From: an uncultured Trueperaceae bacterium
Lineage (GTDB): Bacteria; Deinococcota; Deinococci; Deinococcales; Trueperaceae
DNA length: 64,000 nt
Assembly (NCBI GenBank): GCA_937873495.1
Contig: CALMXZ010000015.1
Span: 62,001 to 126,000, forward strand
Reading direction: 5' to 3'
In this document: in pieces, positions 1 through 64,000 of the stretch
Layout: each line of letters opens with the position of its first letter
Numbering within the stretch: position 1 is the first letter of the stretch
Position numbers and translations under genes: made by a program
The notes under the pieces: generated by a model
Database searches by the model: none
What the model was told of the DNA's origin: nothing
Seen by the model: the letters and a program-made list of their open reading frames with translations, nothing else

Positions 1-2
1 CG

Positions 3-704
3 CTGCATCGGCCGGCGCTCTTCTACCTCGTGCCGATCTTCGGTAACCCTACGGGCGTGACGCTGACACCCGAGCGGCGCGCGGCCGTCGTCGACCTCAC
101 CGCCGGCACCGGCACGCTCGTCGTGGCCGACGAGGTCTACCGCCTCCTCCAGTTCGATGGCCAGCCGACCGCGAGCCTGGTGGGGGAGGGACGCGAGCAC
201 GTCGTATCACTCAACTCGTTCTCCAAGACGCTCGGCCCGGGCCTGCGGCTGGGTTGGTTCGCCGGTCCCGAAGCGGTCATCGGCCGCGTGCGCGCGAGCG
301 GCTTCCTCAGGAGCGGCGGCGGGCTCAACCCCGTCGTCGCGGCGCTGGTTGGCGAGCTGTTGGCCGACGGACGGTTCTCAGACCACGTGCGCAACCTGCG
401 TCGGGCGTACGCGCAGCGCGCGGGCGCACTCGCGGCTGCGCTGCGCGAGCACGTTCCGGAACTCGCCTTCGACGAGCCTCAGGGCGGTTACTTCATCTGG
501 GCCCGGCTCGCCGGCAGCGGTGCCGAGCGGGTGCGAGCCGGCGCTCGGGAGGCGCGCGTGGATTACGCCCCGGGCACGGCGTTCTCGGTCGGCGGAGGGT
601 GCTCGGACTACCTGCGGCTGTCGTTCAGCCACTATGCGCCGGAGGAGCTGGCGGAGGGCGCGCGCCGTCTGGGTGTGGGTTTGCGCGCCGCGTTGGCCGG
701 TTGA
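3..704 (+). CDS. PLP-dependent aminotransferase, C-terminal part (gene starts before the window)
   Basis: Fold-type I aminotransferase of the 2-aminoadipate/MocR-like group. The frame is open from base 3 and the visible 233 codons lack the N-terminal third. Recognisable in order are the PxxxNPTG substrate/PLP segment (visible residues about 10-17), the ADEVY segment whose Asp and Tyr contact the PLP pyridine ring and phenolate, and SFSKTLGPGLRLGW with the Schiff-base Lys. A small C-terminal domain follows, with GGYFIWARL and a late Arg (YLRLSFS) that would bind the substrate carboxylate. The reaction is transfer of an amino group between an amino acid and a 2-oxo acid. Substrate cannot be told from this part; a missing N-terminal GntR DNA-binding domain (a MocR-type regulator) cannot be excluded because it would lie outside the window. 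Confidence 0.9.
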   Translation: MHRPALFYLVPIFGNPTGVTLTPERRAAVVDLTAGTGTLVVADEVYRLLQFDGQPTASLVGEGREHVVSLNSFSKTLGPGLRLGWFAGPEAVIGRVRASGFLRSGGGLNPVVAALVGELLADGRFSDHVRNLRRAYAQRAGALAAALREHVPELAFDEPQGGYFIWARLAGSGAERVRAGAREARVDYAPGTAFSVGGGCSDYLRLSFSHYAPEELAEGARRLGVGLRAALAG

Positions 705-813
705 GGGGCTGCCCGCGCTAAGACATCCCTAGCCGAGAGAAGTCCTTAGCGGAGAGATCCCGCGCCAAGACACCCCGAGCCTAGACATCGCGCTTAACAT
801 GCGAGAGAACCTC

Positions 814-1080
814 ATGGCCAAGCAGACCCGTCATGCACCAACGGCAGTTACCGTCGAGCGCACGCTCGAGAGCACGGGGAACACAGTGCGGCTCCTACTC
901 GAACCACTCGCGCGTGAGCGGGTCAGGGTCCTCGAGTACCACCGGATGCGCAGGGGAGAGACCCGCTACAGCCGCCAGAGGACCCAAGAAGGCGTGATCG
1001 TGGCGTTCGACCGCCTGAAGCTCGAGCGGAGTTTCGGGGAGGTCTTCCAGCAGGGCAGCCTCTTCGACGCGGCAGACTAG
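814..1080 (+). CDS. small basic hypothetical protein
   Basis: An 88-residue protein not recognised. The start at 814 (ATG GCC AAG) is preferred to the in-frame ATG at 799 because a GAGAG lies about 8 bases before it. The protein is rich in Arg and Lys with alternating hydrophobic residues (TVRLLLEPLARERVRVLEYHRM) and ends in an acidic tail (FGEVFQQGSLFDAAD). No membrane segment, signal peptide or catalytic motif is visible. It stands alone between the aminotransferase and the dead AbiE locus; the 100 bases before it hold two imperfect copies of an AAGACA-C-CC-AGCC motif near 719 and 762. Confidence 0.5.
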   Translation: MAKQTRHAPTAVTVERTLESTGNTVRLLLEPLARERVRVLEYHRMRRGETRYSRQRTQEGVIVAFDRLKLERSFGEVFQQGSLFDAAD

Positions 1081-1151
1081 CCTCCATGATCGTTGAGGAA
1101 CCGGGCGGGTGTCGTCGGCCGTGACGGCGCGTGGGTACGTGGCGTCGTTGT

Positions 1152-1253
1152 ATACAGCACGAACCCAGGTCGTCGGGCACGCCGCAACTCTCGCCAGAGG
1201 CGGCGCTGCGGTTCGGGCAGGGAGGAGAGCTTGGCGTCGAGGCCAGGCTTCAC
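1152..1253 (-). pseudogene. remnant of AbiEii-type nucleotidyltransferase toxin (N-terminus only)
   Basis: Reading leftwards from a GTG at 1253, 34 codons match the start of AbiEii/AbiGii-family nucleotidyltransferases: LDAKLSSLPEPQRRLW, then a short Arg-rich stretch and GFVLY. In intact members the next residues are GGTAIALRLGHR, the start of the nucleotidyltransferase core; here the reading frame runs on into unrelated sequence (TTTPRTH...) and stops at 1077. The GTG overlaps the stop of the upstream partner (GTGA), so the original two-gene operon layout is still visible. The family match rests on my memory of the family's opening motif. Confidence 0.6.
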
Positions 1254-1567
1254 TCGAACCGCCGTACCGGTAGAGGAGGCACTGCGCCGGGCTCGGCAAG
1301 CCCGAGCCGGTAATGCCAGTAGTGCCAAGAACGGTCGTTGAACCAGCCCGCCTCGGCGTTCCTGAGCACTTCGGCCAGCCGCTCTTCCCCGACCTAAGAG
1401 ATCAGCGTCAACACGTCGCCGTGGTCGCCGATGTTCATGATCTGGGCGATGACGCGCTGCGGACGGCGCAGCGCTGCCTCGGCGTCCTGCCACCATATGT
1501 ACTTGGACGCCAAGGCTTTTAGCGTCTCATCTTCGTTCGCAGCGACGTCTGTGACCGGATGGGGCAC
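1250..1567 (-). pseudogene. dead partner gene of the AbiE-type locus (in-frame TAG)
   Basis: About 105 codons on the minus strand, opening at a GTG at 1567 and ending at a TGA at 1252-1250. The translation contains ASKYIWWQDAEAALRRPQRV, IAQIMNIGDHGDV, NAEAGWFNDRSWHYWHYRLG and PPLPVRRFE, the landmarks of a small protein family that usually sits directly upstream of an AbiEii-like toxin gene. A TAG at 1396-1394 interrupts the frame at a position where Gln would fit (CAG to TAG). Everything on both sides of the stop is still in one frame, so the inactivation looks recent. Family role (antitoxin or scaffold) is not known to me. Confidence 0.65.
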
Positions 1568-1581
1568 CCTTTCAGGGTGCC
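1563..1581 (-). terminator. short hairpin downstream of the GNAT gene
   Basis: GGCACCCT and AGGGTGCC form an 8-bp perfect stem around a 3-base loop. It lies about 70 bases past the stop of the leftward GNAT gene and overlaps the start of the dead AbiE partner gene. No U-tract follows, so a terminator role is only likely. Confidence 0.4.
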
Positions 1582-1649
1582 ACGCCCTTCCGCCCAGCTC
1601 CGTCGTTTATGCCGGTTGGGACGGCGTTTAGCGTGATCCTGGTCGGCGC

Positions 1650-2507
1650 CTACTTCGCGTCCGCGTACCACGTGGTCGTCGACTCCACCTCGAACCCGAG
1701 CCCGAGGTAGAGCGCGGCGGCCGGCGCGCTGCCGTATGACACCTTCATCCGCTGCGCGCCCTTCGCGGCCAGGCGTTCGAGCCCCGCGCTGAGCATGGCG
1801 CGTGCCAGACCGCGCCGCTGGAACGCGTCCTCGACCCTGACCGGTTCGACGAGGCCGACCTTAGTTACCGGGTCGAACCAGTAGAGCGAGTAGGCGGCCA
1901 CCTGGCCGTCGACGGTCTCGATGGCGATGTCCAGCGTGGGGTCGTAGAGCGAGCATTGGCCGAGGCGCTCGGCCACTTCCGCGCCGTTACGCTTCCGCAT
2001 GTGGTGCGGGGCATCCAGCCGCTGGGTGCGGTCGACGAGCGAGAAGCCTTTGGGCAGCGGGATGACGACCGGCCGTCTCTCGGCGGCCAGCCAGGCCGTG
2101 CTGTCGTGCCTGACGGGGGAGAGCCCGGCGCGCCCGGCGAGGTCCTCGAACTCCCGGTCGCCGTCCGCGACGCCGATCTCGAGCGTGCCGTTCGTGACCG
2201 CCGCAGCGAGCGCGAGCGCCCGGTCCCAGACGGCGCTGCGCGTCGGGCTCGGCGTTCCGGGGACCACGACGGGGTCGTACTGCCAGCTGTCCGGACCCCA
2301 CGACGTCACGAGGGCGCCGGCTACCGGCCCGTCGTCGTCCAGCCAGAAGACCTTCTCGACCTGGTCGGCCGGTTGCGGTCGGCGCCACCACCATTGGAAG
2401 TCCGCCGCCTCCCAGAGGCCGGCCGTCGGGTGGGCGAGCCGGGCGCGCTGCAGCAGCTGCGTGGTGAGCGCTAACGCTTCGAGACCCGTCGCTCCGATCT
2501 CCCACAT
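1650..2507 (-). CDS. GNAT-family N-acetyltransferase
   Basis: A 285-residue protein if it begins at the ATG at 2507 (MWEIGATG); the frame is open upstream to 2579 but that extension is only Arg-rich. The C-terminal half carries the acetyl-CoA binding motif A of GNAT enzymes, VRVEDAFQRRGLARAML, followed by a helix and SYGSAPAAALYLGLGFE, the usual end of the fold. The N-terminal half looks like a second, degenerate GNAT domain (VFWLDDDGPVAGALV), a duplicated layout common in this superfamily. It would move an acetyl group from acetyl-CoA to an amine; the acceptor is unknown. It stands alone, 81 bases after vapC on the same strand. Confidence 0.8.
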   Translation of the reverse strand: MWEIGATGLEALALTTQLLQRARLAHPTAGLWEAADFQWWWRRPQPADQVEKVFWLDDDGPVAGALVTSWGPDSWQYDPVVVPGTPSPTRSAVWDRALALAAAVTNGTLEIGVADGDREFEDLAGRAGLSPVRHDSTAWLAAERRPVVIPLPKGFSLVDRTQRLDAPHHMRKRNGAEVAERLGQCSLYDPTLDIAIETVDGQVAAYSLYWFDPVTKVGLVEPVRVEDAFQRRGLARAMLSAGLERLAAKGAQRMKVSYGSAPAAALYLGLGFEVESTTTWYADAK

Positions 2508-2588
2508 AGTGGGGTCGGGAGCGCAGCGCTCCCGACGTCTTTGGCGTGCCGCATCAAGCCCCATGCGCGAGCGAACCACGTCGGTCCG

Positions 2589-2984
2589 TCACTCGTACCA
2601 GCTGACGACCTTGAGCCCGGGGACCCGCGCGAACTCGCGGGTGTTGCGCGTCACGAGCGTCGCGTTCGCTGCCAGGCAGGTGCCGGCGATGAGGGTGTCC
2701 CGCGGGCCGATGATCTGTCCGCGCGCCTCGAGCCCCGCGTGCACGCGGGCGGCGGCTTCCGCCTCCTCCCGTCCGAGCGGCAAGATGGTCACGGTTCGCA
2801 GGAGCACGTTGATCCGTGCTCGCCGAGCGTCGCCGTTGGTCAGCCGAAGGGTTCCTACTTCCAGTTCGTACACCACGGTGCTTGGTATGGCGACCTGGGA
2901 CCGGGGGACGCGCGCGAGATGGGCCAGCACCCTGCCGCCCTCCTTGAGGAAGTGGATGACGGTGTTCGTGTCCAGCGCGAACAT
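2589..2984 (-). CDS. vapC: VapC-type PIN-domain toxin
   Basis: A 131-residue PIN-domain ribonuclease, normal length for VapC. It starts MFALDTNTVIHFLKEG, with the first acidic metal ligand at Asp5; VVYELEVG supplies the central Glu; GPRDTLIAGTCLA gives the third acidic site; LVTRNTREFARV is the usual C-terminal strand, in which many VapC proteins have Asn where other PIN domains have Asp. It would cleave a specific RNA, typically a tRNA or rRNA loop, when the antitoxin is degraded. The start codon overlaps the antitoxin stop by one base (TGATG), so translation is coupled. Confidence 0.9.
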   Translation of the reverse strand: MFALDTNTVIHFLKEGGRVLAHLARVPRSQVAIPSTVVYELEVGTLRLTNGDARRARINVLLRTVTILPLGREEAEAAARVHAGLEARGQIIGPRDTLIAGTCLAANATLVTRNTREFARVPGLKVVSWYE

Positions 2985-3214
2985 CAGAAGGAGTCGCGCG
3001 GGAGGTCTTCGCCCTCGAATGCCCGGATCTCTTCCAGGGAAGGGAAGTCTGGCATAGAGCCCGCGAGGCTGAGGACTTCGGGAGGCCACATGTCGTCGAG
3101 CCGCTCCTCTACGAGTCGCGCGATCCACTTGCTCTGGGAGATGCCTTCGGATTCGGCCGCCTCGCGCATGCGCTTCGCGAGGTCGGGCTCTAGGTAGATG
3201 GTTATCTGGCTCAT
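2984..3214 (-). CDS. vapB: VapB-type ribbon-helix-helix antitoxin
   Basis: A 76-residue antitoxin. The start is set at 3214 because a strong GGAGG stands just before it; the longer open frame upstream contains the promoter. Residues 1-45 form a ribbon-helix-helix (MSQITIYLEPDLAKRMREAA then SQSKWIARLVEERL), the CopG-like DNA-binding dimer. The Pro- and Phe-rich tail (PDFPSLEEIRAFEGEDLPRD) is the usual disordered arm that wraps around and inhibits the PIN toxin. The pair should repress its own promoter. Confidence 0.88.
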   Translation of the reverse strand: MSQITIYLEPDLAKRMREAAESEGISQSKWIARLVEERLDDMWPPEVLSLAGSMPDFPSLEEIRAFEGEDLPRDSF

Positions 3215-3238
3215 CGAGGCTCCTCCAACTCGACTACC

Positions 3239-3268
3239 AGTATAAGTGGATATATACGTGGTTGCCAA
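3239..3268 (-). promoter_or_regulatory. vapBC promoter with overlapping operator
   Basis: Read on the minus strand, TTGGCA (3268-3263) and TATACT (3244-3239) are separated by 18 bases, a good vegetative promoter. An inverted repeat GTATA-N8-TATAC (3240-3257) covers the -10 box and half the spacer. Its position fits autorepression by the VapB ribbon-helix-helix protein encoded directly downstream. Confidence 0.6.
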
Positions 3269-3333
3269 CTCTTCCTGCACCTTGTCCGGTTGGGGTCGCT
3301 TCATGCCCTAGGCTAGGCGTCAGGAGGCGGCGA

Positions 3334-4446
3334 ATGGAGAGACTGGAGCCTAGTTGTTGTTGTCCAGCGCCTAGCCTCGTTCCGGAACGGGCGCAGATCA
3401 GGGGAGCGGACTCCGGCTTGGCCGACGCCACGACTCAGGCGGCAGCCACCACGTCGGCCTCCGCCGCTTCGGCCTCCGCCGCGGTCCCGATCGGTTCGAG
3501 TGCGGAAGCGGCCGCACCCGACCGCCACCCCCACCGCCTCGTCCACATCCCAGCCGGCACGTTCCTCATGGGCTCGAACGGCGAAGGCTTCCCCGCCGAC
3601 GGCGAGGGCCCCGTGCGCGCGGTGAGCCTCTCCGAGTACGTCATCGACAAGTACCCCGTCACCAACGCCGACTTCGCGGAGTTCGTGGCCGCGACGAGCT
3701 ACGTGACCGAGGCCGAACGCTTCGGCTGGTCCTTCGTCTTCCAGCTCTTCCTGGCCGACCCGAAGGTCTACCGCTCGGTGCCCGCCGCCCCCTGGTGGCG
3801 TCAGGTGCACGGCGCGACGTGGCGCCAACCGGAAGGCCCTGGCAGCGGGGTGGACGAGCGTGCCGACCACCCCGTGGTCCACGTCTCGTGGAGCGACGCC
3901 GTCGCATACTGCGCCTGGGCTGGCGTGCGACTGCCGACGGAGGCCGAATGGGAGCGCGCGGCCAGGGGAGGGCTCGAAGGCAGGCGCTACCCGTGGGGCG
4001 ACACGCTGAGGCCGGGCGGCGAGCACCGCTGCAACATCTGGCAGGGCGAGTTCCCCGTGCGCAACACCGGGGAGGACGGCTGGGTCGGCACGTCGCCGGT
4101 CGGTTCCTACGCCCCCAACGGCTTCGGTCTCCACGACGTCTCGGGCAACGTCTGGGAGTGGTGCTCCGACTGGTTCGGGGCTGACCGGTTCGCTGGTGGC
4201 GGTCGCGTGGCCCCCGGCGCCAGCGCCGATCCGAACCCGAAGCCGATCCCGGACCCACAAGGCCCCAGCCACGGCCCCGGCCGCGTCGTGAAGGGCGGCT
4301 CGTACCTCTGCCACGCTTCCTACTGCAACCGCTACCGGGTGGCGGCCCGCACCTTCAACACGCCCGACAGCGCGACGGGCCACATGGGTTTCCGGGTGGC
4401 CAGGTCCGCGCCGGCGTCACCGCCCCGGTATGCCCAACCCACCTAG
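3334..4446 (+). CDS. formylglycine-generating enzyme (sulfatase-modifying factor)
   Basis: A 370-residue FGE/SUMF1-family protein. It converts the Cys of a C-x-P-x-R site in type I sulfatases to formylglycine, the catalytic aldehyde. The start at 3334 has GGAGG six bases before it. After a low-complexity Ala/Ser-rich leader (about 30-65) the fold begins at HIPAGTFLMGSNGEGFPADG, with FVAATSYVTEAE, HPVVHVSWSDAVAYCAWAG and RLPTEAEWERAARGG, then VSGNVWEWC. The decisive segment is GGSYLCHASYCNRYRVAART (321-340): Cys326 and Cys331 match the active-site Cys pair of true FGEs, which most other SUMF1-like proteins lack. Both sulfatases in this window (15722 and 19195) have the target motif, making them likely clients. 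The last 30 bases overlap the convergent gene at 4417. Confidence 0.92.
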   Translation: MERLEPSCCCPAPSLVPERAQIRGADSGLADATTQAAATTSASAASASAAVPIGSSAEAAAPDRHPHRLVHIPAGTFLMGSNGEGFPADGEGPVRAVSLSEYVIDKYPVTNADFAEFVAATSYVTEAERFGWSFVFQLFLADPKVYRSVPAAPWWRQVHGATWRQPEGPGSGVDERADHPVVHVSWSDAVAYCAWAGVRLPTEAEWERAARGGLEGRRYPWGDTLRPGGEHRCNIWQGEFPVRNTGEDGWVGTSPVGSYAPNGFGLHDVSGNVWEWCSDWFGADRFAGGGRVAPGASADPNPKPIPDPQGPSHGPGRVVKGGSYLCHASYCNRYRVAARTFNTPDSATGHMGFRVARSAPASPPRYAQPT

Positions 4447-6744
4447 TCCGTAGAGCACGGCGGACGCGAGCATCAGCGCCCCCACGAGGTGGGTCACCGG
4501 GCCAGCCGAGCCGATCAGCGCCCCGGTGCCAGTGGCGAAGCCGAACGCGCACATGGTAACGGCCGCCACGGACTCGGCCTGGACGGCGCCGACCGTGCAG
4601 AACGCCATGCCGACCAGATTGACGAGCATGCCGTACTCCACGGCGGCGTCGCCGCGTCCGTCCTCGCTGACGCCGAGCACCGCGCCGGTGGTCGGGTCGA
4701 CGCGCCACCAGGTAGCGGGCCGGTCGGAGGGTGTGAGCGCGACGGGTGCCACGGCCGCGAAGCCGGCGCGCAGGTCGGCGGCGAGGCTCGCGCGGGCGTC
4801 GGCGGACCAAGCGGGCAGCGCGGCGTCGACCTCAGAGGGCGAGGTGAGCACCAGCCACGAGCCGGCGGCGGGGGAGGCCGCCATACGCTCCGCCGCGTTG
4901 CCGTAGGGGAGGCAGTACTCGGCCGTCGCGTCGTCCTCGCAGAGCTGCTGCACGATGAGGGCCTCGGCGTTCGTGTCTGCCACGCCCTGCACCAAGCGCT
5001 CGGCGCGCGCGCCGGCCGCGTCCGAGTAGGAGGCCAGCTCGGCCATGACTATGTCGAGGGCCTGGTGCCGCGCCAGCCCGAGTTCGCCGTTCTCCAACCA
5101 GGTGTGCCGCAGGAACACGTTCGTCTCGGCCTGGTAGAGGGAGGTCGGCTGCGCCTTCTGCCGCTCCATGACCAGCGCCAGCAGGGCGCCGGGCGCGACG
5201 CCGTCCGGTTGCGCCGCCGCCGGCGCGCTCGCGCCGTCTGCGAACGCCCTCAGCCCGCTCTCGCCCGCCAGTAGCGCTCGCGCCGCCAGGTCCGCGGCGA
5301 ACGCGCGGCTCACGCCGCCGACGGTCACGAGCGCTTCCGTCTCGCCCAGCGCTTTCAGGCGCCAGGCGAGGCGCGTGTCGTCGTCCGCGTCCAGCTGGAG
5401 GTCCCCGGCCGCGCGCTTGGCGGGGCCGAGGGCGTCGAACAGGTCGCGCGTCAGCACGACGTCGTCCGCGCCCGGCCGCTGCAGCCGGAACTCGAGCCGC
5501 AGCGCGCTGACGGCGTCCTCGGCGGGCCCGGTACCGAAGAGCGTGTCCATGGCGCCGAAGAGGGCATCGCTGATCGCCGTGCCAAGCGACGAGGGGGAGT
5601 ACGGGTTCGTCTCGCACGAGGGCGAGAACTCGAGGTCGGTGAGGGTCACGTCGCCGACGTTGATGGTCGGGTACCAGTGCTGTTCGCCCATGAGCTCGTC
5701 GATCAGGGCGTCGGGGTCGGCGGCGGTCTCCTCGGTCAAGCCGCCAGGGAGCACCGTGAACGACACGCGCTGGCCCAGCAGCCGCGAGGGGAGGAGCGGC
5801 TCGGTGGCCACGAGCGTTGTCTCGCTCACGGCGCCGTCGACCGCGCACTCGAGCACGACCGCGAGGCTCACGCGGTGGGTCAGCTCGGCGGGTAGTTCCG
5901 TAAGGCCGAAGGCGTCGAGCGTCTCCACGGCGGTCGTGAGCGCGCTGCCAGGCGCGCTGGTCGGCAGGCTCGGGTCGAGGTCGACCCAGGCGCTGGACTC
6001 GTCCTGGTACTGCAGCCACCAGTGGTCGGCGAGGGCGTCCAGGAGGGCTTGCTGGTGAGCCGAGTCCGCGGCCGATGCACCGACTGGCGCAAGCGCGCCG
6101 AGCTTGGCGCTCAAGGTCGCCACCTGGGCCGACGTGCGTTCGGCCATGGCCGCCTCCAGGGCGGCGGCGCGTTCCGTCGTCAGTTGTGCGGCCTCCGAGA
6201 CGAGAGCCGCGTCCACGCCGAAGCGCGCCGCGAGCTCCGCGGGCGTGGTCGGCTCGCCGAGGTCGGTGAGTGCCGTGCGTTCCCAGGTGCGCTGCCAGTC
6301 GCGCTCGCGTACGCCGACCAGCAGCTCCGCCGCGGCCTCCCCGCTCAGCGCGCCGTGCGCCAACCGCGTGTCGTACCCGAGCGCGTCGAGCAGGTCCTGC
6401 AAGAGCAGGGCGCGGTCGAGGCTGTTGCCCTCGCGGTCGAGTAACACGCCGCTCGCGCCGCGCAGCGCCCCGAGGTAGGGGACGAGCCTGGTCTCGTCCC
6501 TAACCCAGGCGAAGGCGCCCTTGGCGGTGAAGTCGGTCTGGTCGAGGGCGGAGAACGTGTCGAACGTGTCACGCGGCAGCTCGTCGCGCGCTGTCCTCAG
6601 GGCCGTCAAGAGGCGCCCCGTCTCGTCCCCGGAGATGCTGGCTCTTCCGGCGGCCAGGGCCACCGAGCTGGGTAGACCGATGGGACCGCCGAGCAGCCCG
6701 ACGCTCAGGCACGCCGCCAAGGAGCGGGTCAGAAGTGTGCGCAC
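4417..6744 (-). CDS. large exported protein with a transglutaminase-like domain
   Basis: A 775-residue protein. Residues 1-32 look like a signal peptide (basic start, hydrophobic run, VALAAG). Residues about 60-280 resemble a transglutaminase/cysteine-protease fold: AFAWVRDETRLVPY, then GNSLDRALLLQDLLDALGYDTR, then HWWLQYQDESSAWVDLDPSL, the usual His and Asp segments. Where active enzymes have a Cys after Gly there is Ser108, so hydrolase activity through Cys is doubtful. The middle (about 280-650) is not recognised. The C-terminus has two or three hydrophobic segments (VEYGMLVNLVGMAFCTVGAV through LMLASAVLYGLGGLG), suggesting membrane anchoring. It is convergent with the FGE gene and overlaps its 3' end by 30 bases. 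It lies alone on its strand. Confidence 0.65.
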   Translation of the reverse strand: MRTLLTRSLAACLSVGLLGGPIGLPSSVALAAGRASISGDETGRLLTALRTARDELPRDTFDTFSALDQTDFTAKGAFAWVRDETRLVPYLGALRGASGVLLDREGNSLDRALLLQDLLDALGYDTRLAHGALSGEAAAELLVGVRERDWQRTWERTALTDLGEPTTPAELAARFGVDAALVSEAAQLTTERAAALEAAMAERTSAQVATLSAKLGALAPVGASAADSAHQQALLDALADHWWLQYQDESSAWVDLDPSLPTSAPGSALTTAVETLDAFGLTELPAELTHRVSLAVVLECAVDGAVSETTLVATEPLLPSRLLGQRVSFTVLPGGLTEETAADPDALIDELMGEQHWYPTINVGDVTLTDLEFSPSCETNPYSPSSLGTAISDALFGAMDTLFGTGPAEDAVSALRLEFRLQRPGADDVVLTRDLFDALGPAKRAAGDLQLDADDDTRLAWRLKALGETEALVTVGGVSRAFAADLAARALLAGESGLRAFADGASAPAAAQPDGVAPGALLALVMERQKAQPTSLYQAETNVFLRHTWLENGELGLARHQALDIVMAELASYSDAAGARAERLVQGVADTNAEALIVQQLCEDDATAEYCLPYGNAAERMAASPAAGSWLVLTSPSEVDAALPAWSADARASLAADLRAGFAAVAPVALTPSDRPATWWRVDPTTGAVLGVSEDGRGDAAVEYGMLVNLVGMAFCTVGAVQAESVAAVTMCAFGFATGTGALIGSAGPVTHLVGALMLASAVLYGLGGLGIPGR

Positions 6745-6931
6745 TCTCCACCTCGTTACGCCGCCGCCGGCTTCGCGCCCGCGCGCCTGACGATGGAGAT
6801 GGGCTGGCTCGGGGCGTACGCCTTCGGGTCGGCGCGCTCAACCTAGCAGAGGTCGTGTGCGGCACGCTGCGAGGTCTTGCCCATCGCGGCGGGACTCGGC
6901 GAGACGGAGGCAAGACCGTGAGTCCAGTAAT

Positions 6932-6951
6932 ATGTCAGGATACTGTGACAT
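6932..6951 (+). promoter_or_regulatory. mazEF operator
   Basis: Perfect inverted repeat ATGTCA-N8-TGACAT, 16 bases before the antitoxin start, directly upstream of its AGGTGG ribosome site. A TANNNT box (TACTGT, 6941-6946) lies within it. Position and symmetry fit autoregulation by the antitoxin downstream. Confidence 0.5.
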
Positions 6952-6966
6952 GAGAGGTGGTAAGCT

Positions 6967-7227
6967 ATGCAGACAACGGATCGGAAGAACATACACGTGC
7001 CTCTGCCTCACGCGTTGCATGAGGGGTTGAGGGAGCAGGCGGAGCGGCTAGGGTTGCCCGCCACGACGCTTGCCAGGACAGCCATAGAGGAATGGGTGAG
7101 CAAGGCCAAGAAGGCGCAGGTGGAGGAGGAGCTTAGGCGTTATGTAGCCGCCATGGCCGGCACCGAGAGTGACCTGGACGAAGCGTTCGAGGTAGCGGGC
7201 GTCGAGACGTGGCTGCGACGCGGATAG
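6967..7227 (+). CDS. mazE: MazE-like ribbon-helix-helix antitoxin
   Basis: An 86-residue protein with AGGTGG before its ATG. The N-terminal 45 residues make a ribbon-helix-helix (KNIHVPLPHALHEGLREQAE then PATTLARTAIEEWV). The acidic C-terminal half (AGTESDLDEAFEVAGVETWL) is the type of tail that blocks MazF. The overlapping downstream gene is a clear MazF, so this is its antitoxin. It likely binds the inverted repeat 16 bases upstream and represses both genes. Confidence 0.82.
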   Translation: MQTTDRKNIHVPLPHALHEGLREQAERLGLPATTLARTAIEEWVSKAKKAQVEEELRRYVAAMAGTESDLDEAFEVAGVETWLRRG

Positions 7228-7592
7228 CGGCACGTGGAGATGTGTTCTGGGTGGACTTGGTGCCCCGTTCTGGAAGCGAGCAGCAAGGCCGCCGACCCGC
7301 GATCATCGTCTCTCACGATGTCTTCAACCGAGCGGAAGGTTGGCAAAGCCTCATCGTCGTTCCCGTGACTACCTCGCGCTCTCAGTCCTTGCGCGGCCCG
7401 ACCGCTGTCGGGCTCAGAGCCGGGGAGGGCGGACTGCGGGAAGACTCGATAGCGCTATGTCATCAAGTGACTTCCCTAGATCGCTCGAAGCTGGCTGGGT
7501 GGCTGGGAAGTCTATCTGGGGAGACGCTGAGCGCGGTCGAGCAGGGCCTCGTGATCGCGCTCGACTTGGCGGTGCCGGGCTCCGGCGCCTAG
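7209..7592 (+). CDS. mazF: MazF-type mRNA interferase
   Basis: A 127-residue PemK/MazF toxin. It starts with GTG at 7209 and overlaps the antitoxin by 19 bases, so the two are translationally coupled. RGDVFWVDLVPRSGSEQQGRRPAIIVSHD holds the family's first strand, the conserved Arg and the G-x-RPAIIVS segment (shown in two parts: RGDVFWVDLVP and GRRPAIIVSHD). IVVPVTTS is the second conserved strand with the Thr used in RNA binding, and LREDSIALCHQVTSLDRSKL contains the region leading to the dimer interface. MazF cleaves single-stranded RNA at short sequences; the sequence recognised here is not predictable. Confidence 0.9.
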   Translation: MAATRIAARGDVFWVDLVPRSGSEQQGRRPAIIVSHDVFNRAEGWQSLIVVPVTTSRSQSLRGPTAVGLRAGEGGLREDSIALCHQVTSLDRSKLAGWLGSLSGETLSAVEQGLVIALDLAVPGSGA

Positions 7593-7726
7593 GACGAGAA
7601 CCGGGTAGGCTCCTGGGAGCGACCCAAGGGTGCGCCGGCGCGGAGGTGTACCTCGTGGAGCCGTCACCCGGGTAGTCGAAACCGCCTCGGTCACGACACC
7701 GCGCCCCGACACCAAGGAGCCCCCCG

Positions 7727-9061
7727 ATGAGCCAGTCGACCGCCAACCTCCCGCCGTCCTCCACCCTCGACCTGGCCGAGCTCGGCGCCTTCTACCGCCG
7801 TCACCTCGAGCAGGACGTGCTGCCGTTCTGGCTGGGCGAGCCGAGCGACCGCGTGAACGGTGGTGTGTTCACCTGCATCGACAACTACACGGGCAAGCGC
7901 GTCAAGGACGACAAGTTCGTGTGGTCTCAGGGGCGGTTCGCGTGGCTGATGGCGCACGCGGCGCGGCTCGTGCGCGCCGGGCTGCTCACCGGCGACGCCG
8001 AGGACCTGACCGCCCGCGCCGTCGAGACCGTCGAGTTCCTGCGCGCCAACGCCTTCCTGGACGACGGCTCGGCCGCCTACCTGCTCACCGCCGACGGCCG
8101 CAAGCAGGAGTTCATCCCAGGCAAGGGCCACGACATCAGCTACTTCGCCGACTGCTTCATCGCGCTGGCCTTGAGCGAGACGGCGCGCGCCACGGCAAGG
8201 TGGCACTACCTTGACGAGGCCGTGGCAGCGTACGGGCGCGTCGTGGCACGCCTAGCGGCCGGCACCGCCCGGAGCGAGCCCTACCCGCTGCCGAGCGGCT
8301 GCCGCGCGCACGCCCAGCCGATGATCCTCCTCAACGTCGCCCAGGAGCTCGAGCTGGCGCTGCGCCAGCGTGGCGACGCGCGCGCCGAGGGCATGGCCGC
8401 TAGTGCGCTGGCGCACATGGACGCCATCCTAGGCACGTTCGTGAGAGACGACGGGCTCGTGCAGGAAGTCGCCTGTGCTTCGGACAGGCGCGGCGCGGCC
8501 GGAGAGGCGACCGCCGACCGCCTGCTCACCACGCACGTGACGCCCGGCCACGCCATCGAGTCGATGTGGTTCGTGATGGAGGAGGCCGCCAGGCACGGCC
8601 GAACGGCCGCCGTCGCGAAGGCCTCCCGCGTGCTGCGGCGCTCGTTCGAGGCGGGTTGGGACCCGGAGTACGGCGGCATCTTCCGCTACATCGGTGGCGA
8701 CGGCAAGCCGCCGACCGGTCCGGCCGACGGACCCTTCGAGGAGCTGATCCTCGGCACCTGGGACACGAAGATCTGGTGGCCGCACTCCGAGACGCTCTAC
8801 GGCGCGCTCCTCGGCCACGCCCTGACCGGCGACGAGCGGCTCCGCGCCGTCCACGACCGCACCTTCGACTACGTCTTCAAGACCTTCCCGCACCCTGACG
8901 CGAGCGTGGGGGAGTGGGTCCAGATCCGCGACCGCCGCGGCGCGCCGCTCGACAGGGTCGTCGGGCTGCCGGTCAAGGATCCGTACCACCTGAACCGCAA
9001 CCTCATGCTCCTCGTCGAACTCCTGCAGGGCGGGCTCGCGGCGCGCGTCTCGGGCGCGTAA
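7727..9061 (+). CDS. AGE/RnBP-family sugar 2-epimerase
   Basis: A 444-residue protein of the N-acylglucosamine 2-epimerase fold, an (alpha/alpha)6 barrel. Typical pieces are DRVNGGVFTCIDNYTGK near the start, KFVWSQGRFAWLMAHAARL (the Arg of the active-site entrance), GHDISYFADCFIALAL, HVTPGHAIESMWFVMEEAAR (a catalytic His segment) and KIWWPHSETLYGALLGH (the second catalytic His). It would interconvert N-acetylglucosamine with N-acetylmannosamine, or a neutral aldose pair such as glucose/mannose; the sequence alone does not choose. It directly precedes the Opp/sulfatase region on the same strand, suggesting that imported sugars are epimerised before catabolism. Length is slightly above the usual 400. 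Confidence 0.88.
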   Translation: MSQSTANLPPSSTLDLAELGAFYRRHLEQDVLPFWLGEPSDRVNGGVFTCIDNYTGKRVKDDKFVWSQGRFAWLMAHAARLVRAGLLTGDAEDLTARAVETVEFLRANAFLDDGSAAYLLTADGRKQEFIPGKGHDISYFADCFIALALSETARATARWHYLDEAVAAYGRVVARLAAGTARSEPYPLPSGCRAHAQPMILLNVAQELELALRQRGDARAEGMAASALAHMDAILGTFVRDDGLVQEVACASDRRGAAGEATADRLLTTHVTPGHAIESMWFVMEEAARHGRTAAVAKASRVLRRSFEAGWDPEYGGIFRYIGGDGKPPTGPADGPFEELILGTWDTKIWWPHSETLYGALLGHALTGDERLRAVHDRTFDYVFKTFPHPDASVGEWVQIRDRRGAPLDRVVGLPVKDPYHLNRNLMLLVELLQGGLAARVSGA

Positions 9062-9066
9062 TCAGG

Positions 9067-9082
9067 CGTCGGAGAGCCGACG
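9067..9082 (+). terminator. small hairpin after the epimerase gene
   Basis: CGTCGG-AGAG-CCGACG, six bp with a tetraloop, five bases past the stop of the epimerase gene and followed by GGGGG rather than T residues. It could end that transcript before the transporter promoter at 9126. Confidence 0.35.
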
Positions 9083-9125
9083 GGGGCCGACGACCAGCCG
9101 GAGCCACGAGCGCCCCCACCAAGCC

Positions 9126-9154
9126 TTGACCACCCTCCCGACGCGTGCTAGCCT
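9126..9154 (+). promoter_or_regulatory. promoter of the Opp-sulfatase operon
   Basis: TTGACC (9126-9131) and TAGCCT (9149-9154) are exactly 17 bases apart. The predicted RNA start near 9161 leaves a leader of about 160 bases before the binding-protein gene. The palindrome at 9172 sits just downstream, where a repressor would block elongation or initiation. Confidence 0.55.
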
Positions 9155-9171
9155 CCAAGCACTAGCAATTC

Positions 9172-9187
9172 GCGTTATCGCTAACGC
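9172..9187 (+). promoter_or_regulatory. operator palindrome in the Opp operon leader
   Basis: GCGTTA-TCGC-TAACGC, a perfect 6-bp inverted repeat around a four-base centre, about 10-26 bases after the predicted RNA start. The shape is typical of LacI-type sites, though no LacI regulator is in the window; the GntR protein at 22647 is another candidate. Confidence 0.5.
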
Positions 9188-9322
9188 AACCGGCGAAGCT
9201 GACAGAAGAGGCACCGCGCCGGCTTAAACAGGGCGATCCCCAGGGCGGCAACCCCTCTTGAGAGAGGGTCAAGCGCTTCGGATGGCACGCGGCTAGAGAG
9301 CTAGAGACCGGAAGGAGTCAAG

Positions 9323-11266
9323 ATGACCAACAGCTTCACGTCGAGCACTCGGAGGCGCCCGGGGTGGAGGCGGCTTACGCTCCTCATCCTCGCCGCCCTC
9401 GTCTGGGGGGTCGTATCCGCCCAGACGTACCACGAGGCCCCCGCACTGGCGGAACTCGTCGCCAAGGGGCAACTCCCGCCCGTCGACCAACGCCTGCCCA
9501 AGAACCCGCTCGTCATCGACGTCGTAGACGAGATCGGCACGTACGGCGGCGTGCTGCGCCGCGCCTTCACCGGCCCCGCTGACTCCAACAACTACGTGCG
9601 CGTCGTGTACGACAGCCTCGTGCGCTTCAGCACGGACGGCTCCGAGATCGTCCCGCACATCGTAGCGTCGTGGGAAGCCTCCGACGACTTCCATAGTTGG
9701 ACCCTCCACCTGCGCGAAGGCGCTCACTGGTCCGACGGCGCGCCGTTCAACGCCAGCGCCCTCACGTTCTGGTACACCCGCGTCATCCTCAACAAGGACC
9801 TGACGCCGAGCGTGCCGGCCTGGTTCGCCAACCGCGACGGCACGGCCGCCAAGCTCGAGGCGGTCGACGACTACACGGTCCGCATCACGTTCGACTTCCC
9901 GAACACGCTGTTCCTCACCGAGCTGACCTTCCGCGACGGCGGCGACAGGACCTTGGCCGCGTTCCTCCCCGGCCACTATCTGCAGCAGTTCCACCCCGAC
10001 TTCCAGAGCGCCGCCGAGCTCGACGCCAAGGTCAAGGCCGCCGGCCTCTCGACCTGGACCGACCTGTTCATGAGCAAGGCCATCCCGACGGACAACCCCG
10101 AGCGCCCCACCATGGCCGCCTGGGTGCCGTACAACTCGACGGTCTCCGATCAGGTCTTCACGCTGCGCCGCAACCCGTACTACATCGGGGTCGACGCCGC
10201 CGGTAACCAGCTCCCGTACATCGACGAGGTGCAGTTCCGCTACTTCGCCGACGTGCAGGCCCTGAACTTCGCGGCCGTGGCCGGTGAGCTCGACTTCCAG
10301 GCCCGCCACATCCAGATGCCCAACTACCCCGTGCTGGTCGAGAACTCCGACCGCTCGAACTACCGCGTGATGCTGTGGCCGAGCTTCGGTGGCGCCGACG
10401 CCGCCGTCTGGTTCAACCAGGAGTACGAGATCGACCCCGAACTCGGGAGCATCCTCGCCAACCACGACTTCCGCGTGGCCCTCTCGTACGCCACCAACCG
10501 CGACGAGATCCGCGAGTCCGCGTTCCTCGGGCTCGGCGAGATCCGCCAGAACGTCCCGGCGCCGTGGCACCCGTACTACCCAGGCGACGAGTACGCCCAG
10601 AAGTACACGGAGTACAACCCCGCCCTCGCCAACCAGATGCTCGATGCCATCGGCCTGACGAAGGACGCCAACGGCAACCGCCTCATGCCGAGCGGCAAGC
10701 CGCTGCGCGTAGAGCTCTCCGTCGTGCCGGCGTTCGGCCCGTGGCCGGACGTGGCGCAGCTGGTGGCCGCCGACTGGGCCGCGGTCGGCGTCCCGACCGA
10801 CGTGCAAGTGCGCGAGCGCAACGCCCACTTCACGATGCGCGACGCCAACGAGCTCCAGGTCGAGATCTGGAACGAGGACACCACGGCGTTCCCCTTCACG
10901 GGCAACCCCAAGATCGACCCCCGCAGCAACCCCGCCACGATCTTCGCCGTCGAGTCGCGGCGCTGGTACGCCTCGGGTGGCACCGCCGGCAAGGAGCCGG
11001 CCCCCGGCATCGCTCGCATCGTCGATATCATCGAGCAGGCCAAGACCGTCGGTGTCGACCAGCAGATCGAACTGGCGAAGGAGCTGTTCCGCCACGCCGT
11101 CGACGAGCTGTACGGCTTCGGCCTCGTCGGCCTCACGCCGATGGTCCAGGGCGTCGTGGTCGTCAACGACAACCTCATGAACGTCCCGGCCGTCGTCGCG
11201 AACGACTGGCCGCTCCGCACCCCGGGCGACTCCCGTCCGGAGCAGTTCTTCTACAAGACGAACTGA
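9323..11266 (+). CDS. ABC transporter substrate-binding protein, family 5 (large form)
   Basis: A 647-residue extracytoplasmic solute-binding protein. Residues 1-37 form a signal peptide (RRRPGWRR then LTLLILAALVWGVVSA), cut before QTYHE. The family 5 core includes VYDSLVRFSTDGSEIVPHI, SWEASDDFHSWTLHLREGAH, WSDGAPFNASALTFWYTR and FNQEYEIDPELG with YATNRDEIRESAFLG. At about 600 mature residues it is longer than ordinary dipeptide-binding proteins (about 500). Such large relatives often bind oligosaccharides rather than peptides, as in Thermotoga, so with sulfatases and an epimerase beside it a sugar ligand is plausible. A GGAAGGAG ribosome site precedes the ATG. A strong hairpin follows the stop, which would favour high expression of this gene over the permeases. 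Confidence 0.88.
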   Translation: MTNSFTSSTRRRPGWRRLTLLILAALVWGVVSAQTYHEAPALAELVAKGQLPPVDQRLPKNPLVIDVVDEIGTYGGVLRRAFTGPADSNNYVRVVYDSLVRFSTDGSEIVPHIVASWEASDDFHSWTLHLREGAHWSDGAPFNASALTFWYTRVILNKDLTPSVPAWFANRDGTAAKLEAVDDYTVRITFDFPNTLFLTELTFRDGGDRTLAAFLPGHYLQQFHPDFQSAAELDAKVKAAGLSTWTDLFMSKAIPTDNPERPTMAAWVPYNSTVSDQVFTLRRNPYYIGVDAAGNQLPYIDEVQFRYFADVQALNFAAVAGELDFQARHIQMPNYPVLVENSDRSNYRVMLWPSFGGADAAVWFNQEYEIDPELGSILANHDFRVALSYATNRDEIRESAFLGLGEIRQNVPAPWHPYYPGDEYAQKYTEYNPALANQMLDAIGLTKDANGNRLMPSGKPLRVELSVVPAFGPWPDVAQLVAADWAAVGVPTDVQVRERNAHFTMRDANELQVEIWNEDTTAFPFTGNPKIDPRSNPATIFAVESRRWYASGGTAGKEPAPGIARIVDIIEQAKTVGVDQQIELAKELFRHAVDELYGFGLVGLTPMVQGVVVVNDNLMNVPAVVANDWPLRTPGDSRPEQFFYKTN

Positions 11267-11277
11267 CCCAGTCCTAA

Positions 11278-11310
11278 CGTTCGGGCGCCCCACTAAGGGG
11301 CGCCCGAACG
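11278..11310 (+). terminator. intra-operon hairpin between binding-protein and permease genes
   Basis: CGTTCGGGCGCCCC and GGGGCGCCCGAACG pair perfectly over 14 bp with a five-base loop (ACTAA), 12 bases after the binding-protein stop. No T-tract follows, so it is better read as an attenuator or 3' stabiliser that lowers expression of the permease and ATPase genes. The second Dpp operon has an equivalent at 54713. Confidence 0.7.
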
Positions 11311-11362
11311 GCCCAAGGCACCTGCCGAAGAACGAGCACGAACCGCTTTAGGAGAGCGTCTC

Positions 11363-12352
11363 TTGCATTGGTTCATCATCAAGCGACTTCTGCTGCTCCC
11401 GTTCTTGCTCCTGATCTTCTCGATCGTCTCTTTCGCGCTCATCCAGGCCCCGCCCGGCGACTTCCTCACCAGCTACGTCGCCGAGTTGGCGGCGGGCGGC
11501 ACCTCGATCGATCAGGTCGAGATCGAGGCGCTGCGCGCGCGCTACGGCCTCGATCAACCCATATACGTTCAGTACGGCAGGTGGGTCGGCAACCTTCTAC
11601 GGGGCGATCTCGGTATCTCCCTCGAATGGCGCCGGCCCAACAGCGAGCTCATCGGTGAGCGTCTGGTGCTCACCCTCGTCCTCACCACGTTCTCGCTCCT
11701 GTTCACCTGGGCCGTTGCCATCCCCATAGGTATCTTCTCCGCGACACGCCAATATTCGCTGCTCGACTACCTGTTCACGATCCTCAACTACATCGGATTG
11801 GCCACGCCCAACTTCATGCTGGCGCTGGTGCTGATGTGGGTGGCGTTCGACAAGTTCGGGGTCACCGTCACCGGCCTCTTCTCACCCCAGTTCCTTGACG
11901 CCCCCTGGTCGTGGGCGCGCGTCGGCGACCTCATGAGCCACATCTGGTTGCCGATGATAGTCCTCGGCGTCGCGGGAACGGCGCAGATCGCCCGCGTCGT
12001 GCGAGCCAACCTGCTCGACGAGCTGAGCAAGCCGTACACGGAGATGGCGCGGGCCAAGGGTCTGCCGGAGTGGCGCCTCGTCATCAAGTACCCCACGCGC
12101 GTCGCGATCGCGCCGGTCGTCAGCACCCTCGGCTGGTACTTCCCGCAGCTCCTGTCCGGCGGCCTCGTCGTCTCCGTCGTGATGAGCCTGCCCACCATCG
12201 GCCCGCTCCTGCTGCGCGCCCTCGTCGGGCAGGACATGTACCTCGCGGGCACCATCATCCTCATCTTCTGCATGCTCGCCGTCCTCGGCGCGCTCGTCTC
12301 CGACATCCTCCTCGTCGTCCTCGACCCGCGCATCAAGCTGGAGAGCGCATGA
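11363..12352 (+). CDS. ABC transporter permease, DppB/OppB type
   Basis: A 329-residue inner-membrane permease. It starts with TTG at 11363, preceded by GGAGAG; translation begins MHWFIIKRLLLLPFLLLIFS, the usual first membrane helix. QAPPGDF, RYGLDQPIYVQYGRWVGNLL and GDLGISL are the standard DppB linker motifs, and six membrane segments can be drawn. The cytoplasmic EAA loop is seen in RVVRANLLDELSKPYTEMAR and AKGLPEWRLVIKY, where the ATPase docks. It forms the translocation pore with the permease at 12349, whose ATG overlaps the stop of this gene (ATGA). Confidence 0.92.
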   Translation: MHWFIIKRLLLLPFLLLIFSIVSFALIQAPPGDFLTSYVAELAAGGTSIDQVEIEALRARYGLDQPIYVQYGRWVGNLLRGDLGISLEWRRPNSELIGERLVLTLVLTTFSLLFTWAVAIPIGIFSATRQYSLLDYLFTILNYIGLATPNFMLALVLMWVAFDKFGVTVTGLFSPQFLDAPWSWARVGDLMSHIWLPMIVLGVAGTAQIARVVRANLLDELSKPYTEMARAKGLPEWRLVIKYPTRVAIAPVVSTLGWYFPQLLSGGLVVSVVMSLPTIGPLLLRALVGQDMYLAGTIILIFCMLAVLGALVSDILLVVLDPRIKLESA

Positions 12353-13479
12353 CCGACGTCGCGCTGCCGGCTGCCGACCGGGCCAAGGAGCCCTCGGTCT
12401 ACGTCACGCCGGCGTGGAAGCTCACGTGGCTCCGTTTCACGAAGCACAAGCTCGGCGTCGTGTGCCTCTGGATCGTCGTCCTGATCGGTCTGATGGCCAT
12501 CATGCCCGAGTTCTTCAGCGTGGCAGACCCCAACGTGACCGCCGCCAGACTCGCCTACATCCCGCCGCAAGGCGTGCGCATCTTCCACGACGGCCATCTC
12601 ACGCGGCCTTTCGTGTACGGGGTCGAAGGGCAGCGCAACCAGCGTACCCTGAAGATGGAGTGGGTCCAGGACACCGACGTCAGGTTGCCGGTGCGGCTCT
12701 TCGCCCGCGGCTACGCCTATAAGCTCTTCGGCATCATCCCCACTGACAGGCACCTCATCGGTTTCGGGACGGCCGACCAACCGGTGACGGCCAACATCCT
12801 CGGTACGGACCGTCTGGGACGCGACCAGTGGTCGCGCCTCATGTACGGCACGCGCATCTCGCTCTCCATCGGCCTCGTAGCCGTGCTCATCAGCACCGTG
12901 CTCGGCATCGTGCTCGGCGGCATCTCCGGCTACCTTGGCGGCTGGGTCGACAACCTCATCCAGCGCCTCATCGACCTGCTCCAGGCCATCCCGGCCATCC
13001 CCGTGTGGCTGGCGCTCTCGGCCGCCCTGCCGCGCACCTGGCCCGTCACCTGGGTCTATCTGGCCATCACGGTGATCCTGGCGCTGCTCGGCTGGACGCG
13101 CCTGGCCCGCGAGGTGCGGGGCCGGTTCCTCAGCCTGCGCGAGGAGGACTTCGTGACGGCCGCGCGGCTCGTCGGCGCCAGCCAGAGCCGCATCATCTTC
13201 TCGCACATGGTCCCGTCGTTCGCGAGCCACATCATCGCGGCCGTCACCCTGGCAGTGCCGCTGATGATCCTCAACGAGACGTTCCTGAGCTTCCTCGGCC
13301 TCGGCATGCGCCCGCCCGCGATCAGCTGGGGCGTCATGCTCCAGGAGGCGCAGAACCTCCAGTCCGTCGTGAACGCCCCGTGGCTGCTCATCCCCGGCGT
13401 GTTCGTGATCATCACCGTCCTCGCCCTCAACATCCTAGGAGACGGCCTACGCGATGCCGCAGACCCCTACAGCCACTGA
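12349..13479 (+). CDS. ABC transporter permease, DppC/OppC type with a large extracytoplasmic insert
   Basis: A 376-residue permease starting at the ATG that overlaps the previous stop. After the first membrane helix (LGVVCLWIVVLIGLMAIM) there are about 110 residues before the conserved LGTDRLGRDQWSRLMYGTR; ordinary DppC proteins, such as the one at 52944 in this window, need about 45. The insert contains YIPPQGVRIFHDGHLTRPFV and KLFGIIPTDRHLIGFG and should face the outside, where the binding protein docks. The rest is standard, with GISGYLGGWVDNLIQRLIDL, the EAA loop around REEDFVTAARLVGASQSRII, and LNETFLSFLGLGMRPP. The pair belongs to a transporter likely dedicated to large or sulfated ligands. 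Confidence 0.92.
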   Translation: MTDVALPAADRAKEPSVYVTPAWKLTWLRFTKHKLGVVCLWIVVLIGLMAIMPEFFSVADPNVTAARLAYIPPQGVRIFHDGHLTRPFVYGVEGQRNQRTLKMEWVQDTDVRLPVRLFARGYAYKLFGIIPTDRHLIGFGTADQPVTANILGTDRLGRDQWSRLMYGTRISLSIGLVAVLISTVLGIVLGGISGYLGGWVDNLIQRLIDLLQAIPAIPVWLALSAALPRTWPVTWVYLAITVILALLGWTRLAREVRGRFLSLREEDFVTAARLVGASQSRIIFSHMVPSFASHIIAAVTLAVPLMILNETFLSFLGLGMRPPAISWGVMLQEAQNLQSVVNAPWLLIPGVFVIITVLALNILGDGLRDAADPYSH

Positions 13480-14584
13480 CGGGCAGACAGCGAGCGTCGC
13501 GGGCGGCGCTCTTGGCGCCCCGGAGCGGCGGGCGGCGCCTGCCGCCCGGGACGGCACGCCGCCGCTCCTCTCCGTTCGCGACCTGAAGACGTACTTCGAG
13601 CTGGACGACGGCACGGTCAAGGCCGTCGACGGCGTGAGCTTCGACGTCATGCCCGGCGAGGTCCTCGGCATCGTCGGGGAGAGTGGTTGCGGCAAGAGCA
13701 TCACCATGAAGTCGATCCTCAGGCTGGTGGCCAAGCCCGGTCGCATCGTCGGCGGGCAGATCCTGTACCGCCCGGACCCGCACGGCCGCGCCGGCGGGTC
13801 GGGTGGCGAGATCGACCTGACCAAGCTCCGCAAGGACGGCCGCCGCATCCGCAACATCCGCGGGGGAGAGATTGCCCTCATCCCGCAGGAGCCGATGGCG
13901 TCGTTCAGCCCGCTGCACACCATCGGCGAGCAGATCGTCGAGGCCATCCGGCTGCACCAGGACGTCTCCAAGAGCGAGGCGCGCGCCATGGCCATCGAGC
14001 GGCTGCGCGAGGTCGGGGTGCCGAGCCCCGAGCAGCGCGTCGACGCCTACTCGTGGCAGCTCTCCGGCGGATTGAGGCAGCGCGCCATCATCGCCATGGC
14101 CCTCTCGTGCCACCCGAAACTATTGGTGGCGGATGAGCCGACCACGGCCATCGACGTCACCACGCAGGCGCAGGTGCTCTCGCTCCTGCGCGACCTGCAG
14201 GCTGAGCACGGCTCGTCGATCATCTTCATCACCCACGACCTCGGCGTCATCGCGCAGGTCGCCGACCGCGTCGTCGTCATGTACTTGGGGCGGGTCATGG
14301 AGCGCGGGCCCGTCGACGACATCTTCCACGCCCCGAAGCACCCGTACACGAAGGCGCTCCTGCGCTCCGTGCCGAGCATGGACACGGAGCCGCGTGTCGC
14401 CCTCCCGACCATCGAGGGCTCCATCCCGCACCCGCTGCACAAGCCGACCGGCTGCCCGTTCCACCCGCGGTGCCCGGAAGCCATCCCCGGCCTGTGCGAC
14501 GTCAAGGTGCCGGCCCTGCGCCCGAAGGAGTCCGAGCAGCCCGTCGCCTGCTTCCTCTACCACCGGGAGGTTGAAGGTGAGTGA
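13454..14584 (+). CDS. ABC transporter ATPase, DppD/OppD type
   Basis: A 376-residue ATP-binding subunit whose start overlaps the permease by 26 bases. Walker A is GESGCGKS (about residues 75-82), the Q-loop lies in IPQEPMASFSPL, the signature is LSGGLRQR, Walker B is LLVADEPTTAID, and the switch His is in FITHDLGVIAQVADRV. The C-terminal oligopeptide-transporter extension includes PTGCPFHPRCPEAIPGLC; Cys spacing of this type binds an iron-sulfur cluster in some relatives. It powers transport as a heterodimer with the next gene. The N-terminal 35 residues are Ala-rich and variable. Confidence 0.93.
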   Translation: MPQTPTATDGQTASVAGGALGAPERRAAPAARDGTPPLLSVRDLKTYFELDDGTVKAVDGVSFDVMPGEVLGIVGESGCGKSITMKSILRLVAKPGRIVGGQILYRPDPHGRAGGSGGEIDLTKLRKDGRRIRNIRGGEIALIPQEPMASFSPLHTIGEQIVEAIRLHQDVSKSEARAMAIERLREVGVPSPEQRVDAYSWQLSGGLRQRAIIAMALSCHPKLLVADEPTTAIDVTTQAQVLSLLRDLQAEHGSSIIFITHDLGVIAQVADRVVVMYLGRVMERGPVDDIFHAPKHPYTKALLRSVPSMDTEPRVALPTIEGSIPHPLHKPTGCPFHPRCPEAIPGLCDVKVPALRPKESEQPVACFLYHREVEGE

Positions 14585-15725
14585 GACCGGCGCCGTGAAC
14601 ACGGTTCCCGCCTCGGCGGAAGCGGCGCCGCGCGCTGCTGACGCGCGTACGCGCCCCGGCTCGCTCGCGCGCACCCTCCCGCCCGAGCGCCTGCTCGAGG
14701 TCCGTAACCTCAAGAAGTACTTCCCGATCAAGGGCGGGTTCTTCGGCGGCACCGTCGGGGCGGTGAGGGCCGTCGACGACGTGAACCTCCACGTCGACAC
14801 CGGCGAGATCCTGAGCCTCGTCGGCGAGAGCGGCTGCGGCAAGACGACCACTTCGCGCTGCGTGCTGCGGGCCGTGAACCCTACCTCCGGCGAGATCCTG
14901 TTCCGGCTCGGTGACGACGAGGTCGTCGACGTCGCGAAGCTGAGCGACCGCGAGCTGCGCCCGTTGTGGCGCAACATGCAGATGATCTTCCAGGACCCGT
15001 TCGGGTCGCTCAACCCCCGCAAGAACCTCTTCGACATCATCGGGGAACCGCTGCTCGTCAACGGCGTGAGGAGCCGCCAGGAGCGCATGGACCGCGTGGC
15101 CGAGCTGCTCGGGCTGGTCGGTTTGCGGCCGGAGTACATGCACCGCTACCCGCACGCCTTCAGCGGCGGGCAGCGCCAGCGCGTGGTCATCGCGCGCGCG
15201 CTCGCCCTCAACCCCAAGCTCGTCGTGGCAGACGAGGCCGTCTCCGCGCTCGACGTCTCCGTGCAGGCGCAGATCCTCAACCTCCTCCTCGAGTTGCAGG
15301 AGCGCCTCGGCCTCTCGTACCTGTTCGTGGCGCACGACCTCAGCATCGTCAAGCACATCAGCCACCGCGTGGCAGTCATGTACGTCGGCAAGGTCGTCGA
15401 GACGGCGCCGACCGACCCCCTGTTCCACGCGCCGCTCCACCCGTACACGTCCGCCCTCATGGCGGCGGTGCCGCAGGCCGACCCGCGCCGCCGTGGCGAG
15501 ATGATCCGGCTCGAGGGCGAGGTCGCCAACCCGGCGAAGCCGCCGAGCGGCTGCTACTTCCATCCGCGCTGCCCGTTCGCGACGGACCAGTGCAAGGCCG
15601 AGGCGCCGGCGCTGCGCGAGGTGCGGCCCGGACACTTCGTCGCGTGCCACCGCGCGGAGGAGCTCGACCTGCCCGGCGTCCAGAGCGGGTCCGCGGTCCA
15701 GGCGGTTGCGCAGGCGCAGGGTTGA
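14577..15725 (+). CDS. ABC transporter ATPase, DppF/OppF type
   Basis: A 382-residue ATPase. The GTG at 14577, with GGGAGG six bases before it, is chosen over the longer open frame upstream, which lies inside the previous gene. It overlaps that gene by eight bases. An Ala/Arg-rich leader precedes LLEVRNLKKYFPIKGGFFGG, the hallmark DppF start. Walker A is GESGCGKT, the Q-loop is in IFQDPFGSLNPR, the signature is FSGGQRQR, Walker B is LVVADEAVSALD, and the switch His is in FVAHDLSIVKHISHRV. The zinc/iron-type tail PPSGCYFHPRCPFATDQC is present. Confidence 0.93.
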   Translation: MSETGAVNTVPASAEAAPRAADARTRPGSLARTLPPERLLEVRNLKKYFPIKGGFFGGTVGAVRAVDDVNLHVDTGEILSLVGESGCGKTTTSRCVLRAVNPTSGEILFRLGDDEVVDVAKLSDRELRPLWRNMQMIFQDPFGSLNPRKNLFDIIGEPLLVNGVRSRQERMDRVAELLGLVGLRPEYMHRYPHAFSGGQRQRVVIARALALNPKLVVADEAVSALDVSVQAQILNLLLELQERLGLSYLFVAHDLSIVKHISHRVAVMYVGKVVETAPTDPLFHAPLHPYTSALMAAVPQADPRRRGEMIRLEGEVANPAKPPSGCYFHPRCPFATDQCKAEAPALREVRPGHFVACHRAEELDLPGVQSGSAVQAVAQAQG

Positions 15726-17257
15726 TCACCGGCGAGCCGTCGTCGCCGGCGCCGCACGGACGTGTCGACCGGCTGGATGACCCGCCCAACGTGGTCGTCA
15801 TCATGGCCGACCAGCTGAAGGCGACGGCCAGCCGCCTCTACTCGCCGACTGGCACGGCCACGCCCGCCCTGGCGCGCCTCGCGGCCGAGGGCGTGCTCTA
15901 CGAGAACGTCGTGACGCCCCACCCCCTGTGCGTGCCCGCCCGTGTGTCCCTCTGGACCGGCCAGTACCCGCACACGCACGGCTCGCGCGACAACCAGACG
16001 CCCATGCCGTCCGGCGCCGCCCACGCGTTCAAGGTGTGGCGCGAGGCTGGCTTCACCACGGCTCTCATCGGCAAGGACCACTGCTTCCAGTCGCCGGAGG
16101 ACCAGGCGCTCTTCGACGTGTGGTGTGAGATCGGCCACGAGGGCCTGCCGGAGGGGCGCCCGGCGCGGGGCATGCCGTGGTTCCGCCCGGAAGAAGGGGT
16201 GCGCGCCGCGCACGCCGTGCGGCGCGCCATGCCGCGCCAGGCGCCCGCCGTGGCGTACGCCGTCACAGACCACCCGCTCGAGGACTACTCGACCGGCCTC
16301 GTCGCCGGCCAGGCGGCGCGCTACCTGGAGGAACGCGCGGGCCGGCCGGAGCCCTTCGCCCTCTGGGTGTCGTTCCCGGACCCGCACACGCCGTACGAGG
16401 TGCCACGCGCCTACTTCGAGGCGGCTGCGGCGGAGGGCGCCGAGCTACCGTCCGCCGAGCCGCCCGCCATGCCGGGGGCGCCGGAACGCACGCGCGTGCT
16501 GCGCCGGCTCCTCGACGTGTCCGGCGCGCCGGAGGAGGACCAGGAGCGCCTGCTCCTCACGTACCGGGCCATGACGCGCTTCGTCGACGACGGCGTCGGC
16601 GCCGTCCTGGACGCGCTCGAGCGCACGGGGCTGCGCGAACGCACCATCGTCGTGTTCCTCTCCGACCACGGCGACTTCGCGCTCGAGCACGGCATGGCAC
16701 GCAAGGGCGGCGCCTTCTACGACTGCCTGACGCGCGTGCCGCTCGTCGTGTCGTGGCGGGGCGCGTGCCCGGCCGGCGTGGTCGACCGTTCCATGGTCAA
16801 CCTCGTCGACGTCGCGCCGACGCTCCTCACCCTCCAGGGTCTCCCCGTGCCGCCACGTATGCAGGGCGCGCCGCTCCCGACGCTGACGTCGGCCGCGCCG
16901 CGCGCCGCCGCCTTCTCCGAGTACGGGGCGGGCGGGCCCGCCTTCACCCTCGCCGATCTTGAGGAGGTGGGGAGGACCGTCGGCGCCACCCATGGCCTGG
17001 AGGCCGTGAAAGCGAGCCTGGAGCGGCGCGAGGCGGAGGGCGCGCGGCGCATGGTCCGCACGGCGCGCTGGAAGTACGTCACCGACCCGCTCGGCGACCT
17101 CGACGAGCTGTACGACCTCGACGCCGATCCGCCGGAACACCGCAACCTCGCGGGGGAGGCGGGCTACGAACCCGTGGTCCGCGAGCTTAGGGACCTGCTC
17201 GCCGGCTGGGAGGACGCGACGGGCTTTCAGGGCGCTTCGGGCGGGCCGGCCGGCTGA
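15722..17257 (+). CDS. type I sulfatase (formylglycine-dependent)
   Basis: About 511 residues, starting from the TTG at 15722 that overlaps the ATPase stop (TTGA); a GTG at about 15790 is an alternative. NVVVIMADQLKATASRL supplies the first calcium-binding Asp. LCVPARVSLWTGQYPHTHG contains the C-x-P-x-R signature; Cys70 must be turned into formylglycine, most likely by the FGE at 3334. The C-terminal metal site is FLSDHGDFALEHGMARKGG, and RWKYVTDPLGDLDELYDLDADP is the usual end of the fold. No signal peptide is visible, so it should act in the cytoplasm on an imported sulfate ester. It is the last gene tightly coupled to the Opp transporter, which suggests that the transporter imports its substrate. 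Confidence 0.92.
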   Translation: MITGEPSSPAPHGRVDRLDDPPNVVVIMADQLKATASRLYSPTGTATPALARLAAEGVLYENVVTPHPLCVPARVSLWTGQYPHTHGSRDNQTPMPSGAAHAFKVWREAGFTTALIGKDHCFQSPEDQALFDVWCEIGHEGLPEGRPARGMPWFRPEEGVRAAHAVRRAMPRQAPAVAYAVTDHPLEDYSTGLVAGQAARYLEERAGRPEPFALWVSFPDPHTPYEVPRAYFEAAAAEGAELPSAEPPAMPGAPERTRVLRRLLDVSGAPEEDQERLLLTYRAMTRFVDDGVGAVLDALERTGLRERTIVVFLSDHGDFALEHGMARKGGAFYDCLTRVPLVVSWRGACPAGVVDRSMVNLVDVAPTLLTLQGLPVPPRMQGAPLPTLTSAAPRAAAFSEYGAGGPAFTLADLEEVGRTVGATHGLEAVKASLERREAEGARRMVRTARWKYVTDPLGDLDELYDLDADPPEHRNLAGEAGYEPVVRELRDLLAGWEDATGFQGASGGPAG

Positions 17258-17406
17258 TCCGACCCCCGCGCGGTCCGTTCGCTAGCGGCGACGGCACCAA
17301 CGCGGCCCCCCCGGCGGCGGGTACGGCACCCGACGCCAGTGCCAAGGTAGATGACGGCTCCACGGCGCCGGCGATGAAGCGGGCGCAGGAAGGAAGGGCA
17401 AGTAAC

Positions 17407-17835
17407 GTGAACTACGTCTTCAAGACCTCCACCCCCAAGCGTTACCGCTTCCCGACCCACACCAACCTCCTGGTGATGGACCGGGCCGAGGCGGCGACGA
17501 GCGAGAGCTTCATCAGCGTGATGGAGCCGGGCGAGGCGCCGCCCCTGCACAAGCACGACGACACCGAGCAGGTCTTCTACGTCCTGGAGGGCGAGGGTCG
17601 CCTCGAGATCGGGCCGGAGGCGCGCTTCGTGGCCGACCTCGTGCCGGGCGACCTCGTGCGCATCCCGCCGGCTACCCTGCACCGCGTGCACTGCACGTCC
17701 GACGTGCCGCTCGCCTACCTCGTCGTCGACTGCTTCCCGGGCGGGCGGCCCACGGCCGAGCCGACATGGGACTCGCACGTCGCGACGGTCTGCCATGAGA
17801 ACGGCTGGGACATGTCCGAAGTAGTGGAGGGCTGA
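17407..17835 (+). CDS. single-domain cupin
   Basis: A 142-residue cupin. The GTG at 17407 is preferred (AAGGAAGGGC about 10 bases before it); an in-frame ATG at 17374 lacks a ribosome site. Cupin motif 1 is PPLHKHDDTEQVFYVLEGEG, with two His and a Glu for a metal; motif 2 is IPPATLHRVHCTSD with the third His. Stand-alone cupins of this kind are often sugar isomerases, lyases or metal-dependent oxygenases; function cannot be assigned. It stands between two sulfatase genes, 149 bases after the first and 34 bases before the MATE-like gene, so a role in the sugar pathway is likely. Confidence 0.85.
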   Translation: MNYVFKTSTPKRYRFPTHTNLLVMDRAEAATSESFISVMEPGEAPPLHKHDDTEQVFYVLEGEGRLEIGPEARFVADLVPGDLVRIPPATLHRVHCTSDVPLAYLVVDCFPGGRPTAEPTWDSHVATVCHENGWDMSEVVEG

Positions 17836-17869
17836 GCCGCCTGGCCCACGAGGCAGACGCTCCACGCGC

Positions 17870-19198
17870 GTGAGCACCGCAGAGGCAGCCTCACCCCTCA
17901 CCTCGAAGACCGTCGTCGGCACGTGGCTGCCGCTGGCGCTCAGTTGGATCATCATGACGTCGGAGCTCGTCATCGCGGCCGCGTTCGTGGCGCGTATGGC
18001 GAGCCCGGAACTCAACCTGGCGGCCTGGGGCATCGTCTTCGCCATCTCCGTGACCATCCAGGCCACGGCCCAGACGCTGCTCCCGACCGGCGCCGCCCTC
18101 GCCTCCGACGCGCCCGCCTACGCGCGGCTGCGAACCTACGCCATGCGCCTCCTCCTCGCGCTGACCGGCGTGCAGCTCCTCGTGGCGCTGACGCCGCTGT
18201 ACGACCTCGTGATGCGTGGCATCGGCGCGCAGAGGGAGATCGTCGACATCGCGCGCCTCGGCGTGCTGCTGATGGTGCCGTACGCCTTCGGGACCGGCTT
18301 CCGGCGCTTCCAGCAGGGCGTGCTCATCCGCTACGGCGACGCGCGGGTGGTCGTGTGGGGCTCTGTGCTGCGGATCGCCTGCCTCACGCTCGTCCTGACC
18401 GTCTCCGCCGTCACCGGCGCCGTGTCGGGCGTCGTGGCGGCGTCCGCCGCCGTCATCACCGGCGTCCTCGCCGAGGCGGCCTTCACGCAGGTGAAGGTCG
18501 TGCCCGTGCTGGCGGGCCCGCTGCAGCGCCAGGCCGTCGGCGCGGCCATGACGTTCGGGCGCTTCGCCAGGTTCGTCTGGCCGCTCATGGTCATGACGGT
18601 CCTCACGATGCTCGTGCAGTCGTTCGTGTCCGTGGCCCTCGCGCGCCTGCCGCTCTCGCTCGAGTCGCTGGCCGTGTGGCCCGTGCTGTGGGGCTTCCTG
18701 ATGCTCTGGCAGAGCCCCGGCATGGCGTTCACCGAGGTCGTCATCAGCCTCGTGCGCCGGCCTGGCGCCGCCCCGCTGCTCCGTCGGTTCACTCTGTGGG
18801 CGGCCGGTGGGTTCACGCTCGCGTTGCTGGCCGTCGCCGCGACGCCCCTCGCGCGCGTCTGGTTCACGACCGTCTCCGGCCTGCAACCGGAGCTGGCGGA
18901 GCTGGCCGGGCACGCCCTCTGGTTCGGCTCGCTCCTGCCGGCCCTGCGCATCCTCATCAGCTGGTACCAGGGAGTCATCATGTACAGCGAGCAGACGCGC
19001 TCCATCATGGAGTCCATCCTCGTCTTCCTGGCCGTCGGCGTGGCCGGCCTGTACCTCGGCGGCACCTTCACGAGCGTCGCCGGGATCTACGTCGGCATCG
19101 TGGCGTTCTCGCTTGCTTTCGCCGCCCAGGCGCTCTGGCTCCGCCACCGCAGCCTGCCCCTCGTGCGCGCGGCGCTGAGGCGGGGGGCGGTGCGGTGA
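17870..19198 (+). CDS. MATE-like (MOP superfamily) multi-pass membrane transporter
   Basis: A 442-residue protein, GTG start, with about 12 hydrophobic membrane segments and almost no soluble domains. The two six-helix halves and the stretch YAFGTGFRRFQQGVLIRYGD between helices resemble MOP-superfamily exporters (MATE, flippases). These use an ion gradient to export small molecules or flip lipid-linked sugars. No substrate can be named. It lies between a cupin and a sulfatase and overlaps the latter by four bases (GTGA), so it belongs to the same operon. It may export a toxic by-product or sulfate-bearing product; that is inference. Confidence 0.7.
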   Translation: MSTAEAASPLTSKTVVGTWLPLALSWIIMTSELVIAAAFVARMASPELNLAAWGIVFAISVTIQATAQTLLPTGAALASDAPAYARLRTYAMRLLLALTGVQLLVALTPLYDLVMRGIGAQREIVDIARLGVLLMVPYAFGTGFRRFQQGVLIRYGDARVVVWGSVLRIACLTLVLTVSAVTGAVSGVVAASAAVITGVLAEAAFTQVKVVPVLAGPLQRQAVGAAMTFGRFARFVWPLMVMTVLTMLVQSFVSVALARLPLSLESLAVWPVLWGFLMLWQSPGMAFTEVVISLVRRPGAAPLLRRFTLWAAGGFTLALLAVAATPLARVWFTTVSGLQPELAELAGHALWFGSLLPALRILISWYQGVIMYSEQTRSIMESILVFLAVGVAGLYLGGTFTSVAGIYVGIVAFSLAFAAQALWLRHRSLPLVRAALRRGAVR

Positions 19199-20595
19199 GG
19201 GGCTCCCGCCCCAACCTCCTCCTCGTCATCACGGACCAGCAGCGCGCCGACACGGTGACGCCCGGCGGCCCGTGCCTGACGCCCAACCTCCAGCGCCTGG
19301 CCGCGGAGGGCGCGCGCTTCGAGCGCTGCTACGCCGCGAACCCCATCTGCTCGCCTTCGCGCGCGAGCCTCTTCACCGGCCACCTGCCCCACAGCCACGG
19401 GGTGACGGACGTCACGCACGCCGTGCCCGCCCCTGAGGCCGACCTGCGCCCCGGCATGCCGTTCTGGTCGCGCGAGCTGGCACGCGCCGGGTATCGCACC
19501 GGTTACTTCGGCAAATGGCACGTGGAGCGCACCGACCGCCTCGAGGAGTACGGGTTCGGCGAGTACGAGACTGAGCTGCGGCTCGTCGGGGTCCAGGAGC
19601 ACCGCGGCGAGCTGGCGCGCTCCCTGAAGGTCTCCCGGCCCGGCTACCGCGACCTCCTCATCGCCGGCGTTACCGAGGCGCCGGCCGACCAGACGCACGA
19701 GCACGCGCTCGTCACGAAGGGCGTCGAGTTCATCGAGCGCGCCGTGCCGGGCGAGCCTTGGGCGCTCGTCGTGAGCACCGAGGCGCCGCACGACCCGTAC
19801 ATCGCGCCGCGCGAGTACTTCGAGCGCTACGACCCGGCCGCCATCCCCGAGCCGGCGAGCTTCGCTGACCCCATGACGGACAAGCCCGTCATCTACCGCC
19901 GCATCCGCGAGGCGTGGCGCGACCTGGCGTGGGACGACTACGCCTTCGCCACCGCCTGCTACTTAGGCCTATGCAGCATGCTCGACGACCAGGTCGGCCG
20001 CCTCCTCGCCGCCCTCGAGGCGACTGGCCAGGCGGACGACACGCTCGTCGTCTTCACGTCCGACCACGGCGACTACCTGGGCGCGCACGGCCTGCTCCTC
20101 AAGGGCGTGCCGGCCTTCGAGGAGGCGTACCGCGTGCCCCTCGTCATGCGTGGGCCGGGCGTCGCGCCCGGCGTGAGGGTCCCGGGCCCCGTCAGCCTCC
20201 TCGACCTGCCGCGCACGCTCGTGCGGCTGCTCCTCGGCGAGGAGTTCGACTGTCAGGGTGGGGAGTTGACGGGGTACCTGGTGGGGGAGGGTCCGGGCGT
20301 GCCCGGAGTGGCGTTCGCCGAGTTCCATGGCCAGCGCTTCCGGTACACGCAGCGCGTCCTGTGGCGCGGCGACTGGAAGTACGTCATGAACGGCTTCGAT
20401 CAGGACGAGCTCTACGACCTGGCGAGCGACCCGCACGAACTGCGCAACCTGGCCACGGACCCCGAGCACGCGCCCGTACTGGAGGACATGGCGCGGCGCA
20501 TGTGGCGCCGGGTGAAGGACACCGGCGACGAGACGCTTGCCCAGGCGCACTACGGCATGTTCCGTTTCCTGCCGGTGGGGCCGGACGCGGGGTAG
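19195..20595 (+). CDS. type I sulfatase (formylglycine-dependent), second copy
   Basis: A 466-residue sulfatase starting from the GTG that overlaps the previous stop; the frame is open far upstream but that part is a shadow of the transporter gene. RPNLLLVITDQQRADTVTP gives the first metal ligands. ANPICSPSRASLFTGHLPHS carries C-x-P-x-R with Cys52 as the formylglycine site. TGYFGKWHVE, FTSDHGDYLGAHGLLLKG and RGDWKYVMNGFDQDELYDLA follow in the usual order. No signal peptide, so cytoplasmic. It is only distantly like the first sulfatase, suggesting a different sulfate position or sugar. It should also depend on the FGE at 3334. Confidence 0.92.
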   Translation: MRGSRPNLLLVITDQQRADTVTPGGPCLTPNLQRLAAEGARFERCYAANPICSPSRASLFTGHLPHSHGVTDVTHAVPAPEADLRPGMPFWSRELARAGYRTGYFGKWHVERTDRLEEYGFGEYETELRLVGVQEHRGELARSLKVSRPGYRDLLIAGVTEAPADQTHEHALVTKGVEFIERAVPGEPWALVVSTEAPHDPYIAPREYFERYDPAAIPEPASFADPMTDKPVIYRRIREAWRDLAWDDYAFATACYLGLCSMLDDQVGRLLAALEATGQADDTLVVFTSDHGDYLGAHGLLLKGVPAFEEAYRVPLVMRGPGVAPGVRVPGPVSLLDLPRTLVRLLLGEEFDCQGGELTGYLVGEGPGVPGVAFAEFHGQRFRYTQRVLWRGDWKYVMNGFDQDELYDLASDPHELRNLATDPEHAPVLEDMARRMWRRVKDTGDETLAQAHYGMFRFLPVGPDAG

Positions 20596-20782
20596 TCGCG
20601 TCGCGGCGTCGACCGCTGGCGATGAACCGCCAGGTCATGAGCGTTAGACGCGCGTGAGCGTCGCGCGGCGCTTCACACGCCCACCTCACGCCTCACAACT
20701 CCTGAGGGCGCACACTGCGGTCGCGTCGCCGGGGCGCCGCCATAGGGGTCGCGCCGAGGCGGTGATGCAGGAGGAGGAAGCC

Positions 20783-21004
20783 ATGAACCTCAACTGGGAT
20801 ACCGTCCGCGGGAACTGGAAGCAGGTCAAGGGCGAAGCCAAGCGCCAGTGGGGCAAGCTGACTGACGACGACATGATGCAGCTCGAAGGCAGCCGCGAGA
20901 AGCTCGTCGGGAAGATCCAGGAGCGTTACGGCCTCACGAAAGAGGCGGCCGAGCACCAGGTGGAGGACTGGGCGCGCAAGCTGCCCGAGGTTCCTCGCGC
21001 CTGA
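20783..21004 (+). CDS. CsbD-family stress protein
   Basis: A 73-residue CsbD-like protein with AGGAGGAAG before the ATG at 20783. MNLNWDTVRGNWKQVKGEAK and WGKLTDDDMMQLEGSREKLV are near-consensus for the family, and the Lys/Gln/Glu-rich helix pattern continues to the end. CsbD proteins accumulate in general stress; their molecular role is unknown. It is followed 84 bases later by chaB, another small stress-linked gene. Confidence 0.92.
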   Translation: MNLNWDTVRGNWKQVKGEAKRQWGKLTDDDMMQLEGSREKLVGKIQERYGLTKEAAEHQVEDWARKLPEVPRA

Positions 21005-21088
21005 AGGCGATCGGTGAGCCTACTTGGGGTGCGCGCTGCCCACGAAGCGCGCACCCCGCATTCCGCGGAAGCGCAGGAGGTCTACACC

Positions 21089-21337
21089 ATGCCGTACGAC
21101 ACCCTCAAGGAACTGCCAGAGTCGGTCCGCCACGTCCTGCCCAAGCATGCGCAGGAGATTTACCAGTCCGCCTTCAACAGCGCCTGGGAGCAGTACGACA
21201 AGCCCAGCGAGCGGCGCGGCGGATCCTCGCGCGAGGAGACCGCCCACGCCGTGGCATGGGCGGCCGTCAAGAAGACCTACGAGAAGGGGTCTGATGACAA
21301 GTGGCACAAGAAGGAAGAGGTCGGGGCAGGCAGGTGA
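21089..21337 (+). CDS. chaB: ChaB-family protein
   Basis: An 82-residue protein; the ATG at 21089 has GCAGGAGG eight bases before it, so the open frame upstream to 21014 is not used. MPYDTLKELPESVRHVLPKH and AQEIYQSAFNSAWEQYD are the family's signature, followed by ETAHAVAWAAVKKTYEK. ChaB was named as a regulator of the cation antiporter ChaA, but in most genomes it stands apart from chaA, as here. It pairs with csbD as a small stress module and is convergent with the rraA-like gene. Confidence 0.92.
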   Translation: MPYDTLKELPESVRHVLPKHAQEIYQSAFNSAWEQYDKPSERRGGSSREETAHAVAWAAVKKTYEKGSDDKWHKKEEVGAGR

Positions 21338-21422
21338 GTGACGCCGGCTCAGCGCGCTGGCCGGTCAAGGCTGCGGCGGCGACTTCAGCTGGGCCGCGGC
21401 CGGGTGAACGCCCAGTCCGGTC

Positions 21423-22154
21423 CTACGAAGACTCGCGCTGTCCCCGCGCAAACTCCTCATAGGCCGCCCGCGTAGCGGCGTTCATCGGGTAGGTCCCCTT
21501 GATGGGCGCGCCTGCCAGGATGCGCTGCTCGATGAACGCCTCCTCGCGCTCCTTCACCCAGGCCGCCTCCCCGACGTCCTTGGCGATGTGGCGCGGGATG
21601 ACGATGACGCTCTCGGCGTCGCCCACCACGACGTCGCCGGGGCGCACCTGCACGCCCCCGCACGTGATGGTCACGTCGAGGTCCTCGGGGTGATGGGCGA
21701 CGAGATTCGTGTTGGCGTTGGCGCCGCTCGAGTAGCTCGGCATGCTCAAGCCGGCGATGAACGGCTGGTCGCGGAAGGGTCCGTCGCTCACGAGGCCTGC
21801 CGCGCCGCGCGCCTGCATGCGCGCCACGAGCATGCCGCCCATGGTGCCGCACGACTGCTCCTCGCGCGCCTCGATCATGAGCACCTCGTCCGGCATGATC
21901 TCGTCGGCGATGCGCCGCTGCGGGTTCGTGTCGAGCTTCCAGAGCTCCAGCGTGTCGAGGTCCTCGCGGCTGGCGACGTAGCGTAGGGTGCGCGCGACGC
22001 CGACCATCGTGCCGCGTTCCGGGTTGAGGCGGCTGGCGCGCCTGACGACGCGGTTGCGGTAGCCGTGGATGTAGAGCAGCGTGGCGAGCGTCGCCGTGCT
22101 CGTCTCGCGCAGGCGTTGCGCGAGCTCAGGGGTGAGGGGAGAGGTGTCAGTCAC
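21423..22154 (-). CDS. RraA-family protein (HMG/CHA aldolase or demethylmenaquinone methyltransferase-like)
   Basis: A 243-residue protein started at the GTG at 22154, with GCGGAGG upstream; the start overlaps the SnoaL-like gene. The RraA fold is seen in RGTMVGVARTLRYV, DEVLMIEAREEQSCGTMGGM, AARG-type segment ARGAAGLVSDGPFRDQPFI with the Arg/Asp metal-pyruvate site, and VRPGDVVVGDAESVIVIPR. Members include 4-hydroxy-4-methyl-2-oxoglutarate aldolases and inhibitors of RNase E. In a catabolic region with GntR control a Class II pyruvate aldolase or oxaloacetate decarboxylase role is more likely than RNase regulation. It is the last gene of a three-gene overlapping operon. Confidence 0.8.
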   Translation of the reverse strand: MTDTSPLTPELAQRLRETSTATLATLLYIHGYRNRVVRRASRLNPERGTMVGVARTLRYVASREDLDTLELWKLDTNPQRRIADEIMPDEVLMIEAREEQSCGTMGGMLVARMQARGAAGLVSDGPFRDQPFIAGLSMPSYSSGANANTNLVAHHPEDLDVTITCGGVQVRPGDVVVGDAESVIVIPRHIAKDVGEAAWVKEREEAFIEQRILAGAPIKGTYPMNAATRAAYEEFARGQRESS

Positions 22155-22650
22155 GCTTGGCCTCCGCTTGCAGGGCGGCCGCACGCCGCGCCTGGGTGGC
22201 GGCGGACAGCGCGGGCAGGGTGAGCGGGTAGCCGGCGCCCGCGTAGTCGAAGCCTTCCAGCTCGTTGGCCGCGCGCCGCTGGTCGCGGGGCGAGGCGTAG
22301 TGCGCCCAGATGGCGTTTATCTTGCCGTGCTCGTCGAACTCGTACCATTCCGAGCCGCGGATGTGCTCGCCGGCGCGGGGCTTCCAGTGCGTCCATTCGA
22401 CGCAGATCTGCTCCCCGTCGCACACCATGCGGTCGATGGTCCACTGCGAGCCGAGGCGCGAGACGAAGCCGATCCAGAGGTCCTCGATGGCGCGCCGACC
22501 GCGGTACGGGCTGCCCGCCTCTGGCGGGAAGTAGTGCATGCAGTCCTCGGCGAGGTACCGGGCGAACAGCTCGCGGCTGGCCGAGTTGCACGCCTCGAAG
22601 TAGCCCGTCACTGCGTCCATCATGTGCTTGCGCTTGCTCTCGTCGATCAC
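22147..22650 (-). CDS. SnoaL-like (NTF2 fold) protein
   Basis: A 167-residue protein from the GTG at 22650 (AAGGAGGAGAAGC just upstream), overlapping the GntR stop by four bases. VTGYFEACNSASRELFARYL, FPPEAGSPYRGRRAIEDLWI and WTHWKPRAGEHIRGSEWYEF follow the SnoaL/NTF2 cone fold, with the usual His and Asp lining the pocket (DCMHYF). These proteins act as isomerases, cyclases or hydrolases on small ligands, or only bind them. Sandwiched between a GntR regulator and an RraA-type aldolase, it probably handles an intermediate of the same pathway. The substrate is unknown. Confidence 0.78.
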   Translation of the reverse strand: MIDESKRKHMMDAVTGYFEACNSASRELFARYLAEDCMHYFPPEAGSPYRGRRAIEDLWIGFVSRLGSQWTIDRMVCDGEQICVEWTHWKPRAGEHIRGSEWYEFDEHGKINAIWAHYASPRDQRRAANELEGFDYAGAGYPLTLPALSAATQARRAAALQAEAKRD

Positions 22651-23441
22651 GCTTCTCCTCCTTGGTGCTCGTCGGTCGCGTCGCCCAACCACGTCTCGAC
22701 CGCCGCCAGGTGCGCTTCCATCGCCCGCGCCGCGCCGTCCTGGTCGCGTCGCTCGAGCGCTTCGAGGACGGCGGCGTGGCCGTCGACCGCGCGCAGGGCG
22801 GTGCCGGGCAGGCGCGCGCCCTCGCGGCGGACCGCCAGCAGCCGGTCGATGAGCGGCTCCAGGACGAGCTGGAAGAGCGGGTTGCCGCTGGCGGCCGCCA
22901 GGAGCTGATGGAACTCGAGGTCGAGCCAGGCGAACGCCTCGACGGTCGCCTCCGGCGCCGCGCCCGTGGTGGCGAGCGCCCCGTCCAGCTCGGCGGCCGC
23001 GGTCCGGGTGCGGGCGATGTTGTCGTACAGGGCCGCGAGGTCGGCGCTCACCGCGGCCTCGGTCGCGGCGGCCGCGATGCGCGGCTCGATGGCGCGGCGC
23101 AGCTCGAAGAGGTGGGTCAGCGCGATCTGATTGCGCACGAGGTAGAGGCTCAGCGGCCGCGTCACGGCGGCCGGGGCCATGGGTACGACGAAGGCGCCCA
23201 CGCCAGGGCGCACCTCTACGAGGCCACGCTCGGCGAGCGTGCGCAGGGCCTCGCGCACGACGATGCGGCTCACCTGGAGCTGCGCGGCGAGCTCGCGCTC
23301 CGGCAACAGGCGTTCGCCGGCTTGCAGGCGCCCGACCACGATCAGGTCGGCGAGCTGGTCGGCCACCGTGCCTGAGAGCGAGGCGCGGCTGGCGGGCGCC
23401 AGACGGAGTGGCGGTGCGGTGTGCTGGTTGGTGGCGTCCAA
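22647..23441 (-). CDS. GntR-family regulator, FCD (FadR) subfamily
   Basis: A 264-residue regulator with a TTG start at 23441 and GAGGAGG about 10 bases before it. Residues 22-90 hold the winged helix (GTVADQLADLIVVGRLQAGE, LLPERELAAQLQVSRIVVRE, ALRTLAERGLVEVRPGVGAF). The FCD ligand domain follows (about 105-245) with metal-site Asp and His residues (EAFAWLDLEFHQLLAAASGN, RAVDGHAAVLEAL). FCD regulators usually sense organic acids such as hexuronates or lactate. A perfect TGGT-N3-ACCA site overlaps its own -10 region, so autoregulation is likely; the divergent uronate-dehydrogenase-like gene may share that control. Confidence 0.9.
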   Translation of the reverse strand: MDATNQHTAPPLRLAPASRASLSGTVADQLADLIVVGRLQAGERLLPERELAAQLQVSRIVVREALRTLAERGLVEVRPGVGAFVVPMAPAAVTRPLSLYLVRNQIALTHLFELRRAIEPRIAAAATEAAVSADLAALYDNIARTRTAAAELDGALATTGAAPEATVEAFAWLDLEFHQLLAAASGNPLFQLVLEPLIDRLLAVRREGARLPGTALRAVDGHAAVLEALERRDQDGAARAMEAHLAAVETWLGDATDEHQGGEA

Positions 23442-23478
23442 AGCAGTTCGCCTCCTCGGTGGCTCGCCTGTGGTCTTA

Positions 23479-23489
23479 TGGTATGACCA
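23479..23489 (-). promoter_or_regulatory. GntR operator overlapping the -10 box
   Basis: TGGT-ATG-ACCA fits the TGGT-N3-ACCA half-site pair of FadR-type GntR proteins. On the minus strand a TACCAT -10 box lies at 23483-23478, 17 bases from a weak TTATCG at 23506-23501. A second TGGTC at 23471 extends the symmetry. Occupancy would block transcription of the GntR-SnoaL-RraA operon. Confidence 0.5.
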
Positions 23490-23655
23490 GAGTCGGATGA
23501 CGATAACGACGCGCCGTCGTGGGTGTCAAGCCGGACCGAAGTCGTGGTCGGCGGCGGACGGTTGCCGCCCTCGATCGGTCGGTGGGCCGGCGCACGCGGC
23601 GCACGCCCGACGGCGCCGCGTGCGCCGCGGCGCGGACGGAGCGTAAGGAGGGCAG

Positions 23656-24459
23656 ATGAAGGTACTCATCACCGGCGCCAGCGGGCGCGTTGGCAGCGGC
23701 ATAAGGCCGTACTTGCGGCGAGAGTTCGACCTGCGGCTCTTCGACCTGGCGCCGCCTGCCGAGGCCGTCACCACTCGCGAGGAGCTCGTCCTGGGCGACC
23801 TCGCCTCCAGCTCCGACGTGCGCGCGGCCGTGCGTGGCGTCGACGCGGTGCTGCACCTCGCCTGCGTACACGGCCTCGGCCTCACGTTCGAGGGCTCACT
23901 GGACGCCAACTATCGCGCCGTGCTCCTGCTCCTCCAGGAGGCGCTGAGCGCCGGCGTCCAACGCTTCGTCTACGCGAGCAGCCACCACGTGCTCGGCGCC
24001 TACCGCCAGGCCGGCTTCGACGCCGCCGGGCAGGACGCGGCCCCAGACGCCTTCTACGGCCTCGGCAAGGCGTTCGGCGAGGCGGCGTGCGCCATGTACG
24101 CGCGGCGCTTCGGGCTGCCGATGTTCGTCGTGCGCATCGGCAACGCCGATCCGAGCGTCAGCGACGGCCGCACCCTGCGCATGTGGACGAGCGCGCGCGA
24201 CCTGGCCGCGCTCTTCGCCATCGGCCTCAAGCTGCCCGGCCTCGGGCACGAGGTCGTCTACGGCGTCTCCGAGTGTCCTAACCCCATGTTCGACAACGCC
24301 CGAGCCTTCGCGCTCGGCTACCGGCCGCAGGACAGGGCCGAGGAGAACCTCGCTCCCGGCTTCCGCCCGTACGGCGCGATGCCGCCGGAGCTCGGCGAGG
24401 AGTGGGTGGGCGGCGCCTACGCCGTCGCGCCGCTGCCGCGGCTTGTGGAGCGCGGCTGA
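23656..24459 (+). CDS. NAD-dependent epimerase/dehydratase, uronate-dehydrogenase-like
   Basis: A 267-residue short-chain (extended) dehydrogenase with GGAGGG before the ATG. MKVLITGASGRVGSGIRPYL is the Rossmann GxxGxxG segment; LFDLAPP and GDLASSSDV follow. The catalytic Ser and the YxxxK pair are in VYASSHHVLG and FYGLGKAFGEAAC. The later stretch RMWTSARDLAALF and VVYGVSECPNPMFDNARAFA, then LGYRPQD, closely follow bacterial uronate dehydrogenases, which oxidise galacturonate or glucuronate to the aldaro-lactone. Next to an enolase-superfamily dehydratase this would form an oxidative uronate route alongside the isomerase route implied by uxuA. The exact substrate is not fixed. Confidence 0.75.
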   Translation: MKVLITGASGRVGSGIRPYLRREFDLRLFDLAPPAEAVTTREELVLGDLASSSDVRAAVRGVDAVLHLACVHGLGLTFEGSLDANYRAVLLLLQEALSAGVQRFVYASSHHVLGAYRQAGFDAAGQDAAPDAFYGLGKAFGEAACAMYARRFGLPMFVVRIGNADPSVSDGRTLRMWTSARDLAALFAIGLKLPGLGHEVVYGVSECPNPMFDNARAFALGYRPQDRAEENLAPGFRPYGAMPPELGEEWVGGAYAVAPLPRLVERG

Positions 24460-24473
24460 GGATGGAGGAGCCA

Positions 24474-25730
24474 GTGAGCGACACGGTTACCGACCCGTGG
24501 ACTGACCCGGCGGGGGGCATCCCCGGCGGCGGCGACGGCCGTCTGGCGGGGGCCCAAGACGCCCTCCCCATCACGATCCGCAGCGTCCAGACGAGCATCG
24601 TCGAGATCCCGTTCGACGACGGCGGCAAGGGTGAGGGCATAACCCCGACCGCCTGGCGCACGCTGGAGATCCTCCTCGTGCGCGTCGAGGACGAGCTCGG
24701 CAACGTCGGGTGGGGCGAAGGCTTCGGGTACTTCACCGTCGACGCAACCAAGGCCCTCGTCGACCGGCTCATCACGCCGGTCCTCGTCGGCACCATGGTT
24801 AGCGACATCGGCGCCTGGAACCTCGCCACCCAGCGGCGTCTGCACCTCTTCGGTCGCTACGGCGTGACGGTCTTCGCCATCTCGGCCGTCGACATGGCCC
24901 TGTGGGACCTCGCCGCCAAGCGCGCGGGCGCGCCGCTGCACAGGCTGCTGAGCCGGGGTGCCGGGACAGGCACTGCGGCCTTGGTCGGCGCGAGCGGCGA
25001 GCACCCGGCGCCCGGCGCCGCGCCGCGGCTCGACATCCCGTTCTACGCCTCGCTCGTGCGCTACGCCGACACGGAGGCCGTGGCGCGCATGGCGCGCCGG
25101 GCCGTGGCGCACGGCTTCAAGGAGCTCAAGCTCCACGAGCTGACCGTCCGCGACATCGCGGCGGCCCGTGCCGCCGTCGGCGACGGCATCCCCATGGCGG
25201 TCGACGTGAACTGCAACTGGACGAGCGCCATGGCGCGCGAGCTCGCCCCCGAGCTGCGCGCGCTGGGGGTCAGCTGGCTGGAGGAGCCCGTCTTCCCGCC
25301 GGAGGACTTCAAGGCGTTGGCCGCCCTGTCGGACATCGGGGTGCCCGTCGCCGCGGGCGAGAACTGGTGCACGTCGGTGCAGTTCGCTTCGGCCCTCGAA
25401 GAGCGCGCCGTGGCGTTCACGCAGCCGAGCGTGACGAAGGTGGGCGGCGTGAGCGAGTTCCTGCGCGTGGCGGACGTGAGCGCACGGCACGGCGTGCCGC
25501 TGCTGCCGCACTGCCCGTACTTCGGGCCGGGCTACTTCGCCAGCCTGCATCTGGCGGCGGCGCTGCCGAACGTGCGCGCGCTGGAGTACCACTTCGTCGA
25601 CGTCGAGGCCTGGTTGGCGCAGCCGGGCCGGCCCGATGCCGCTGGTCGCATCACCGTGCCTGACGCGCACGGGCTGGGCTTCGAGCCCGACCCTGAGGTG
25701 CTGGCGAAGTACACGCGGGCGCCGAGGTAA
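24474..25730 (+). CDS. enolase-superfamily (mandelate racemase/muconate lactonizing) enzyme
   Basis: A 418-residue protein from the GTG at 24474, six bases after GGAGG; ATG 24462 is an alternative. The capping domain (IRSVQTSIVEIPF...) precedes the TIM barrel. HGFKELKLHE takes the place of the Lys-x-Lys base motif; metal ligands are the Asp in MAVDVNCNW, the Glu in WLEEPVFP and the Glu in AAGENWC; a His in LLPHCPYFGPG lies where the second base usually is. Most relatives dehydrate sugar acids. It begins 14 bases after the uronate-dehydrogenase-like gene, so an aldarate or aldonate dehydratase is likely. Confidence 0.85.
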   Translation: MSDTVTDPWTDPAGGIPGGGDGRLAGAQDALPITIRSVQTSIVEIPFDDGGKGEGITPTAWRTLEILLVRVEDELGNVGWGEGFGYFTVDATKALVDRLITPVLVGTMVSDIGAWNLATQRRLHLFGRYGVTVFAISAVDMALWDLAAKRAGAPLHRLLSRGAGTGTAALVGASGEHPAPGAAPRLDIPFYASLVRYADTEAVARMARRAVAHGFKELKLHELTVRDIAAARAAVGDGIPMAVDVNCNWTSAMARELAPELRALGVSWLEEPVFPPEDFKALAALSDIGVPVAAGENWCTSVQFASALEERAVAFTQPSVTKVGGVSEFLRVADVSARHGVPLLPHCPYFGPGYFASLHLAAALPNVRALEYHFVDVEAWLAQPGRPDAAGRITVPDAHGLGFEPDPEVLAKYTRAPR

Positions 25731-25923
25731 CTGCCCAGGCCGAGGGAGGCGCCGCGGGCCGCGTTCTATCGGCGGTGGGCTCGTCACCCGCCGACGGGGC
25801 CCGGCCCCTGGTTAGGCTGGCGTCGAGTTCGCGGCCGCGCGGAGCGCGCGGAACCACGGCTCCGCCGGCACCCCGCCGGTCGGACGGCGAGCTCCCCCCG
25901 CCCAGGGTGCGAAGGAGACACGC

Positions 25924-26268
25924 ATGATCGAACGTCACGGACGAGGCACCTTCTATCATTCCGCCGTCGCGCACGGCGACACCCTCTACCTGTCCGGCTG
26001 CGTCGCCGAGGACCGCTCGGCCTCGATGAAGGTCCAGACTCGTCAGACGCTCGACAAGATCGCCAGGGTCCTGGCCGCGCACGGCAGCGACGCCTCGAAG
26101 ATCCTGAGCGCGACCGTCTACATCACCGACTTCGCGGCCAAGGACGCCATGAACGAGGCCTGGGTCGAGTGGTTCGAGCCGGCCGACCTGCCGGCGCGGG
26201 CCACCATCGGCGTGGCGACGCTCGGCGAGGGCGTGCTGATCGAGGTGATGGTGACGGCGACGCGCTGA
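25924..26268 (+). CDS. RidA-family enamine/imine deaminase
   Basis: A 114-residue RidA/YjgF protein with GAAGGAG upstream. The sequence runs HGDTLYLSGCVAEDR, QTRQTLDKIARVLAAHGSD, ILSATVYITDF and DLPARATIGVATLGEGVLIE; the Arg in PARATI (Arg that binds the carboxylate) and the terminal Glu are conserved. RidA proteins hydrolyse reactive enamines released by PLP enzymes. A PLP enzyme is encoded three bases away on the opposite strand (26272), which makes a functional link attractive. The RidA gene follows the dehydratase gene by 193 bases without a recognisable site between. Confidence 0.9.
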   Translation: MIERHGRGTFYHSAVAHGDTLYLSGCVAEDRSASMKVQTRQTLDKIARVLAAHGSDASKILSATVYITDFAAKDAMNEAWVEWFEPADLPARATIGVATLGEGVLIEVMVTATR

Positions 26269-26271
26269 GAT

Positions 26272-27585
26272 CTAAAGCGCCGCCAGCACCTCGTCGAGCG
26301 CCGCCACGACCTCGTCCGCGTTCTCGCGCGTGAAGACGAGCGGCGGCTTGATCTTGATCACGTTGTGGTGGGGGCCGTCCGTGGAGAGGAGGATGCCGCG
26401 GTGTCGCATGGCCTCCACCACCGCGTCGGCCTCCGCGGCGGCCGGCTCCAGCGTGGCGCGGTCCCTGACGAGCTCGATGCCGATGAACAGCCCATCGCCG
26501 CGCACGTCCCCGACGAGCGGACGGCGCGCGCTCACATCGCGTAGGTCCCGCATGAAGCGCTCGCCCACCTCGAGTGCGCGCTGCTGCAAGCCGTCCTCCT
26601 GGATCACGTCGAGCACCGCGAGGCCGATGGCGCAGGAGACGGGGTTGCCGCCGAAGGTGTTGAAGTACTCCATGCCGTTGGCGAACGACGCGGCGATATC
26701 TGGGGTCGTCACGACGGCCGCCATCGGGTGGCCGTTGCCGATGGGCTTGCCGAGCGTGACGATGTCTGGCACCACGCCCTGGAGCTCGAAACCCCAGAAG
26801 GCGCGCCCGACCCGCCCGAACCCCACCTGGACCTCGTCGGCTATGCACACGCCGCCGCCGGCGCGCGTCGCGGCGTACGCCCCGGCCAGGTAGCCGGCGG
26901 GGAAGACCACCTGTCCGCCGCAGCCGGAGATCGATTCGGCGAGGAACGCGGCGGGTCGGCGCCCGGACGCGATGACGCGCTCCCAGGCCGCCTCGACGTG
27001 CCGCGCGTAGGCGGCGCCGGAGGGAGTCTCGTAACCCTTGTGAGACCCGCGGTACGGGTCGGGCAGCGGCACGACGTGCGTGGTCTCCGGCGCGCCCTGA
27101 CCCCCGCGTCCGGCGAACTTGTAGTGGCTGACGTCGATGAGGGCCTGGGTGTTGCCGTGGTAGCCGTGCTCCAGCACGACCACGTCGCGGGCTCCCCTAT
27201 GGGTGCGCGCGAGGCGCAGCGCGAGCTCGTTCGCCTCGCTGCCGGAGTTGACGAAGTAGCAGACGCTCAGCTCCGGCGGCAGCGTGGCCGTCAGGCGCCG
27301 CGCGTACTCCAGGATCGACTCGTGCAGGTACCGCGTGTTCGTGTTCAGGACGGCCAGCTGCCGTTGCCCGGCCGCCACGACGCGCGGCTCGCAGTGCCCG
27401 ACATGGCAGACGTTGTTGACGCAGTCGAGGTAGCGCGCCCCGGCGCGGTCGAACAGGTACTGGCCCTCGCCCCTGACGATCTCGAGCGGGTCGTGATAGC
27501 TCACGCTCAGGCTGGGGCCGAGGCGGTCGCGGCGGGCGGCGAGGAGGTTCGCCGTGCGGGCCTCGGTGCGGGCGGCGGCGCTCAT
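26272..27585 (-). CDS. class III aminotransferase-fold phospho-lyase (ETNPPL/PHYKPL-like)
   Basis: A 437-residue PLP enzyme; the ATG at 27585 overlaps the kinase stop (ATGA). The family core is [56 protein letters not shown], and the Schiff-base Lys in [17 protein letters not shown]. Toward the end [20 protein letters not shown] and [19 protein letters not shown] are almost the same as in ethanolamine-phosphate and 5-phosphohydroxylysine phospho-lyases. Those split a phosphorylated amine into an aldehyde, ammonia and phosphate rather than transferring the amino group. The upstream kinase resembles hydroxylysine kinase, the matching partner. Last gene of the leftward uronate operon. Confidence 0.82.
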
Positions 27586-28661
27586 GCGCCCGCCACGGTG
27601 AGGACGGCGGCCTGGAAGCGTGCGCGGAGCGGCTCGTCTGCGAGGCGCGCGAGCAGCCGCCAGGCCGGCTCCTCGGAGATGCTGAGGTACGGGTCGTCCG
27701 GCCGCGCCGACTGCTGCAGGGCGCTCAGGGTCACGCTCAACGCTAACCGGAGCCGCACGAAGTCGTAAAGGCTCTCCAGCTCCACCGACGTCAGGGGGAA
27801 GACGGACTGGTAGCCGGCGGCCACGCCCGCCGCGATGGCCAACGGATCGTCGCGGTCCAACAGCAGGTAGGCGAGGAGATGCGCCAGGTCGCACACCGTG
27901 TACGCCTCGAGCATGTCCCCGAAGTCGAGCACGGCCGTCACCCGGTCGCCCTCCACGAGCAGGTTGTAGTCGTTCACGTCGTTGTGGATGAGCGAGACGC
28001 GCAGGGCACCCAGCCGGGGCCGCACGCGCGCGTCGAAGTCCCGCAGCGCGCCCGCGACGAGTTCGCGCTGCTCCCCGCGCAGCAAGCGCAGGTTCCCGGC
28101 GATCACGTCCGGCGCCGTCTGCGGCGCCCAAACGAACGTGCGCCGCGCCGCCGCCTGCGGGTTGCGCGCCAGGACGGTGTCGAGCCCGCCGAGCACCGTG
28201 CCGATGTCGTGCAGGAGCGGCCGCGTCAGCTCACTGACCTCGGCGACGCGGCGCCCCGGGAGCCAGGACATCAGCCAGAGCGCATGCGACGTCTCCCCGA
28301 TGACGGCGTGGCTGTAGGCCGCGCGGCCCGTCGTGGGCACGAGGGTGGGGAACACGGAAAGCCGGGTGCCTGTCGCGGTTCCGGTCGCGGCCTCGGCCGG
28401 CGTCCGGCCCGACGCCCCTCCCAACACCTCGAACACGCGCCGCTGCGCCTCGACGAACTCCTCGTCCTCGGCCGCGTTGAACACCTTCAGGACGAACGTG
28501 CCCGCCGCGCCGCAGTCGAGGCGGAAGTTCCGGTCGCGCTCGCTCGGCAGGTCCGTCGCCGTGCCGGTCAGGCCGTAATGCTCGTGCGCGAGGGCCTCGG
28601 CCTGGCTAGGTGTGAGCTGCGGGTTGGCGCCCGGCGACGCGCTGGTCGCTGCGCTCGTCAT
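27582..28661 (-). CDS. APH-fold small-molecule kinase (hydroxylysine-kinase-like)
   Basis: A 359-residue aminoglycoside-phosphotransferase-fold protein starting at the ATG at 28661. Residues about 35-60 have the nucleotide Lys ([10 protein letters not shown]); the catalytic loop is [15 protein letters not shown] (Asp and Asn of the HxDxxxxN motif) and the metal Asp is in [23 protein letters not shown] and [20 protein letters not shown] follow human hydroxylysine kinase and related bacterial N-terminal kinase domains. In many bacteria this kinase is fused to the aminotransferase-fold lyase that here is the next gene. The pair would phosphorylate and then break down an amino alcohol. A 71-base gap separates it from kdgK. 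Confidence 0.78.
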
Positions 28662-28732
28662 GCGGAACTGGGCCGGGTCGCGCTCGATAGGGCCCCGGTT
28701 CGTGCGGCGCTCGTCATGGGGCCCCGGTGCGC

Positions 28733-29731
28733 CTAACGCTGCACGTCCGGCGCCGAGCCCTCGTAGGCTCGTGCCGTGTCCGGCTGAGCGAGTGCCAGGG
28801 CCTCCTCGGCCAACGCCTCCACGCGGGCGCGCTCGAGCGCGGGCAGGTCGGACGCTTGCGTCGACTTGAGGCTTGCGGACGCCACACCGAACGCGAGGGC
28901 CTCGCGGACGTCGCCCCCTTCGAGGTGCGCCGTCAGGTAACCAGCCAGGAAGGCGTCGCCGCGGCCGATCCGACCCTCGTCGGCCGAGGGGAGGGCACCC
29001 TGCGCGACCGTCGTGCAGTCGGGGAGCACCGTCGAGGCGCCCGCGGCGCCCTGCGTGATCACGATGCGCGCCGCGCCTGCCGCCGCGCGCAGGCCGGGCA
29101 GGTCGCCGAAGAGCGGACACAGGTCGCGCTCGGCCACGACGACGATGTCAGCAGACGCGAGCAGCGGGGCCGCCTGCGCAGCGGCCTCGGCGGGCGTGGC
29201 TAAGCGGCTGCGGTAGTTGATGTCCAGCACGCGCACCGCCCCTGCGGCCCTCGCCCTTCGCCAGAGATGGGCGGCCGCCGCGCGCGGTCCGTCGCCTAGA
29301 GCCAGCGTGATGCCGCTCGTCACGAAGGCCGCCGCGCCGTCCAGCAGGCCCCCTTCCACGGCCGCCGCGGCGTCCTCCTCGCGCACGGCCGTGAAGGCCG
29401 AACCGGCGCGGTCGTAGACGACGCTCGCTGGCCTCGCCCCGATGCCTTCCTCGAAGAAGTACAGCCCCGTGCGCTCCTCGCCGCGTGCTACGAACGCCGT
29501 GTCGACGCCGTGCCGCGCCAGGTCGCCCAGCACGCGCTCGCCGAGCTCACCGCGAGCCACGCGCGAGTACCACCGCGCGCGCAGTCCGAGGCTCGCGACT
29601 CCCGCCGCCACGTTCGCCTCCGCGCCACCGACGTGCACGCTCAGGCTGTCGGCGAGGCGTAGCGGCTGCGTGCGCGGCGCGGACAGCCGCAGCATGGCCT
29701 CGCCGAACGTGACGACGAGGGGTTCGCTCAC
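28733..29731 (-). CDS. kdgK: PfkB-family sugar kinase, probable 2-keto-3-deoxygluconate kinase
   Basis: A 332-residue ribokinase-fold kinase, GTG start overlapping the eda stop (GTGA). VVTFGEAMLRLSAP and HVGGAEANVAAGVASLGLRA are the N-terminal PfkB signature and substrate lid; VLDINYRSRLA and ERDLCPLFG are typical of KDG kinases. The C-terminal ATP/catalytic motif, usually GAGDAF, reads GRGDAFLAGYL (about residues 254-264): the catalytic Asp is kept but the Ala is Arg, an unusual change next to the anion hole. It would phosphorylate 2-keto-3-deoxygluconate made by UxuA to KDPG, which Eda cleaves. Gene order uxuA-eda-kdgK makes this role nearly certain in context. Confidence 0.85.
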   Translation of the reverse strand: MSEPLVVTFGEAMLRLSAPRTQPLRLADSLSVHVGGAEANVAAGVASLGLRARWYSRVARGELGERVLGDLARHGVDTAFVARGEERTGLYFFEEGIGARPASVVYDRAGSAFTAVREEDAAAAVEGGLLDGAAAFVTSGITLALGDGPRAAAAHLWRRARAAGAVRVLDINYRSRLATPAEAAAQAAPLLASADIVVVAERDLCPLFGDLPGLRAAAGAARIVITQGAAGASTVLPDCTTVAQGALPSADEGRIGRGDAFLAGYLTAHLEGGDVREALAFGVASASLKSTQASDLPALERARVEALAEEALALAQPDTARAYEGSAPDVQR

Positions 29732-30393
29732 GCCGCCGGGCCCCTAAGTGCCGCCACCGCGGCCGTCAGCCCCTCGCACTTGCGCGTCAGGTCGGCGAGC
29801 TGCTCGGGCGTGAGGCGGCCGCGCGGCACCAGGTCGGAGCCGAGGCCGACTGCGACCGCGCCCGTGCCCAGCCACGTCCTGATCGCCTCGGGGGTGGCGC
29901 TGACGCCACCGGTGACCATGACCTTGCACGGCAGCGGCCCGAGGAGGCTCTTGAGGTAAGCGGGTCCGAGCGGGCCGGCGGGGAAGAGCTTCACGACGCC
30001 GGCGCCGTCCTCCAGCGCCCGCCACACCTCGGTTGGCGAGGCCGCGCCGGGCACGAACGGCACGCCGCGCTCCCGACTCCAGGCGAGGACCTGCGGCGCG
30101 AGCACGGGGCTCACGAGGAACTCGGCGCCCGCGTCAACGAACGCGGCCGCGCGCTCCACCTTCGTGATGGTGCCCGCGCCGATGACCATGCCGGGCAACT
30201 CCGCGTCGGCGACGCGCTTGATGCCGTGGAACACCTCGAGCGCGCCCGGCATGCGGTCGGTGAACTCGAAGAAACGGATGCCGCCCGCGTAGCAGGCCGT
30301 GAGCGCCTCCACGGCTGCGACCGGGTCGCTGTCGGCATGCACCGGCACCAGGCCGGCGCGCGCGACGAGGTCGGTGAAGTGTTCGTCGGTCAT
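29728..30393 (-). CDS. eda: KDPG/KHG aldolase
   Basis: A 221-residue class I aldolase from the ATG at 30393, which overlaps the uxuA stop (ATGA). The TIM barrel begins ARAGLVPVHADSDPVAAVEA; the catalytic Glu is in IRFFEFTDR (Glu43) and the Schiff-base Lys is Lys135 in GVVKLFPAGPLG. GAGTITKVE, DAGAEFLVSP and MVTGGVSATPEAIRTWLG complete the family landmarks. It cleaves 2-keto-3-deoxy-6-phosphogluconate into pyruvate and glyceraldehyde-3-phosphate, the last step of the uronate route. The same enzyme would also serve an Entner-Doudoroff pathway. Confidence 0.9.
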   Translation of the reverse strand: MTDEHFTDLVARAGLVPVHADSDPVAAVEALTACYAGGIRFFEFTDRMPGALEVFHGIKRVADAELPGMVIGAGTITKVERAAAFVDAGAEFLVSPVLAPQVLAWSRERGVPFVPGAASPTEVWRALEDGAGVVKLFPAGPLGPAYLKSLLGPLPCKVMVTGGVSATPEAIRTWLGTGAVAVGLGSDLVPRGRLTPEQLADLTRKCEGLTAAVAALRGPAA

Positions 30394-31445
30394 GGGTTCT
30401 CCCGGCGCAGCGCATCGTGCACGCCCTGCAGGTACATGAGGCCGAGCGAGCGGTCGTAGAGGCCGTAGCCGGGGATGCCCGTCTCGCCCCAGATCATGCG
30501 GCCATGGTCGGGCCGCATGGGGCCCGTGAACCCGACGTCGACGAGCGCCGCCATCACCTCGACTAGGTCGACGCTGCCGGCCCCCCGCGTGTGGTCGACC
30601 TCGTGGAACTCGCGCTCGCCGCGCCGCTTCACGTTGCGCAGGTGCGCGAAGTGGATGCGCTCGCCGAAGCGCCGGACCATGCCCGGCAGGTCGTTGCCGG
30701 CCACCACGCCCAGCGAGCCTGTGCAGAACGTGAGCCCGTGCGCGGGGCTGTCGGAGCACTCGAGGATGGCGGCGAGGCCCGCCTCGGAGCCGACGATGCG
30801 CGGCAGGCCGAAGATGCGCCAGGGCGGGTCGTCCGGGTGGATGGCGAGGTTGACGCCGGCCGCCTCGGCGACGGGGGCGACCGCCTGGATGAAGTAGCGG
30901 AAGCGGCCTAGGAACTCCTCGTCGGTAACACCGGAGTAACGGTCGAACATCGCCTGCAACTCCGCGGCCGTGTAGGCCTGCGGCCACGCCGGCAGCTTGG
31001 GCAGGCCCTTGGAGAGGTCGATGGCGTTGAGCGCCGCCTGCGAGTACGAGACGACAGACGAGCCGTCGGGCAGGCGGTAGTCGAAGTCGGTGCGCATCCA
31101 GTCGAAGACGGGCATGAAGTTGTAGCAGACGGTGCGCACGCCGGCCTCGCCGAGGCGCTTCAAGGTCGTGGCGTAGGCCTCGATGTAGCGGTCGCGCTCC
31201 GGGGCGGCGAGCTTGATGGCCTCGTGGACGGGCACGCTCTCCACGACCGTCCACTCGAGCCCGGCGGCGCGGCACACGGCCTGGCGCTCGTGGATGTCGG
31301 CCGGGCTCCACGCCTCGCCGATGGGCACGTGGCTGAGCGAGGTGACGACCGTGCGCACGTTGGGGACCTGCGCCAGGTTCGCGAGCGAGACGGGGTCTTC
31401 CGGCCCCCACCACCTGAACGTGAACTCGATGGACGGGCTAGCCAC
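30390..31445 (-). CDS. uxuA: mannonate dehydratase
   Basis: A 351-residue UxuA, usual length, GTG start at 31445. FTFRWWGPEDPVSLANLAQV opens the protein. Family motifs are VCYNFMPVFDW, NLAIHPDDPPWRIFGLPRIV (metal-site His), FCTGSLGV, RIHFAHLRNVKRRGEREFHE with a further His, and GPMRPDHGRMIWGE. It dehydrates D-mannonate to 2-keto-3-deoxygluconate with Mn or Fe. It is the first gene of the five-gene leftward operon and its presence implies that glucuronate or its isomer is a growth substrate. Mannonate oxidoreductase (UxuB) and uronate isomerase (UxaC) are not in the window. Confidence 0.93.
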   Translation of the reverse strand: MASPSIEFTFRWWGPEDPVSLANLAQVPNVRTVVTSLSHVPIGEAWSPADIHERQAVCRAAGLEWTVVESVPVHEAIKLAAPERDRYIEAYATTLKRLGEAGVRTVCYNFMPVFDWMRTDFDYRLPDGSSVVSYSQAALNAIDLSKGLPKLPAWPQAYTAAELQAMFDRYSGVTDEEFLGRFRYFIQAVAPVAEAAGVNLAIHPDDPPWRIFGLPRIVGSEAGLAAILECSDSPAHGLTFCTGSLGVVAGNDLPGMVRRFGERIHFAHLRNVKRRGEREFHEVDHTRGAGSVDLVEVMAALVDVGFTGPMRPDHGRMIWGETGIPGYGLYDRSLGLMYLQGVHDALRRENP

Positions 31446-31578
31446 GAGGGCCGCCTGGAACTGTGCGCTTGTTGGGCATCGAGCGAGTCTATCACCCGGG
31501 ATGCGCGTCTACGACGGGGTTATCGGTCGGGTTACGAGTATGGGAAGTGAAGTTCTCTCCCGCCCACGTTGCGGGGCT

Positions 31579-32571
31579 TCAGAGTGACCGTTCGGGCTGC
31601 CAGGCACTCGCATCGAGCCCCCTGACCCGATCGGCGAACACCCGATAGAACTCGTTGAGGCGCGCGGCTAACCAGTCATGTTGGCGCGGCCAATCGTCCC
31701 GGTTAGCCGGGTCGACGTTCCTGAGCGAGGTTGCGATCCTGCAGTCCTGGCGCATCGGTAGCTCTTCCCAATCGAGCTCGTACCCGAGTTCCCGCTCGAT
31801 GCCTTCTTTCTGTGCATGGAGTAGGTGGAAGTATGCCTTGGCTTGGGCCCCGCCGATGTACAGCTCGGTGCGCACAAGGTGTCTGGCTTGCACGATCGCC
31901 GCGTTGATCGTGAAATTACTCCGTCCGATGGAGTAGCCCATCCAGTTGGCGAGCTGTGGCTTGCGCTCTCTGGAGAGTGGGCCGCCCATAGCCATGAGGA
32001 CCTGGCCGAAAGCACTCCAATAATCGAGCTGCAGGGCCTTTGTGTCCGTGAGTTCGTCGCGATCGATCGACTTTGCCGCCAGTGTGACGAGCCTGTTCCA
32101 ATCGTTCGGCTTGGACACGACATTGAAGCGAGGAGCTGCAGGCGATTCACCGATCTTCCACAACTCCACCTCCACCCCAAAGAACTGAAACGTCTCGTCG
32201 GTGATGCGGTTAAGCCAATCGAGTGTAGAGCGGTGCTCCTCCGTGAACTTGGCGGCTATCCACACTATCGTTACGGCTTCGAGGCCTGAGGCGTAGGTCA
32301 TGAGCTGCCCGAGATGCGTGTGGTCTGTGCGCTCGAGCTGGTTCTCGATCAAGACCCACACGTTGGTACCGACGTCCTTGCAAAGTATGTCTGCCCGAAA
32401 AGGGCCAACTGCCTGCTCTTGTGCCTCGAGTTCTAGCTCGAGGCCGAGTGTTTCTCCTAGCAGGAGGAGGTTCTCGGAGCGTGCCAACCATGGCGTGAAA
32501 TGACTGGCTTCGTTTGTCCAGATGTCTCGAAGCTCGATTCGCTCAAGCCTTCCGAGGTTGTCAGGCCTCAT
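31579..32571 (-). CDS. DUF4268-family PD-(D/E)xK-like protein
   Basis: A 330-residue protein. ATG 32571 is chosen because the family's conserved start (MRPDNLGRLERIELRDIWTN) begins there and a -10 box TAGAAT (32585-32580) lies eight bases before it, giving a nearly leaderless mRNA. The N-terminal half has EAQEQAVGPFRADILCKDVG and WVLIENQLERTDHTHLGQLM: an Asp followed by E-x-Q, a known variant of the PD-(D/E)xK nuclease core. The C-terminal half (about 160-330) is the DUF4268 region with FFGVEVELWKIG. Such proteins are common in mobile and defence regions; activity is not established. G+C is a little below the neighbours. Confidence 0.75.
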   Translation of the reverse strand: MRPDNLGRLERIELRDIWTNEASHFTPWLARSENLLLLGETLGLELELEAQEQAVGPFRADILCKDVGTNVWVLIENQLERTDHTHLGQLMTYASGLEAVTIVWIAAKFTEEHRSTLDWLNRITDETFQFFGVEVELWKIGESPAAPRFNVVSKPNDWNRLVTLAAKSIDRDELTDTKALQLDYWSAFGQVLMAMGGPLSRERKPQLANWMGYSIGRSNFTINAAIVQARHLVRTELYIGGAQAKAYFHLLHAQKEGIERELGYELDWEELPMRQDCRIATSLRNVDPANRDDWPRQHDWLAARLNEFYRVFADRVRGLDASAWQPERSL

Positions 32572-32579
32572 AGAGGCCC

Positions 32580-32585
32580 ATTCTA
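32580..32585 (-). promoter_or_regulatory. -10 box for the DUF4268 gene
   Basis: TAGAAT on the minus strand, eight bases before the ATG at 32571. No clear -35 is seen. The placement gives an RNA start about one or two bases from the start codon. Confidence 0.4.
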
Positions 32586-32766
32586 GCCAGGAGCCGGAAT
32601 ACTGCGTTGCGAAGTTTCTATGCGCCCTGCCGGACTGCACTAGGTAGGGCCGACGCCATACGCCCTCTCGCCGCGCCCGTCACCACCGGCTCGCAGGGCG
32701 CCCGCATGTCTGACTCTGTCTTGACCACGGGCCCCGTCCGACAGCTCTGGCCCCAAGGGGTCTCTC

Positions 32767-32994
32767 ATAGTTGATGGCCGCGAGACGGTATTGCCTGCGG
32801 CTGCCGCGGAACTCCTGAGTGTCGTACTGGACGCGCTTGCCGCCGACGAGAAACGTACGATGACGCGCACTAAGCGCGAACTGACCACCAGGAAGGAGTG
32901 CGACGTCAAGTTCGCCGAGCTAGTGCGCAAGTCAGCCGAGGCGGGCGAGTACGACCTGCCCACCGAATGGCCGCCTGATGGTGCGGGTCTGTAG
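32767..32994 (+). pseudogene. possible remnant of an excisionase-fold antitoxin gene
   Basis: A short open frame whose translation reads LIVDGRETVLPAAAAELLSV, then LDALAADEK and RELTTRKECD. This resembles the N-terminus of the common antitoxins that open with DG-E-LP, an Ala-rich helix and ELTTQEAADLL, an excisionase-type helix-turn-helix. After ELTT the expected helix-turn-helix is lost, and the remaining 35 residues end at 32994. No start codon with a ribosome site is visible. It may be a decayed antitoxin with the toxin gone. The rest of 32641-33098 shows nothing recognisable. Confidence 0.3.
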
Positions 32995-33098
32995 GCAACG
33001 ATTCCCGCAGCAACTCAAGGCCCATACGAGATTCCGACTGCATCGAGCCAAGTCCTGAACCGAGCATCCGACAGACGTCAGCCGACCCGTTATCCCAG

Positions 33099-33488
33099 TC
33101 ACCCCGCCACTTCGGTATAAGCCCACCACTGCCCATCGGGGTCGCAGAGTTCGAACTCCCGGTCGCCCCACTCGCGCACGACTGGGCCTTGGATCCGTGC
33201 GCCGGGCCGCTGGTGATCGATCGGCGTCAACCCTTGGCTAACGACCTGAGCGAAGGCGGCGTCAGCGCTATCGACCGCCACGTGCAGCACGGGCCGCGCA
33301 TGGCCGCCGCCGGCCGCATCGGTGTCGGCCTCGCCGAGTGGGTGCAGCATCACCTGAGCGTCGCCGAACGCCAACCAGTGCATGCCGTCGTAGCCGTGCA
33401 GGTAATGGAACCCGGCGCGCTCGTACCAGGCGCGCGACGCCTCCGGGTCCCGGCAGAACAGCACGATGTGATGTAGCCCTTTGATCAT
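33099..33488 (-). CDS. VOC-family (glyoxalase/dioxygenase fold) protein
   Basis: A 129-residue single VOC domain with AGGAGG before the ATG. IKGLHHIVLFCRDPEASRAW starts the first beta-alpha-beta unit with a metal His; FGDAQVMLHPLG, HVAVDSADAAFAQVVSQG and FELCDPDGQWWAYTE with the terminal metal Glu make the second. The fold is used by glyoxalase I, dioxygenases and antibiotic-binding proteins; the reaction cannot be chosen. It stands alone. Confidence 0.88.
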   Translation of the reverse strand: MIKGLHHIVLFCRDPEASRAWYERAGFHYLHGYDGMHWLAFGDAQVMLHPLGEADTDAAGGGHARPVLHVAVDSADAAFAQVVSQGLTPIDHQRPGARIQGPVVREWGDREFELCDPDGQWWAYTEVAG

Positions 33489-33542
33489 GATCGCCTCCTG
33501 GCTGCCTTCACTTTAGCGAGGGCCGGTGTGACCCTTATGCCC

Positions 33543-33890
33543 TCATCTGTCGCGTGCACCGCCTCGGCCAGCGCCCATGCGCTCGAGGCGCCTGCCAACC
33601 TGCACCAGCGAATTGCCTACGCTACCCGCGGCGCGGCGCCAGACCGGCCGCCGCCCTGGCAGGGTGACGTTCATGGGCGAGACGTCGCCGAACTGCGCCA
33701 CCGGCTCACCGGGCCTTGGGCACGTTCCGGCCGGTGCGAGGCTGGCCGCAGGGGCTGCCCGTCGACGGGCAGCCTCCTCGCGCGCTTGCTTGACGGCCTT
33801 GGCCGCGGTGTGGATGAGCGCGGCCTCCGCCAACAGCTCGCGGTGGTGCCTGAAGGCGCTGGTCATGTGTTCGAAGGTCCTGCCGTCCAT
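33543..33890 (-). CDS. small hypothetical protein
   Basis: A 115-residue open frame with GGGAGA six bases before its ATG. The N-terminal half (HMTSAFRHHRELLAEAALIH then TAAKAVKQAREEAARRR) would form two helices; the C-terminal half is Pro-, Gly- and Arg-rich and of low complexity. It diverges from the WYL regulator gene, with 154 bases between starts. Nothing resembles a known family; the ribosome site and helical start are the only support. Confidence 0.4.
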   Translation of the reverse strand: MDGRTFEHMTSAFRHHRELLAEAALIHTAAKAVKQAREEAARRRAAPAASLAPAGTCPRPGEPVAQFGDVSPMNVTLPGRRPVWRRAAGSVGNSLVQVGRRLERMGAGRGGARDR

Positions 33891-34031
33891 GGTTGTCTCC
33901 CGCTTCGTTGTCCGCTAGACGCTTATCTCGATCCCCGCAACCGCTTACCGCGCCGGCCGGAACCCCTTCCGCGCTCCGCCGACGCCAGAAGCATAGAGAG
34001 GAACGCGGACAATTCCTGGCCGCGTTCGCAC

Positions 34032-34037
34032 TATGCT
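34032..34037 (+). promoter_or_regulatory. -10 box for the WYL regulator
   Basis: TATGCT, with the predicted RNA start at 34044 and the chosen ATG at 34045. It sets the start codon downstream of the in-frame ATG at 34033, which lies inside this box. Confidence 0.5.
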
Positions 34038-34044
34038 GACGCTC

Positions 34045-35013
34045 ATGTCCACCACGTTGCCGAGGCGGCTCTTCGACCTGGTCGAGGCCCTGCAAGGGCG
34101 GGGCGTGCGCACCACGGAGCAGCTGGCGACGGAGCTGGGCGTGTCTGAGCGCACCGTGCGGCGCGATCTCGGGCGCCTGCTCGAGCTGGACGTGCCCGTC
34201 GAGACCCTGCCTGGCCGCCACGGCGGCGTGCGGCTGGAGGCTGGGGCGCTGCTGAGCCCCGTGCGTTTCACGGACGACGAGCTCCTCGCGCTGGTGGTGG
34301 GGCTGAACGCGGCGGCTATGAACAACGACGAGGGGCTGGAGCAGGCGGCCGGCCGCGCTCTCACTCGCCTGGGCACGGTGCTGTCGCCCGCCATCAGCAT
34401 GCGGATCCGGGCGCTCCAGCGGACCCTCAAGCCGGCCACATCGGAGGAGTTCCGCCCGGTGGCGGCGCCGAGCGCGCACGTGGTTGCGCTGGCCGAGGCA
34501 ACGAGCGAGGGGCGGCGCGTCGAGATCAGCTACCGCGCCGGCCGCGAGGCGGGCGTCACGGAGCGCAAGATCGACCCGTACGGCCTCGCCAAGCTCGGCG
34601 CCTGGTACGTGGTGGCCTACTGCCACCTGCGGCGGGACCTGCGGACGTTCCGTGTCGACCGCATCCGCTCGGTGCGTGACGTGGCCGAGAGCTTCGCCGC
34701 CCCCGAGGACTTCGATGTGCTGCGCCACGTGAGCGAGTCCATCGCCATGGCGCCGTTCCAGGGCGACCTCGTCTGCAGTGCGTGGCTCGACATCGACCTG
34801 CGCACCGCGAGCCGGCGGCTCGCCTTCGCCACGGTGGTCCTGCAGCCGGCGGACAAGGGCGTGCGCCTGACGGTGCGCACCGGCCGCGGCGGCCTCGACT
34901 GGGTGCTCAACCACCTGCTGAAGCTCGACTGCGAGGTGAGGATCGAAGGCCCAGACGAGCTCAAGGACGCGGCGCGGCGGATGGCGCGGCGGTTGGAGGC
35001 GTTCGCGGGATGA
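34045..35013 (+). CDS. YafY/DeoR-like HTH regulator with WYL domain
   Basis: A 322-residue transcription regulator. The ATG at 34045 is preferred because the upstream ATG (34033) falls in the -10 box. Residues 1-60 form an HTH_11 winged helix (LPRRLFDLVEALQGRG, TTEQLATELGVSERTVRRDL, GRLLELDVPVET). The WYL domain (about 140-215) has VEISYRAGREAGVTERKIDP, YGLAKLGAWYVVAYCHLRRD and RTFRVDRI, with an RYR/WYL-type ligand face. WYL regulators sense nucleic acids or small ligands and often control DNA repair or defence. A C-terminal WCX extension follows. No target is evident; a small divergent gene lies upstream. Confidence 0.88.
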   Translation: MSTTLPRRLFDLVEALQGRGVRTTEQLATELGVSERTVRRDLGRLLELDVPVETLPGRHGGVRLEAGALLSPVRFTDDELLALVVGLNAAAMNNDEGLEQAAGRALTRLGTVLSPAISMRIRALQRTLKPATSEEFRPVAAPSAHVVALAEATSEGRRVEISYRAGREAGVTERKIDPYGLAKLGAWYVVAYCHLRRDLRTFRVDRIRSVRDVAESFAAPEDFDVLRHVSESIAMAPFQGDLVCSAWLDIDLRTASRRLAFATVVLQPADKGVRLTVRTGRGGLDWVLNHLLKLDCEVRIEGPDELKDAARRMARRLEAFAG

Positions 35014-35094
35014 GGTATCCGGCACCGTAGCCCTATCGGTCGCGGCCGAAACGTTCGCTAGTGCGGGAGCGGCGGGACTACTTAAGCTGAGGCC

Positions 35095-35811
35095 ATGCCC
35101 GACTTGGCTTCTGGTGACGGTGTGGCTGGCGTCGCCGCGCTCATCGGCGAACCAGCGCGCGCCAACATCCTCTCCGCCCTGATGAGCGGACGCGCGCTTA
35201 CGGCCGGCGAGCTGGCCCGCCACGCTCGCGTGACGGCGCAAACAACGAGCGGCCACCTCGCCAGACTGCTTGAAGCACGCTTGATAGTCGTAGAGCGACA
35301 GGGGAGGCACCGCTACTTCCGATTGGCCTCGCCCGAGGTCGCCCGCGCGACCGAGGCGCTGTCGGTGATCGCCGGCGTGGGACCGGACCGTACCCTTGCG
35401 ATAGGCCCGAAGGACGAAGCCTTGCGAAGAGCCCGCACCTGTTACGACCACATCGCCGGGCAGCTCGGGCTGGCGCTGGCAGACTCCATGCAGGCAAGGG
35501 GGCTGCTGGTCCACGCCGATGGCGCCGGAGCCATCACGCACGAAGGGCAGGCTTTCCTGACGGACTTCGGGATCGACATGACGGCGCCCGCTCGGTCCCA
35601 GCGACCGTTGTGCCGGATGTGTCTCGATTGGAGCGAGCGTCGACACCACATCGCAGGACGGCTCGGGGCGGCCCTCTTGAACCGGCTCTTAGAACTGCGC
35701 TGGGTCGAAAGGGTGCCGGACAGCCGCGCCCTGACGATCACGGGGATAGGCGAGCGCGGTTTCGAGGCGCGCTTCCGGATCGATACCCGCAGCCCCACGC
35801 CTCATCGTTGA
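35095..35811 (+). CDS. ArsR-family transcription regulator with C-terminal domain
   Basis: A 238-residue protein. Its start is supported by a TAAGCT -10 box at 35083-35088, exactly six bases before the ATG (leaderless). Residues 10-90 hold the winged helix (VAALIGEPARANILSALMSG, TAGELARHARVTAQTTSGHL, ARLLEARLIVVERQGRHRYF). The long C-terminal half has LCRMCLDWSERRHHIAGRLG and LLNRLLELRWVERV, a pattern shared by a group of two-domain ArsR-like proteins in which the Cys pair could bind a metal or thiol. The regulon is unknown. Confidence 0.87.
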   Translation: MPDLASGDGVAGVAALIGEPARANILSALMSGRALTAGELARHARVTAQTTSGHLARLLEARLIVVERQGRHRYFRLASPEVARATEALSVIAGVGPDRTLAIGPKDEALRRARTCYDHIAGQLGLALADSMQARGLLVHADGAGAITHEGQAFLTDFGIDMTAPARSQRPLCRMCLDWSERRHHIAGRLGAALLNRLLELRWVERVPDSRALTITGIGERGFEARFRIDTRSPTPHR

Positions 35812-35913
35812 CCGACGAAACCTTGGGCGGTCTCGCGCCCGACGCCGACCCGTGACCGTACCCGTCGCCTCCCCGGCGACGGCCCCGCGGGCGACGAGGC
35901 CCTACACTCCACC

Positions 35914-36990
35914 ATGCCCCGAGATGGCGACGAACCCCGCGCGCACCGCGGCCGCGGCGCGCAGACCAATCCCGTCAACCGCTTCACAGAACTCGTCGTC
36001 GAGCTCGATCCGGACGAGGTGGAGGACGACGACCTGCGCGTGCGCACGCGCTACCTCGACGACACCTCGCGCAGCGTCATCAGCCGCAACACGAGCCCCG
36101 ACCTCGGCTTCACCGCCAGCCTCAACCCGTACCGCGGCTGCGAGCACGGCTGCTCGTACTGCTACGCGCGGCCCACGCACGAGTACCTGGGGCTCTCGGC
36201 CGGGCTCGACTTCGAGCGCATCATCTTCGTCAAGCGCCACGCGGCGGCGCTGCTGGAAGCCGAGCTGAGCAAACCGGCGTGGGAGCCGACCACCCTGATG
36301 CTCTCGGGGGTAACTGACCCGTACCAGCCAGTCGAGAGGCGTATGCGTATCACCCGCGCGTGCCTCGAGGTGCTGGCGCGCTACCGTAACCCCGTCGGAG
36401 TCATCACGAAGAATGCGCTCGTCACGCGCGACGTCGACGTGCTGAAGGAGCTGGCCGGCTGGGGCGGCGTGCGCGTGACCCTCTCCATCACGACGCTCGA
36501 CGAGGCGCTGCGCGCCAAGCTCGAGCCCCGCACGTCGACGATCGCCAACCGCCTCGGCGCCATCGAGAAGCTCGCGGGCGCGGGCGTGCCCGTCGGGGTG
36601 AACGTCGCCCCCATCGTGCCCGGGCTCACGGACGCGGAGGCGCCGCGCATCCTCCAGGCCGCGGCGGCGGCCGGCGCCAGTCACGCGGGCTACACGCTCC
36701 TGCGCCTCCCCGGCGCCGTTACGCCCCTCTTCGAGGAGTGGCTGGGCCAGCACGCGCCCATGCGCAAGCAGCGCGTCCTGAACCGCATCCGCGAGGTGCA
36801 TGCGGGGCGGCTCGACGACCGCCAGTTCGGCCGCCGCATGCGCGGCGCCGGCCTGTACGCGGAGCAGGTCCGCTCGCTCTTCCACAAGGCGCGCGAGCGC
36901 GCCGGCATCCCGCACCGCGTTCCGCCGCTGGCGAGGTCCGAGTTCAGGGTGCCCGGGCGCGTCGTGCAGGGGTCGTTGTTCGAGGAGTGA
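35914..36990 (+). CDS. radical SAM protein (PA0069/SplB-like family)
   Basis: A 358-residue radical SAM enzyme. TACACT at 35903-35908, five bases before the ATG, again gives a leaderless start. After an Arg-rich leader comes SLNPYRGCEHGCSYCYARPT, the CxxxCxxC motif that holds the 4Fe-4S cluster and SAM. LMLSGVTDPYQPVERRMRIT, VGVITKNALVTRD and PVGVNVAPIVPGLTD are barrel landmarks of the PA0069 subfamily, which is related to spore photoproduct lyase by fold but has no agreed function. It stands alone. Its C-terminus (RVPGRVVQGSLFEE) is a short charged tail. Confidence 0.87.
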   Translation: MPRDGDEPRAHRGRGAQTNPVNRFTELVVELDPDEVEDDDLRVRTRYLDDTSRSVISRNTSPDLGFTASLNPYRGCEHGCSYCYARPTHEYLGLSAGLDFERIIFVKRHAAALLEAELSKPAWEPTTLMLSGVTDPYQPVERRMRITRACLEVLARYRNPVGVITKNALVTRDVDVLKELAGWGGVRVTLSITTLDEALRAKLEPRTSTIANRLGAIEKLAGAGVPVGVNVAPIVPGLTDAEAPRILQAAAAAGASHAGYTLLRLPGAVTPLFEEWLGQHAPMRKQRVLNRIREVHAGRLDDRQFGRRMRGAGLYAEQVRSLFHKARERAGIPHRVPPLARSEFRVPGRVVQGSLFEE

Positions 36991-37099
36991 GCGTCGGCTC
37001 ATCAGTTCTGGACCGGGCCCGGCAGATCGCGCCGCGCGGAGTCGACCGCCGCACGGCGGCCTCGACCGTAGATCAGCGACGATATGGTTAGCCAGCTCC

Positions 37100-37128
37100 T
37101 TGACCAAGCGCGGCCGGGGGTCTACGCT
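37100..37128 (+). promoter_or_regulatory. leaderless promoter of phd-vapC
   Basis: TTGACC (37100-37105) and TACGCT (37123-37128) are exactly 17 bases apart. The last base of the -10 box is seven bases before the A of the ATG at 37135, so the RNA should begin at the start codon. This is the clearest leaderless promoter in the window. Confidence 0.65.
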
Positions 37129-37134
37129 ATCGGC

Positions 37135-37362
37135 ATGGAACAGGTCAACGTCCTGGAGGCGAAGACGCAGCTATCGCGGCTCTTGGCGCGGGTCGAACAG
37201 GGTGAGGAGATAGTCATCGCCCGGGACGGCAAGCCCGTTGCCATCCTGACCCCCGCCGTGAAGCGGCTGCCACGCGTTCCCGGCAGGCTGAAGGGGAAGA
37301 TCACGATCGGTGACGACTTCGACGACCCCCTTCCGGAGGAGTTCTGGTTAGGGGAGCCTTGA
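37135..37362 (+). CDS. Phd/YefM-type antitoxin
   Basis: A 75-residue antitoxin from the ATG at 37135; the open frame before it contains the promoter. MEQVNVLEAKTQLSRLLARV and GEEIVIARDGKPVAILTPAV are typical of the Phd fold, which forms a DNA-binding dimer. The C-terminal half (GKITIGDDFDDPLPEEFWLG) is the acidic toxin-neutralising tail. It overlaps the PIN toxin gene by four bases (TTGA). Presumably it represses the promoter that abuts its start codon. Confidence 0.88.
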   Translation: MEQVNVLEAKTQLSRLLARVEQGEEIVIARDGKPVAILTPAVKRLPRVPGRLKGKITIGDDFDDPLPEEFWLGEP

Positions 37363-37733
37363 GCCTCCTTCTCGACACCCACACGCTTCTCTGGTGGCTC
37401 ACAGGCGACCGGAAACTAAGCAAGCCCGCTCGCGCCGCGATTCGATCCGAGGGCTGCCTGGTGAGCGCCGTGTCGCTCTGGGAGATCGCGATCAAGCGCT
37501 CGCTCGGTCGTCTGGATGCCGATACCACCGAGGTCTTCGAGGAGGTCCGGCTCAGCGACGGCTTCGCCTGGCTGCCGGTCAAACCCCAGCATGTCCTACC
37601 GGTCATGCAGCTACCGAACCACCACAAGGACCCTTTCGATCGCTTGCTCGTCTGTCAGGCGATGTACGAGCGGGCGACGCTCGTGTCACGCGACCCTGCG
37701 TTGCGGCTCTACGACGTGCAGGTGCTGTGGTGA
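37359..37733 (+). CDS. vapC: VapC-type PIN-domain toxin (Phd-linked)
   Basis: A 124-residue PIN-domain toxin beginning with TTG and preceded by GGGGAG. MSLLLDTHTLLWWLTGD gives Asp6; SAVSLWEIAIKRSLG the Glu; HHKDPFDRLLVCQAM the third acidic residue; ATLVSRDPALRLYDV the fourth. The LLWWL and SLWEIAIK motifs are those of the PIN subgroup that pairs with Phd antitoxins. Target RNA unknown. Confidence 0.9.
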   Translation: MSLLLDTHTLLWWLTGDRKLSKPARAAIRSEGCLVSAVSLWEIAIKRSLGRLDADTTEVFEEVRLSDGFAWLPVKPQHVLPVMQLPNHHKDPFDRLLVCQAMYERATLVSRDPALRLYDVQVLW

Positions 37734-38324
37734 TGCTCCGGCGCTCGCGCGTAAGAAGCGCCCGACCCTGACCTCGGAACGGTTTCCTGGGCCGTAGCGC
37801 CTGCCCCTCTCGTCCCCAGGGCTAACACCTCAGCCCGGCGCCACCACGACGTGGCGCGGACCTCGGTAGTCCCAGGCGTCGGCGATGCGCGAGAGCGGAA
37901 ACACCTCGATCGCTGCCGACTTCTAAGACATCGCCGGCCCATTTGGCCTCGCTGTCGAGCACCCGACTCGCTTCGATCAGCGCGTCACATGTTCACGACC
38001 GTGGCGGTAGCCATGTGGAGCCGCCAGGAGTGGCGATTGGCCTGACAACTAGGCAGCCATGACCTGACTCCCGCGGTGTCTGTATGAATACGTCCTCCGG
38101 TAGGTTTACGTAGCGCCCCGAACTCAGGCGCTCTCAAGGTACTCAGCGCGTTCTTGGACCGGCGCTGGATGGAATGGGGTGAGTGGACGATCTCGCCGGG
38201 TGCACGCCCCACGCAGTCGACAACACCGGCTCACACCCCTCTTATGGTCACCTGGTCATACTGAAAGTTGCATAGGGCGAATCTCTGCCAGTTATGAACT
38301 CCAGTCTGATCAAGGAGATGGATC
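37734..38324. other. gene-poor stretch with a gene remnant and a TGGTCA direct repeat
   Basis: About 590 bases without an intact gene. At 37831-37912 on the minus strand there is a dehydrogenase-like tail (listed separately). At 38245-38258 TGGTCA is repeated as TGGTCA-N2-TGGTCA, about 70 bases before the Skp-like gene, possibly a regulator site. The rest shows no coding pattern, hairpin or promoter that I can support. Confidence 0.4.
37831..37912 (-). pseudogene. remnant of a zinc-type alcohol dehydrogenase C-terminus
   Basis: Minus-strand translation AIEVFPLSRIADAWDYRGPR then HVVVAPG and a TGA at 37833-37831. The VFPL-RIADAW-H pattern near the end, followed by a hydrophobic strand, is the usual C-terminus of medium-chain dehydrogenases and quinone reductases. 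The frame is closed by a TAG just upstream, so only about 27 codons remain. Confidence 0.3.
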
Positions 38325-38888
38325 ATGGGCATCGTGAAGGCAGCTACGTTCGGGTTCGACGAACAGACCGGTCGTGCCAGGTGGCCGCGGGCTTGGATGA
38401 TTGCCTTGGGCGCGCTGACCCTGGTCGCGATGTGCGCCTTGGCCACGGCTTCCGCGCAGTCCGCTGACGGCGCGACGATGAAGGTCGGCTACGTCGATTC
38501 GCAGTACCTCATGAGCCTGCACCCGCTCTTCCCGCAGATCCAGGAGTTGAACCAGCGCGCCCAGGACGAGCTAGGGGCCTTGAGCGCGCAGGTGAACGAA
38601 CTGGCCCAGCTGGCCGGCACGCGCGAGCTGACGCCGGAGGAGCAGGAGCTCCTCAACATCCGCGTGGTGACGCTCGACGCACTGCGCACGCGCTACGATT
38701 CGGAACTGACTGAGCTCGCTCAACCGGCCATCGACGAGGTGACGGCCGCCGTCGCCAAAGCCGCCCAGTCGCTCGGCATCGAGATGGTCTTCGACTACCA
38801 GCGCGCGCACGACACGGGGCTGATCGTCTACGCGGCGCCGGAGACGGACATCACGTCGGTGGCGGCGGGGTTCTTGCAGGGGGAGTGA
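38325..38888 (+). CDS. OmpH/Skp-like periplasmic chaperone
   Basis: A 187-residue exported protein with AAGGAGATGGATC before the ATG. The signal peptide has a long N-region (about 24 residues), then WMIALGALTLVAMCALATAS and an AQS cut near residue 45. The mature part starts MKVGYVDSQYLMSLHPLFPQ, the first strand of the Skp fold, followed by long charged helices (IQELNQRAQDELGALSAQV, EEQELLNIRVVTLDALRTRY) that would form the tentacles. It ends with MVFDYQRAHDTGLIVYA, the closing strand. Skp-like proteins hold unfolded outer-membrane proteins, so this indicates a cell with an outer membrane, consistent with Deinococcota. Confidence 0.8.
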   Translation: MGIVKAATFGFDEQTGRARWPRAWMIALGALTLVAMCALATASAQSADGATMKVGYVDSQYLMSLHPLFPQIQELNQRAQDELGALSAQVNELAQLAGTRELTPEEQELLNIRVVTLDALRTRYDSELTELAQPAIDEVTAAVAKAAQSLGIEMVFDYQRAHDTGLIVYAAPETDITSVAAGFLQGE

Positions 38889-38973
38889 AGGCGGGGCTTA
38901 GCTAGGCGGGGTAGGCCAAACGAATCACCGACCGTGGCATAATCAGGGCAGCTCAAGGGTCGGAGGTACCAAT

Positions 38974-39315
38974 ATGTGGGGAAACGGTGGGCCCACCTTC
39001 CCTGGCCTATGGCGGTTAGGTCGCTCCGTAGAAGCCTGTTTTGGGCGGTGCAAGGGTTCTTTCATGCGCCGCCTCGGCGTCCTAGGCGCGGCCTTGGTCT
39101 GGATCGCTGTATCGGGCGCGTCCGAGGCCTTTGCGCAAGGCGACCTTGCCGCCACCATCAGGCTTCCGAACGCCTATCTCACAATGGAGCGCTTATTGAC
39201 CGGCGGGGACGTCGGTGATGGCTCCGCACTTAACGAGTTGCTAGCGGAGATTGGCTACGTCCATGAGGGCGAAATCCTGCGCGTGGTCAGGTTGCGAAGC
39301 ATCGATTCCAAATGA
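38974..39315 (+). CDS. small exported hypothetical protein
   Basis: A 113-residue protein. GGAGGT six bases before the ATG at 38974 supports this start; an inner ATG at 39064 would give a compact signal peptide (MRRLGVLGAALVWIAVSGAS, cut after FAQ). The mature part is about 58 residues (GDLAATIRLPNAYLTMERLL, then GDGSALNELLAEIGYVHEGE) and is not recognised. It overlaps the permease gene by four bases (ATGA), so it is translated together with an ABC transporter. It could be an extracytoplasmic partner of the short permease. Confidence 0.55.
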   Translation: MWGNGGPTFPGLWRLGRSVEACFGRCKGSFMRRLGVLGAALVWIAVSGASEAFAQGDLAATIRLPNAYLTMERLLTGGDVGDGSALNELLAEIGYVHEGEILRVVRLRSIDSK

Positions 39316-39836
39316 TCGACCTGACGGCCGACTACGAGACCGTCCTGGCCGGTATCAGGGCGGCGGTCGACGAGCGGCACGACGGCTACGCGCCAGCGGC
39401 CATGCACGAGCCCGCGGGCGACCTGCGCCTGGTGCGAGCGACCATGACGAGCGTGGGCCGCGCCTGGCTGACCATGGCCTGGATCTCGTTGGTCGTCGGC
39501 GGGGTCGGCCTCGCCTCGATCGTGATCGTGCGCCTCGTCAAGAGCCGGTCCGAGCTGGCCCTGAAGCGGGCGTTGGGCGCCACGCAGGCGCGAGTCGCGC
39601 GCATCTCGCTCGCCATGGCCCTGCGCATCGCCGCCTACGCCGCGGTGGTCGGGCTCCTGGCGGGCGGGGCCGTGAACTACTGGGTGACCACGCTTGCCCC
39701 GTGGAACTTCGCGTGGCCGTGGCGCGAGGCCGCCAGTTCGGTGGCTGTCGCCCTGGTGGTCGCGGTGCTCGCCGTGATCCTCCCGGTCGTGTCGTTCAGC
39801 AGGGCCCAGCCGTGGGCCGTTCTCAAGGAGGAGTGA
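39312..39836 (+). CDS. short MacB/FtsX-type ABC permease (C-terminal half only)
   Basis: A 174-residue protein matching only the last 40% of a MacB-type permease. Residues 1-45 look like the end of the extracytoplasmic domain (DYETVLAGIRAAVDERHDGY). Then come three membrane helices with the family landmark SLVVGGVGLASIVIVRLVKS followed by RSELALKRALGATQARV, and a final SFSRAQPWAVLKEE. The usual N-terminal helix and 200-residue extracytoplasmic domain are missing. The ATG overlaps the stop of the small exported gene and the ATPase starts four bases after the stop. Either this is a truncated gene or a minimal split permease; the intact operon spacing does not decide. Confidence 0.7.
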   Translation: MIDLTADYETVLAGIRAAVDERHDGYAPAAMHEPAGDLRLVRATMTSVGRAWLTMAWISLVVGGVGLASIVIVRLVKSRSELALKRALGATQARVARISLAMALRIAAYAAVVGLLAGGAVNYWVTTLAPWNFAWPWREAASSVAVALVVAVLAVILPVVSFSRAQPWAVLKEE

Positions 39837-39839
39837 AGG

Positions 39840-40583
39840 ATGTTGGGAGAGGGTACTGGCGCCGCGAGCGCCACCACTGGCGCCGTGAGGGCCGCGAGCG
39901 CTGCTCCGCTTCTGGTTACCGCCGGGATGTCGCGTTTCCACCGCAAGGGCGCGCGCGAGGTGCGGGCGCTCCTCGGCGCCGACATCGTGATCGGGGAGGG
40001 CGAGTACGTCGCCATCACCGGCCCGTCCGGCTCGGGCAAGTCGACGCTCCTAAGCCTGCTCGGCATGCTCGACAAGCCTTCGCAAGGCACTTACCGCCTG
40101 GGAGGCAAGGACGTGGCGGTGCTCGGCGACCGCGCGGCGTCGGCGTTGCGGAACGAGTTCATCGGCTTCGTGTTCCAGGGCTTCCACCTGATCCCGCACC
40201 TGAACGCCTGGCGCAACGTGGCGCTGCCGCTGGCGTACGCGCCGCCGGCCAGGCGTGGGAGTGCGGCCGAACGCCGCGAGCGGGCGCTCGCCGCCCTCGA
40301 CTCGGTGGGCATGCTGGAGCACGCCGAGCACCTGCCGCGTGAGCTCTCCGGCGGTCAGGAGCAGCGGGTGGCCGTGGCGCGGGCGCTGGTGGGCCGGCCG
40401 CGGCTGATACTCGCGGACGAGCCGACGGGCAACCTCGACTCGTCTTCGCGCGATGACGTGCTCGGCCTGTTCGAGCGTGCCAACGAGCAGGGCGTGACGG
40501 TCGTGCTGATCACCCACGACCCCGAGGTCGCCGCTCGCGCCAAGCGACGCATCATGTTGGCGGACGGGCGGGTGGTCAACTGA
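39840..40583 (+). CDS. ABC transporter ATPase, MacB/LolD type
   Basis: A 247-residue ATPase. A 30-residue Ala-rich leader precedes the fold. Walker A is GPSGSGKS, Q-loop GFVFQGFHLIPHLNAWRNVA (typical MacB/LolD), signature LSGGQEQRVAVARAL, Walker B LILADEPTGNLD, switch His in VVLITHDPEVAARAK. LolD-group ATPases drive mechanotransmission rather than import: lipoprotein release, efflux or extrusion. The partner should be a FtsX-like permease; the only one here is the short gene at 39312. The operon Skp-like, small exported protein, permease, ATPase is unusual. Confidence 0.92.
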   Translation: MLGEGTGAASATTGAVRAASAAPLLVTAGMSRFHRKGAREVRALLGADIVIGEGEYVAITGPSGSGKSTLLSLLGMLDKPSQGTYRLGGKDVAVLGDRAASALRNEFIGFVFQGFHLIPHLNAWRNVALPLAYAPPARRGSAAERRERALAALDSVGMLEHAEHLPRELSGGQEQRVAVARALVGRPRLILADEPTGNLDSSSRDDVLGLFERANEQGVTVVLITHDPEVAARAKRRIMLADGRVVN

Positions 40584-40741
40584 GGCGCGGGCCGCCGGGT
40601 GGTCGAGTGGCGGCGATGAGGGTTGTGATCCGGGTGCGCCCGTAGAGGTTGCCACCATCTTCGCGGCGACCTTGGTGTCGAGGTATACGGGCGCGCTGTG
40701 AGGCTACGGATCTCGCGTCCACAACGGGCGATCGTCGCCGC

Positions 40742-40933
40742 TCAGAACACCAGGATGAGCGCCAGCGCCAGCAGCGCGTAGATGCCCACGCCCGTCCAGA
40801 ACCACCGAGGGCGCTCCTCCCGCCGGAAGGTGCGCGCGCCGGGCCCCCACGAGACGACGACGCTGCCTCGCAGCACGCACGCTGCCACGTACAGGAAGAG
40901 GAGTACGCCCAGCAGCACGAAGAACGGCTTCAT
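40742..40933 (-). CDS. small two-helix membrane protein
   Basis: A 63-residue protein beginning MKPFFVLLGVLLFLYVAACV, a first membrane helix, then a basic loop (GPGARTFRREERPRWFW) and a second helix (TGVGIYALLALALILVF) that ends the protein. ATG 40933 is chosen over the longer open frame, whose upstream part is not hydrophobic and overlaps the promoter region of the next gene. Not recognised; it is convergent with the ATPase gene. Confidence 0.5.
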   Translation of the reverse strand: MKPFFVLLGVLLFLYVAACVLRGSVVVSWGPGARTFRREERPRWFWTGVGIYALLALALILVF

Positions 40934-41048
40934 GGGTGGATGGTAGGGCCCGGTCAGCCTGCTGATGGTGGCGGATGCCGCACTGTGATGGCGTTCAGGC
41001 CGCGCGACGCCGAGGCGCTCGACCATTTGCGCGAACAAGGCGGTCCGT

Positions 41049-41091
41049 ATATGGTCCAAGTGACCCACATATGGGCCATCCATGCTAGGCT
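41049..41091 (+). promoter_or_regulatory. promoter region of the HEPN-MNT pair with direct repeats
   Basis: TAGGCT (41086-41091) ends seven bases before the ATG at 41098, a leaderless start. Two near-identical 9-mers, ATATGGTCC (41049-41057) and ATATGGGCC (41069-41077), lie 20 bases apart on the same DNA face just upstream. They suit binding by the helix-turn-helix domain fused to the MNT protein. Confidence 0.5.
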
Positions 41092-41097
41092 TGCCGT

Positions 41098-41727
41098 ATG
41101 AACCTATCCGCTCCCCAATCGGTCGTGATGTCCGAGACTGAAGGGGTCGTATTGAAGTTACTGTCGCGGGTGACGGTTTCGTTGAGCGGGCGAGAGGTTG
41201 CCCGGCTTGGCGGCGCCCCCAAGACGAGCGTCAGTCGTGCCCTTAAACGCCTTGTGGAGCACGGCCTCGTTGAGGCGCGGTCCGCCGGCAGCGGTGTGGT
41301 GACGCTCTACACGTTTAATCGAGACCACCTCGCCGCTGAACCCGTTCTTGCACTACTGGAGCTTAGGCGAGCCCTAGTCCAGCGCCTGGAGCGGGAGTTC
41401 CAGAGTTGGCAGATTCTCCCGTGTCATGCGTCGTTGTTTGGGTCGGGAGCTCGAGGTGACGGCGGCACGGACAGCGACATCGACATCCTTGTTGTGCGAC
41501 CTGCAGGCATCGATGCGGAGGTGCCGACATGGAGGCAGCAAGTGTTCGGCCTTCAGGGACAAGTGTTGCGTTGGACCGGCAACCACGCTGGGATAGCGGA
41601 GGTCTCGATAGAGGAGTTAGACCGCCTCCGCCGTGAGCGGCCACCGATTGTGGTGGAGCTCGAGCGTGACGGTGTGACGCTCTTCGGGGCCGAGGTGCGC
41701 CGGCTTCTCTCGCGTGAACCCGCGTGA
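41098..41727 (+). CDS. MNT-type nucleotidyltransferase with N-terminal winged helix
   Basis: A 209-residue two-domain protein. Residues 12-75 form a MarR-like winged helix (LSGREVARLGGAPKTSVSRA, LKRLVEHGLVEARSAGSG). Residues about 110-180 are a minimal nucleotidyltransferase with LFGSGARGDGGTDSDIDILV: Gly-Ser (115-116), ten residues, then Asp127-x-Asp129, the GSx10DxD active site. In HEPN-MNT pairs of the MntA-HepT type, this enzyme silences the HEPN ribonuclease by adding AMP to it. The added HTH suggests that the antitoxin also represses its own promoter. It overlaps the next gene by four bases. Confidence 0.85.
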   Translation: MNLSAPQSVVMSETEGVVLKLLSRVTVSLSGREVARLGGAPKTSVSRALKRLVEHGLVEARSAGSGVVTLYTFNRDHLAAEPVLALLELRRALVQRLEREFQSWQILPCHASLFGSGARGDGGTDSDIDILVVRPAGIDAEVPTWRQQVFGLQGQVLRWTGNHAGIAEVSIEELDRLRRERPPIVVELERDGVTLFGAEVRRLLSREPA

Positions 41728-42125
41728 CCCTAAGGACCCAAGCGTGCGGTCCTGCGCATGCCCGGACGCGGCTCTCGGCGGCTGAGAAGTTCCTGGAGGT
41801 TGCGCAGACCATCGAAGGCGAGTTCGACCCTGCTTTCGCGGGTGTGGCAGCCTCTTTGGCGATATTGGCGGGCATTGCCGCCTCCGACGCTGCCTGTTGC
41901 CAGATGCTCGGGCGGCGTTCGCGTGGAGACAGCCATTACGACGCCGTCCAACTCCTAAGTGAGATTAGCGGCGCGCAGCCGGCCGCGGAGGCTCTCAGGC
42001 GCCTTATCGGCCTGAAGGATGAGGCACAGTACGGATTGAGGTTCATCAGCCAGGAGAATCAGAAGAAGGCGTTACGTCAGGCAGCGCTGGTCCTTGAGCT
42101 TGCCCGGATCTTAGTACGCAACTGA
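41724..42125 (+). CDS. HEPN-domain toxin
   Basis: A 133-residue, mostly helical protein starting with GTG in a GTGA overlap. Helices include SAAEKFLEVAQTIEGEFDPA and GVAASLAILAGIAASDAACC; the RNase motif R-x4-6-H is at Arg64/65 to His71 in GRRSRGDSHYDAV. The C-terminal KDEAQYGLRFISQENQKKAL completes a four-helix HEPN bundle. It would act as a ribonuclease unless AMPylated by its partner. Sequence is divergent from the better-known HepT proteins, so the assignment leans on the pairing. Confidence 0.72.
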   Translation: MTLRTQACGPAHARTRLSAAEKFLEVAQTIEGEFDPAFAGVAASLAILAGIAASDAACCQMLGRRSRGDSHYDAVQLLSEISGAQPAAEALRRLIGLKDEAQYGLRFISQENQKKALRQAALVLELARILVRN

Positions 42126-42247
42126 CCCGGCAAACGCCGTACAAGAGCCTCGTGCGATCATGTTGGCTTTGCGGACCCCATTGCGCTGGCCACGCCGATT
42201 CTGTGAGCCGTTGATAGCTCTGACACTCGTCAGGCTTAGTCGCACCC

Positions 42248-42290
42248 TTTGACCTGAGTCAAAGCCTACTAATTCGGTCAAGATTACGCT
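42248..42290 (+). promoter_or_regulatory. CRP/FNR-type activator site and promoter of the NitT/TauT-type transporter
   Basis: TTTGACCTGAGTCAAA (42248-42263) is a perfect inverted repeat, six bases each side of CTGA, of the TTGAC-N4-GTCAA type bound by FNR/DNR/NnrR-class regulators. A TACGCT -10 box lies at 42285-42290. The predicted RNA start is 42297, which puts the palindrome centre (42255.5) exactly at -41.5, the class II activator position. The start codon is at 42301, so the leader is about four bases. Confidence 0.65.
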
Positions 42291-42300
42291 GCCTCTAGCC

Positions 42301-43137
42301 ATGGCCAGCTCGAGCGCGTACCCGACGCCTTCCACAACGACGTTCTCGAGCCCACCTGAGCCGGGCTCGGCCCTCGCCTTCCGCGACCTCACCCTGATGC
42401 GGCGCGGCCTCCTGTTGCTGCGCGAGCTCGACGCGGCCGTCCCGCGTGGCCAAGTGCTGGCCGTGATGGGGCGCTCGGGCGCGGGGAAGACGACGCTCCT
42501 GCGCACCATCGCCGGTCTCGCCAAGCCGACGTCAGGCGGTTTGGACCGGCCGAGCGGCCGCGTGCCCGTCGTGTTCCAGGAGCCGCGGCTGCTGCCGTGG
42601 CGCACCGCGAGGGAGAACGTCGAGCTCGTGCTGGCCAAGGCCGACCGCGGCCGGGCGACCGAATGGCTCGCGCGCGTCGGACTGGCGGACGCCACCGAGG
42701 CGTACCCGCTCACCCTGTCCGGCGGCATGCGGCAGCGCGTGTCGATCGCGCGGGCGCTCGCCTGTCAGGAGCCGCTGCTGCTCGTCGACGAGCCGTTCTC
42801 GCACCTCGACGTCGTCACCGCCAGGCAGCTCAGGGCCGCGCTCCTGCAGCAGCTACGGGAGACGGGTGGGGCGACCACCACCGTATGGGTCACCCACGAC
42901 CCGGCCGAGGCCGCCGAGGTGGCCGAACGCACCCTGGTCATGGACGGCCCGCCGAGCGGCGGGTGGCGGTTCATCGACCATTCCGACCATGCCGACGAGG
43001 CGAGCCTCGCCGCTTTCCTGGCGGACGAGGTGGGGCGCGGCGGCAGCGACCAAGACGGCAACATCGACGGCGGCGAGGTCGCCCACCACGTTGCCGGCAC
43101 CGACCCAAGGCAAGGCACTTCCAAGGAGGAAGCGTGA
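42301..43137 (+). CDS. ABC transporter ATPase, NitT/TauT type
   Basis: A 278-residue ATPase. Walker A is GRSGAGKT, Q-loop VVFQEPRLLPWRTARENVEL, signature LSGGMRQRVSIARAL, Walker B LLLVDEPFSHLD, switch His in VWVTHDPAEAAEVAERTL. QEPRLLPW is the hallmark of nitrate/sulfonate/taurine-type ATPases. The last 50 residues are an acidic, His-containing extension. The gene is near-leaderless under a CRP/FNR-type site, suggesting control by low oxygen or nitric oxide. It overlaps the binding-protein gene by four bases. Confidence 0.9.
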   Translation: MASSSAYPTPSTTTFSSPPEPGSALAFRDLTLMRRGLLLLRELDAAVPRGQVLAVMGRSGAGKTTLLRTIAGLAKPTSGGLDRPSGRVPVVFQEPRLLPWRTARENVELVLAKADRGRATEWLARVGLADATEAYPLTLSGGMRQRVSIARALACQEPLLLVDEPFSHLDVVTARQLRAALLQQLRETGGATTTVWVTHDPAEAAEVAERTLVMDGPPSGGWRFIDHSDHADEASLAAFLADEVGRGGSDQDGNIDGGEVAHHVAGTDPRQGTSKEEA

Positions 43138-44228
43138 GAAACGATCCGACAAGACAGGTAGCTTGCCCGCGCCGCGCGCGCGGGTCGTGGGACGCGCATG
43201 GGTCGCTTGGGTCACGCGGGGCCGGACATGCCCGCGGGCTGCTGGGCCGCGCGTTGCACTTCGCCCTCGTGTTGGTAGTGGCGTTCGCGGCCGCGGCGGC
43301 GCTGGCTCAGGCCCCGCTCGACACCCTGCGCATCTGGCACCCGAACACCATGGCGTTCGCCGCGCCGTTCAAGCTCATCGGCGAGTCCGGCGTACTGGCC
43401 GACTACGCGCGCTCGGTCGAGATCAACGAGTGGACGACGCCCGACATCCTGCGCAGCGTCCTCGTCAACGGGGGATCCGAGGTGACGGCCGTCCCGACGT
43501 ACGTGGGCGCCAACCTCGCCAACCGCGGCGTGGACGTGAAGATGGCCGCCGTGATCGTCTGGGGCCTCCTGTGGGTGATCGGCCCTGACGGCGCCGCTCC
43601 AGAGTGGGAGAGCCTCCGCGGCCAGACCGTGCTGATCCCGTTCGCCAACGACATGCCGGACCTCGTCTTCCAGCGTCTGGCCGTCGCCAACGGGCTCACG
43701 CCAGGTAAGGACTTCACGATCCAGTACTTCGCTACCCCGCAGGATGTCGTGGCCCAGCTCGTCGGCGGCAGAGGGCAGTGGGCGGTCATGCCCGAGCACC
43801 TCGCCACGGTGGCCCTCGCCAACGCCAACCGCAACGGCCAGGCGCTCGGCCGCTTCCTGAACCTCCAGGACGAGTGGGCGATCATCACGGGCCGCTCGCG
43901 CATCCCACAGGCCGGCATCGTCGTGCCGAGCCGGCTGGCCGCGGAGCGCCCTGATGTGCTCGGCGGCGTCCTAACCGCGCTGGAGCAGGCCGTTGCCAAG
44001 GTGAACGCTGCCGATGCCGAGACCGTCGCTACTTTGGCCGCCGCCTTCGACCTCCCGGCGCCCGTGCTGAGCGACGTGATCCCGCGCCTCAACCTCGCCG
44101 TCGTGCCCGCCGCCGAGGCGCGAGAAGAGCTGGAGGCGTTCTACAGCGAGCTCGCGGTCCTGTCGCCCGACATCATCGGCGGCGGCCTGCCGGACGCATC
44201 GTTCTACCTGCCCGACCCGCGTGAGTGA
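43134..44228 (+). CDS. ABC transporter substrate-binding protein, NitT/TauT (NMT1) type
   Basis: A 364-residue exported protein; GTG at 43134 with AAGGAGGAAGC upstream. An Arg-rich 40-residue N-region precedes the signal core ALHFALVLVVAFAAAAALAQ. The mature part has LRIWHPNTMAFAAPFKLIGE, WTTPDILRSVLVNGGSEVTA and PTYVGANLANRGVDVKMAAV, which fit periplasmic-binding-protein-like II folds for nitrate, sulfonates or thiamine precursors. The double Pro-Thr-Tyr segment may line the ligand pocket. No specific ligand motif is visible. The N-region is longer than usual, so an inner start cannot be excluded. Confidence 0.85.
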   Translation: MRNDPTRQVACPRRARGSWDAHGSLGSRGAGHARGLLGRALHFALVLVVAFAAAAALAQAPLDTLRIWHPNTMAFAAPFKLIGESGVLADYARSVEINEWTTPDILRSVLVNGGSEVTAVPTYVGANLANRGVDVKMAAVIVWGLLWVIGPDGAAPEWESLRGQTVLIPFANDMPDLVFQRLAVANGLTPGKDFTIQYFATPQDVVAQLVGGRGQWAVMPEHLATVALANANRNGQALGRFLNLQDEWAIITGRSRIPQAGIVVPSRLAAERPDVLGGVLTALEQAVAKVNAADAETVATLAAAFDLPAPVLSDVIPRLNLAVVPAAEAREELEAFYSELAVLSPDIIGGGLPDASFYLPDPRE

Positions 44229-44259
44229 GCGGTCGGCCGCGTAAGGACTCGAAGGTCTT

Positions 44260-45135
44260 GTGCTCGTGAAGCGCGCCCAGGGTTCGGTCGGGGCTCGCCA
44301 AGGGCGGGCGCCGGCGGTCCTGTCGCCCGCGGGGCGCTCGCAAGCGGGCCCGTCGCCCGCGGGACGCCCGCCCGCCGCGCGCCGCACCCTGGTGGGCGGC
44401 GCGCTCGGCGTGGCTGTGCTCGTGGCTGTCTGGGCGCTCCTAGCGTCCAGGCAGCCGGAGATCATCCTGCCGTCCCCCGGCGAGACGTGGACGGCACTCA
44501 AGACCCTCGCGCGCAACGGCTCCCTGTTTGACGCTCTTGGCCTCACCCTCTACCGCGCCGCCACGGGCGTCCTCATCGGCCTGGCGCTCGGCATCGTCTG
44601 GGGCGCGATCAACGGGCTCTCGTCGTGGGCCAGCGCTGTGTCGCGCCCCGTCGTGTCGGCGCTCATGTCGGTGCCACCCGTCGTGCTCGTGTCGCTCGGC
44701 CTGATCTGGCTCGGCCCCGGCGCAGGGGTGACGCGGCTCGTCATCGTGCTCGTCGCGTTGCCCCTCATCATCGTGACCGTCGAGGAGGCCGTCCGCGACC
44801 TCGACCGCAGCCTCATCGAGATGGCCGCCGCCTTCCGCCTCTCGCGCTTCGACGTGCTGCGCCACGTCGTCGCCCCGGGTGTCGCATCGCCAGTCCTGGC
44901 CGCGACGACCGTCACCTTCGGTCAGTCGCTGCGCGTCGCCATCATGGCCGAGCTGCTGTCTGCCGCGTCCGGCGTCGGCGCTCTCGTGGCCAGGGCGCAG
45001 TCCAACCTCGACACGGCCAAGATCTTCGCGTGGACCATCACCGTCGTGGTCGTGGTGATCCTCCTGGAGGTGCTCGTGCTGAACCCGGTCAACGCGCGGC
45101 TCATGCGGTGGCGCGGGGCGCCGGACGGCGGGTAG
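44260..45135 (+). CDS. ABC transporter permease, NitT/TauT type
   Basis: A 291-residue permease, GTG start at 44260 (a GTG at 44266 is possible). A 40-residue Arg/Ala/Pro-rich leader contains two near-repeats (LSPAGRSQAG, PSPAGRPPAA). Six membrane helices follow. The EAA loop reads EMAAAFRLSRFDVLRHVVAP; GQSLRVAIMAELLSAASGVG is the conserved region before the last helices. It completes the transporter with the two genes upstream. Confidence 0.88.
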   Translation: MLVKRAQGSVGARQGRAPAVLSPAGRSQAGPSPAGRPPAARRTLVGGALGVAVLVAVWALLASRQPEIILPSPGETWTALKTLARNGSLFDALGLTLYRAATGVLIGLALGIVWGAINGLSSWASAVSRPVVSALMSVPPVVLVSLGLIWLGPGAGVTRLVIVLVALPLIIVTVEEAVRDLDRSLIEMAAAFRLSRFDVLRHVVAPGVASPVLAATTVTFGQSLRVAIMAELLSAASGVGALVARAQSNLDTAKIFAWTITVVVVVILLEVLVLNPVNARLMRWRGAPDGG

Positions 45136-45279
45136 GGCGCGCGTGCCGCACGGGGGGCCTTGGCTGCCGCGTGGCGTAACCTTGGTGTAACCCGAGCGGG
45201 CCAAGGCGCTTACGCTCGACAAGGCTCGCAAGGTGCACAAGCCCGACCAGGCGCAGACGCCGGAAAACGAGGGACCCAG

Positions 45280-46224
45280 GTGCGATACCCGACCAGCCCA
45301 GCCGGCCGCTTCGGCGGCGTTCACACGATCATGCCAACCCCGTTCAAGCCGGCCGGGGAGCTCGACCTCCCGAGCCTGGAACGGCTGACCAACTTCCTGA
45401 TCGGCCTCGGCGTCGACGGGCTCGTGGTCCTCGGCGTGCTCGGCGAGGCGCCCAAGCTCACCGAGGAGGAGCGCGACGCCGTCCTGCGCACGACCGTCGC
45501 GGCCGCCGCCGGGCGCGTGCCCGTCTACGCGGGCGCCGGCGGGGCCGGCACGGACATGGCTTTGGACCGCGGCAAGCGGATGCTCGCCCTCGGCGCCTCG
45601 GGCCTGCTGGTCGCCCCGCCGCCCGTGCAGAACGACGCCGTCATCCGCACGTACTACCAGCGCCACGACGAGGCGCTCGGCGCGCCGATCATCATCCACG
45701 ACTACCCGTCTGCGACGGGCATAACCCTCGGCGCGGAGCTCGTCGTCGAGCTGCACGAGAAGCTGCCGAGCGTGGTCGTCATCAAGCTTGAGGAGACGCC
45801 CAGCCTGCCCAAGGTGAGCAAGCTGCGCGCGCTCGGGTCCAACATCGGCATAGTTGGCGGCCTCGGCGGCGGCTTCCTCCTCGAGGAGCTCATGCGCGGC
45901 GCCGACGGCATCATGACCGGCTTCTCGTACCCCGAGGTCCTCGTCGAGGTCGTCTCCGCCTGGCACGCCGGCGACACCCAGCGGGCGAAGGCCGCCTTCT
46001 ACGCCGCCTGCCCGCTCATCCGCTACGAGTTCCAGCCCGGCATCGGGCTTGCCATCCGCAAGGAGATCTACCGCCGGCGCGGGGCCATCGCGTCGGCGTT
46101 CGTCCGCCACCCCGGGGCACAGGTCGACACGTTCATAGGTGCGGAGCTGGACAGCGTGGTGGCGGCTTGCGGGTTGGCTGGTGATGGGAAACGCGTGGCG
46201 GAGGCGCTGGGCGTGAACCTCTGA
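45280..46224 (+). CDS. DapA/NanA-family class I aldolase or dehydratase
   Basis: A 314-residue TIM-barrel enzyme from the GTG at 45280. GVHTIMPTPFKPAGELDL opens the family; LVVLGVLGEAPKLTEEER is the substrate-carboxylate loop (usual GTTGE, here VLGEA); Tyr142 in IIHDYPSATG and the Schiff-base Lys169 in VVIKLEETP are both kept. Family members make dihydrodipicolinate or split sialic acid, KDG and similar 2-keto acids, or dehydrate 4-deoxy-5-ketoglucarate. VLGEA instead of GTTGE argues against lysine synthesis. It follows the transporter by 145 bases; both may handle one organic acid. Confidence 0.82.
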   Translation: MRYPTSPAGRFGGVHTIMPTPFKPAGELDLPSLERLTNFLIGLGVDGLVVLGVLGEAPKLTEEERDAVLRTTVAAAAGRVPVYAGAGGAGTDMALDRGKRMLALGASGLLVAPPPVQNDAVIRTYYQRHDEALGAPIIIHDYPSATGITLGAELVVELHEKLPSVVVIKLEETPSLPKVSKLRALGSNIGIVGGLGGGFLLEELMRGADGIMTGFSYPEVLVEVVSAWHAGDTQRAKAAFYAACPLIRYEFQPGIGLAIRKEIYRRRGAIASAFVRHPGAQVDTFIGAELDSVVAACGLAGDGKRVAEALGVNL

Positions 46225-46266
46225 GCCGACCCGTGGCCATAGCTGTTGCGTTACTCTCGACCGACC

Positions 46267-47541
46267 ATGGACGAGACCTCCACGGGTAGCCAACCGACCG
46301 GCGTCTTCGGCGTCGCCGTGCAGGAGTGGGCGGCGGTACGGCCACCCATCGCGTTCGTGCTCGGTGCCGCCGCGCTGGCCCTGATCGGGTACCTGAGCTT
46401 CGTCGTCGTCCAGCGTGTGCTCGACGGGGTCGTCCGCCGTTCCAACGCCCTGCGGCGCGCAGGCTGGACCGGGCCGCTGCAGGCGCGGCATGTCGCCGCG
46501 CGGCTGGCCTTCCTCGTTCCGCTTGCCCTTGTTGGCAACTGGCTGCCCTACGTGCCGGCCATACCTCAATGGTTGCTCCTGCTGCTCCAGCGGGGGCTGG
46601 CGGTCGTGGCGGTGCTGGCCGCGGCGCGGGCGCTCGAGGCGTTCCTGAACGCCATCGCCGACCGGCACGCCGCGCGCCAGAAGCCAGGCCAACGGCCGAT
46701 CAAAGGCTTCGTGCAGGTCTTGACGCTCGTTGCCTACCTGATGGCGGCCGTGGTCGTGATCGGGGTGGTCCTCAACCGCGACCCGCTCGTGCTCCTCACC
46801 GGTATCGGGGCGATGTCGGCCATCCTCATCCTCGTCTTCCAGAACACCATCCTGAGCTTCGTAGCCGGCATCCAACTCACGACGAACGACCTCATCCGGG
46901 TGGGCGACTGGATCGAGATGTCCGACATGGGCGCCGACGGCACGGTGACCGAGATAGCCCTCAACACCGTCATCGTGCAGAACAGCGACAAGAGCCTCAC
47001 GATCATCCCCGCGCAGAACTTCCTGAGCAAGTCGTTCAGGAACTGGCGTGGCATGCAGGAAGGTGGCGCGAGGCGCATGCAGCGGAGCCTCAGCCTCGAC
47101 CTGTCGAGCGTCCGCTTCCTTGGCGAGGACGAGCTCGAGCACCTCAACCGCTTCGCGCTCCTGCGGCAGTACCTGGCGGAGAAGAAGGCGGACATCGCGG
47201 AGTGGACGGCCCAGCACCCGGCGGCGCAGGAGGACGTGCTCAACTCCCGGCGCATGACGAACGTCGGCACCTTCCGCGCGTACGTGACGCGTTACCTCCG
47301 CGCGCACCCGAGCATCGTCCAGGACGCGACGCTCGTCGTGAGGCTCCTACCGCCGGGTCCGAACGGGCTGCCCCTCGAGGTCTACGTGTTCGTGAACGAC
47401 GTGCGGTGGGACGTGTTCGAGGGCGTGCAGTCCGACATCTTCGAACACCTGATCGCCATACTGCCCGAGTTCGGGTTGAGGCTGTTTCAGGCGCCTAGTG
47501 GGAGTGATATGCGGGCCGGGATGGAGGACGTAGGGGCCTGA
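46267..47541 (+). CDS. MscS-family mechanosensitive channel (YbdG-like)
   Basis: A 424-residue membrane protein. Five hydrophobic segments lie in residues 15-190. The MscS pore helix and beta domain follow: LLTGIGAMSAILILVFQNTI, then SFVAGIQLTTNDLIRVGDWI and GTVTEIALNTVIVQNSDKSL with the IPAQNFLSKSFRNW segment. The C-terminal 170 residues include VGTFRAYVTRYLRAHPSI and PLEVYVFVNDVRW, as in YbdG. Such channels release solutes during osmotic downshock. A TACTCT box lies nine bases before the ATG, so the leader is very short. Confidence 0.9.
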   Translation: MDETSTGSQPTGVFGVAVQEWAAVRPPIAFVLGAAALALIGYLSFVVVQRVLDGVVRRSNALRRAGWTGPLQARHVAARLAFLVPLALVGNWLPYVPAIPQWLLLLLQRGLAVVAVLAAARALEAFLNAIADRHAARQKPGQRPIKGFVQVLTLVAYLMAAVVVIGVVLNRDPLVLLTGIGAMSAILILVFQNTILSFVAGIQLTTNDLIRVGDWIEMSDMGADGTVTEIALNTVIVQNSDKSLTIIPAQNFLSKSFRNWRGMQEGGARRMQRSLSLDLSSVRFLGEDELEHLNRFALLRQYLAEKKADIAEWTAQHPAAQEDVLNSRRMTNVGTFRAYVTRYLRAHPSIVQDATLVVRLLPPGPNGLPLEVYVFVNDVRWDVFEGVQSDIFEHLIAILPEFGLRLFQAPSGSDMRAGMEDVGA

Positions 47542-47681
47542 GGCAGGTTGTGGTTTCAAGGGGGTGTCGACTATCACCACCGGTAGGTTAGGTGGAAAGC
47601 CTAGCTTTCGCCCCGGGAGTGTCGTAGGTTTCCGTGCGTTCTGCGTGTATGCGAGGGGTCACGAGACCACGAGGTAAGGCA

Positions 47682-48188
47682 TCACGGATTACCATCGGAT
47701 CGACCGTGCCGTGCGATGCGCTGATCAAGTCGGATGCGGTCGCTGCGGACGATCTTGAGGCTCGCGGCCCTCGGGTGTAGGGGGTTGATGAGGACGTTGC
47801 GTTCGAGGGGCATGACGAAACTCGGGACGACTAGCGCGAGGCTGCGCTTCTCCTTGAGCCAGGCGGTGCCGAACGCGCGTGTGTGCTCCTCAGGGTCCAA
47901 ACCGGAAGCATCCTCCCGCAGGCGGAGGGTCATCTCGAGCGATACCTCTTCCGCTTCGTCATCCAGCTCTATCTCGAGGACCGTGCGTTCGCCGAACGCG
48001 CTTGGGCGGTCGAGACCCGCAAGGACCTCCAGCGCGGCGAGGCTGGCCGTTGCCGAGCCGTAGATCACAGGATGACCGACGTCGTTCCAGCGATTTGCCA
48101 CCTCGCGGCCGCCTGCGCCGTCGAGCGGGTCGAACCCTGGTGCCCGGGCATAAGCGGCGGCGTGAGGGTAGATGCGCCAAGCACGCAA
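47682..48188 (-). CDS. RES-domain toxin
   Basis: A 168-residue RES toxin. It opens MRAWRIYPHAAAYARAPGFD with the conserved Arg, has GGREVANRWNDVGHPVIYGS, and ATASLAALEVLAGLD carries the Ser and Glu of the name-giving R-E-S residues. AWLKEKRSLALVVPSFVMPL and NVLINPLHPRAASLKIV are the usual C-terminal segments. RES toxins degrade NAD+. The antitoxin gene ends one base before this ATG, so the pair is co-translated. Confidence 0.9.
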   Translation of the reverse strand: MRAWRIYPHAAAYARAPGFDPLDGAGGREVANRWNDVGHPVIYGSATASLAALEVLAGLDRPSAFGERTVLEIELDDEAEEVSLEMTLRLREDASGLDPEEHTRAFGTAWLKEKRSLALVVPSFVMPLERNVLINPLHPRAASLKIVRSDRIRLDQRIARHGRSDGNP

Positions 48189-48189
48189 G

Positions 48190-48576
48190 CTAGAACGTCC
48201 CGTACTCGATCTGCAACAGCTTGTTCTTCACGCGCTCATAGCCCTTGATAGTGTCGAGAAGTTCGATGGGCCTCTTGCCCTCCAACGAGAGGATGGGCGA
48301 TGTGAGCCACTCACCTGCTCGCGTGTCGTCCCCCAGTACCCGAGCGCCCAGCGCCAGCAGTGAATCAAGCATCTCGACCTTGGCGGACTCGGCGTCCGCG
48401 AGTTCGCCCTTTTGAGCGCGGCGCTGATAGGTTCGGAAGGTGACCCCAATGTAGGCTGCCATCTCTTCGCTGGTAGCCCCAAGGCGCTCGCGCACGCGCT
48501 CAGAGAGTTCGAAGGGCTTGGGCGTGAACACTTCCCGGCTGCCTTCCTGTCTGCGCTGTAGCTGCCTTACCGCCAT
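48190..48576 (-). CDS. Xre/ParS-type antitoxin (DUF2384)
   Basis: A 128-residue antitoxin. ATG 48576 has GAGGAGG about six bases before it; the next in-frame start upstream (48597) would skip it. Residues 20-70 hold the Xre-like helix-turn-helix (LSERVRERLGATSEEMAAYI, GVTFRTYQRRAQKGELADAE). The C-terminal antitoxin domain has RVLGDDTRAGEWLTSPILSL and KRPIELLDTIKGYERVKNKL, near-consensus for the DUF2384 fold that plugs the RES active site. A GGCGT-N7-ACGCC repeat across the -10 box upstream is its likely operator. Confidence 0.9.
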   Translation of the reverse strand: MAVRQLQRRQEGSREVFTPKPFELSERVRERLGATSEEMAAYIGVTFRTYQRRAQKGELADAESAKVEMLDSLLALGARVLGDDTRAGEWLTSPILSLEGKRPIELLDTIKGYERVKNKLLQIEYGTF

Positions 48577-48600
48577 CACGTGCCTCCTCCTCGCCAATCT

Positions 48601-48617
48601 GGCGTTTATTATACGCC
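48601..48617 (-). promoter_or_regulatory. RES-Xre operator across the -10 box
   Basis: GGCGT-TTATTAT-ACGCC: an inverted repeat whose centre, read leftwards, is TATAAT (48613-48608), a perfect -10 hexamer. Binding by the Xre antitoxin would directly block polymerase. No convincing -35 was found at the right distance. Confidence 0.55.
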
Positions 48618-49325
48618 ATGTTGGTGAGGGCGCGGTTTGTCAGAGAACGGGGGTCGACGTAGGTGTTTGCTTTTGAAATGCCAGCCAGAGTTCGCGCCGT
48701 TCCTTGCCGAGGAGGGTGGGGTATGCAAGTGAAGCGACACTTGGAGGTTCGTCGGAACCGCCTAGGTGCTGCGGCATTTCGTCCGGAGAGCATCAGTGGC
48801 ACGGTACCGCTGGACTCAAAGGCTCGCACAGGGCTCCAGGCCTAGTTGACATAGGCAGGCAGCGGGTCCGGCCCGATACCTGGAAGCCGCCACCACAGTC
48901 GGCCCCTAGCGAAGACCGATGCGACCCGAACTTGCAAACGTTCCTGAGCCTGGATGCCGACGCAAGCTTCCGCACCCATTCGAGAACCTTCCCATCGTGG
49001 CCGACAACGAGTGGTAACTGACCTCGGATCGGATCTTGCCTGCGCGCGCTGCCCGTTCAACTCCGCTGCTGTGCTTGAGCGCTCGACTGCCGCGCGTAGT
49101 TCCTGACCATCATCCCGGTTGCCGGTCGCAGCCCGTGACGCCGGCTAGGTCGTCGGTGTACGTGATCATGCCGGCATTATCGTGGACCGCGGGTGCGCGG
49201 TGCCGTCGTCGTGTCTTGGCGAGGATCGACGGGGGATCGACGGCCTGAGGAGCGTGAGAGGGTACGATCCTGTCCAACGGACGAACGGGGGTGGCGCAGT
49301 GGTCGCAGTGCGGCCGCAGCAACCG
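48618..49325. other. gene-poor stretch, 0.7 kb
   Basis: No intact gene is supported. On the minus strand at 49169-49110 a 19-codon frame reads MITYTDDLAGVTGCDRQPG; its first 12 residues resemble the N-terminus of a group of GNAT acetyltransferases, after which the match ends, so it may be a gene remnant. The rest has no recognisable coding pattern, repeat or hairpin. The open frame of the next gene reaches back to 49182 but lacks a family or ribosome-site reason for that start. Confidence 0.3.
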
Positions 49326-50342
49326 ATGAGCGACGATGCCAGCGGACAACGAGTCAGCATCAGCGCGGCGCTAGGCGCGGAGATTCGGGCGCTCCACGAG
49401 GTGGTAGCAAGGCACGGCCTCTCGGCGGGCGGGTTCGCGGAGCGCGCGGGAGTCGCTGAAGGCGACAAGCTCGGCATGTGGTCCGCGCTCGCCACGGAGC
49501 TGCTCAGGTTGAGCGGCATCCTGCGCGACCGGGGCGAGGAGGGCGACGCCGAGCGCTTGAGCGCTGCCGCCAAGGAGCTCAAGGGCGAGATCGCCAAGAA
49601 CTGGCTAGGGCGCGCGATGGTGGCGGCGTTCGTGGAGGACAGGGTCGTGGCGGCCCAACACGCCCGCAGGTGCCTCGATGCGATGGACTGGAGCCCCGGC
49701 TACGGACCACCGAGCACCACCCATAGGTTCGCGATGGCTCAGTTGGTGGCCGACGCCTATGTCGACAGCCTGCTCGGCGCGCAGCGGGGCGCGCGGGTGA
49801 GGAGGATCCTCTACTGGCAGTGCTCGCTGCGGCCCCTGCCGGACGTCCTGGTCGCTGTCGGCCGGACCCGCCTGCTGGACCTCGCTGTGGTCGAGAACGA
49901 CGGCACGCGGCGCCGGTACGCCGGTTACCTGGTCGATGCGTTCGTCCAGGTCGTCCAGCGCTTGCAGCAGGACCTGGACCCAAAGACCGCTGCCGTGTTA
50001 CCCGAGGACGCCGAGAAGAACCACCGGTTGATGCGCCTGTGGTACGTGTTCGAACTGATCTCGGCTGGCCGCTACATCTTGCCGGAACATCTGGACTTGG
50101 CCTTCCATTCCGCGCGCTATCTCGCTGTCAGGGCGCTCGACCACCCCGTGAGCGGGTTCGACACTCGACTGGTCTCGGAAGAGGCCATCCGGATGAGCAA
50201 GTTGGCGCTCGCGCTCCTCGAGCGGTTCGAGAGGAGGGAGGCCGATGTCTACGTGACCGATGAGGATGCTATGTCGATCCTCGCCCCCGGCTATGTCGAA
50301 GAACTGCATAGGCTCTTGGCGAGGTTGCAAGCACCGGAGTAA
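49326..50342 (+). CDS. hypothetical helical protein
   Basis: A 338-residue protein if it begins at ATG 49326 (MSDDASGQ); the frame is open back to 49182. Sequence is rich in Leu, Arg and Ala and predicted almost all helical: RALHEVVARHGLSAGGFAER, DAERLSAAAKELKGEIAKNW, VAAQHARRCLDAMDW, LVDAFVQVVQRLQQDLDPKT, AFHSARYLAVRALDHPVSGF. It contains regularly spaced Tyr, Trp and Arg that suggest a repeat-type helical scaffold, but no TPR consensus. No signal peptide or membrane segment. Family unknown. It stands alone between the RES-Xre locus and the isochorismatase gene. Confidence 0.6.
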   Translation: MSDDASGQRVSISAALGAEIRALHEVVARHGLSAGGFAERAGVAEGDKLGMWSALATELLRLSGILRDRGEEGDAERLSAAAKELKGEIAKNWLGRAMVAAFVEDRVVAAQHARRCLDAMDWSPGYGPPSTTHRFAMAQLVADAYVDSLLGAQRGARVRRILYWQCSLRPLPDVLVAVGRTRLLDLAVVENDGTRRRYAGYLVDAFVQVVQRLQQDLDPKTAAVLPEDAEKNHRLMRLWYVFELISAGRYILPEHLDLAFHSARYLAVRALDHPVSGFDTRLVSEEAIRMSKLALALLERFERREADVYVTDEDAMSILAPGYVEELHRLLARLQAPE

Positions 50343-50460
50343 GCAGGGCCAGGGAGGGGGCGGCCGCGTTCCGCCCATGCCCCTAGCCAGGACGTGAACG
50401 GGGTTCGATGTAAAGTCCGCTGATGCGTCTTGTAACCGCCCGGTGCCCCGCAGGAGGGTC

Positions 50461-51144
50461 ATGAAAGCTCTGTACGGCAAGACGGTGCTGGATCGACTCG
50501 AGGAGCGCGTGGCGGCGCCACGCACCGCCCTGGTCGTCGTCGACATGCAGAACGACTTCTGCAGCGCCGGCGGGATGATGGACCGCCTGGGCACCGACGT
50601 CGGACTCGTGCAGGCCACCGTGCCCGTCCTCGCAGGGCTGCTCGCGGCCGCGCGGGCGGCCGGGGTGCTCGTCGTCTACCTGCAGAACCGCACCCGCTCC
50701 GACGGGCGCTACAGCGCCCCGGCCGACCTCCTGCGCAAGTACCTGACGTACGCGGACGAGGACGACCTCCTCATCACCCTGGAAGGGTCCTGGGGCGAGC
50801 AAGTCATAGCGGAACTCGAACCGGAGCAGGGTGATGTCGTCATCGTCAAGCACCGTCCGGACGGCTTCGAGCGCACGCAGTTGGGCGTAGTGCTGCGGAG
50901 CAGCGGGATCGAGAGCGTGGTCATAACCGGGACCTCGACGTTCGCCTGCGTCGAGAGCACAGCGCGCCGGGCATTGATGGAGGACTACTACGTGACAGTC
51001 GTCGAGGACTGCGTGGCTGCCACGGACAGCGACCTTCAGGCCGCGTCGCTGACAGTCATGCGCGCGTTCTTCGGCACGGAGTGTGTTGTTTCCGCACTGG
51101 CGCTTGTAGAGGTGTGGGCGGTGGGGAAGGTCGGGGGAGACTGA
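50461..51144 (+). CDS. isochorismatase-like cysteine hydrolase
   Basis: A 227-residue protein from the ATG at 50461, with GCAGGAGG upstream. The catalytic triad is Asp28 in ALVVVDMQNDFCS, Lys130 in VVIVKHRPDGF and Cys163 in VVITGTSTFACVESTARRAL. YLQNRTRSDGRYSAP and the acidic YADEDDLL stretch line the pocket. Members hydrolyse amides such as nicotinamide, N-carbamoyl compounds, ureidoacrylate or biuret; several retain the same triad. Convergent with the TPR-like genes; a strong hairpin separates them. Confidence 0.88.
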   Translation: MKALYGKTVLDRLEERVAAPRTALVVVDMQNDFCSAGGMMDRLGTDVGLVQATVPVLAGLLAAARAAGVLVVYLQNRTRSDGRYSAPADLLRKYLTYADEDDLLITLEGSWGEQVIAELEPEQGDVVIVKHRPDGFERTQLGVVLRSSGIESVVITGTSTFACVESTARRALMEDYYVTVVEDCVAATDSDLQAASLTVMRAFFGTECVVSALALVEVWAVGKVGGD

Positions 51145-51164
51145 GACTCCCTGCCTAAGAGAAG

Positions 51165-51193
51165 CGGGTGGCCGTGAACTCCACGGCCACCCG
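51165..51193. terminator. bidirectional hairpin between convergent genes
   Basis: CGGGTGGCCGTG and CACGGCCACCCG pair over 12 bp around AACTC, extendable by a G-T and an A-T pair. It lies 20 bases past the hydrolase stop and 40 bases past the stop of the leftward TPR-like gene. TTCGTCT follows on the plus side. Confidence 0.7.
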
Positions 51194-51233
51194 TTCGTCT
51201 GGATGGGTCTATCTCAGAGTCCGGTCGCCCGCC

Positions 51234-52070
51234 TCAGGGGCTCCCCAACCTCGCGAGGTCGGTCTCGGAAGCGATGTAGCCGAAGGCGTCCTTGGCGCCG
51301 CTCGCCGTGACGAGCTTGAACGTCTCGATGGCCCGGTCCTTGTCCCCCTGGTAGAAGTACCAGTTGCCGACCCCGTAGCCCTGGGTCGCCACGGCCGTCT
51401 TGTCCGGGTTGTTCGGGTCGATCAGGTCTGCGGGCTGCAGCTCGCCTTTGTACATCCGCCACCGGCGGTAGTAGTAGGACTCCAGGAACGCCCCGTCACC
51501 GAGCTCCAGTTCACTGAGGCTAGCCTTCGCCTCGTCGTGCCGGCCCAGCCTTCTCAAAGCCATGTACTTCCAGTCGCTCGCGGCGACCTTGATCTCTTCG
51601 TCAACGGCGACATCAATGGTGTCGCGGTAGCTGGCGATGGCCTTCTCGAAGTCGCCCAGCAGGTAATGGGAGAGTGCGAGATGGTAGTGGATGCTCGCCA
51701 GTAGCGAGGCCTTGTACAGGTGGCGGGTCCTCGCCGTGGTCTCCTCGTTGACTGGCACGCGGTTGTACTCGAGCTCGTCGGCCTTGCCTAGGATGACCCG
51801 GTAGAAGTCGTCCTTGATCTGCGGGCCGTAGAACTCATGCTCGTCCTGCCAGCCCTGGGTGATCTTGGCGGCCTTGCTCAGGTCGCGCCTAGCGTCTTCG
51901 AACCTGCGCACGGAGATGTAGCGATGGCCGCGGTAGCGCAGCAGCCTTGGCTCGTCGGGGTAGTGCTCAAGGCCCTCGGTGAACAGCGTGACGGCGTCGT
52001 TGGGCTGTCCGAGCTGACCCGCGAGCCTGCCTGCCATGATGTACCTGTCTAGTAGTTCCATCTCCCTCAC
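51234..52070 (-). CDS. TPR-like protein, second of two tandem paralogues
   Basis: A 278-residue protein beginning with GTG in a GTGA overlap with the upstream paralogue; an ATG at 52061 is possible, but the GTG makes the two paralogues align from residue 1. Helical repeats of about 34 residues are visible: QPNDAVTLFTEGLEHYPDEP, LLRYRGHRYISVRRFEDARR, LASIHYHLALSHYLLGDFEK and VGNWYFYQGDKDRAIETFKL. No signal peptide, so cytoplasmic. It is the last gene of the Dpp-type operon that starts at 56263. A role in sensing or handling the imported ligand is inference. Confidence 0.7.
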   Translation of the reverse strand: MREMELLDRYIMAGRLAGQLGQPNDAVTLFTEGLEHYPDEPRLLRYRGHRYISVRRFEDARRDLSKAAKITQGWQDEHEFYGPQIKDDFYRVILGKADELEYNRVPVNEETTARTRHLYKASLLASIHYHLALSHYLLGDFEKAIASYRDTIDVAVDEEIKVAASDWKYMALRRLGRHDEAKASLSELELGDGAFLESYYYRRWRMYKGELQPADLIDPNNPDKTAVATQGYGVGNWYFYQGDKDRAIETFKLVTASGAKDAFGYIASETDLARLGSP

Positions 52071-52918
52071 CTTTCCTGACCGAGCTCGCCGGCGAGTTTG
52101 CCCTGGTCGCGTTCCGTGACCAGGTACGCGAACGAGTACCGGTCGCCTTCCGCAAGTAGCCTCTTGAAGCTGTCCATCGCCTCAGCCGTTCGACCGGCGT
52201 TGAGGTGCCATTGGCCGATCGCGAACTCCGCCGTAACGCTCGCCAGCGGCTTCGCAGACGCCACGGCGCGCAGCTGCTCCGGGCTCATCTGACCCTTGTA
52301 GAGCCGAAGCCGGTTGATGTACAGGGGCGTTCCCTCGTTGACCACGAACCGGTCGGTGTCTACGCCGTCTAGGAGGGTCTGCGCTTCCTCCCGACGACCG
52401 AGCCGCAGCAGCGTCATGTAGGTCCAGTCGATGACGGCCGTCCTGGCGTCGTCATCGATGCTCACTTCGCCGGCGCGCCCGTAGTAGTGGAGCGCCGAGT
52501 CGTAGTCCTCCACCAGGAAGTGCGCCAGCGCCAGGTGGTAGTAGATGCTGAAGTTGAGCGTGGACTTGAACATGTTCTGCGTGGCCGCGATGGTCTCGGG
52601 CGTGACCTTGAGCTGGGGGTTCCGCCGGGGGTCGCCGAGGAGTGCCCACTCGATGTCCTGGGCAGTCTCAGCGCTGAAGTAGTCGATCTGGTCGGGCTGA
52701 CCCTCGATGAGGTGCGCCCCCGCCGTCAAGTCGGCCAGGCCTTCCTGGTAGTTCCTGCAGTTGAGGTTGCGGTGCCCGCGGAGCCGGTAGAGGCGTGGCT
52801 CGTCGGGATAGTGCTTCAGCCCCTCCGTGTAGATGGCGATGGCCTTGTCGTGCTGCATCAGAAGGCTGCGGAACTGTCCGGCGAGCAAGTAGCCTTCCAA
52901 CGTGGCGGCTTGAGTCAT
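52067..52918 (-). CDS. TPR-like protein, first of two tandem paralogues
   Basis: A 283-residue protein; the ATG at 52918 has AAGGAGATCG before it. It shares layout and many residues with the next gene: HDKAIAIYTEGLKHYPDEPR, LYRLRGHRNLNCRNYQEGLA, LNFSIYYHLALAHFLVEDYD, YMTLLRLGRREEAQTLLDGV and FAIGQWHLNAGRTAEAMDSF. The Y-TEGL-HYPDEPRL-R-RGHR stretch is nearly identical in both, so they arose by duplication. It starts 25 bases after the DppC stop. TPR proteins mediate protein contacts or bind peptides; with a peptide-type transporter upstream, a peptide ligand is possible. Confidence 0.72.
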   Translation of the reverse strand: MTQAATLEGYLLAGQFRSLLMQHDKAIAIYTEGLKHYPDEPRLYRLRGHRNLNCRNYQEGLADLTAGAHLIEGQPDQIDYFSAETAQDIEWALLGDPRRNPQLKVTPETIAATQNMFKSTLNFSIYYHLALAHFLVEDYDSALHYYGRAGEVSIDDDARTAVIDWTYMTLLRLGRREEAQTLLDGVDTDRFVVNEGTPLYINRLRLYKGQMSPEQLRAVASAKPLASVTAEFAIGQWHLNAGRTAEAMDSFKRLLAEGDRYSFAYLVTERDQGKLAGELGQER

Positions 52919-52943
52919 CTGTACGATCTCCTTGGTGAGCGTG

Positions 52944-53789
52944 CTATCGACGGGTCCGTGGGTCGGTGGCATCGCGGATGCCGTCTCCCACGAGGTTGAC
53001 GCCGAAGACAGTCAGTAGGATGAAGATGCCTGGGATCGTCGTGGGCCACCACGCAAACAGGAGGTAACTTCGGCCCTGATTGAGTGTCATGCCCCAAGTC
53101 GGGATGTCCGGGCTGATGCCCAGACCTAGGAACGAGAGAGTGGATTCGGCGAGCATCGCCGCCCCGATCTCGAAGCACGCGATGACCACCAGGCTGCTGC
53201 TGATGTTGGGCAGGATGTGACGGCCCATGATGGCCAACGGCTTGGCGGCGAGCGCCTGGGCGGCCTCGACGAACTCGGTGCCCTTCAGGGCTCGAGCCCT
53301 CACGCGCGCCACGCGGGCGTAAGGCACCCAACTCGTCAACGCGAGGACCATGATCAGGTTCCAGAGACCCGGCTTGAGCACCGCCATGACGGCCAGCGCA
53401 AGCAGCAGGAAGGGGAAGGCAAGGAACGTGTCGACGATCCTCATCAGGAGGTTGTCCAGCCACCCACCGAAGTAGCCCGCCAGGACCCCCACGAGGGTGC
53501 CGAGCAGGCCGCTGATCACGACGACGGCCACGCCGATCAGCAGCGAGACCCTGGCCCCGTAGATGACGCGGCTGAGCATGTCTCTGCCCAGCGCGTCGGT
53601 ACCGAGCAGGTGTCCGGCGTCGCCGCCTTGCCAGACGGGTGGACGCAAGCGTAGCGAGAGGACCTGCTCGTTCGGGTCGTGGGGAGCGATCCACTGGGCG
53701 CCGATGGCGAACGCGATGGCGGGCGCCAGGAAGATCACGCCGGCGATGAACAGGGGGCTGCGCACCAGCTTGGCGAGGACGTTACTCAT
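52944..53789 (-). CDS. ABC transporter permease, DppC type
   Basis: A 281-residue permease with ordinary spacing. First helix LFIAGVIFLAPAIAFAIGAQ, then only about 45 residues to LLGTDALGRDMLSRVIYGAR. GVLAGYFGGWLDNLLMRIVD, the EAA loop around KGTEFVEAAQALAAKPLAIM and AESTLSFLGLGISPDIPTWG are standard. It overlaps the DppB gene by eight bases. No ATPase genes are in this operon, so the ATPases must be supplied from elsewhere. Confidence 0.92.
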   Translation of the reverse strand: MSNVLAKLVRSPLFIAGVIFLAPAIAFAIGAQWIAPHDPNEQVLSLRLRPPVWQGGDAGHLLGTDALGRDMLSRVIYGARVSLLIGVAVVVISGLLGTLVGVLAGYFGGWLDNLLMRIVDTFLAFPFLLLALAVMAVLKPGLWNLIMVLALTSWVPYARVARVRARALKGTEFVEAAQALAAKPLAIMGRHILPNISSSLVVIACFEIGAAMLAESTLSFLGLGISPDIPTWGMTLNQGRSYLLFAWWPTTIPGIFILLTVFGVNLVGDGIRDATDPRTRR

Positions 53790-54699
53790 AGACGATCCTC
53801 GGGTCCAGGGTCGCGCATACTACGTCGACCACGAGGTTCGTGAGGATGAAGATGACCGCGAGGATGAACGTGGCTGCCTGCACGACCGGGTAGTCGCGGC
53901 GTTCGATCGATTGGAGTATCAGGCGTCCGACCCCCGGCCAGGCGAAGACGCTTTCAGTGACTATCGCGCCGCCGAGGAGCGCCCCGAGCTGAAGGCCCAA
54001 GACCGTGATGACGGGCGTAAGCGCGTTCTTCAGCGCGTGGCGGATGAATACGATGGTGTTGCTGACGCCCTTCGCGCGGGCCGTCCTGACGTAGTCCGCG
54101 TTCAGGACGTCGAGCAGGTCGTTCCGCACGAGCCTCGCGATCATCGCCAGCATCCCGGTTGCCAGGGTGATGGCAGGCAGGATCAGGTGTGCCGGGGTGC
54201 CGCTCCCACTAATCGGCAGCAGCCTGAGTTGGACGCCGAACAGGATGATGAGCATGAGGCCGAGCCAGAAGTTCGGGATGCTCATTCCGAACAGGACGCT
54301 GGCGGAGAGCGCGACGTCCGCGAACTTCCCGCGCCAGAGCGCGCCGAAGAGGCCAGCTGGAAGGCCGATGAGTATCGCGATGACGAGCGCCACGAGGCTC
54401 AGTTGAAGCGTTGCGGGTAGCCTCTGCACGACGAGGTTGAGCGCCGGGCGGTCCGAGTAGAACGACACGCCGAAGTCGAACCGGGCGATCCTGCCTATGT
54501 AGCGGAGGAACTGCACGGCTACGGGCTGGTCGAGCCCAAGGACTGCTTCCACACGGGCGATGTCTTCCGGCGTGGCCTCTGGTGGCACCAGGAGAACGGC
54601 GGGGTTGCCGATCGTGTAGGTCAGGAAGAACACGATCAGCATCACGCCCAACAGTGTCGGTGCCACGACCAAGAGTCTTCTGCCTACGTACTTGAACAT
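53782..54699 (-). CDS. ABC transporter permease, DppB type
   Basis: A 305-residue permease from the ATG at 54699 (MFKYVGRRLLVVAPTLLGVM), with CCGGGTGAACGC before it. VFFLTYTIGNPAVLLVPPEA, GLDQPVAVQFLRYIGRIARF and DFGVSFYSDRP are the family linkers. The EAA loop reads NDLLDVLNADYVRTARAKGV. It is separated from the binding-protein gene by a long hairpin. Confidence 0.92.
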   Translation of the reverse strand: MFKYVGRRLLVVAPTLLGVMLIVFFLTYTIGNPAVLLVPPEATPEDIARVEAVLGLDQPVAVQFLRYIGRIARFDFGVSFYSDRPALNLVVQRLPATLQLSLVALVIAILIGLPAGLFGALWRGKFADVALSASVLFGMSIPNFWLGLMLIILFGVQLRLLPISGSGTPAHLILPAITLATGMLAMIARLVRNDLLDVLNADYVRTARAKGVSNTIVFIRHALKNALTPVITVLGLQLGALLGGAIVTESVFAWPGVGRLILQSIERRDYPVVQAATFILAVIFILTNLVVDVVCATLDPRIVYE

Positions 54700-54712
54700 G
54701 CGTTCACCCGGA

Positions 54713-54752
54713 GTTGAGTTGCATGCCAACCTAAGTCGGCATGCAACTCAAC
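54713..54752 (-). terminator. intra-operon hairpin between binding-protein and permease genes
   Basis: A 15-bp perfect stem, 54713-54727 with 54738-54752 (core GAGTTGCATGCC/GGCATGCAACTC), around a 10-base loop. It sits between the binding-protein stop (54761) and the permease ATG (54699). As in the first operon at 11278, no T-tract follows on the minus strand, so it probably protects the upstream message or attenuates the permeases. Confidence 0.7.
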
Positions 54753-54760
54753 CGCGGTGC

Positions 54761-56263
54761 TCAGTCGCGGAACTTCGTCTGGGCGAAGTAGAGGCGACCG
54801 TCCACCCTCGGCTGCCAATCCAACCGGTCGCTGACGCCGTACAGCGTCTGCAGGTTGTACAGGGGCAGGTGGATGGCTTCTTCCTTGATGATCACTTGGA
54901 GGTCCCGGTAGATCTGGGCACGCTCCTCATTGTCGAGGTTATAGCGAGCCCGGTGCAGCATGTCGTCGATCTCGGGGTAGCTCACGTACGAAGCGCTTCC
55001 GCCCGTGCTGAAGAATCCGTACAGGATGCTGTCCGGGTCGTTGTACCAGGTCTTCCACTGCCACCTGAACGCGGGGTTGACCGTGTCGTCACCGTAGACG
55101 CGCTGGATGGCGATGCCGTACTCGAGGCTGTTCAGGTGCAGTTTGATGCCCACGCCCTCGAGCTGTCGAGCGATGGCCTGGAGGACTTCCGTGTTGTAAA
55201 GCTCGCCGATCGACGGAGTGAAGTCGAACTCAATGGCGACGCCGTCCGGGTAGCCGGCTTCCGCCAGGAGCTCCCTCGCGCGCTCCGGATCGTACGGGTA
55301 GCGCGTCACGTCGGGGTTGTAGCCCAAGGCGATGGGGAGGACGACGGTCGCGAGCGGCGTGGCGTACCCGCTAAGCACGTTGTCGATGATGGTGTCGATG
55401 TCGACGCCGTAGTTGATCGCCTGGCGAACGCGCTTGTCCTGAAGGGGCGACTCGACGTCCTGTCGGAAGACGATCGTATGGCTGATGGCGCTGCCGGTCT
55501 GGACGACGTGCGCGACATCGCTCCGGTTGACGAGGTCGATCAGCTCGGGCGTGACGTTCTCGATGAAGTCGACGCCACCCGAGATGAGTTCGGCAAGCTG
55601 TACCGACCGGTCGGGGATGATGCGGAAGGTCAGGCTGGTCGCCTCGGGGGCCCCGTTCCAGTGATCCGGGTTCGCTTCCAGCCGGATGTACTCGCCCGGC
55701 ACATCCTCGACGAACTTGAAGGGCCCCGTGCCGATCGGATGGCGGTTGAACTCGGTGCTGTCGTTGTCCGGGTCCTGCTCCATGCTCGCGGGGCCGATCA
55801 GGAAGCCCGTGGCCTTGCTCGGAAGGAGGGGGTCGGTGTCGACAGTGGTTATGTCGATGGTGTAGTCGTCGACCACTGTCGCCCCGGTCACGGTGCTGCC
55901 GAGGCTCGCGCGCGTCTGATGCGGCGTGATCAAGCGGTCGATATTGAGCTTCACCACGTTCGCGTCCAGCGATTCGCCGTTGTGGAACTTGACGCCCTGC
56001 CTGATGGTGAAGCGCCACGTGTTGTTGTTGACGAGCTCCCACGACTCGGCGAGGCTCGGTCTCAGCGTGCCGTCCGGATCGAGGCGCGTGAGGCCGTCGA
56101 ACATGGCCATCATGATGTGCGCGGAACCGCTCAACCCGCGTTGAGGGTCGTAGTGCTCGCCATTGGTGTCTGCTCCGATGACGATATCCTTCTGCGCTAG
56201 ACCGAGCCCGGTGATCAGCAGGAGCAGAATCGAGAGGGCGAGTTTCCCGGGTGAAATCCTCAT
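54761..56263 (-). CDS. ABC transporter substrate-binding protein, family 5
   Basis: A 500-residue exported protein. Signal peptide LALSILLLLITGLGLA, cut before QKDIVIG at about residue 24. Family 5 landmarks: MAMFDGLTRLDPDGTLRPSL, AESWELVNNNTWRFTIRQGV, KFHNGESLDANVVKLNIDRL, GTGPFKFVEDVPGEYIRLEA and VRQAINYGVDIDTIIDNVLS. Normal length for dipeptide- or glutathione-type binding proteins. It is the first gene of the second transporter operon; the promoter must lie in the 324-base gap shared with the divergent GntR gene. Confidence 0.9.
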   Translation of the reverse strand: MRISPGKLALSILLLLITGLGLAQKDIVIGADTNGEHYDPQRGLSGSAHIMMAMFDGLTRLDPDGTLRPSLAESWELVNNNTWRFTIRQGVKFHNGESLDANVVKLNIDRLITPHQTRASLGSTVTGATVVDDYTIDITTVDTDPLLPSKATGFLIGPASMEQDPDNDSTEFNRHPIGTGPFKFVEDVPGEYIRLEANPDHWNGAPEATSLTFRIIPDRSVQLAELISGGVDFIENVTPELIDLVNRSDVAHVVQTGSAISHTIVFRQDVESPLQDKRVRQAINYGVDIDTIIDNVLSGYATPLATVVLPIALGYNPDVTRYPYDPERARELLAEAGYPDGVAIEFDFTPSIGELYNTEVLQAIARQLEGVGIKLHLNSLEYGIAIQRVYGDDTVNPAFRWQWKTWYNDPDSILYGFFSTGGSASYVSYPEIDDMLHRARYNLDNEERAQIYRDLQVIIKEEAIHLPLYNLQTLYGVSDRLDWQPRVDGRLYFAQTKFRD

Positions 56264-56485
56264 AGCAGGTCCGACTCCAATTCTTGACAGCGGTGCAGAC
56301 GTCCCATGCGACGCTGCCCGCGTGGTTTCCGCCCAGTGCTTGATCCTCGGGCGGCCAGGGTCACTGTGAACCGTCGCTCCTTAGAAGACGAGGATTTTAC
56401 GAGCGGGCGACGGGGTCGAACAGATGCTGTCCTATGAGGGAGAATGTACCCAAGGACAGCTGGGGCCGGGCCCTGTCTCGTCGTA

Positions 56486-56512
56486 ATAGCACACTGTAAC
56501 ACGAGGTGCTAT
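56486..56512 (+). promoter_or_regulatory. operator between the divergent transporter and GntR genes
   Basis: ATAGCAC-N13-GTGCTAT, a perfect 7-bp inverted repeat, 75 bases before the GntR start. Its size and the shared intergenic position fit a GntR-family site controlling both directions. No other repeat in 56264-56587 stood out. Confidence 0.5.
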
Positions 56513-56587
56513 GCTGGGCAACTAGCTGCGACGCGACGTGCAGCGAGCGCCGATACCGCTGTTGAATCGGTGTAGCTTGGAGTGCTT

Positions 56588-57610
56588 GTGAGCGAGGAAC
56601 CCAGGGACGCTTGGCCGTGGCTACCGGAGATCGTCATCGATCGCAACGACGTGGCCCCGCCCGTCGAGCAGATAGCCAACGCTATTCGTAGCAAGATCGC
56701 GACCGGTCGCATCCTGCCGAACGACGTCCTTCCCTCGGTGAGAACTCTGGCCAGCAGCGTCGGAACCACTCCCACTACGGCGTCAAGGACCTACCAGTTG
56801 TTGCAGCGTGAAGGGTTGCTTACGACCGTGGCGGGTGTTGGAACAGTAGCGGTCGAGGTCGAGAACCTTCAACAGTCCGCGCGAGCGGGCATGCTCAACG
56901 CCGCCGGGCAGGTTCTCGACCATGCCATGAACTCTCTAGCTTCGCTTGGGCTCGACGAAGCGGACCTCGACCACCTCTTGCGAGAGAGGGGGCACCGCTT
57001 GGCCAATCAGACGGCGAGCCTCGTGTTCGTCGCGCGCGCGCATACCAACATGGACCTCTACCAGAAACAGCTGCGAGAGATGGCGACCGGCCTCCCTGTC
57101 AAGGTCCGATGCCTTGCCCTGGAGGCGTTGGAAGCCCAAGAGCCGGAGGCGTTGGCCGCGATCGAGGCCGCCACCGTGGTCACCTCCGTAATCACCTACA
57201 AGCGGATACTTGCTCCGTTGATCCCTAACCCCGAGCAAGTCCACTACATCATCACCGAGGTGATCATGGACGGGGCAGACGCGCTCCTAGCCCTGTCGCC
57301 CGACGCGTCCGTGGCGCTCGTCGCGTCCGGGACCTTCCGCACCGTCGGCCTCGGGATCATGCACACGTACTGCCCTTCGGATCGGATCCTCATGCTCACG
57401 GAGCTCGATGCCGACTCGTTGCGCTCGATCCCTGCCGACGCCGTCGTGGTGCACACGTACCGGCACAAGCGAACCGTCGACGAGGTGCTGCCTGAGCACC
57501 GGCGCATCTGCCTCGACTTCGAGCTTCGGAGCGATTCGTTGCAGCGGTTGCGGACGTACCTCGTTGAGTGTCTGAACGCCGGGAACGCGAAGGTGGTGCC
57601 GACGGCCTGA
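56588..57610 (+). CDS. GntR-family regulator
   Basis: A 340-residue regulator; GTG 56588 is preferred because GGAG lies six bases before it (GTG 56582 is the alternative). Residues about 24-90 form the winged helix (PPVEQIANAIRSKIATGRIL, PSVRTLASSVGTTPTTASRT, YQLLQREGLLTTVAGVGTVA). The C-terminal 240 residues are an unusual effector domain with SLVFVARAHTNMDLYQKQLR and HYIITEVIMDGADALLALSP, not a FCD or UTRA domain that I recognise. It is divergent from the Dpp-TPR operon, which it likely controls. Confidence 0.85.
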   Translation: MSEEPRDAWPWLPEIVIDRNDVAPPVEQIANAIRSKIATGRILPNDVLPSVRTLASSVGTTPTTASRTYQLLQREGLLTTVAGVGTVAVEVENLQQSARAGMLNAAGQVLDHAMNSLASLGLDEADLDHLLRERGHRLANQTASLVFVARAHTNMDLYQKQLREMATGLPVKVRCLALEALEAQEPEALAAIEAATVVTSVITYKRILAPLIPNPEQVHYIITEVIMDGADALLALSPDASVALVASGTFRTVGLGIMHTYCPSDRILMLTELDADSLRSIPADAVVVHTYRHKRTVDEVLPEHRRICLDFELRSDSLQRLRTYLVECLNAGNAKVVPTA

Positions 57611-57659
57611 AGGGTCGCCAGCGGCTAGCGCTGCTTCGGTGGGAGTGAGGCTGTAGCGC

Positions 57660-58040
57660 TCACGACCGCCGCTCGACCTCCTCGACGCTGAAGAACGTCA
57701 TCGGCATAACAGGCACATTGGAGATGAGTTTGTCCGTCTCGGGGTGGAAGATATCGACATCGAGCCTGCAACCGATGGCAGCGACGTAGCGCGCGAGGAC
57801 GTCGAGAGTCATGCGCACGCCCTTGGTTGACTCGATCTGCCTCACCCGCGACAGCTTGATGCCCATGGCCTCGGCGATGTCGGCCTGAGTGAGACTGCGA
57901 GCTTTGCGGGCCTTCTTCAGCGCCGCGCCGATGTCGGCGTTGAACTCGGTCCAGAGGTATTCAGCGATCTCGGGACCGAAGGTGTCGAGTTCGACGACTT
58001 CGTAAAGGTCCGGGTCGAGGGCTCTCTGGTCGGTTTCCAT
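57660..58040 (-). CDS. XRE-family helix-turn-helix protein
   Basis: A 126-residue protein. TAGTAT at 58052-58047 on the minus strand is exactly six bases before the ATG, so the mRNA is predicted to be leaderless. An N-terminal 35 residues (YEVVELDTFGPEIAEYLWTE) precede the HTH_3 domain (ALKKARKARSLTQADIAEAM, GIKLSRVRQIESTKGVRMTL, DVLARYVAAIGCRLDVDI). This layout is common in antitoxins of the HigA/RelB-linked type whose toxin gene sits upstream, but no toxin gene is adjacent here, so it may be a solitary regulator. Confidence 0.85.
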   Translation of the reverse strand: METDQRALDPDLYEVVELDTFGPEIAEYLWTEFNADIGAALKKARKARSLTQADIAEAMGIKLSRVRQIESTKGVRMTLDVLARYVAAIGCRLDVDIFHPETDKLISNVPVMPMTFFSVEEVERRS

Positions 58041-58046
58041 GGGCCG

Positions 58047-58052
58047 ATACTA
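58047..58052 (-). promoter_or_regulatory. leaderless -10 box of the XRE gene
   Basis: TAGTAT with its last base seven positions before the A of the start codon at 58040. A CTGACC lies about 20 bases further upstream, longer than the usual spacing for a -35. Confidence 0.45.
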
Positions 58053-58335
58053 GGATGTCCGAGTGCCCGGTTGGTCAGCTCCGGCGAAGTGTGAAGGCGG
58101 GGTCTGGGGGTGAGTGAACAGAACACTGGGTCTCGCAGAGGCCCGTTCGTCCCAGCACCTGCTTTGGACGACACGATGCGAAGGCTCCGGCGGAAGATGG
58201 CACCCGTTCAAGCATGAACCTATTCCCACGCCTGCTGGTTCGGTTTGTTGGAGACTGGGAGTAATCGTCTACCGGCCGCCATAGGCCGCTGGGCCCTAAT
58301 AGCACCTCATTCTGCGAGCGAGAACTGCACTGACC

Positions 58336-59832
58336 GTGAAAGACAAGCTCTTTTGGGGAGACCTCCACAGCCACTGTGCCGTCAGCTACGGCTACGGCAC
58401 CATCGAGCAGGCGTTCGAGAACGCGCGGCTCCAGCTCGACTTCGCCACGGTGACCGGTCACGCCACGTGGCATGACATGCCCACCGACCGGGCACGTTTC
58501 GGACGCATCATCGACTTCCACAAGGAAGGCTTCGAGCGCCTAGCGGAGAACTGGCCGGCGGTGCAGGCCGAGGTCGAGCGCCAGAACGTAGACGGGGAGT
58601 TCGCGGCCATCCTCAGCTACGAATGGCACTCCATCGCCTATGGCGATTACAACGTCTACTACCCGGGCTCGGTGGGCGACATCGTCGAGGCGGACAGTAT
58701 CGACGAGCTGGAGAGGCGACTCGGTGGCCGAGTCGCGTTCTTCTTCCCCCATCACATCGGCTACGGTCCGGGCAACCGAGGCGTGAATTGGGAGCATTTC
58801 GACGAGAAGCGGTCCCCCGTAGTCGAGGTCTTCTCGGGCCACGGCGGTTCTGAGCGCGACGGTGGGTCGTTCCCCATGTATCACACGATGGGCGCGAGGA
58901 CACACTTCGGAACCGTCGCTCATGGCCTGTCGCTCGGCAAGCGTTTCGGCTTCGTGGCCGGCACCGACCACCACGGCGGCTTCCCTGGTCACTACGGCGA
59001 GGGCCGGACGGCCGTCTATGCGGCCGAACTCACCAGGCAGTCGATACTCGAGGCCATCGCGAAGAGGCACTGCTACGCCGTAACGGGCGACAAGATCGGG
59101 GTCGAGTTCGGCCTCAACGATGCGGTGATGGGAGACGAGATCGTGGCGTTGGGCCGGCGTCAGCTCTCGTTCAGGGTGCGGGGCGCTGACGTTATCGACC
59201 GGCTCGAAGTCATCAAGAACAACCGGGTGGTGCATCGAGCTTTCCCCACACTCCCGACGCTGGGCGCTGAGTTCACAGCCAAGGTTCGCGTTGAATGGGG
59301 CTGGGGCGACAAGGATGAGTACGTAGATTGGGACGGAAAGTTGCGAGTCATCGGAGGCAGGATCGCGTCGGTCGAGCCTTGCTTCAACGGGGATCCGGTA
59401 CTGGCACCGAGCGCGGCAGGAGTGGAGGTCGCTGACCGCACGCTGCACGGCTTCAAGCAGGAGTCAGATGACCTACTCCATTGGACGTCGCGCACTAAGG
59501 GGAACCCGCAGCCGATGGTCCGGGGAACAAGCGCCCTGATCGTCGAGATAGCCGGTGGGATGGCCACTGGCCTTGCGTTCGAGGTGAACGGTAGGTCGTT
59601 CTCCTACTCCCTCGCTCAGCTCCTTGAAGGCTCGCGCGCTGAGACGATGCGCGGTTGGCGATCGGAAACGGTGCTCGTGCATCGGGCCGTACCCGAGGGT
59701 TCGTTCACGCTCGCTGGAGGGTTCGAGGACTCACATGATGGCGCGGACACGGACTTCTACTACCTGCGGGTTGTGCAAGAGAACGGGCAATGGGCCTGGA
59801 GCAGTCCGATCTGGGTAGACTTCTCGCGTTAG
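58336..59832 (+). CDS. DUF3604/PHP-type metal-dependent protein
   Basis: A 498-residue protein, GTG start at 58336. LFWGDLHSHCAVSYGYGTIE is the PHP-type first metal motif (Asp-x-His-x-His). Further His and Asp ligands lie in FATVTGHATWHDMP, ILSYEWHSIAYGDYNVYYPG, FFFPHHIGYG and GFVAGTDHHGGFPGHYGEGR, giving a multinuclear zinc or iron site in a TIM-like barrel (about 1-270). The C-terminal 200 residues are a beta-rich domain seen in DUF3604 relatives. These are putative phosphoesterases or hydrolases; substrate unknown. No signal peptide. It stands alone, convergent with deoC. Confidence 0.82.
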   Translation: MKDKLFWGDLHSHCAVSYGYGTIEQAFENARLQLDFATVTGHATWHDMPTDRARFGRIIDFHKEGFERLAENWPAVQAEVERQNVDGEFAAILSYEWHSIAYGDYNVYYPGSVGDIVEADSIDELERRLGGRVAFFFPHHIGYGPGNRGVNWEHFDEKRSPVVEVFSGHGGSERDGGSFPMYHTMGARTHFGTVAHGLSLGKRFGFVAGTDHHGGFPGHYGEGRTAVYAAELTRQSILEAIAKRHCYAVTGDKIGVEFGLNDAVMGDEIVALGRRQLSFRVRGADVIDRLEVIKNNRVVHRAFPTLPTLGAEFTAKVRVEWGWGDKDEYVDWDGKLRVIGGRIASVEPCFNGDPVLAPSAAGVEVADRTLHGFKQESDDLLHWTSRTKGNPQPMVRGTSALIVEIAGGMATGLAFEVNGRSFSYSLAQLLEGSRAETMRGWRSETVLVHRAVPEGSFTLAGGFEDSHDGADTDFYYLRVVQENGQWAWSSPIWVDFSR

Positions 59833-59869
59833 GTGGGGGCGCTGAGCCGCTCGCCGAGGGTAAGCGAAG

Positions 59870-59898
59870 CCCGCGCTGCCTGTGAAGGCACGCGCGGG
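59870..59898. terminator. hairpin between convergent PHP-type and deoC genes
   Basis: CCCGCGCTGCC and GGCA-C-GCGCGGG pair over 11 bp with a single bulged C, loop TGTGAA. It lies 38 bases after the PHP-type gene stop and 33 bases beyond the deoC stop, so it can end both transcripts. Confidence 0.65.
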
Positions 59899-59930
59899 GA
59901 AGGATGCGCCTTGTTCTCGGGTTCCGCCGC

Positions 59931-60605
59931 CTAGTAAGAATCTCCGCCCGCGCCGGCACCCGTGACTATCGTGGTCCCGCCACTCGTACCGACGAGCTCC
60001 GCCCCCGCCGCCAAGAGCGCCACGACCTGCTCGTACGTGCGAATGCCGCCCGATGCCTTCACGTGCGTGGTCGGCTTGACGGTCTCGCGCAGGAAGCGGA
60101 TGTTCTCGGGCGAGGCGGCTTCCGAGCCGGGCCCGGCGCCGCTCGAGTTCTTGATCCACGGCACGCGTGCCTCCTCCAGGAGCCTCACGGCGAGCTGGCG
60201 CTCGGCGAGTTCCTTGAGGTAACCGAGCTCGAGCATGGCCTTGATAGGGCGACCTTCGGCCGCTTCGACGAGGAGTGCAGCTTCCCGCTTGAACTCGGCG
60301 TGCATGCCCGAGAGGAAGTAGCTCATGTTCGGCTCGAAGTCGACCTCGTTCGCCCCGAGCGCCCAGCACTCCCGCAGCAGCGCGACCTTGGCGTGCGCGC
60401 TCTCGTTGCCCATGGCAATGCTGAAGAACGTAGCCACGCTCACGCCCGTGCCTTCCAGGATGTCCTTCGCGAGCGGCACCCAGCACATGGGGATCATGGC
60501 GGCGTTGAAGCGGTACTCCCCGCAGACCTCGATGTGCTTCCTCACCTGATCGCGTGTGGTGCTGGCGAAGCGTTTAGTATGGTAGCGTTCGCGCGTGCAG
60601 TTCAA
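59931..60605 (-). CDS. deoC: deoxyribose-phosphate aldolase, N-terminus lost
   Basis: A 224-codon frame whose only extreme start is a weak TTG at 60605 without a ribosome site. Catalytic residues are all present: Asp89 (ANEVDFEPNM), Lys122 (PIKAMLELGYL), Schiff-base Lys152 (WIKNSSGAGPGSE) and Lys183 (HVKASGGIRT). The first strand of the barrel is missing: normal relatives have an Ile-Asp-His-Thr-Leu-Leu-Lys opening before the helix matched here from residue 11 (KRFASTTRDQVRKHI), and about 10-20 residues are gone. The break coincides with the start of the AT-rich OLD gene on the other strand, ten bases of which overlap this frame. Probably inactivated by that insertion. Confidence 0.75.
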   Translation of the reverse strand: MNCTRERYHTKRFASTTRDQVRKHIEVCGEYRFNAAMIPMCWVPLAKDILEGTGVSVATFFSIAMGNESAHAKVALLRECWALGANEVDFEPNMSYFLSGMHAEFKREAALLVEAAEGRPIKAMLELGYLKELAERQLAVRLLEEARVPWIKNSSGAGPGSEAASPENIRFLRETVKPTTHVKASGGIRTYEQVVALLAAGAELVGTSGGTTIVTGAGAGGDSY

Positions 60606-62358
60606 AGGAATAGACCTTTGCGGCTTTCGCAGTATCGGATCCGCGGGCGTGCAGCTCAGACCATGGAAAAAGACAAATCTTCTTATTGGTCAGAACAACG
60701 CAGGCAAGTCAAACGCTATCCGCGCCCTCATGATGGCGCTAAGTGTAACGCGACGGAAATATCTCTCGCTAAAGGAAGCTCCAGACAGGGATGTTTATCC
60801 ATCTAAAGCGAACGACAGCTACCGTCGACAGTTGTCTCAACCATTTGAGTTCACAATGTACTTTGAGGCTTCTAACGACCTTGAGCTAGTTCGACTTTCG
60901 GGTACTAAGGAGTTCTTCTTCAGATGGACGAGTATTGACTCTACCACTCAATTAGTCGACTCCACCTTCTCCCATCTTGCAAGCTACGAAGACTCTCTGC
61001 GGGACAGGCAGCAATTCGAGCGCCTAGGAAAACTACTGGTTGAGTTGGGTCATGGGCTCGGCTATGACTACATACGGAGAGCCGAAATGAACAATCTGTT
61101 GGGTTCAAGGGCAGATTTTGCGTTTCGGAAGTACTTCGCTCAGGGAGTTCCGGCTTACGCGCTTATCCCGGAGTTCCGAGAAATTAGGCCTGGCGATACT
61201 TACAAGTTTCAAGGTACAAACCTTGTCGCGGAGCTTGGCAAGTACCAGCACCCTCCTGCAGACAGCCCTGAGTTAAGACTTCGTTTTGATGCACTTGAAA
61301 AATTTCTAAAGGCTCTCCTCGGTTTGCCCAATTCCAGCTTAGAGGTGACGCACGATAATTCTCAAATAATGCTGAATAGTGACGGCCTCAGGCTGCCACT
61401 AGAGAACTATGGAACCGGGGTACACCAGCTGGTCATCCTGCTAACAGCGGTTCTCTCGCTCAATGAGAACACCATATGCTGTATAGAAGAGCCTGAGATT
61501 CACCTTCATCCTTACTTGCAGAAGTCTTTGATTCGCTTCCTCACGCAAGAGACCAAGCCCTCGTACTTGATCAGCTCGCATTCGCCGTCTTTCATTGGCA
61601 GCCATAGCAGCTTCGGTGGTGGCGCCCATTTAGCCCTGCAAATTCATCACCTAACAGTGAGCCATGAGGGAACGAGATCCACTGCCGTACTAACTGACAA
61701 TGACTCCTTAGAGGCGTTGTCGGACCTAGGAATTCGGGCTAGTGACCTCCTCCAATCGAATTGCGTCGTCTGGGTAGAAGGCCCAAGCGACCGGGTATAT
61801 CTAAAACACTGGCTCAAGCTTGTCAACCCGGATTTGCTAGAGGGCGTACATTATTCGATATTATTCTATGGGGGCCGCCTCCTATCACATCTAAGCATCG
61901 AACGCTCGCAACCCCCGGAACAGCTTATTCCTATACTGCGAATCAATCAATACTCTGTCCTGATCATGGACTCCGACCGTAGCAGCGATAGGGTAAGGCT
62001 TAGTCGGACAAAGCAGCGCATTATCTCTGAAGCCAGGAATAACAATGGAATCACGTGGGTAACTACTGGGAGGGAAATCGAAAATTACTTGCCGGAAGCC
62101 GTCCTGAATGAGTATCTGTGTGCTGTCGGTAGTGAGCCACTTAGAATACCTTTTGGCAAGTATGACCGACTTGAGGATGTGCTGGCTGGTTGTAGAGAGG
62201 TACATAACGGCAGGAGGCGAAAGATCGCATACCAGCAGAACAAGGTGGCCTATGCCAAGGACATTCTTGTGCACTTCGTGGATGACAGCTTTTCACGCGA
62301 CCTTCGTAAGAGGGTTCTCGGTGTATGTGCCTTTATACGGAGCGCAAATGGTGTTTAG
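60595..62358 (+). CDS. OLD-family nuclease (ABC-type ATPase plus TOPRIM)
   Basis: A 587-residue protein starting from GTG at 60595. Walker A is IGQNNAGKSNAI (32-39); the signature region reads NYGTGVHQLVILLTAVLSL; Walker B is ICCIEEPEIHLHP (about 295-307); SSHSPSFIGSH follows as the switch His region. The TOPRIM domain has VVWVEGPSDRVYLKHW (Glu about 394) and VLIMDSDRSSD (Asp pair about 457-459), the metal-binding residues for DNA cleavage. OLD proteins are ATP-dependent nucleases used against phage, alone or with a helicase. No helicase partner is adjacent, so it resembles the stand-alone class. Codons and base content are far more AT-rich than the rest of the window (42% G+C in two sampled 60-base lines), a sign of recent transfer. 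Confidence 0.88.
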   Translation: MQFKGIDLCGFRSIGSAGVQLRPWKKTNLLIGQNNAGKSNAIRALMMALSVTRRKYLSLKEAPDRDVYPSKANDSYRRQLSQPFEFTMYFEASNDLELVRLSGTKEFFFRWTSIDSTTQLVDSTFSHLASYEDSLRDRQQFERLGKLLVELGHGLGYDYIRRAEMNNLLGSRADFAFRKYFAQGVPAYALIPEFREIRPGDTYKFQGTNLVAELGKYQHPPADSPELRLRFDALEKFLKALLGLPNSSLEVTHDNSQIMLNSDGLRLPLENYGTGVHQLVILLTAVLSLNENTICCIEEPEIHLHPYLQKSLIRFLTQETKPSYLISSHSPSFIGSHSSFGGGAHLALQIHHLTVSHEGTRSTAVLTDNDSLEALSDLGIRASDLLQSNCVVWVEGPSDRVYLKHWLKLVNPDLLEGVHYSILFYGGRLLSHLSIERSQPPEQLIPILRINQYSVLIMDSDRSSDRVRLSRTKQRIISEARNNNGITWVTTGREIENYLPEAVLNEYLCAVGSEPLRIPFGKYDRLEDVLAGCREVHNGRRRKIAYQQNKVAYAKDILVHFVDDSFSRDLRKRVLGVCAFIRSANGV

Positions 62359-62740
62359 GGGAGGATTTGAGGCGGGGATCCCATTTCCTAGAAAGGTCCT
62401 CGAATACCTTCCCTCCACAAACTAGTACCATTCCCAGCCCGCATCCACATCCCGCGTTACCGAGCACCGTGAAGCCGAGCCAATTCTGGCTTATCTCTTG
62501 GAACATGCACCAGGACTTGATCAGTCCAGGATTGAGGTTGGGGGCGGCGCGGTCACGAAGAAAAACAAGGTAACGGATGATTCCGTCGTGGAGGTACTCC
62601 GGCCTCTCGCTATTGAAGGGCAGGAACGGGTTGACGAGTAGGGGCACGTCACAGGCAAGGCTGATATCGAACGCGCCGTGCTCCTCGAGCAGCTCGCGTG
62701 ATACACCGAAATGCTGCGAGAAGTACAGCTCAATGCTCAT
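62333..62740 (-). pseudogene. truncated partner gene of the type III restriction system
   Basis: A 135-codon frame whose ATG overlaps the Res stop (ATGA). The first 105 residues read as a real protein: MSIELYFSQHFGVSRELLEE, then HGAFDISLACDVPLLVNPFL, RPEYLHDGIIRYLVFLRDRA and QNWLGFTVLGNAGCGCGLGM. I recall longer proteins of about 350-400 residues with this start. Here the reading breaks down after the GLGM stretch (near 62430) and stops inside the 3' end of the OLD gene, 26 bases of which it overlaps. The gene was probably cut by the insertion. Function unknown. Confidence 0.65.
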
Positions 62741-64000
62741 CCGGCCAAAGCCCCCACGAGCTGAAGCAACGAGTCGTAGCTGTCGACGACGTCGTACTTA
62801 ACGCTGCCGTGCTCAGCTTTGTCGCTGAGGGATGCGAAGAACCTACGTGCACACTCGATCTTGGCTTCCTCCACTCCCTTGAGCTGGAGCGTAGACATAG
62901 AGCCCTTGGTTTCGGCGACGAAGTAGACGTGCTTCACGGCGCCCTCCCGGAATGCGATGGCCCAGTCAGGGTTGTAGTCGCCTACAGGGGTCGGGATGAA
63001 GAATCCGCGCGGCAGCTTCGAGTAGACGACGACCTCGTCACTGACGTCCAACTTCTCAACGAACGACCGCTCGACCTTTGAGTCGGTGACCACGTATTCG
63101 TAGACGCTCTTCTTCAGCTTCTCGCCCGCCTTCGAGAGGTCCTGGGCGGTCTGATTCTCGGTGAAGATCGAGGAGTCGTAGCGGCGGTCAAGCGGGTCGT
63201 AAGTGAGGTGCTCGACAATGACCGTCGCCTTCTGCTCGTTGATGATCCGGGCGGCCTCCGTAATGAACTGTTCTGGGTTCTGCTTGAATTTCGCGAAGGT
63301 GCTCGGATGGATGCATGTCAGGATCGCCGCGCAGGTCCGGCGGGTGAGCTGAGTCTTCTCCGCGATCTCCCCGAGGAGGTCGTACTTGACGGTTGACCCC
63401 GCCGAGACTGCCGAGTGGGCCACCCTCGTCTCGGCGATTTTGAAGCCGGTGCCGGCCTCGAGCTGCTCGACTTCAAGCCCTACTACCTGCTTGCCGCTTT
63501 CGACGAGGTACTGCATGACGGTTACATTCAGCGACGTGTCCAGCGCTCGAACGCAGTTTCTGATCAGCTCGGCGGAATCGAACTCGACCTGGTAGACGGC
63601 CTTGTGGTTTATGCGGCCCCACAGTTCCTGAAACTCGCGTTTCTTGAAGTTCGCCTCATTGAACGGGATCCGCTTCGGCTTGCGCCCGTCGGCTGGGGTC
63701 GGTACGGCAAGGTAGAGCGCGTCCACTAGAGGCCATACGAAGTCGATGATCGGCTTCAGAGCCTCGGCCGTGGGCGTGGCAAGATTTCCGTCGGCGCGGG
63801 CATCCTTGTACACCTGAGTCACCATGCCGTCGTCGTCGATGTAGTTGTTGCGGACTAAATGGTTGTACAAGGCCTGTGCGACGGGCTTCTCCAATGCCTT
63901 CGTCGACCCGTCTTCGAGCGTGATGCGTTTGTTGACGAAGTAGTCGACGCTGGCCTTGCGCGGCCTAGCCGACAGCGACTCCACGATCTCCTTCTGGAGC
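62737..64000 (-). CDS. type III restriction endonuclease Res subunit, C-terminal part
   Basis: At least 420 residues; the gene continues beyond the right edge (LQKEIVESL precedes the first in-window GTG, so that GTG is not the true start). The visible part lacks the helicase motifs and covers the C-terminal half. The nuclease site is VGDYNPDWAIAFREG and HVYFVAETKGSMSTLQLKG, a PD-x(n)-E-x-K core, followed by EAKIECARRFFASLSDK and KYDVVDSYDSLLQLV, as in EcoP1/EcoP15-type Res subunits. It cuts DNA after ATP-driven sliding when the Mod subunit finds an unmethylated site. Mod is expected upstream, outside the window. Confidence 0.88.
   Translation of the reverse strand, partial: LQKEIVESLSARPRKASVDYFVNKRITLEDGSTKALEKPVAQALYNHLVRNNYIDDDGMVTQVYKDARADGNLATPTAEALKPIIDFVWPLVDALYLAVPTPADGRKPKRIPFNEANFKKREFQELWGRINHKAVYQVEFDSAELIRNCVRALDTSLNVTVMQYLVESGKQVVGLEVEQLEAGTGFKIAETRVAHSAVSAGSTVKYDLLGEIAEKTQLTRRTCAAILTCIHPSTFAKFKQNPEQFITEAARIINEQKATVIVEHLTYDPLDRRYDSSIFTENQTAQDLSKAGEKLKKSVYEYVVTDSKVERSFVEKLDVSDEVVVYSKLPRGFFIPTPVGDYNPDWAIAFREGAVKHVYFVAETKGSMSTLQLKGVEEAKIECARRFFASLSDKAEHGSVKYDVVDSYDSLLQLVGALAG

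What the first reader, a model, noticed from the sequence alone, without database searches (positions are those of the whole stretch)
60545..62430. AT-rich OLD nuclease gene spliced between two broken genes
The OLD gene is about 42% G+C in sampled lines against 62% in a neighbour. Its start overlaps the point where deoC loses its N-terminus, and its end overlaps the point where the restriction-linked gene loses its C-terminus. No transposase, repeat or attachment site is present, so the gene may have arrived as a single-gene cargo by an unclear route.
Basis: partly seen in the sequence, partly recalled or inferred. Interest (0 to 1): 0.7.

Follow-up and report, generated by a model that had tools for sequence, protein, structure and literature searches.

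The report
Lone OLD nuclease in defence island
A complete, AT-richer, single-gene OLD-type nuclease, probably an anti-phage gene, sits between two genuinely broken accessory genes at the edge of a restriction island; this is ordinary turnover of defence genes, although how the gene got there is not recorded in the sequence.

Summary
An intact 587-aa ABC-ATPase/Toprim (OLD family) gene lies at 60595-62358 (+), 49.7% G+C against 64% to the left and 60% to the right. Homology places the borders at about 60581 and 62431. deoC loses only about 8 N-terminal residues, at the conserved 'IDHT' motif. The partner gene keeps about 103 of about 490 residues. The foreign segment is 1,850 bp: 12 bp, the OLD gene, and 73 bp. 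It has no transposase, significant repeat, tRNA, integron integrase or attC.

The interpretation needs changing. Both broken genes are accessory DNA. OLD, the deoC block and a type III restriction island all lie in a 38-kb plasticity zone that is absent from a congener (G005), where backbone 47501 joins 85408 with 32 bp between. A second congener (G004) has the same restriction island but no OLD gene, and its partner gene is broken there too, elsewhere, beside a Mutator-transposase fragment and a different AAA-ATPase. So single-gene cargo is only one reading; stepwise gain and deletion at a defence-island edge fits at least as well. OLD is a new member of a known kind (class 1-like, lone gene).

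The parts
60595..62358 (+). OLD-family (ABC ATPase + Toprim) lone gene, 587 aa, GTG start
   Evidence: AAA_15/AAA_21 above Pfam cut-off; Walker A GQNNAGKS 32-39, Walker B IEEPE, H-loop SH, Toprim E395, D459, D461; key residues invariant among 8 homologues
60582..62431 (.). segment (1,850 bp, 49.8% G+C) homologous to neither neighbour: 12 bp leader + OLD + 73 bp tail
   Evidence: borders from protein alignments; each border uncertain by about 1-2 codons
59931..60605 (-). deoxyribose-phosphate aldolase (deoC) ORF; native sequence 59931-60581, the first 8 codons (60582-60605) read into the OLD segment
62432..62740 (-). 5' remnant (about 103 of about 490 codons) of a PDC-M36A-like candidate defence gene that follows res
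   Evidence: full-length homologue matches PADLOC PDC-M36A. The ORF runs on to 62333 in unrelated sequence
62737..64000 (-). type III restriction enzyme (res), continues beyond the window to L022:10030
   Evidence: (REase_III E 6.6e-98)
62350..62429 (+). imperfect hairpin from the OLD stop to the right border; a possible transcript end, not statistically unusual
   Evidence: z = -1.4 and -1.1

Best explanation
The gene is a lone (class 1-like) OLD-family nuclease, acquired horizontally as the outermost gene of a restriction/defence island inside a 38-kb plasticity zone. Shown by sequence: it is complete, carries all ATPase and Toprim motifs, has low G+C, is absent from the other 110 genomes of the phylum searched, and is bounded by a deoC that lost its first residues and by a partner gene that lost its last four-fifths. 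Inferred: the borders arose by illegitimate (repeat-free) recombination with loss of the DNA that once lay between, in one replacement or in two steps (OLD joined to the decaying end of the restriction island, and that end joined to the deoC block). Inferred from the family: the ATPase domain senses an invasion cue and licenses the Toprim domain to cut DNA with two metal ions, protecting the cell or aborting infection. Whether it is expressed is open, because only 12 bp of its own leader came with it and no promoter-like site is seen upstream.
For: Key residues invariant in 8 homologues. A profile of these finds GajA, T. scotoductus OLD 6p74, AriA and Retron-Eco8 OLD in the PDB. Homologues are lone genes of about 1.76 kb next to unrelated genes, several of them on plasmids, one in a viral-collection contig, and are mostly AT-richer than their surroundings. 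OLD occurs only in this genome within the phylum. Borders. The restriction island beside it is shared at 87-88% nt with G004 in a different context. G005 has the empty site: window 47501 followed by 85408 with 32 bp between. No partner 3' remnant is left in G000.
Against: No relative with an intact border pair was found, so the order of events is inferred. The Pfam OLD-like_TOPRIM hit is below its cut-off (16.1 vs 23.2 bits), so Toprim rests on motifs and on the profile search. The AlphaFold model was too poor to use (mean pLDDT 37.9). Defence function is not tested, and some OLD proteins are not defensive (PMC12796447). Chimeric assembly cannot be excluded without reads.
Confidence: 0.72

Rival explanations
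1. Single-gene cargo: one event replaced the deoC 5' region and the partner 3' region with the OLD gene alone, by an unknown gene-precise process.
For: The foreign segment is almost exactly one gene (12 bp + ORF + 73 bp), and its composition differs from both flanks. Homologues are lone genes in unrelated neighbourhoods.
Against: Two different broken genes need deletion as well as insertion. The partner gene also breaks in G004 without OLD. No repeat, att site or recombinase. The 6-bp inverted match ATGGTA/TACCAT at the borders is reached by 8% of random pairs.
Confidence: 0.17
2. Integron-like gene cassette: short 5' leader, one gene, short 3' tail with a hairpin.
For: The anatomy (12 bp + gene + 73 bp with an imperfect palindrome) resembles a cassette.
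Against: Palindrome ends run GTTT...AAAC, opposite to the RYYYAAC...GTTRRRY of attC. The hairpin is ordinary for its composition (z -1.4). No integron integrase reaches its cut-off in the genome; the family's weak hits look like generic tyrosine recombinases and the model also rings below cut-off in all 14 controls.
Confidence: 0.02
3. Chimeric assembly: the low-G+C segment belongs to another organism and was misjoined.
For: Abrupt composition change at two repeat-free borders.
Against: Two misjoins within 2 kb of a 176-kb contig would be needed. The defence-gene content fits the neighbouring restriction island. Low relative G+C is usual for this family in other hosts, including finished plasmids.
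Confidence: 0.06

Closest known systems
Class 1 OLD nucleases (P2 Old, Thermus scotoductus OLD 6p74, E. coli YbjD)
   Same: N-terminal ABC ATPase plus C-terminal Toprim encoded by one lone gene; detected by profile; also a weak DUF2813 hit at the N-terminus
   Different: Only about 31-36% identical to its own nearest family and remote from P2 Old and TsOLD; sits beside a restriction island, whereas PMC10568477 describes class 1 genes as not close to other defence genes; activity untested
Gabija GajA (class 2 OLD)
   Same: Same domain order; GajA models and structures are among the best profile matches
   Different: No GajB/UvrD helicase next to it or next to the homologues examined
PARIS AriA/AriAB
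   Same: ATPase domain matches AriA models
   Different: ATPase and Toprim are in one chain and there is no separate AriB; the match covers only the ATPase part
Type III restriction islands with SNF2 helicase, DUF4391 and PDC-M36A-like gene
   Same: The neighbour to the right is such an island
   Different: OLD is not part of the shared island: absent from the G004 copy

Membership tests
Class 1 OLD nuclease | N-terminal ABC-type ATPase with Walker A, Walker B and H-loop | tested here: met
   Pfam AAA_15 84.8 bits and AAA_21 65.8 bits over cut-off; key residues invariant in 8 homologues
Class 1 OLD nuclease | C-terminal Toprim with acidic motif (E ... DxD) | tested here: met
   E395 in WVEGPSD and D459/D461 in DSD invariant; the Pfam OLD-like_TOPRIM hit itself is below cut-off
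Class 1 OLD nuclease | Single gene, no helicase or reverse transcriptase partner | tested here: met
   Neighbours are deoC and the partner/res genes; homologues L046-L049 have no UvrD or RT annotated beside them
Class 1 OLD nuclease | DNA cleavage and ATPase activity | not testable with these tools
   needs purified protein
[quoted passage not shown]
PARIS | Separate AriB Toprim gene, or AriAB fusion | tested here: not met
   No AriB gene adjacent; AriA models match only the ATPase half. An AriAB-like fusion is not formally excluded, but AriAB is not among the best matches of the window protein
Retron-associated OLD (class 3) | Reverse transcriptase and ncRNA next to the OLD gene | tested here: not met
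   no RT ORF next to it; no Rfam match in 60000-63000
Integron cassette | attC with RYYYAAC...GTTRRRY ends and an IntI integrase | tested here: not met
   palindrome in the wrong sense; no integrase over the TIGR02249 cut-off

The most novel reading that the evidence does not exclude
The OLD gene was moved as a gene-precise unit (12 bp upstream, 73 bp downstream) by a recombination route with no transposase, attachment site or repeats, showing that lone defence genes can be trafficked singly into defence islands.
Probability: 0.06. Interest if true: 0.55.

Novelty: new member of a known kind. Interest (0 to 1): 0.27.

Why it matters
It adds a remote, lone OLD gene to a class whose anti-phage role is still poorly tested, and it places it beside a restriction island, where class 1 genes are said not to occur. 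The two sharp borders, together with the G004 and G005 comparisons, show that the tail of one restriction island breaks and is followed by unrelated ATPase genes in more than one species. It does not by itself demonstrate a new mobility mechanism.

Tried and rejected
Integron cassette: rejected. Border repeats: a 6-bp inverted match is at chance level (8%), and no longer repeat coincides with the borders. tRNA site: none. Inversion restoring deoC: reversing the segment does not restore the deoC reading frame (own reading of the sequence). Recent donor by DNA: no nucleotide match in plasmids or phages. Left-over partner 3' end elsewhere in the genome: none. Structure prediction: unusable with 5 sequences, so no fold search was run. 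Eight viral contigs matched 18-25 residues around the right border; the short stretch looks like chance and was not pursued.

Full report
What is there. The window is G000:C15:62001-126000 of a 3.4-Mb genome in 17 contigs. The ORF at 60595-62358 (+) encodes 587 aa. It matches AAA_15 and AAA_21 above Pfam cut-offs and, weakly, OLD-like_TOPRIM, and it matches AriA, GajA and Old models in PADLOC. Aligned with seven full-length homologues (31-34% identity), the key residues of Walker A (GQNNAGKS), Walker B (IEEPE), the H-loop, and Toprim E395 (WVEGPSD) and D459/D461 (DSD) are intact and invariant. The N-terminus lines up with the starts of the homologues, so the gene is complete. A profile of the family finds GajA, T. 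scotoductus OLD, AriA and Retron-Eco8 OLD among solved structures.

The borders. deoC passes TIGR00126 (131.5 bits, cut-off 117.3) and aligns from model position 8. In the alignment with 17 relatives its homology begins at H-T of the conserved 'IDHT' motif, window 60581. Eight codons read from the OLD segment precede it, so the truncation is real but short; from general knowledge of DERA enzymes the lost Asp of this motif is an active-site residue, so activity is doubtful. On the right, the gene after res matches 480-496 aa homologues on plasmids over its first 103 codons and then stops matching at about 62432. No other part of that gene is found in the genome. The segment between the borders is 1,850 bp at 49.8% G+C. 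deoC is 66%, the partner fragment 57% and res 60%. Low relative G+C is usual for this gene family in other hosts, so it shows foreign origin more than it dates the arrival.

How it got there. The two broken genes are different genes and neither is host core. The same-genus genome G005 joins window position 47501 to 85408 with 32 bp between them, so the transporter/DUF3604/deoC block, OLD and the restriction island all lie in a roughly 38-kb variable zone; base composition within it steps from 63-66% to 50% to 57-60%. The same-genus genome G004 has the restriction island at 87-88% nt identity in another context. It lacks OLD, and its partner gene is also broken: an internal stop, and loss of homology at residue about 69-73, followed by a Mutator-family transposase fragment (PF00872, E 2.7e-4, just below the family's cut-off) and a HEC-04-like AAA ATPase. 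The tail of this island therefore breaks in more than one lineage. Stepwise loss and gain at a defence-island edge explains the window at least as well as a single-gene cargo. No border repeat above chance, tRNA, integron integrase or attC was found, and no DNA-level donor in plasmids or phages.

Function. Lone OLD genes are called class 1 (PMC10568477), and a recent E. coli example gives anti-phage phenotypes that need the ATPase (PMC13261556, abstract). By homology the best guess is ATP-regulated DNA cleavage during phage infection. This is inferred, not shown. Only 12 bp of leader came with the gene and no promoter-like match was seen upstream on its strand, so it may be silent or use a fortuitous promoter in the deoC antisense strand.

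Verdict. The anatomy was read correctly. The thing is an ordinary kind of object (a horizontally acquired lone OLD gene in a defence island) with unusually clean borders. New member of a known kind, modest interest.

Noticed in passing
L022:12678-12699 (mod gene L022:12597-14366, about 4.7 kb past the window end); L026:9035-9076 in G004: The type III methyltransferase gene carries a (GA)11 tract near its 3' end that leaves the conserved C-terminal stretch (VADDALIACFS...) out of frame; the related gene in G004 has (GA)21 at the same place and is out of frame too. This looks like a phase-variable type III mod.
   Followed up: partly
L022:9942-10451 vs L026:11333-12985: The AlbA_2/RecG-like gene of the restriction island is 550 aa in G004 but 169 aa here, consistent with an internal deletion: the island is decaying.
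   Followed up: partly
window 47515 to about 85400 (window coordinates continued through L022/L023): A roughly 38-kb variable zone between an MscS-like gene and the DUF853-like/polA genes; empty in G005, different content in G003.
   Followed up: yes
L022:18563-19408: A further 281-aa gene of unknown kind beyond the helicase, outside the part shared with G004; the accessory zone continues past the restriction genes.
   Followed up: no
L026:16990-18642 (G004): HEC-04-like AAA ATPase next to the broken partner gene in G004, the counterpart position of OLD here.
   Followed up: partly
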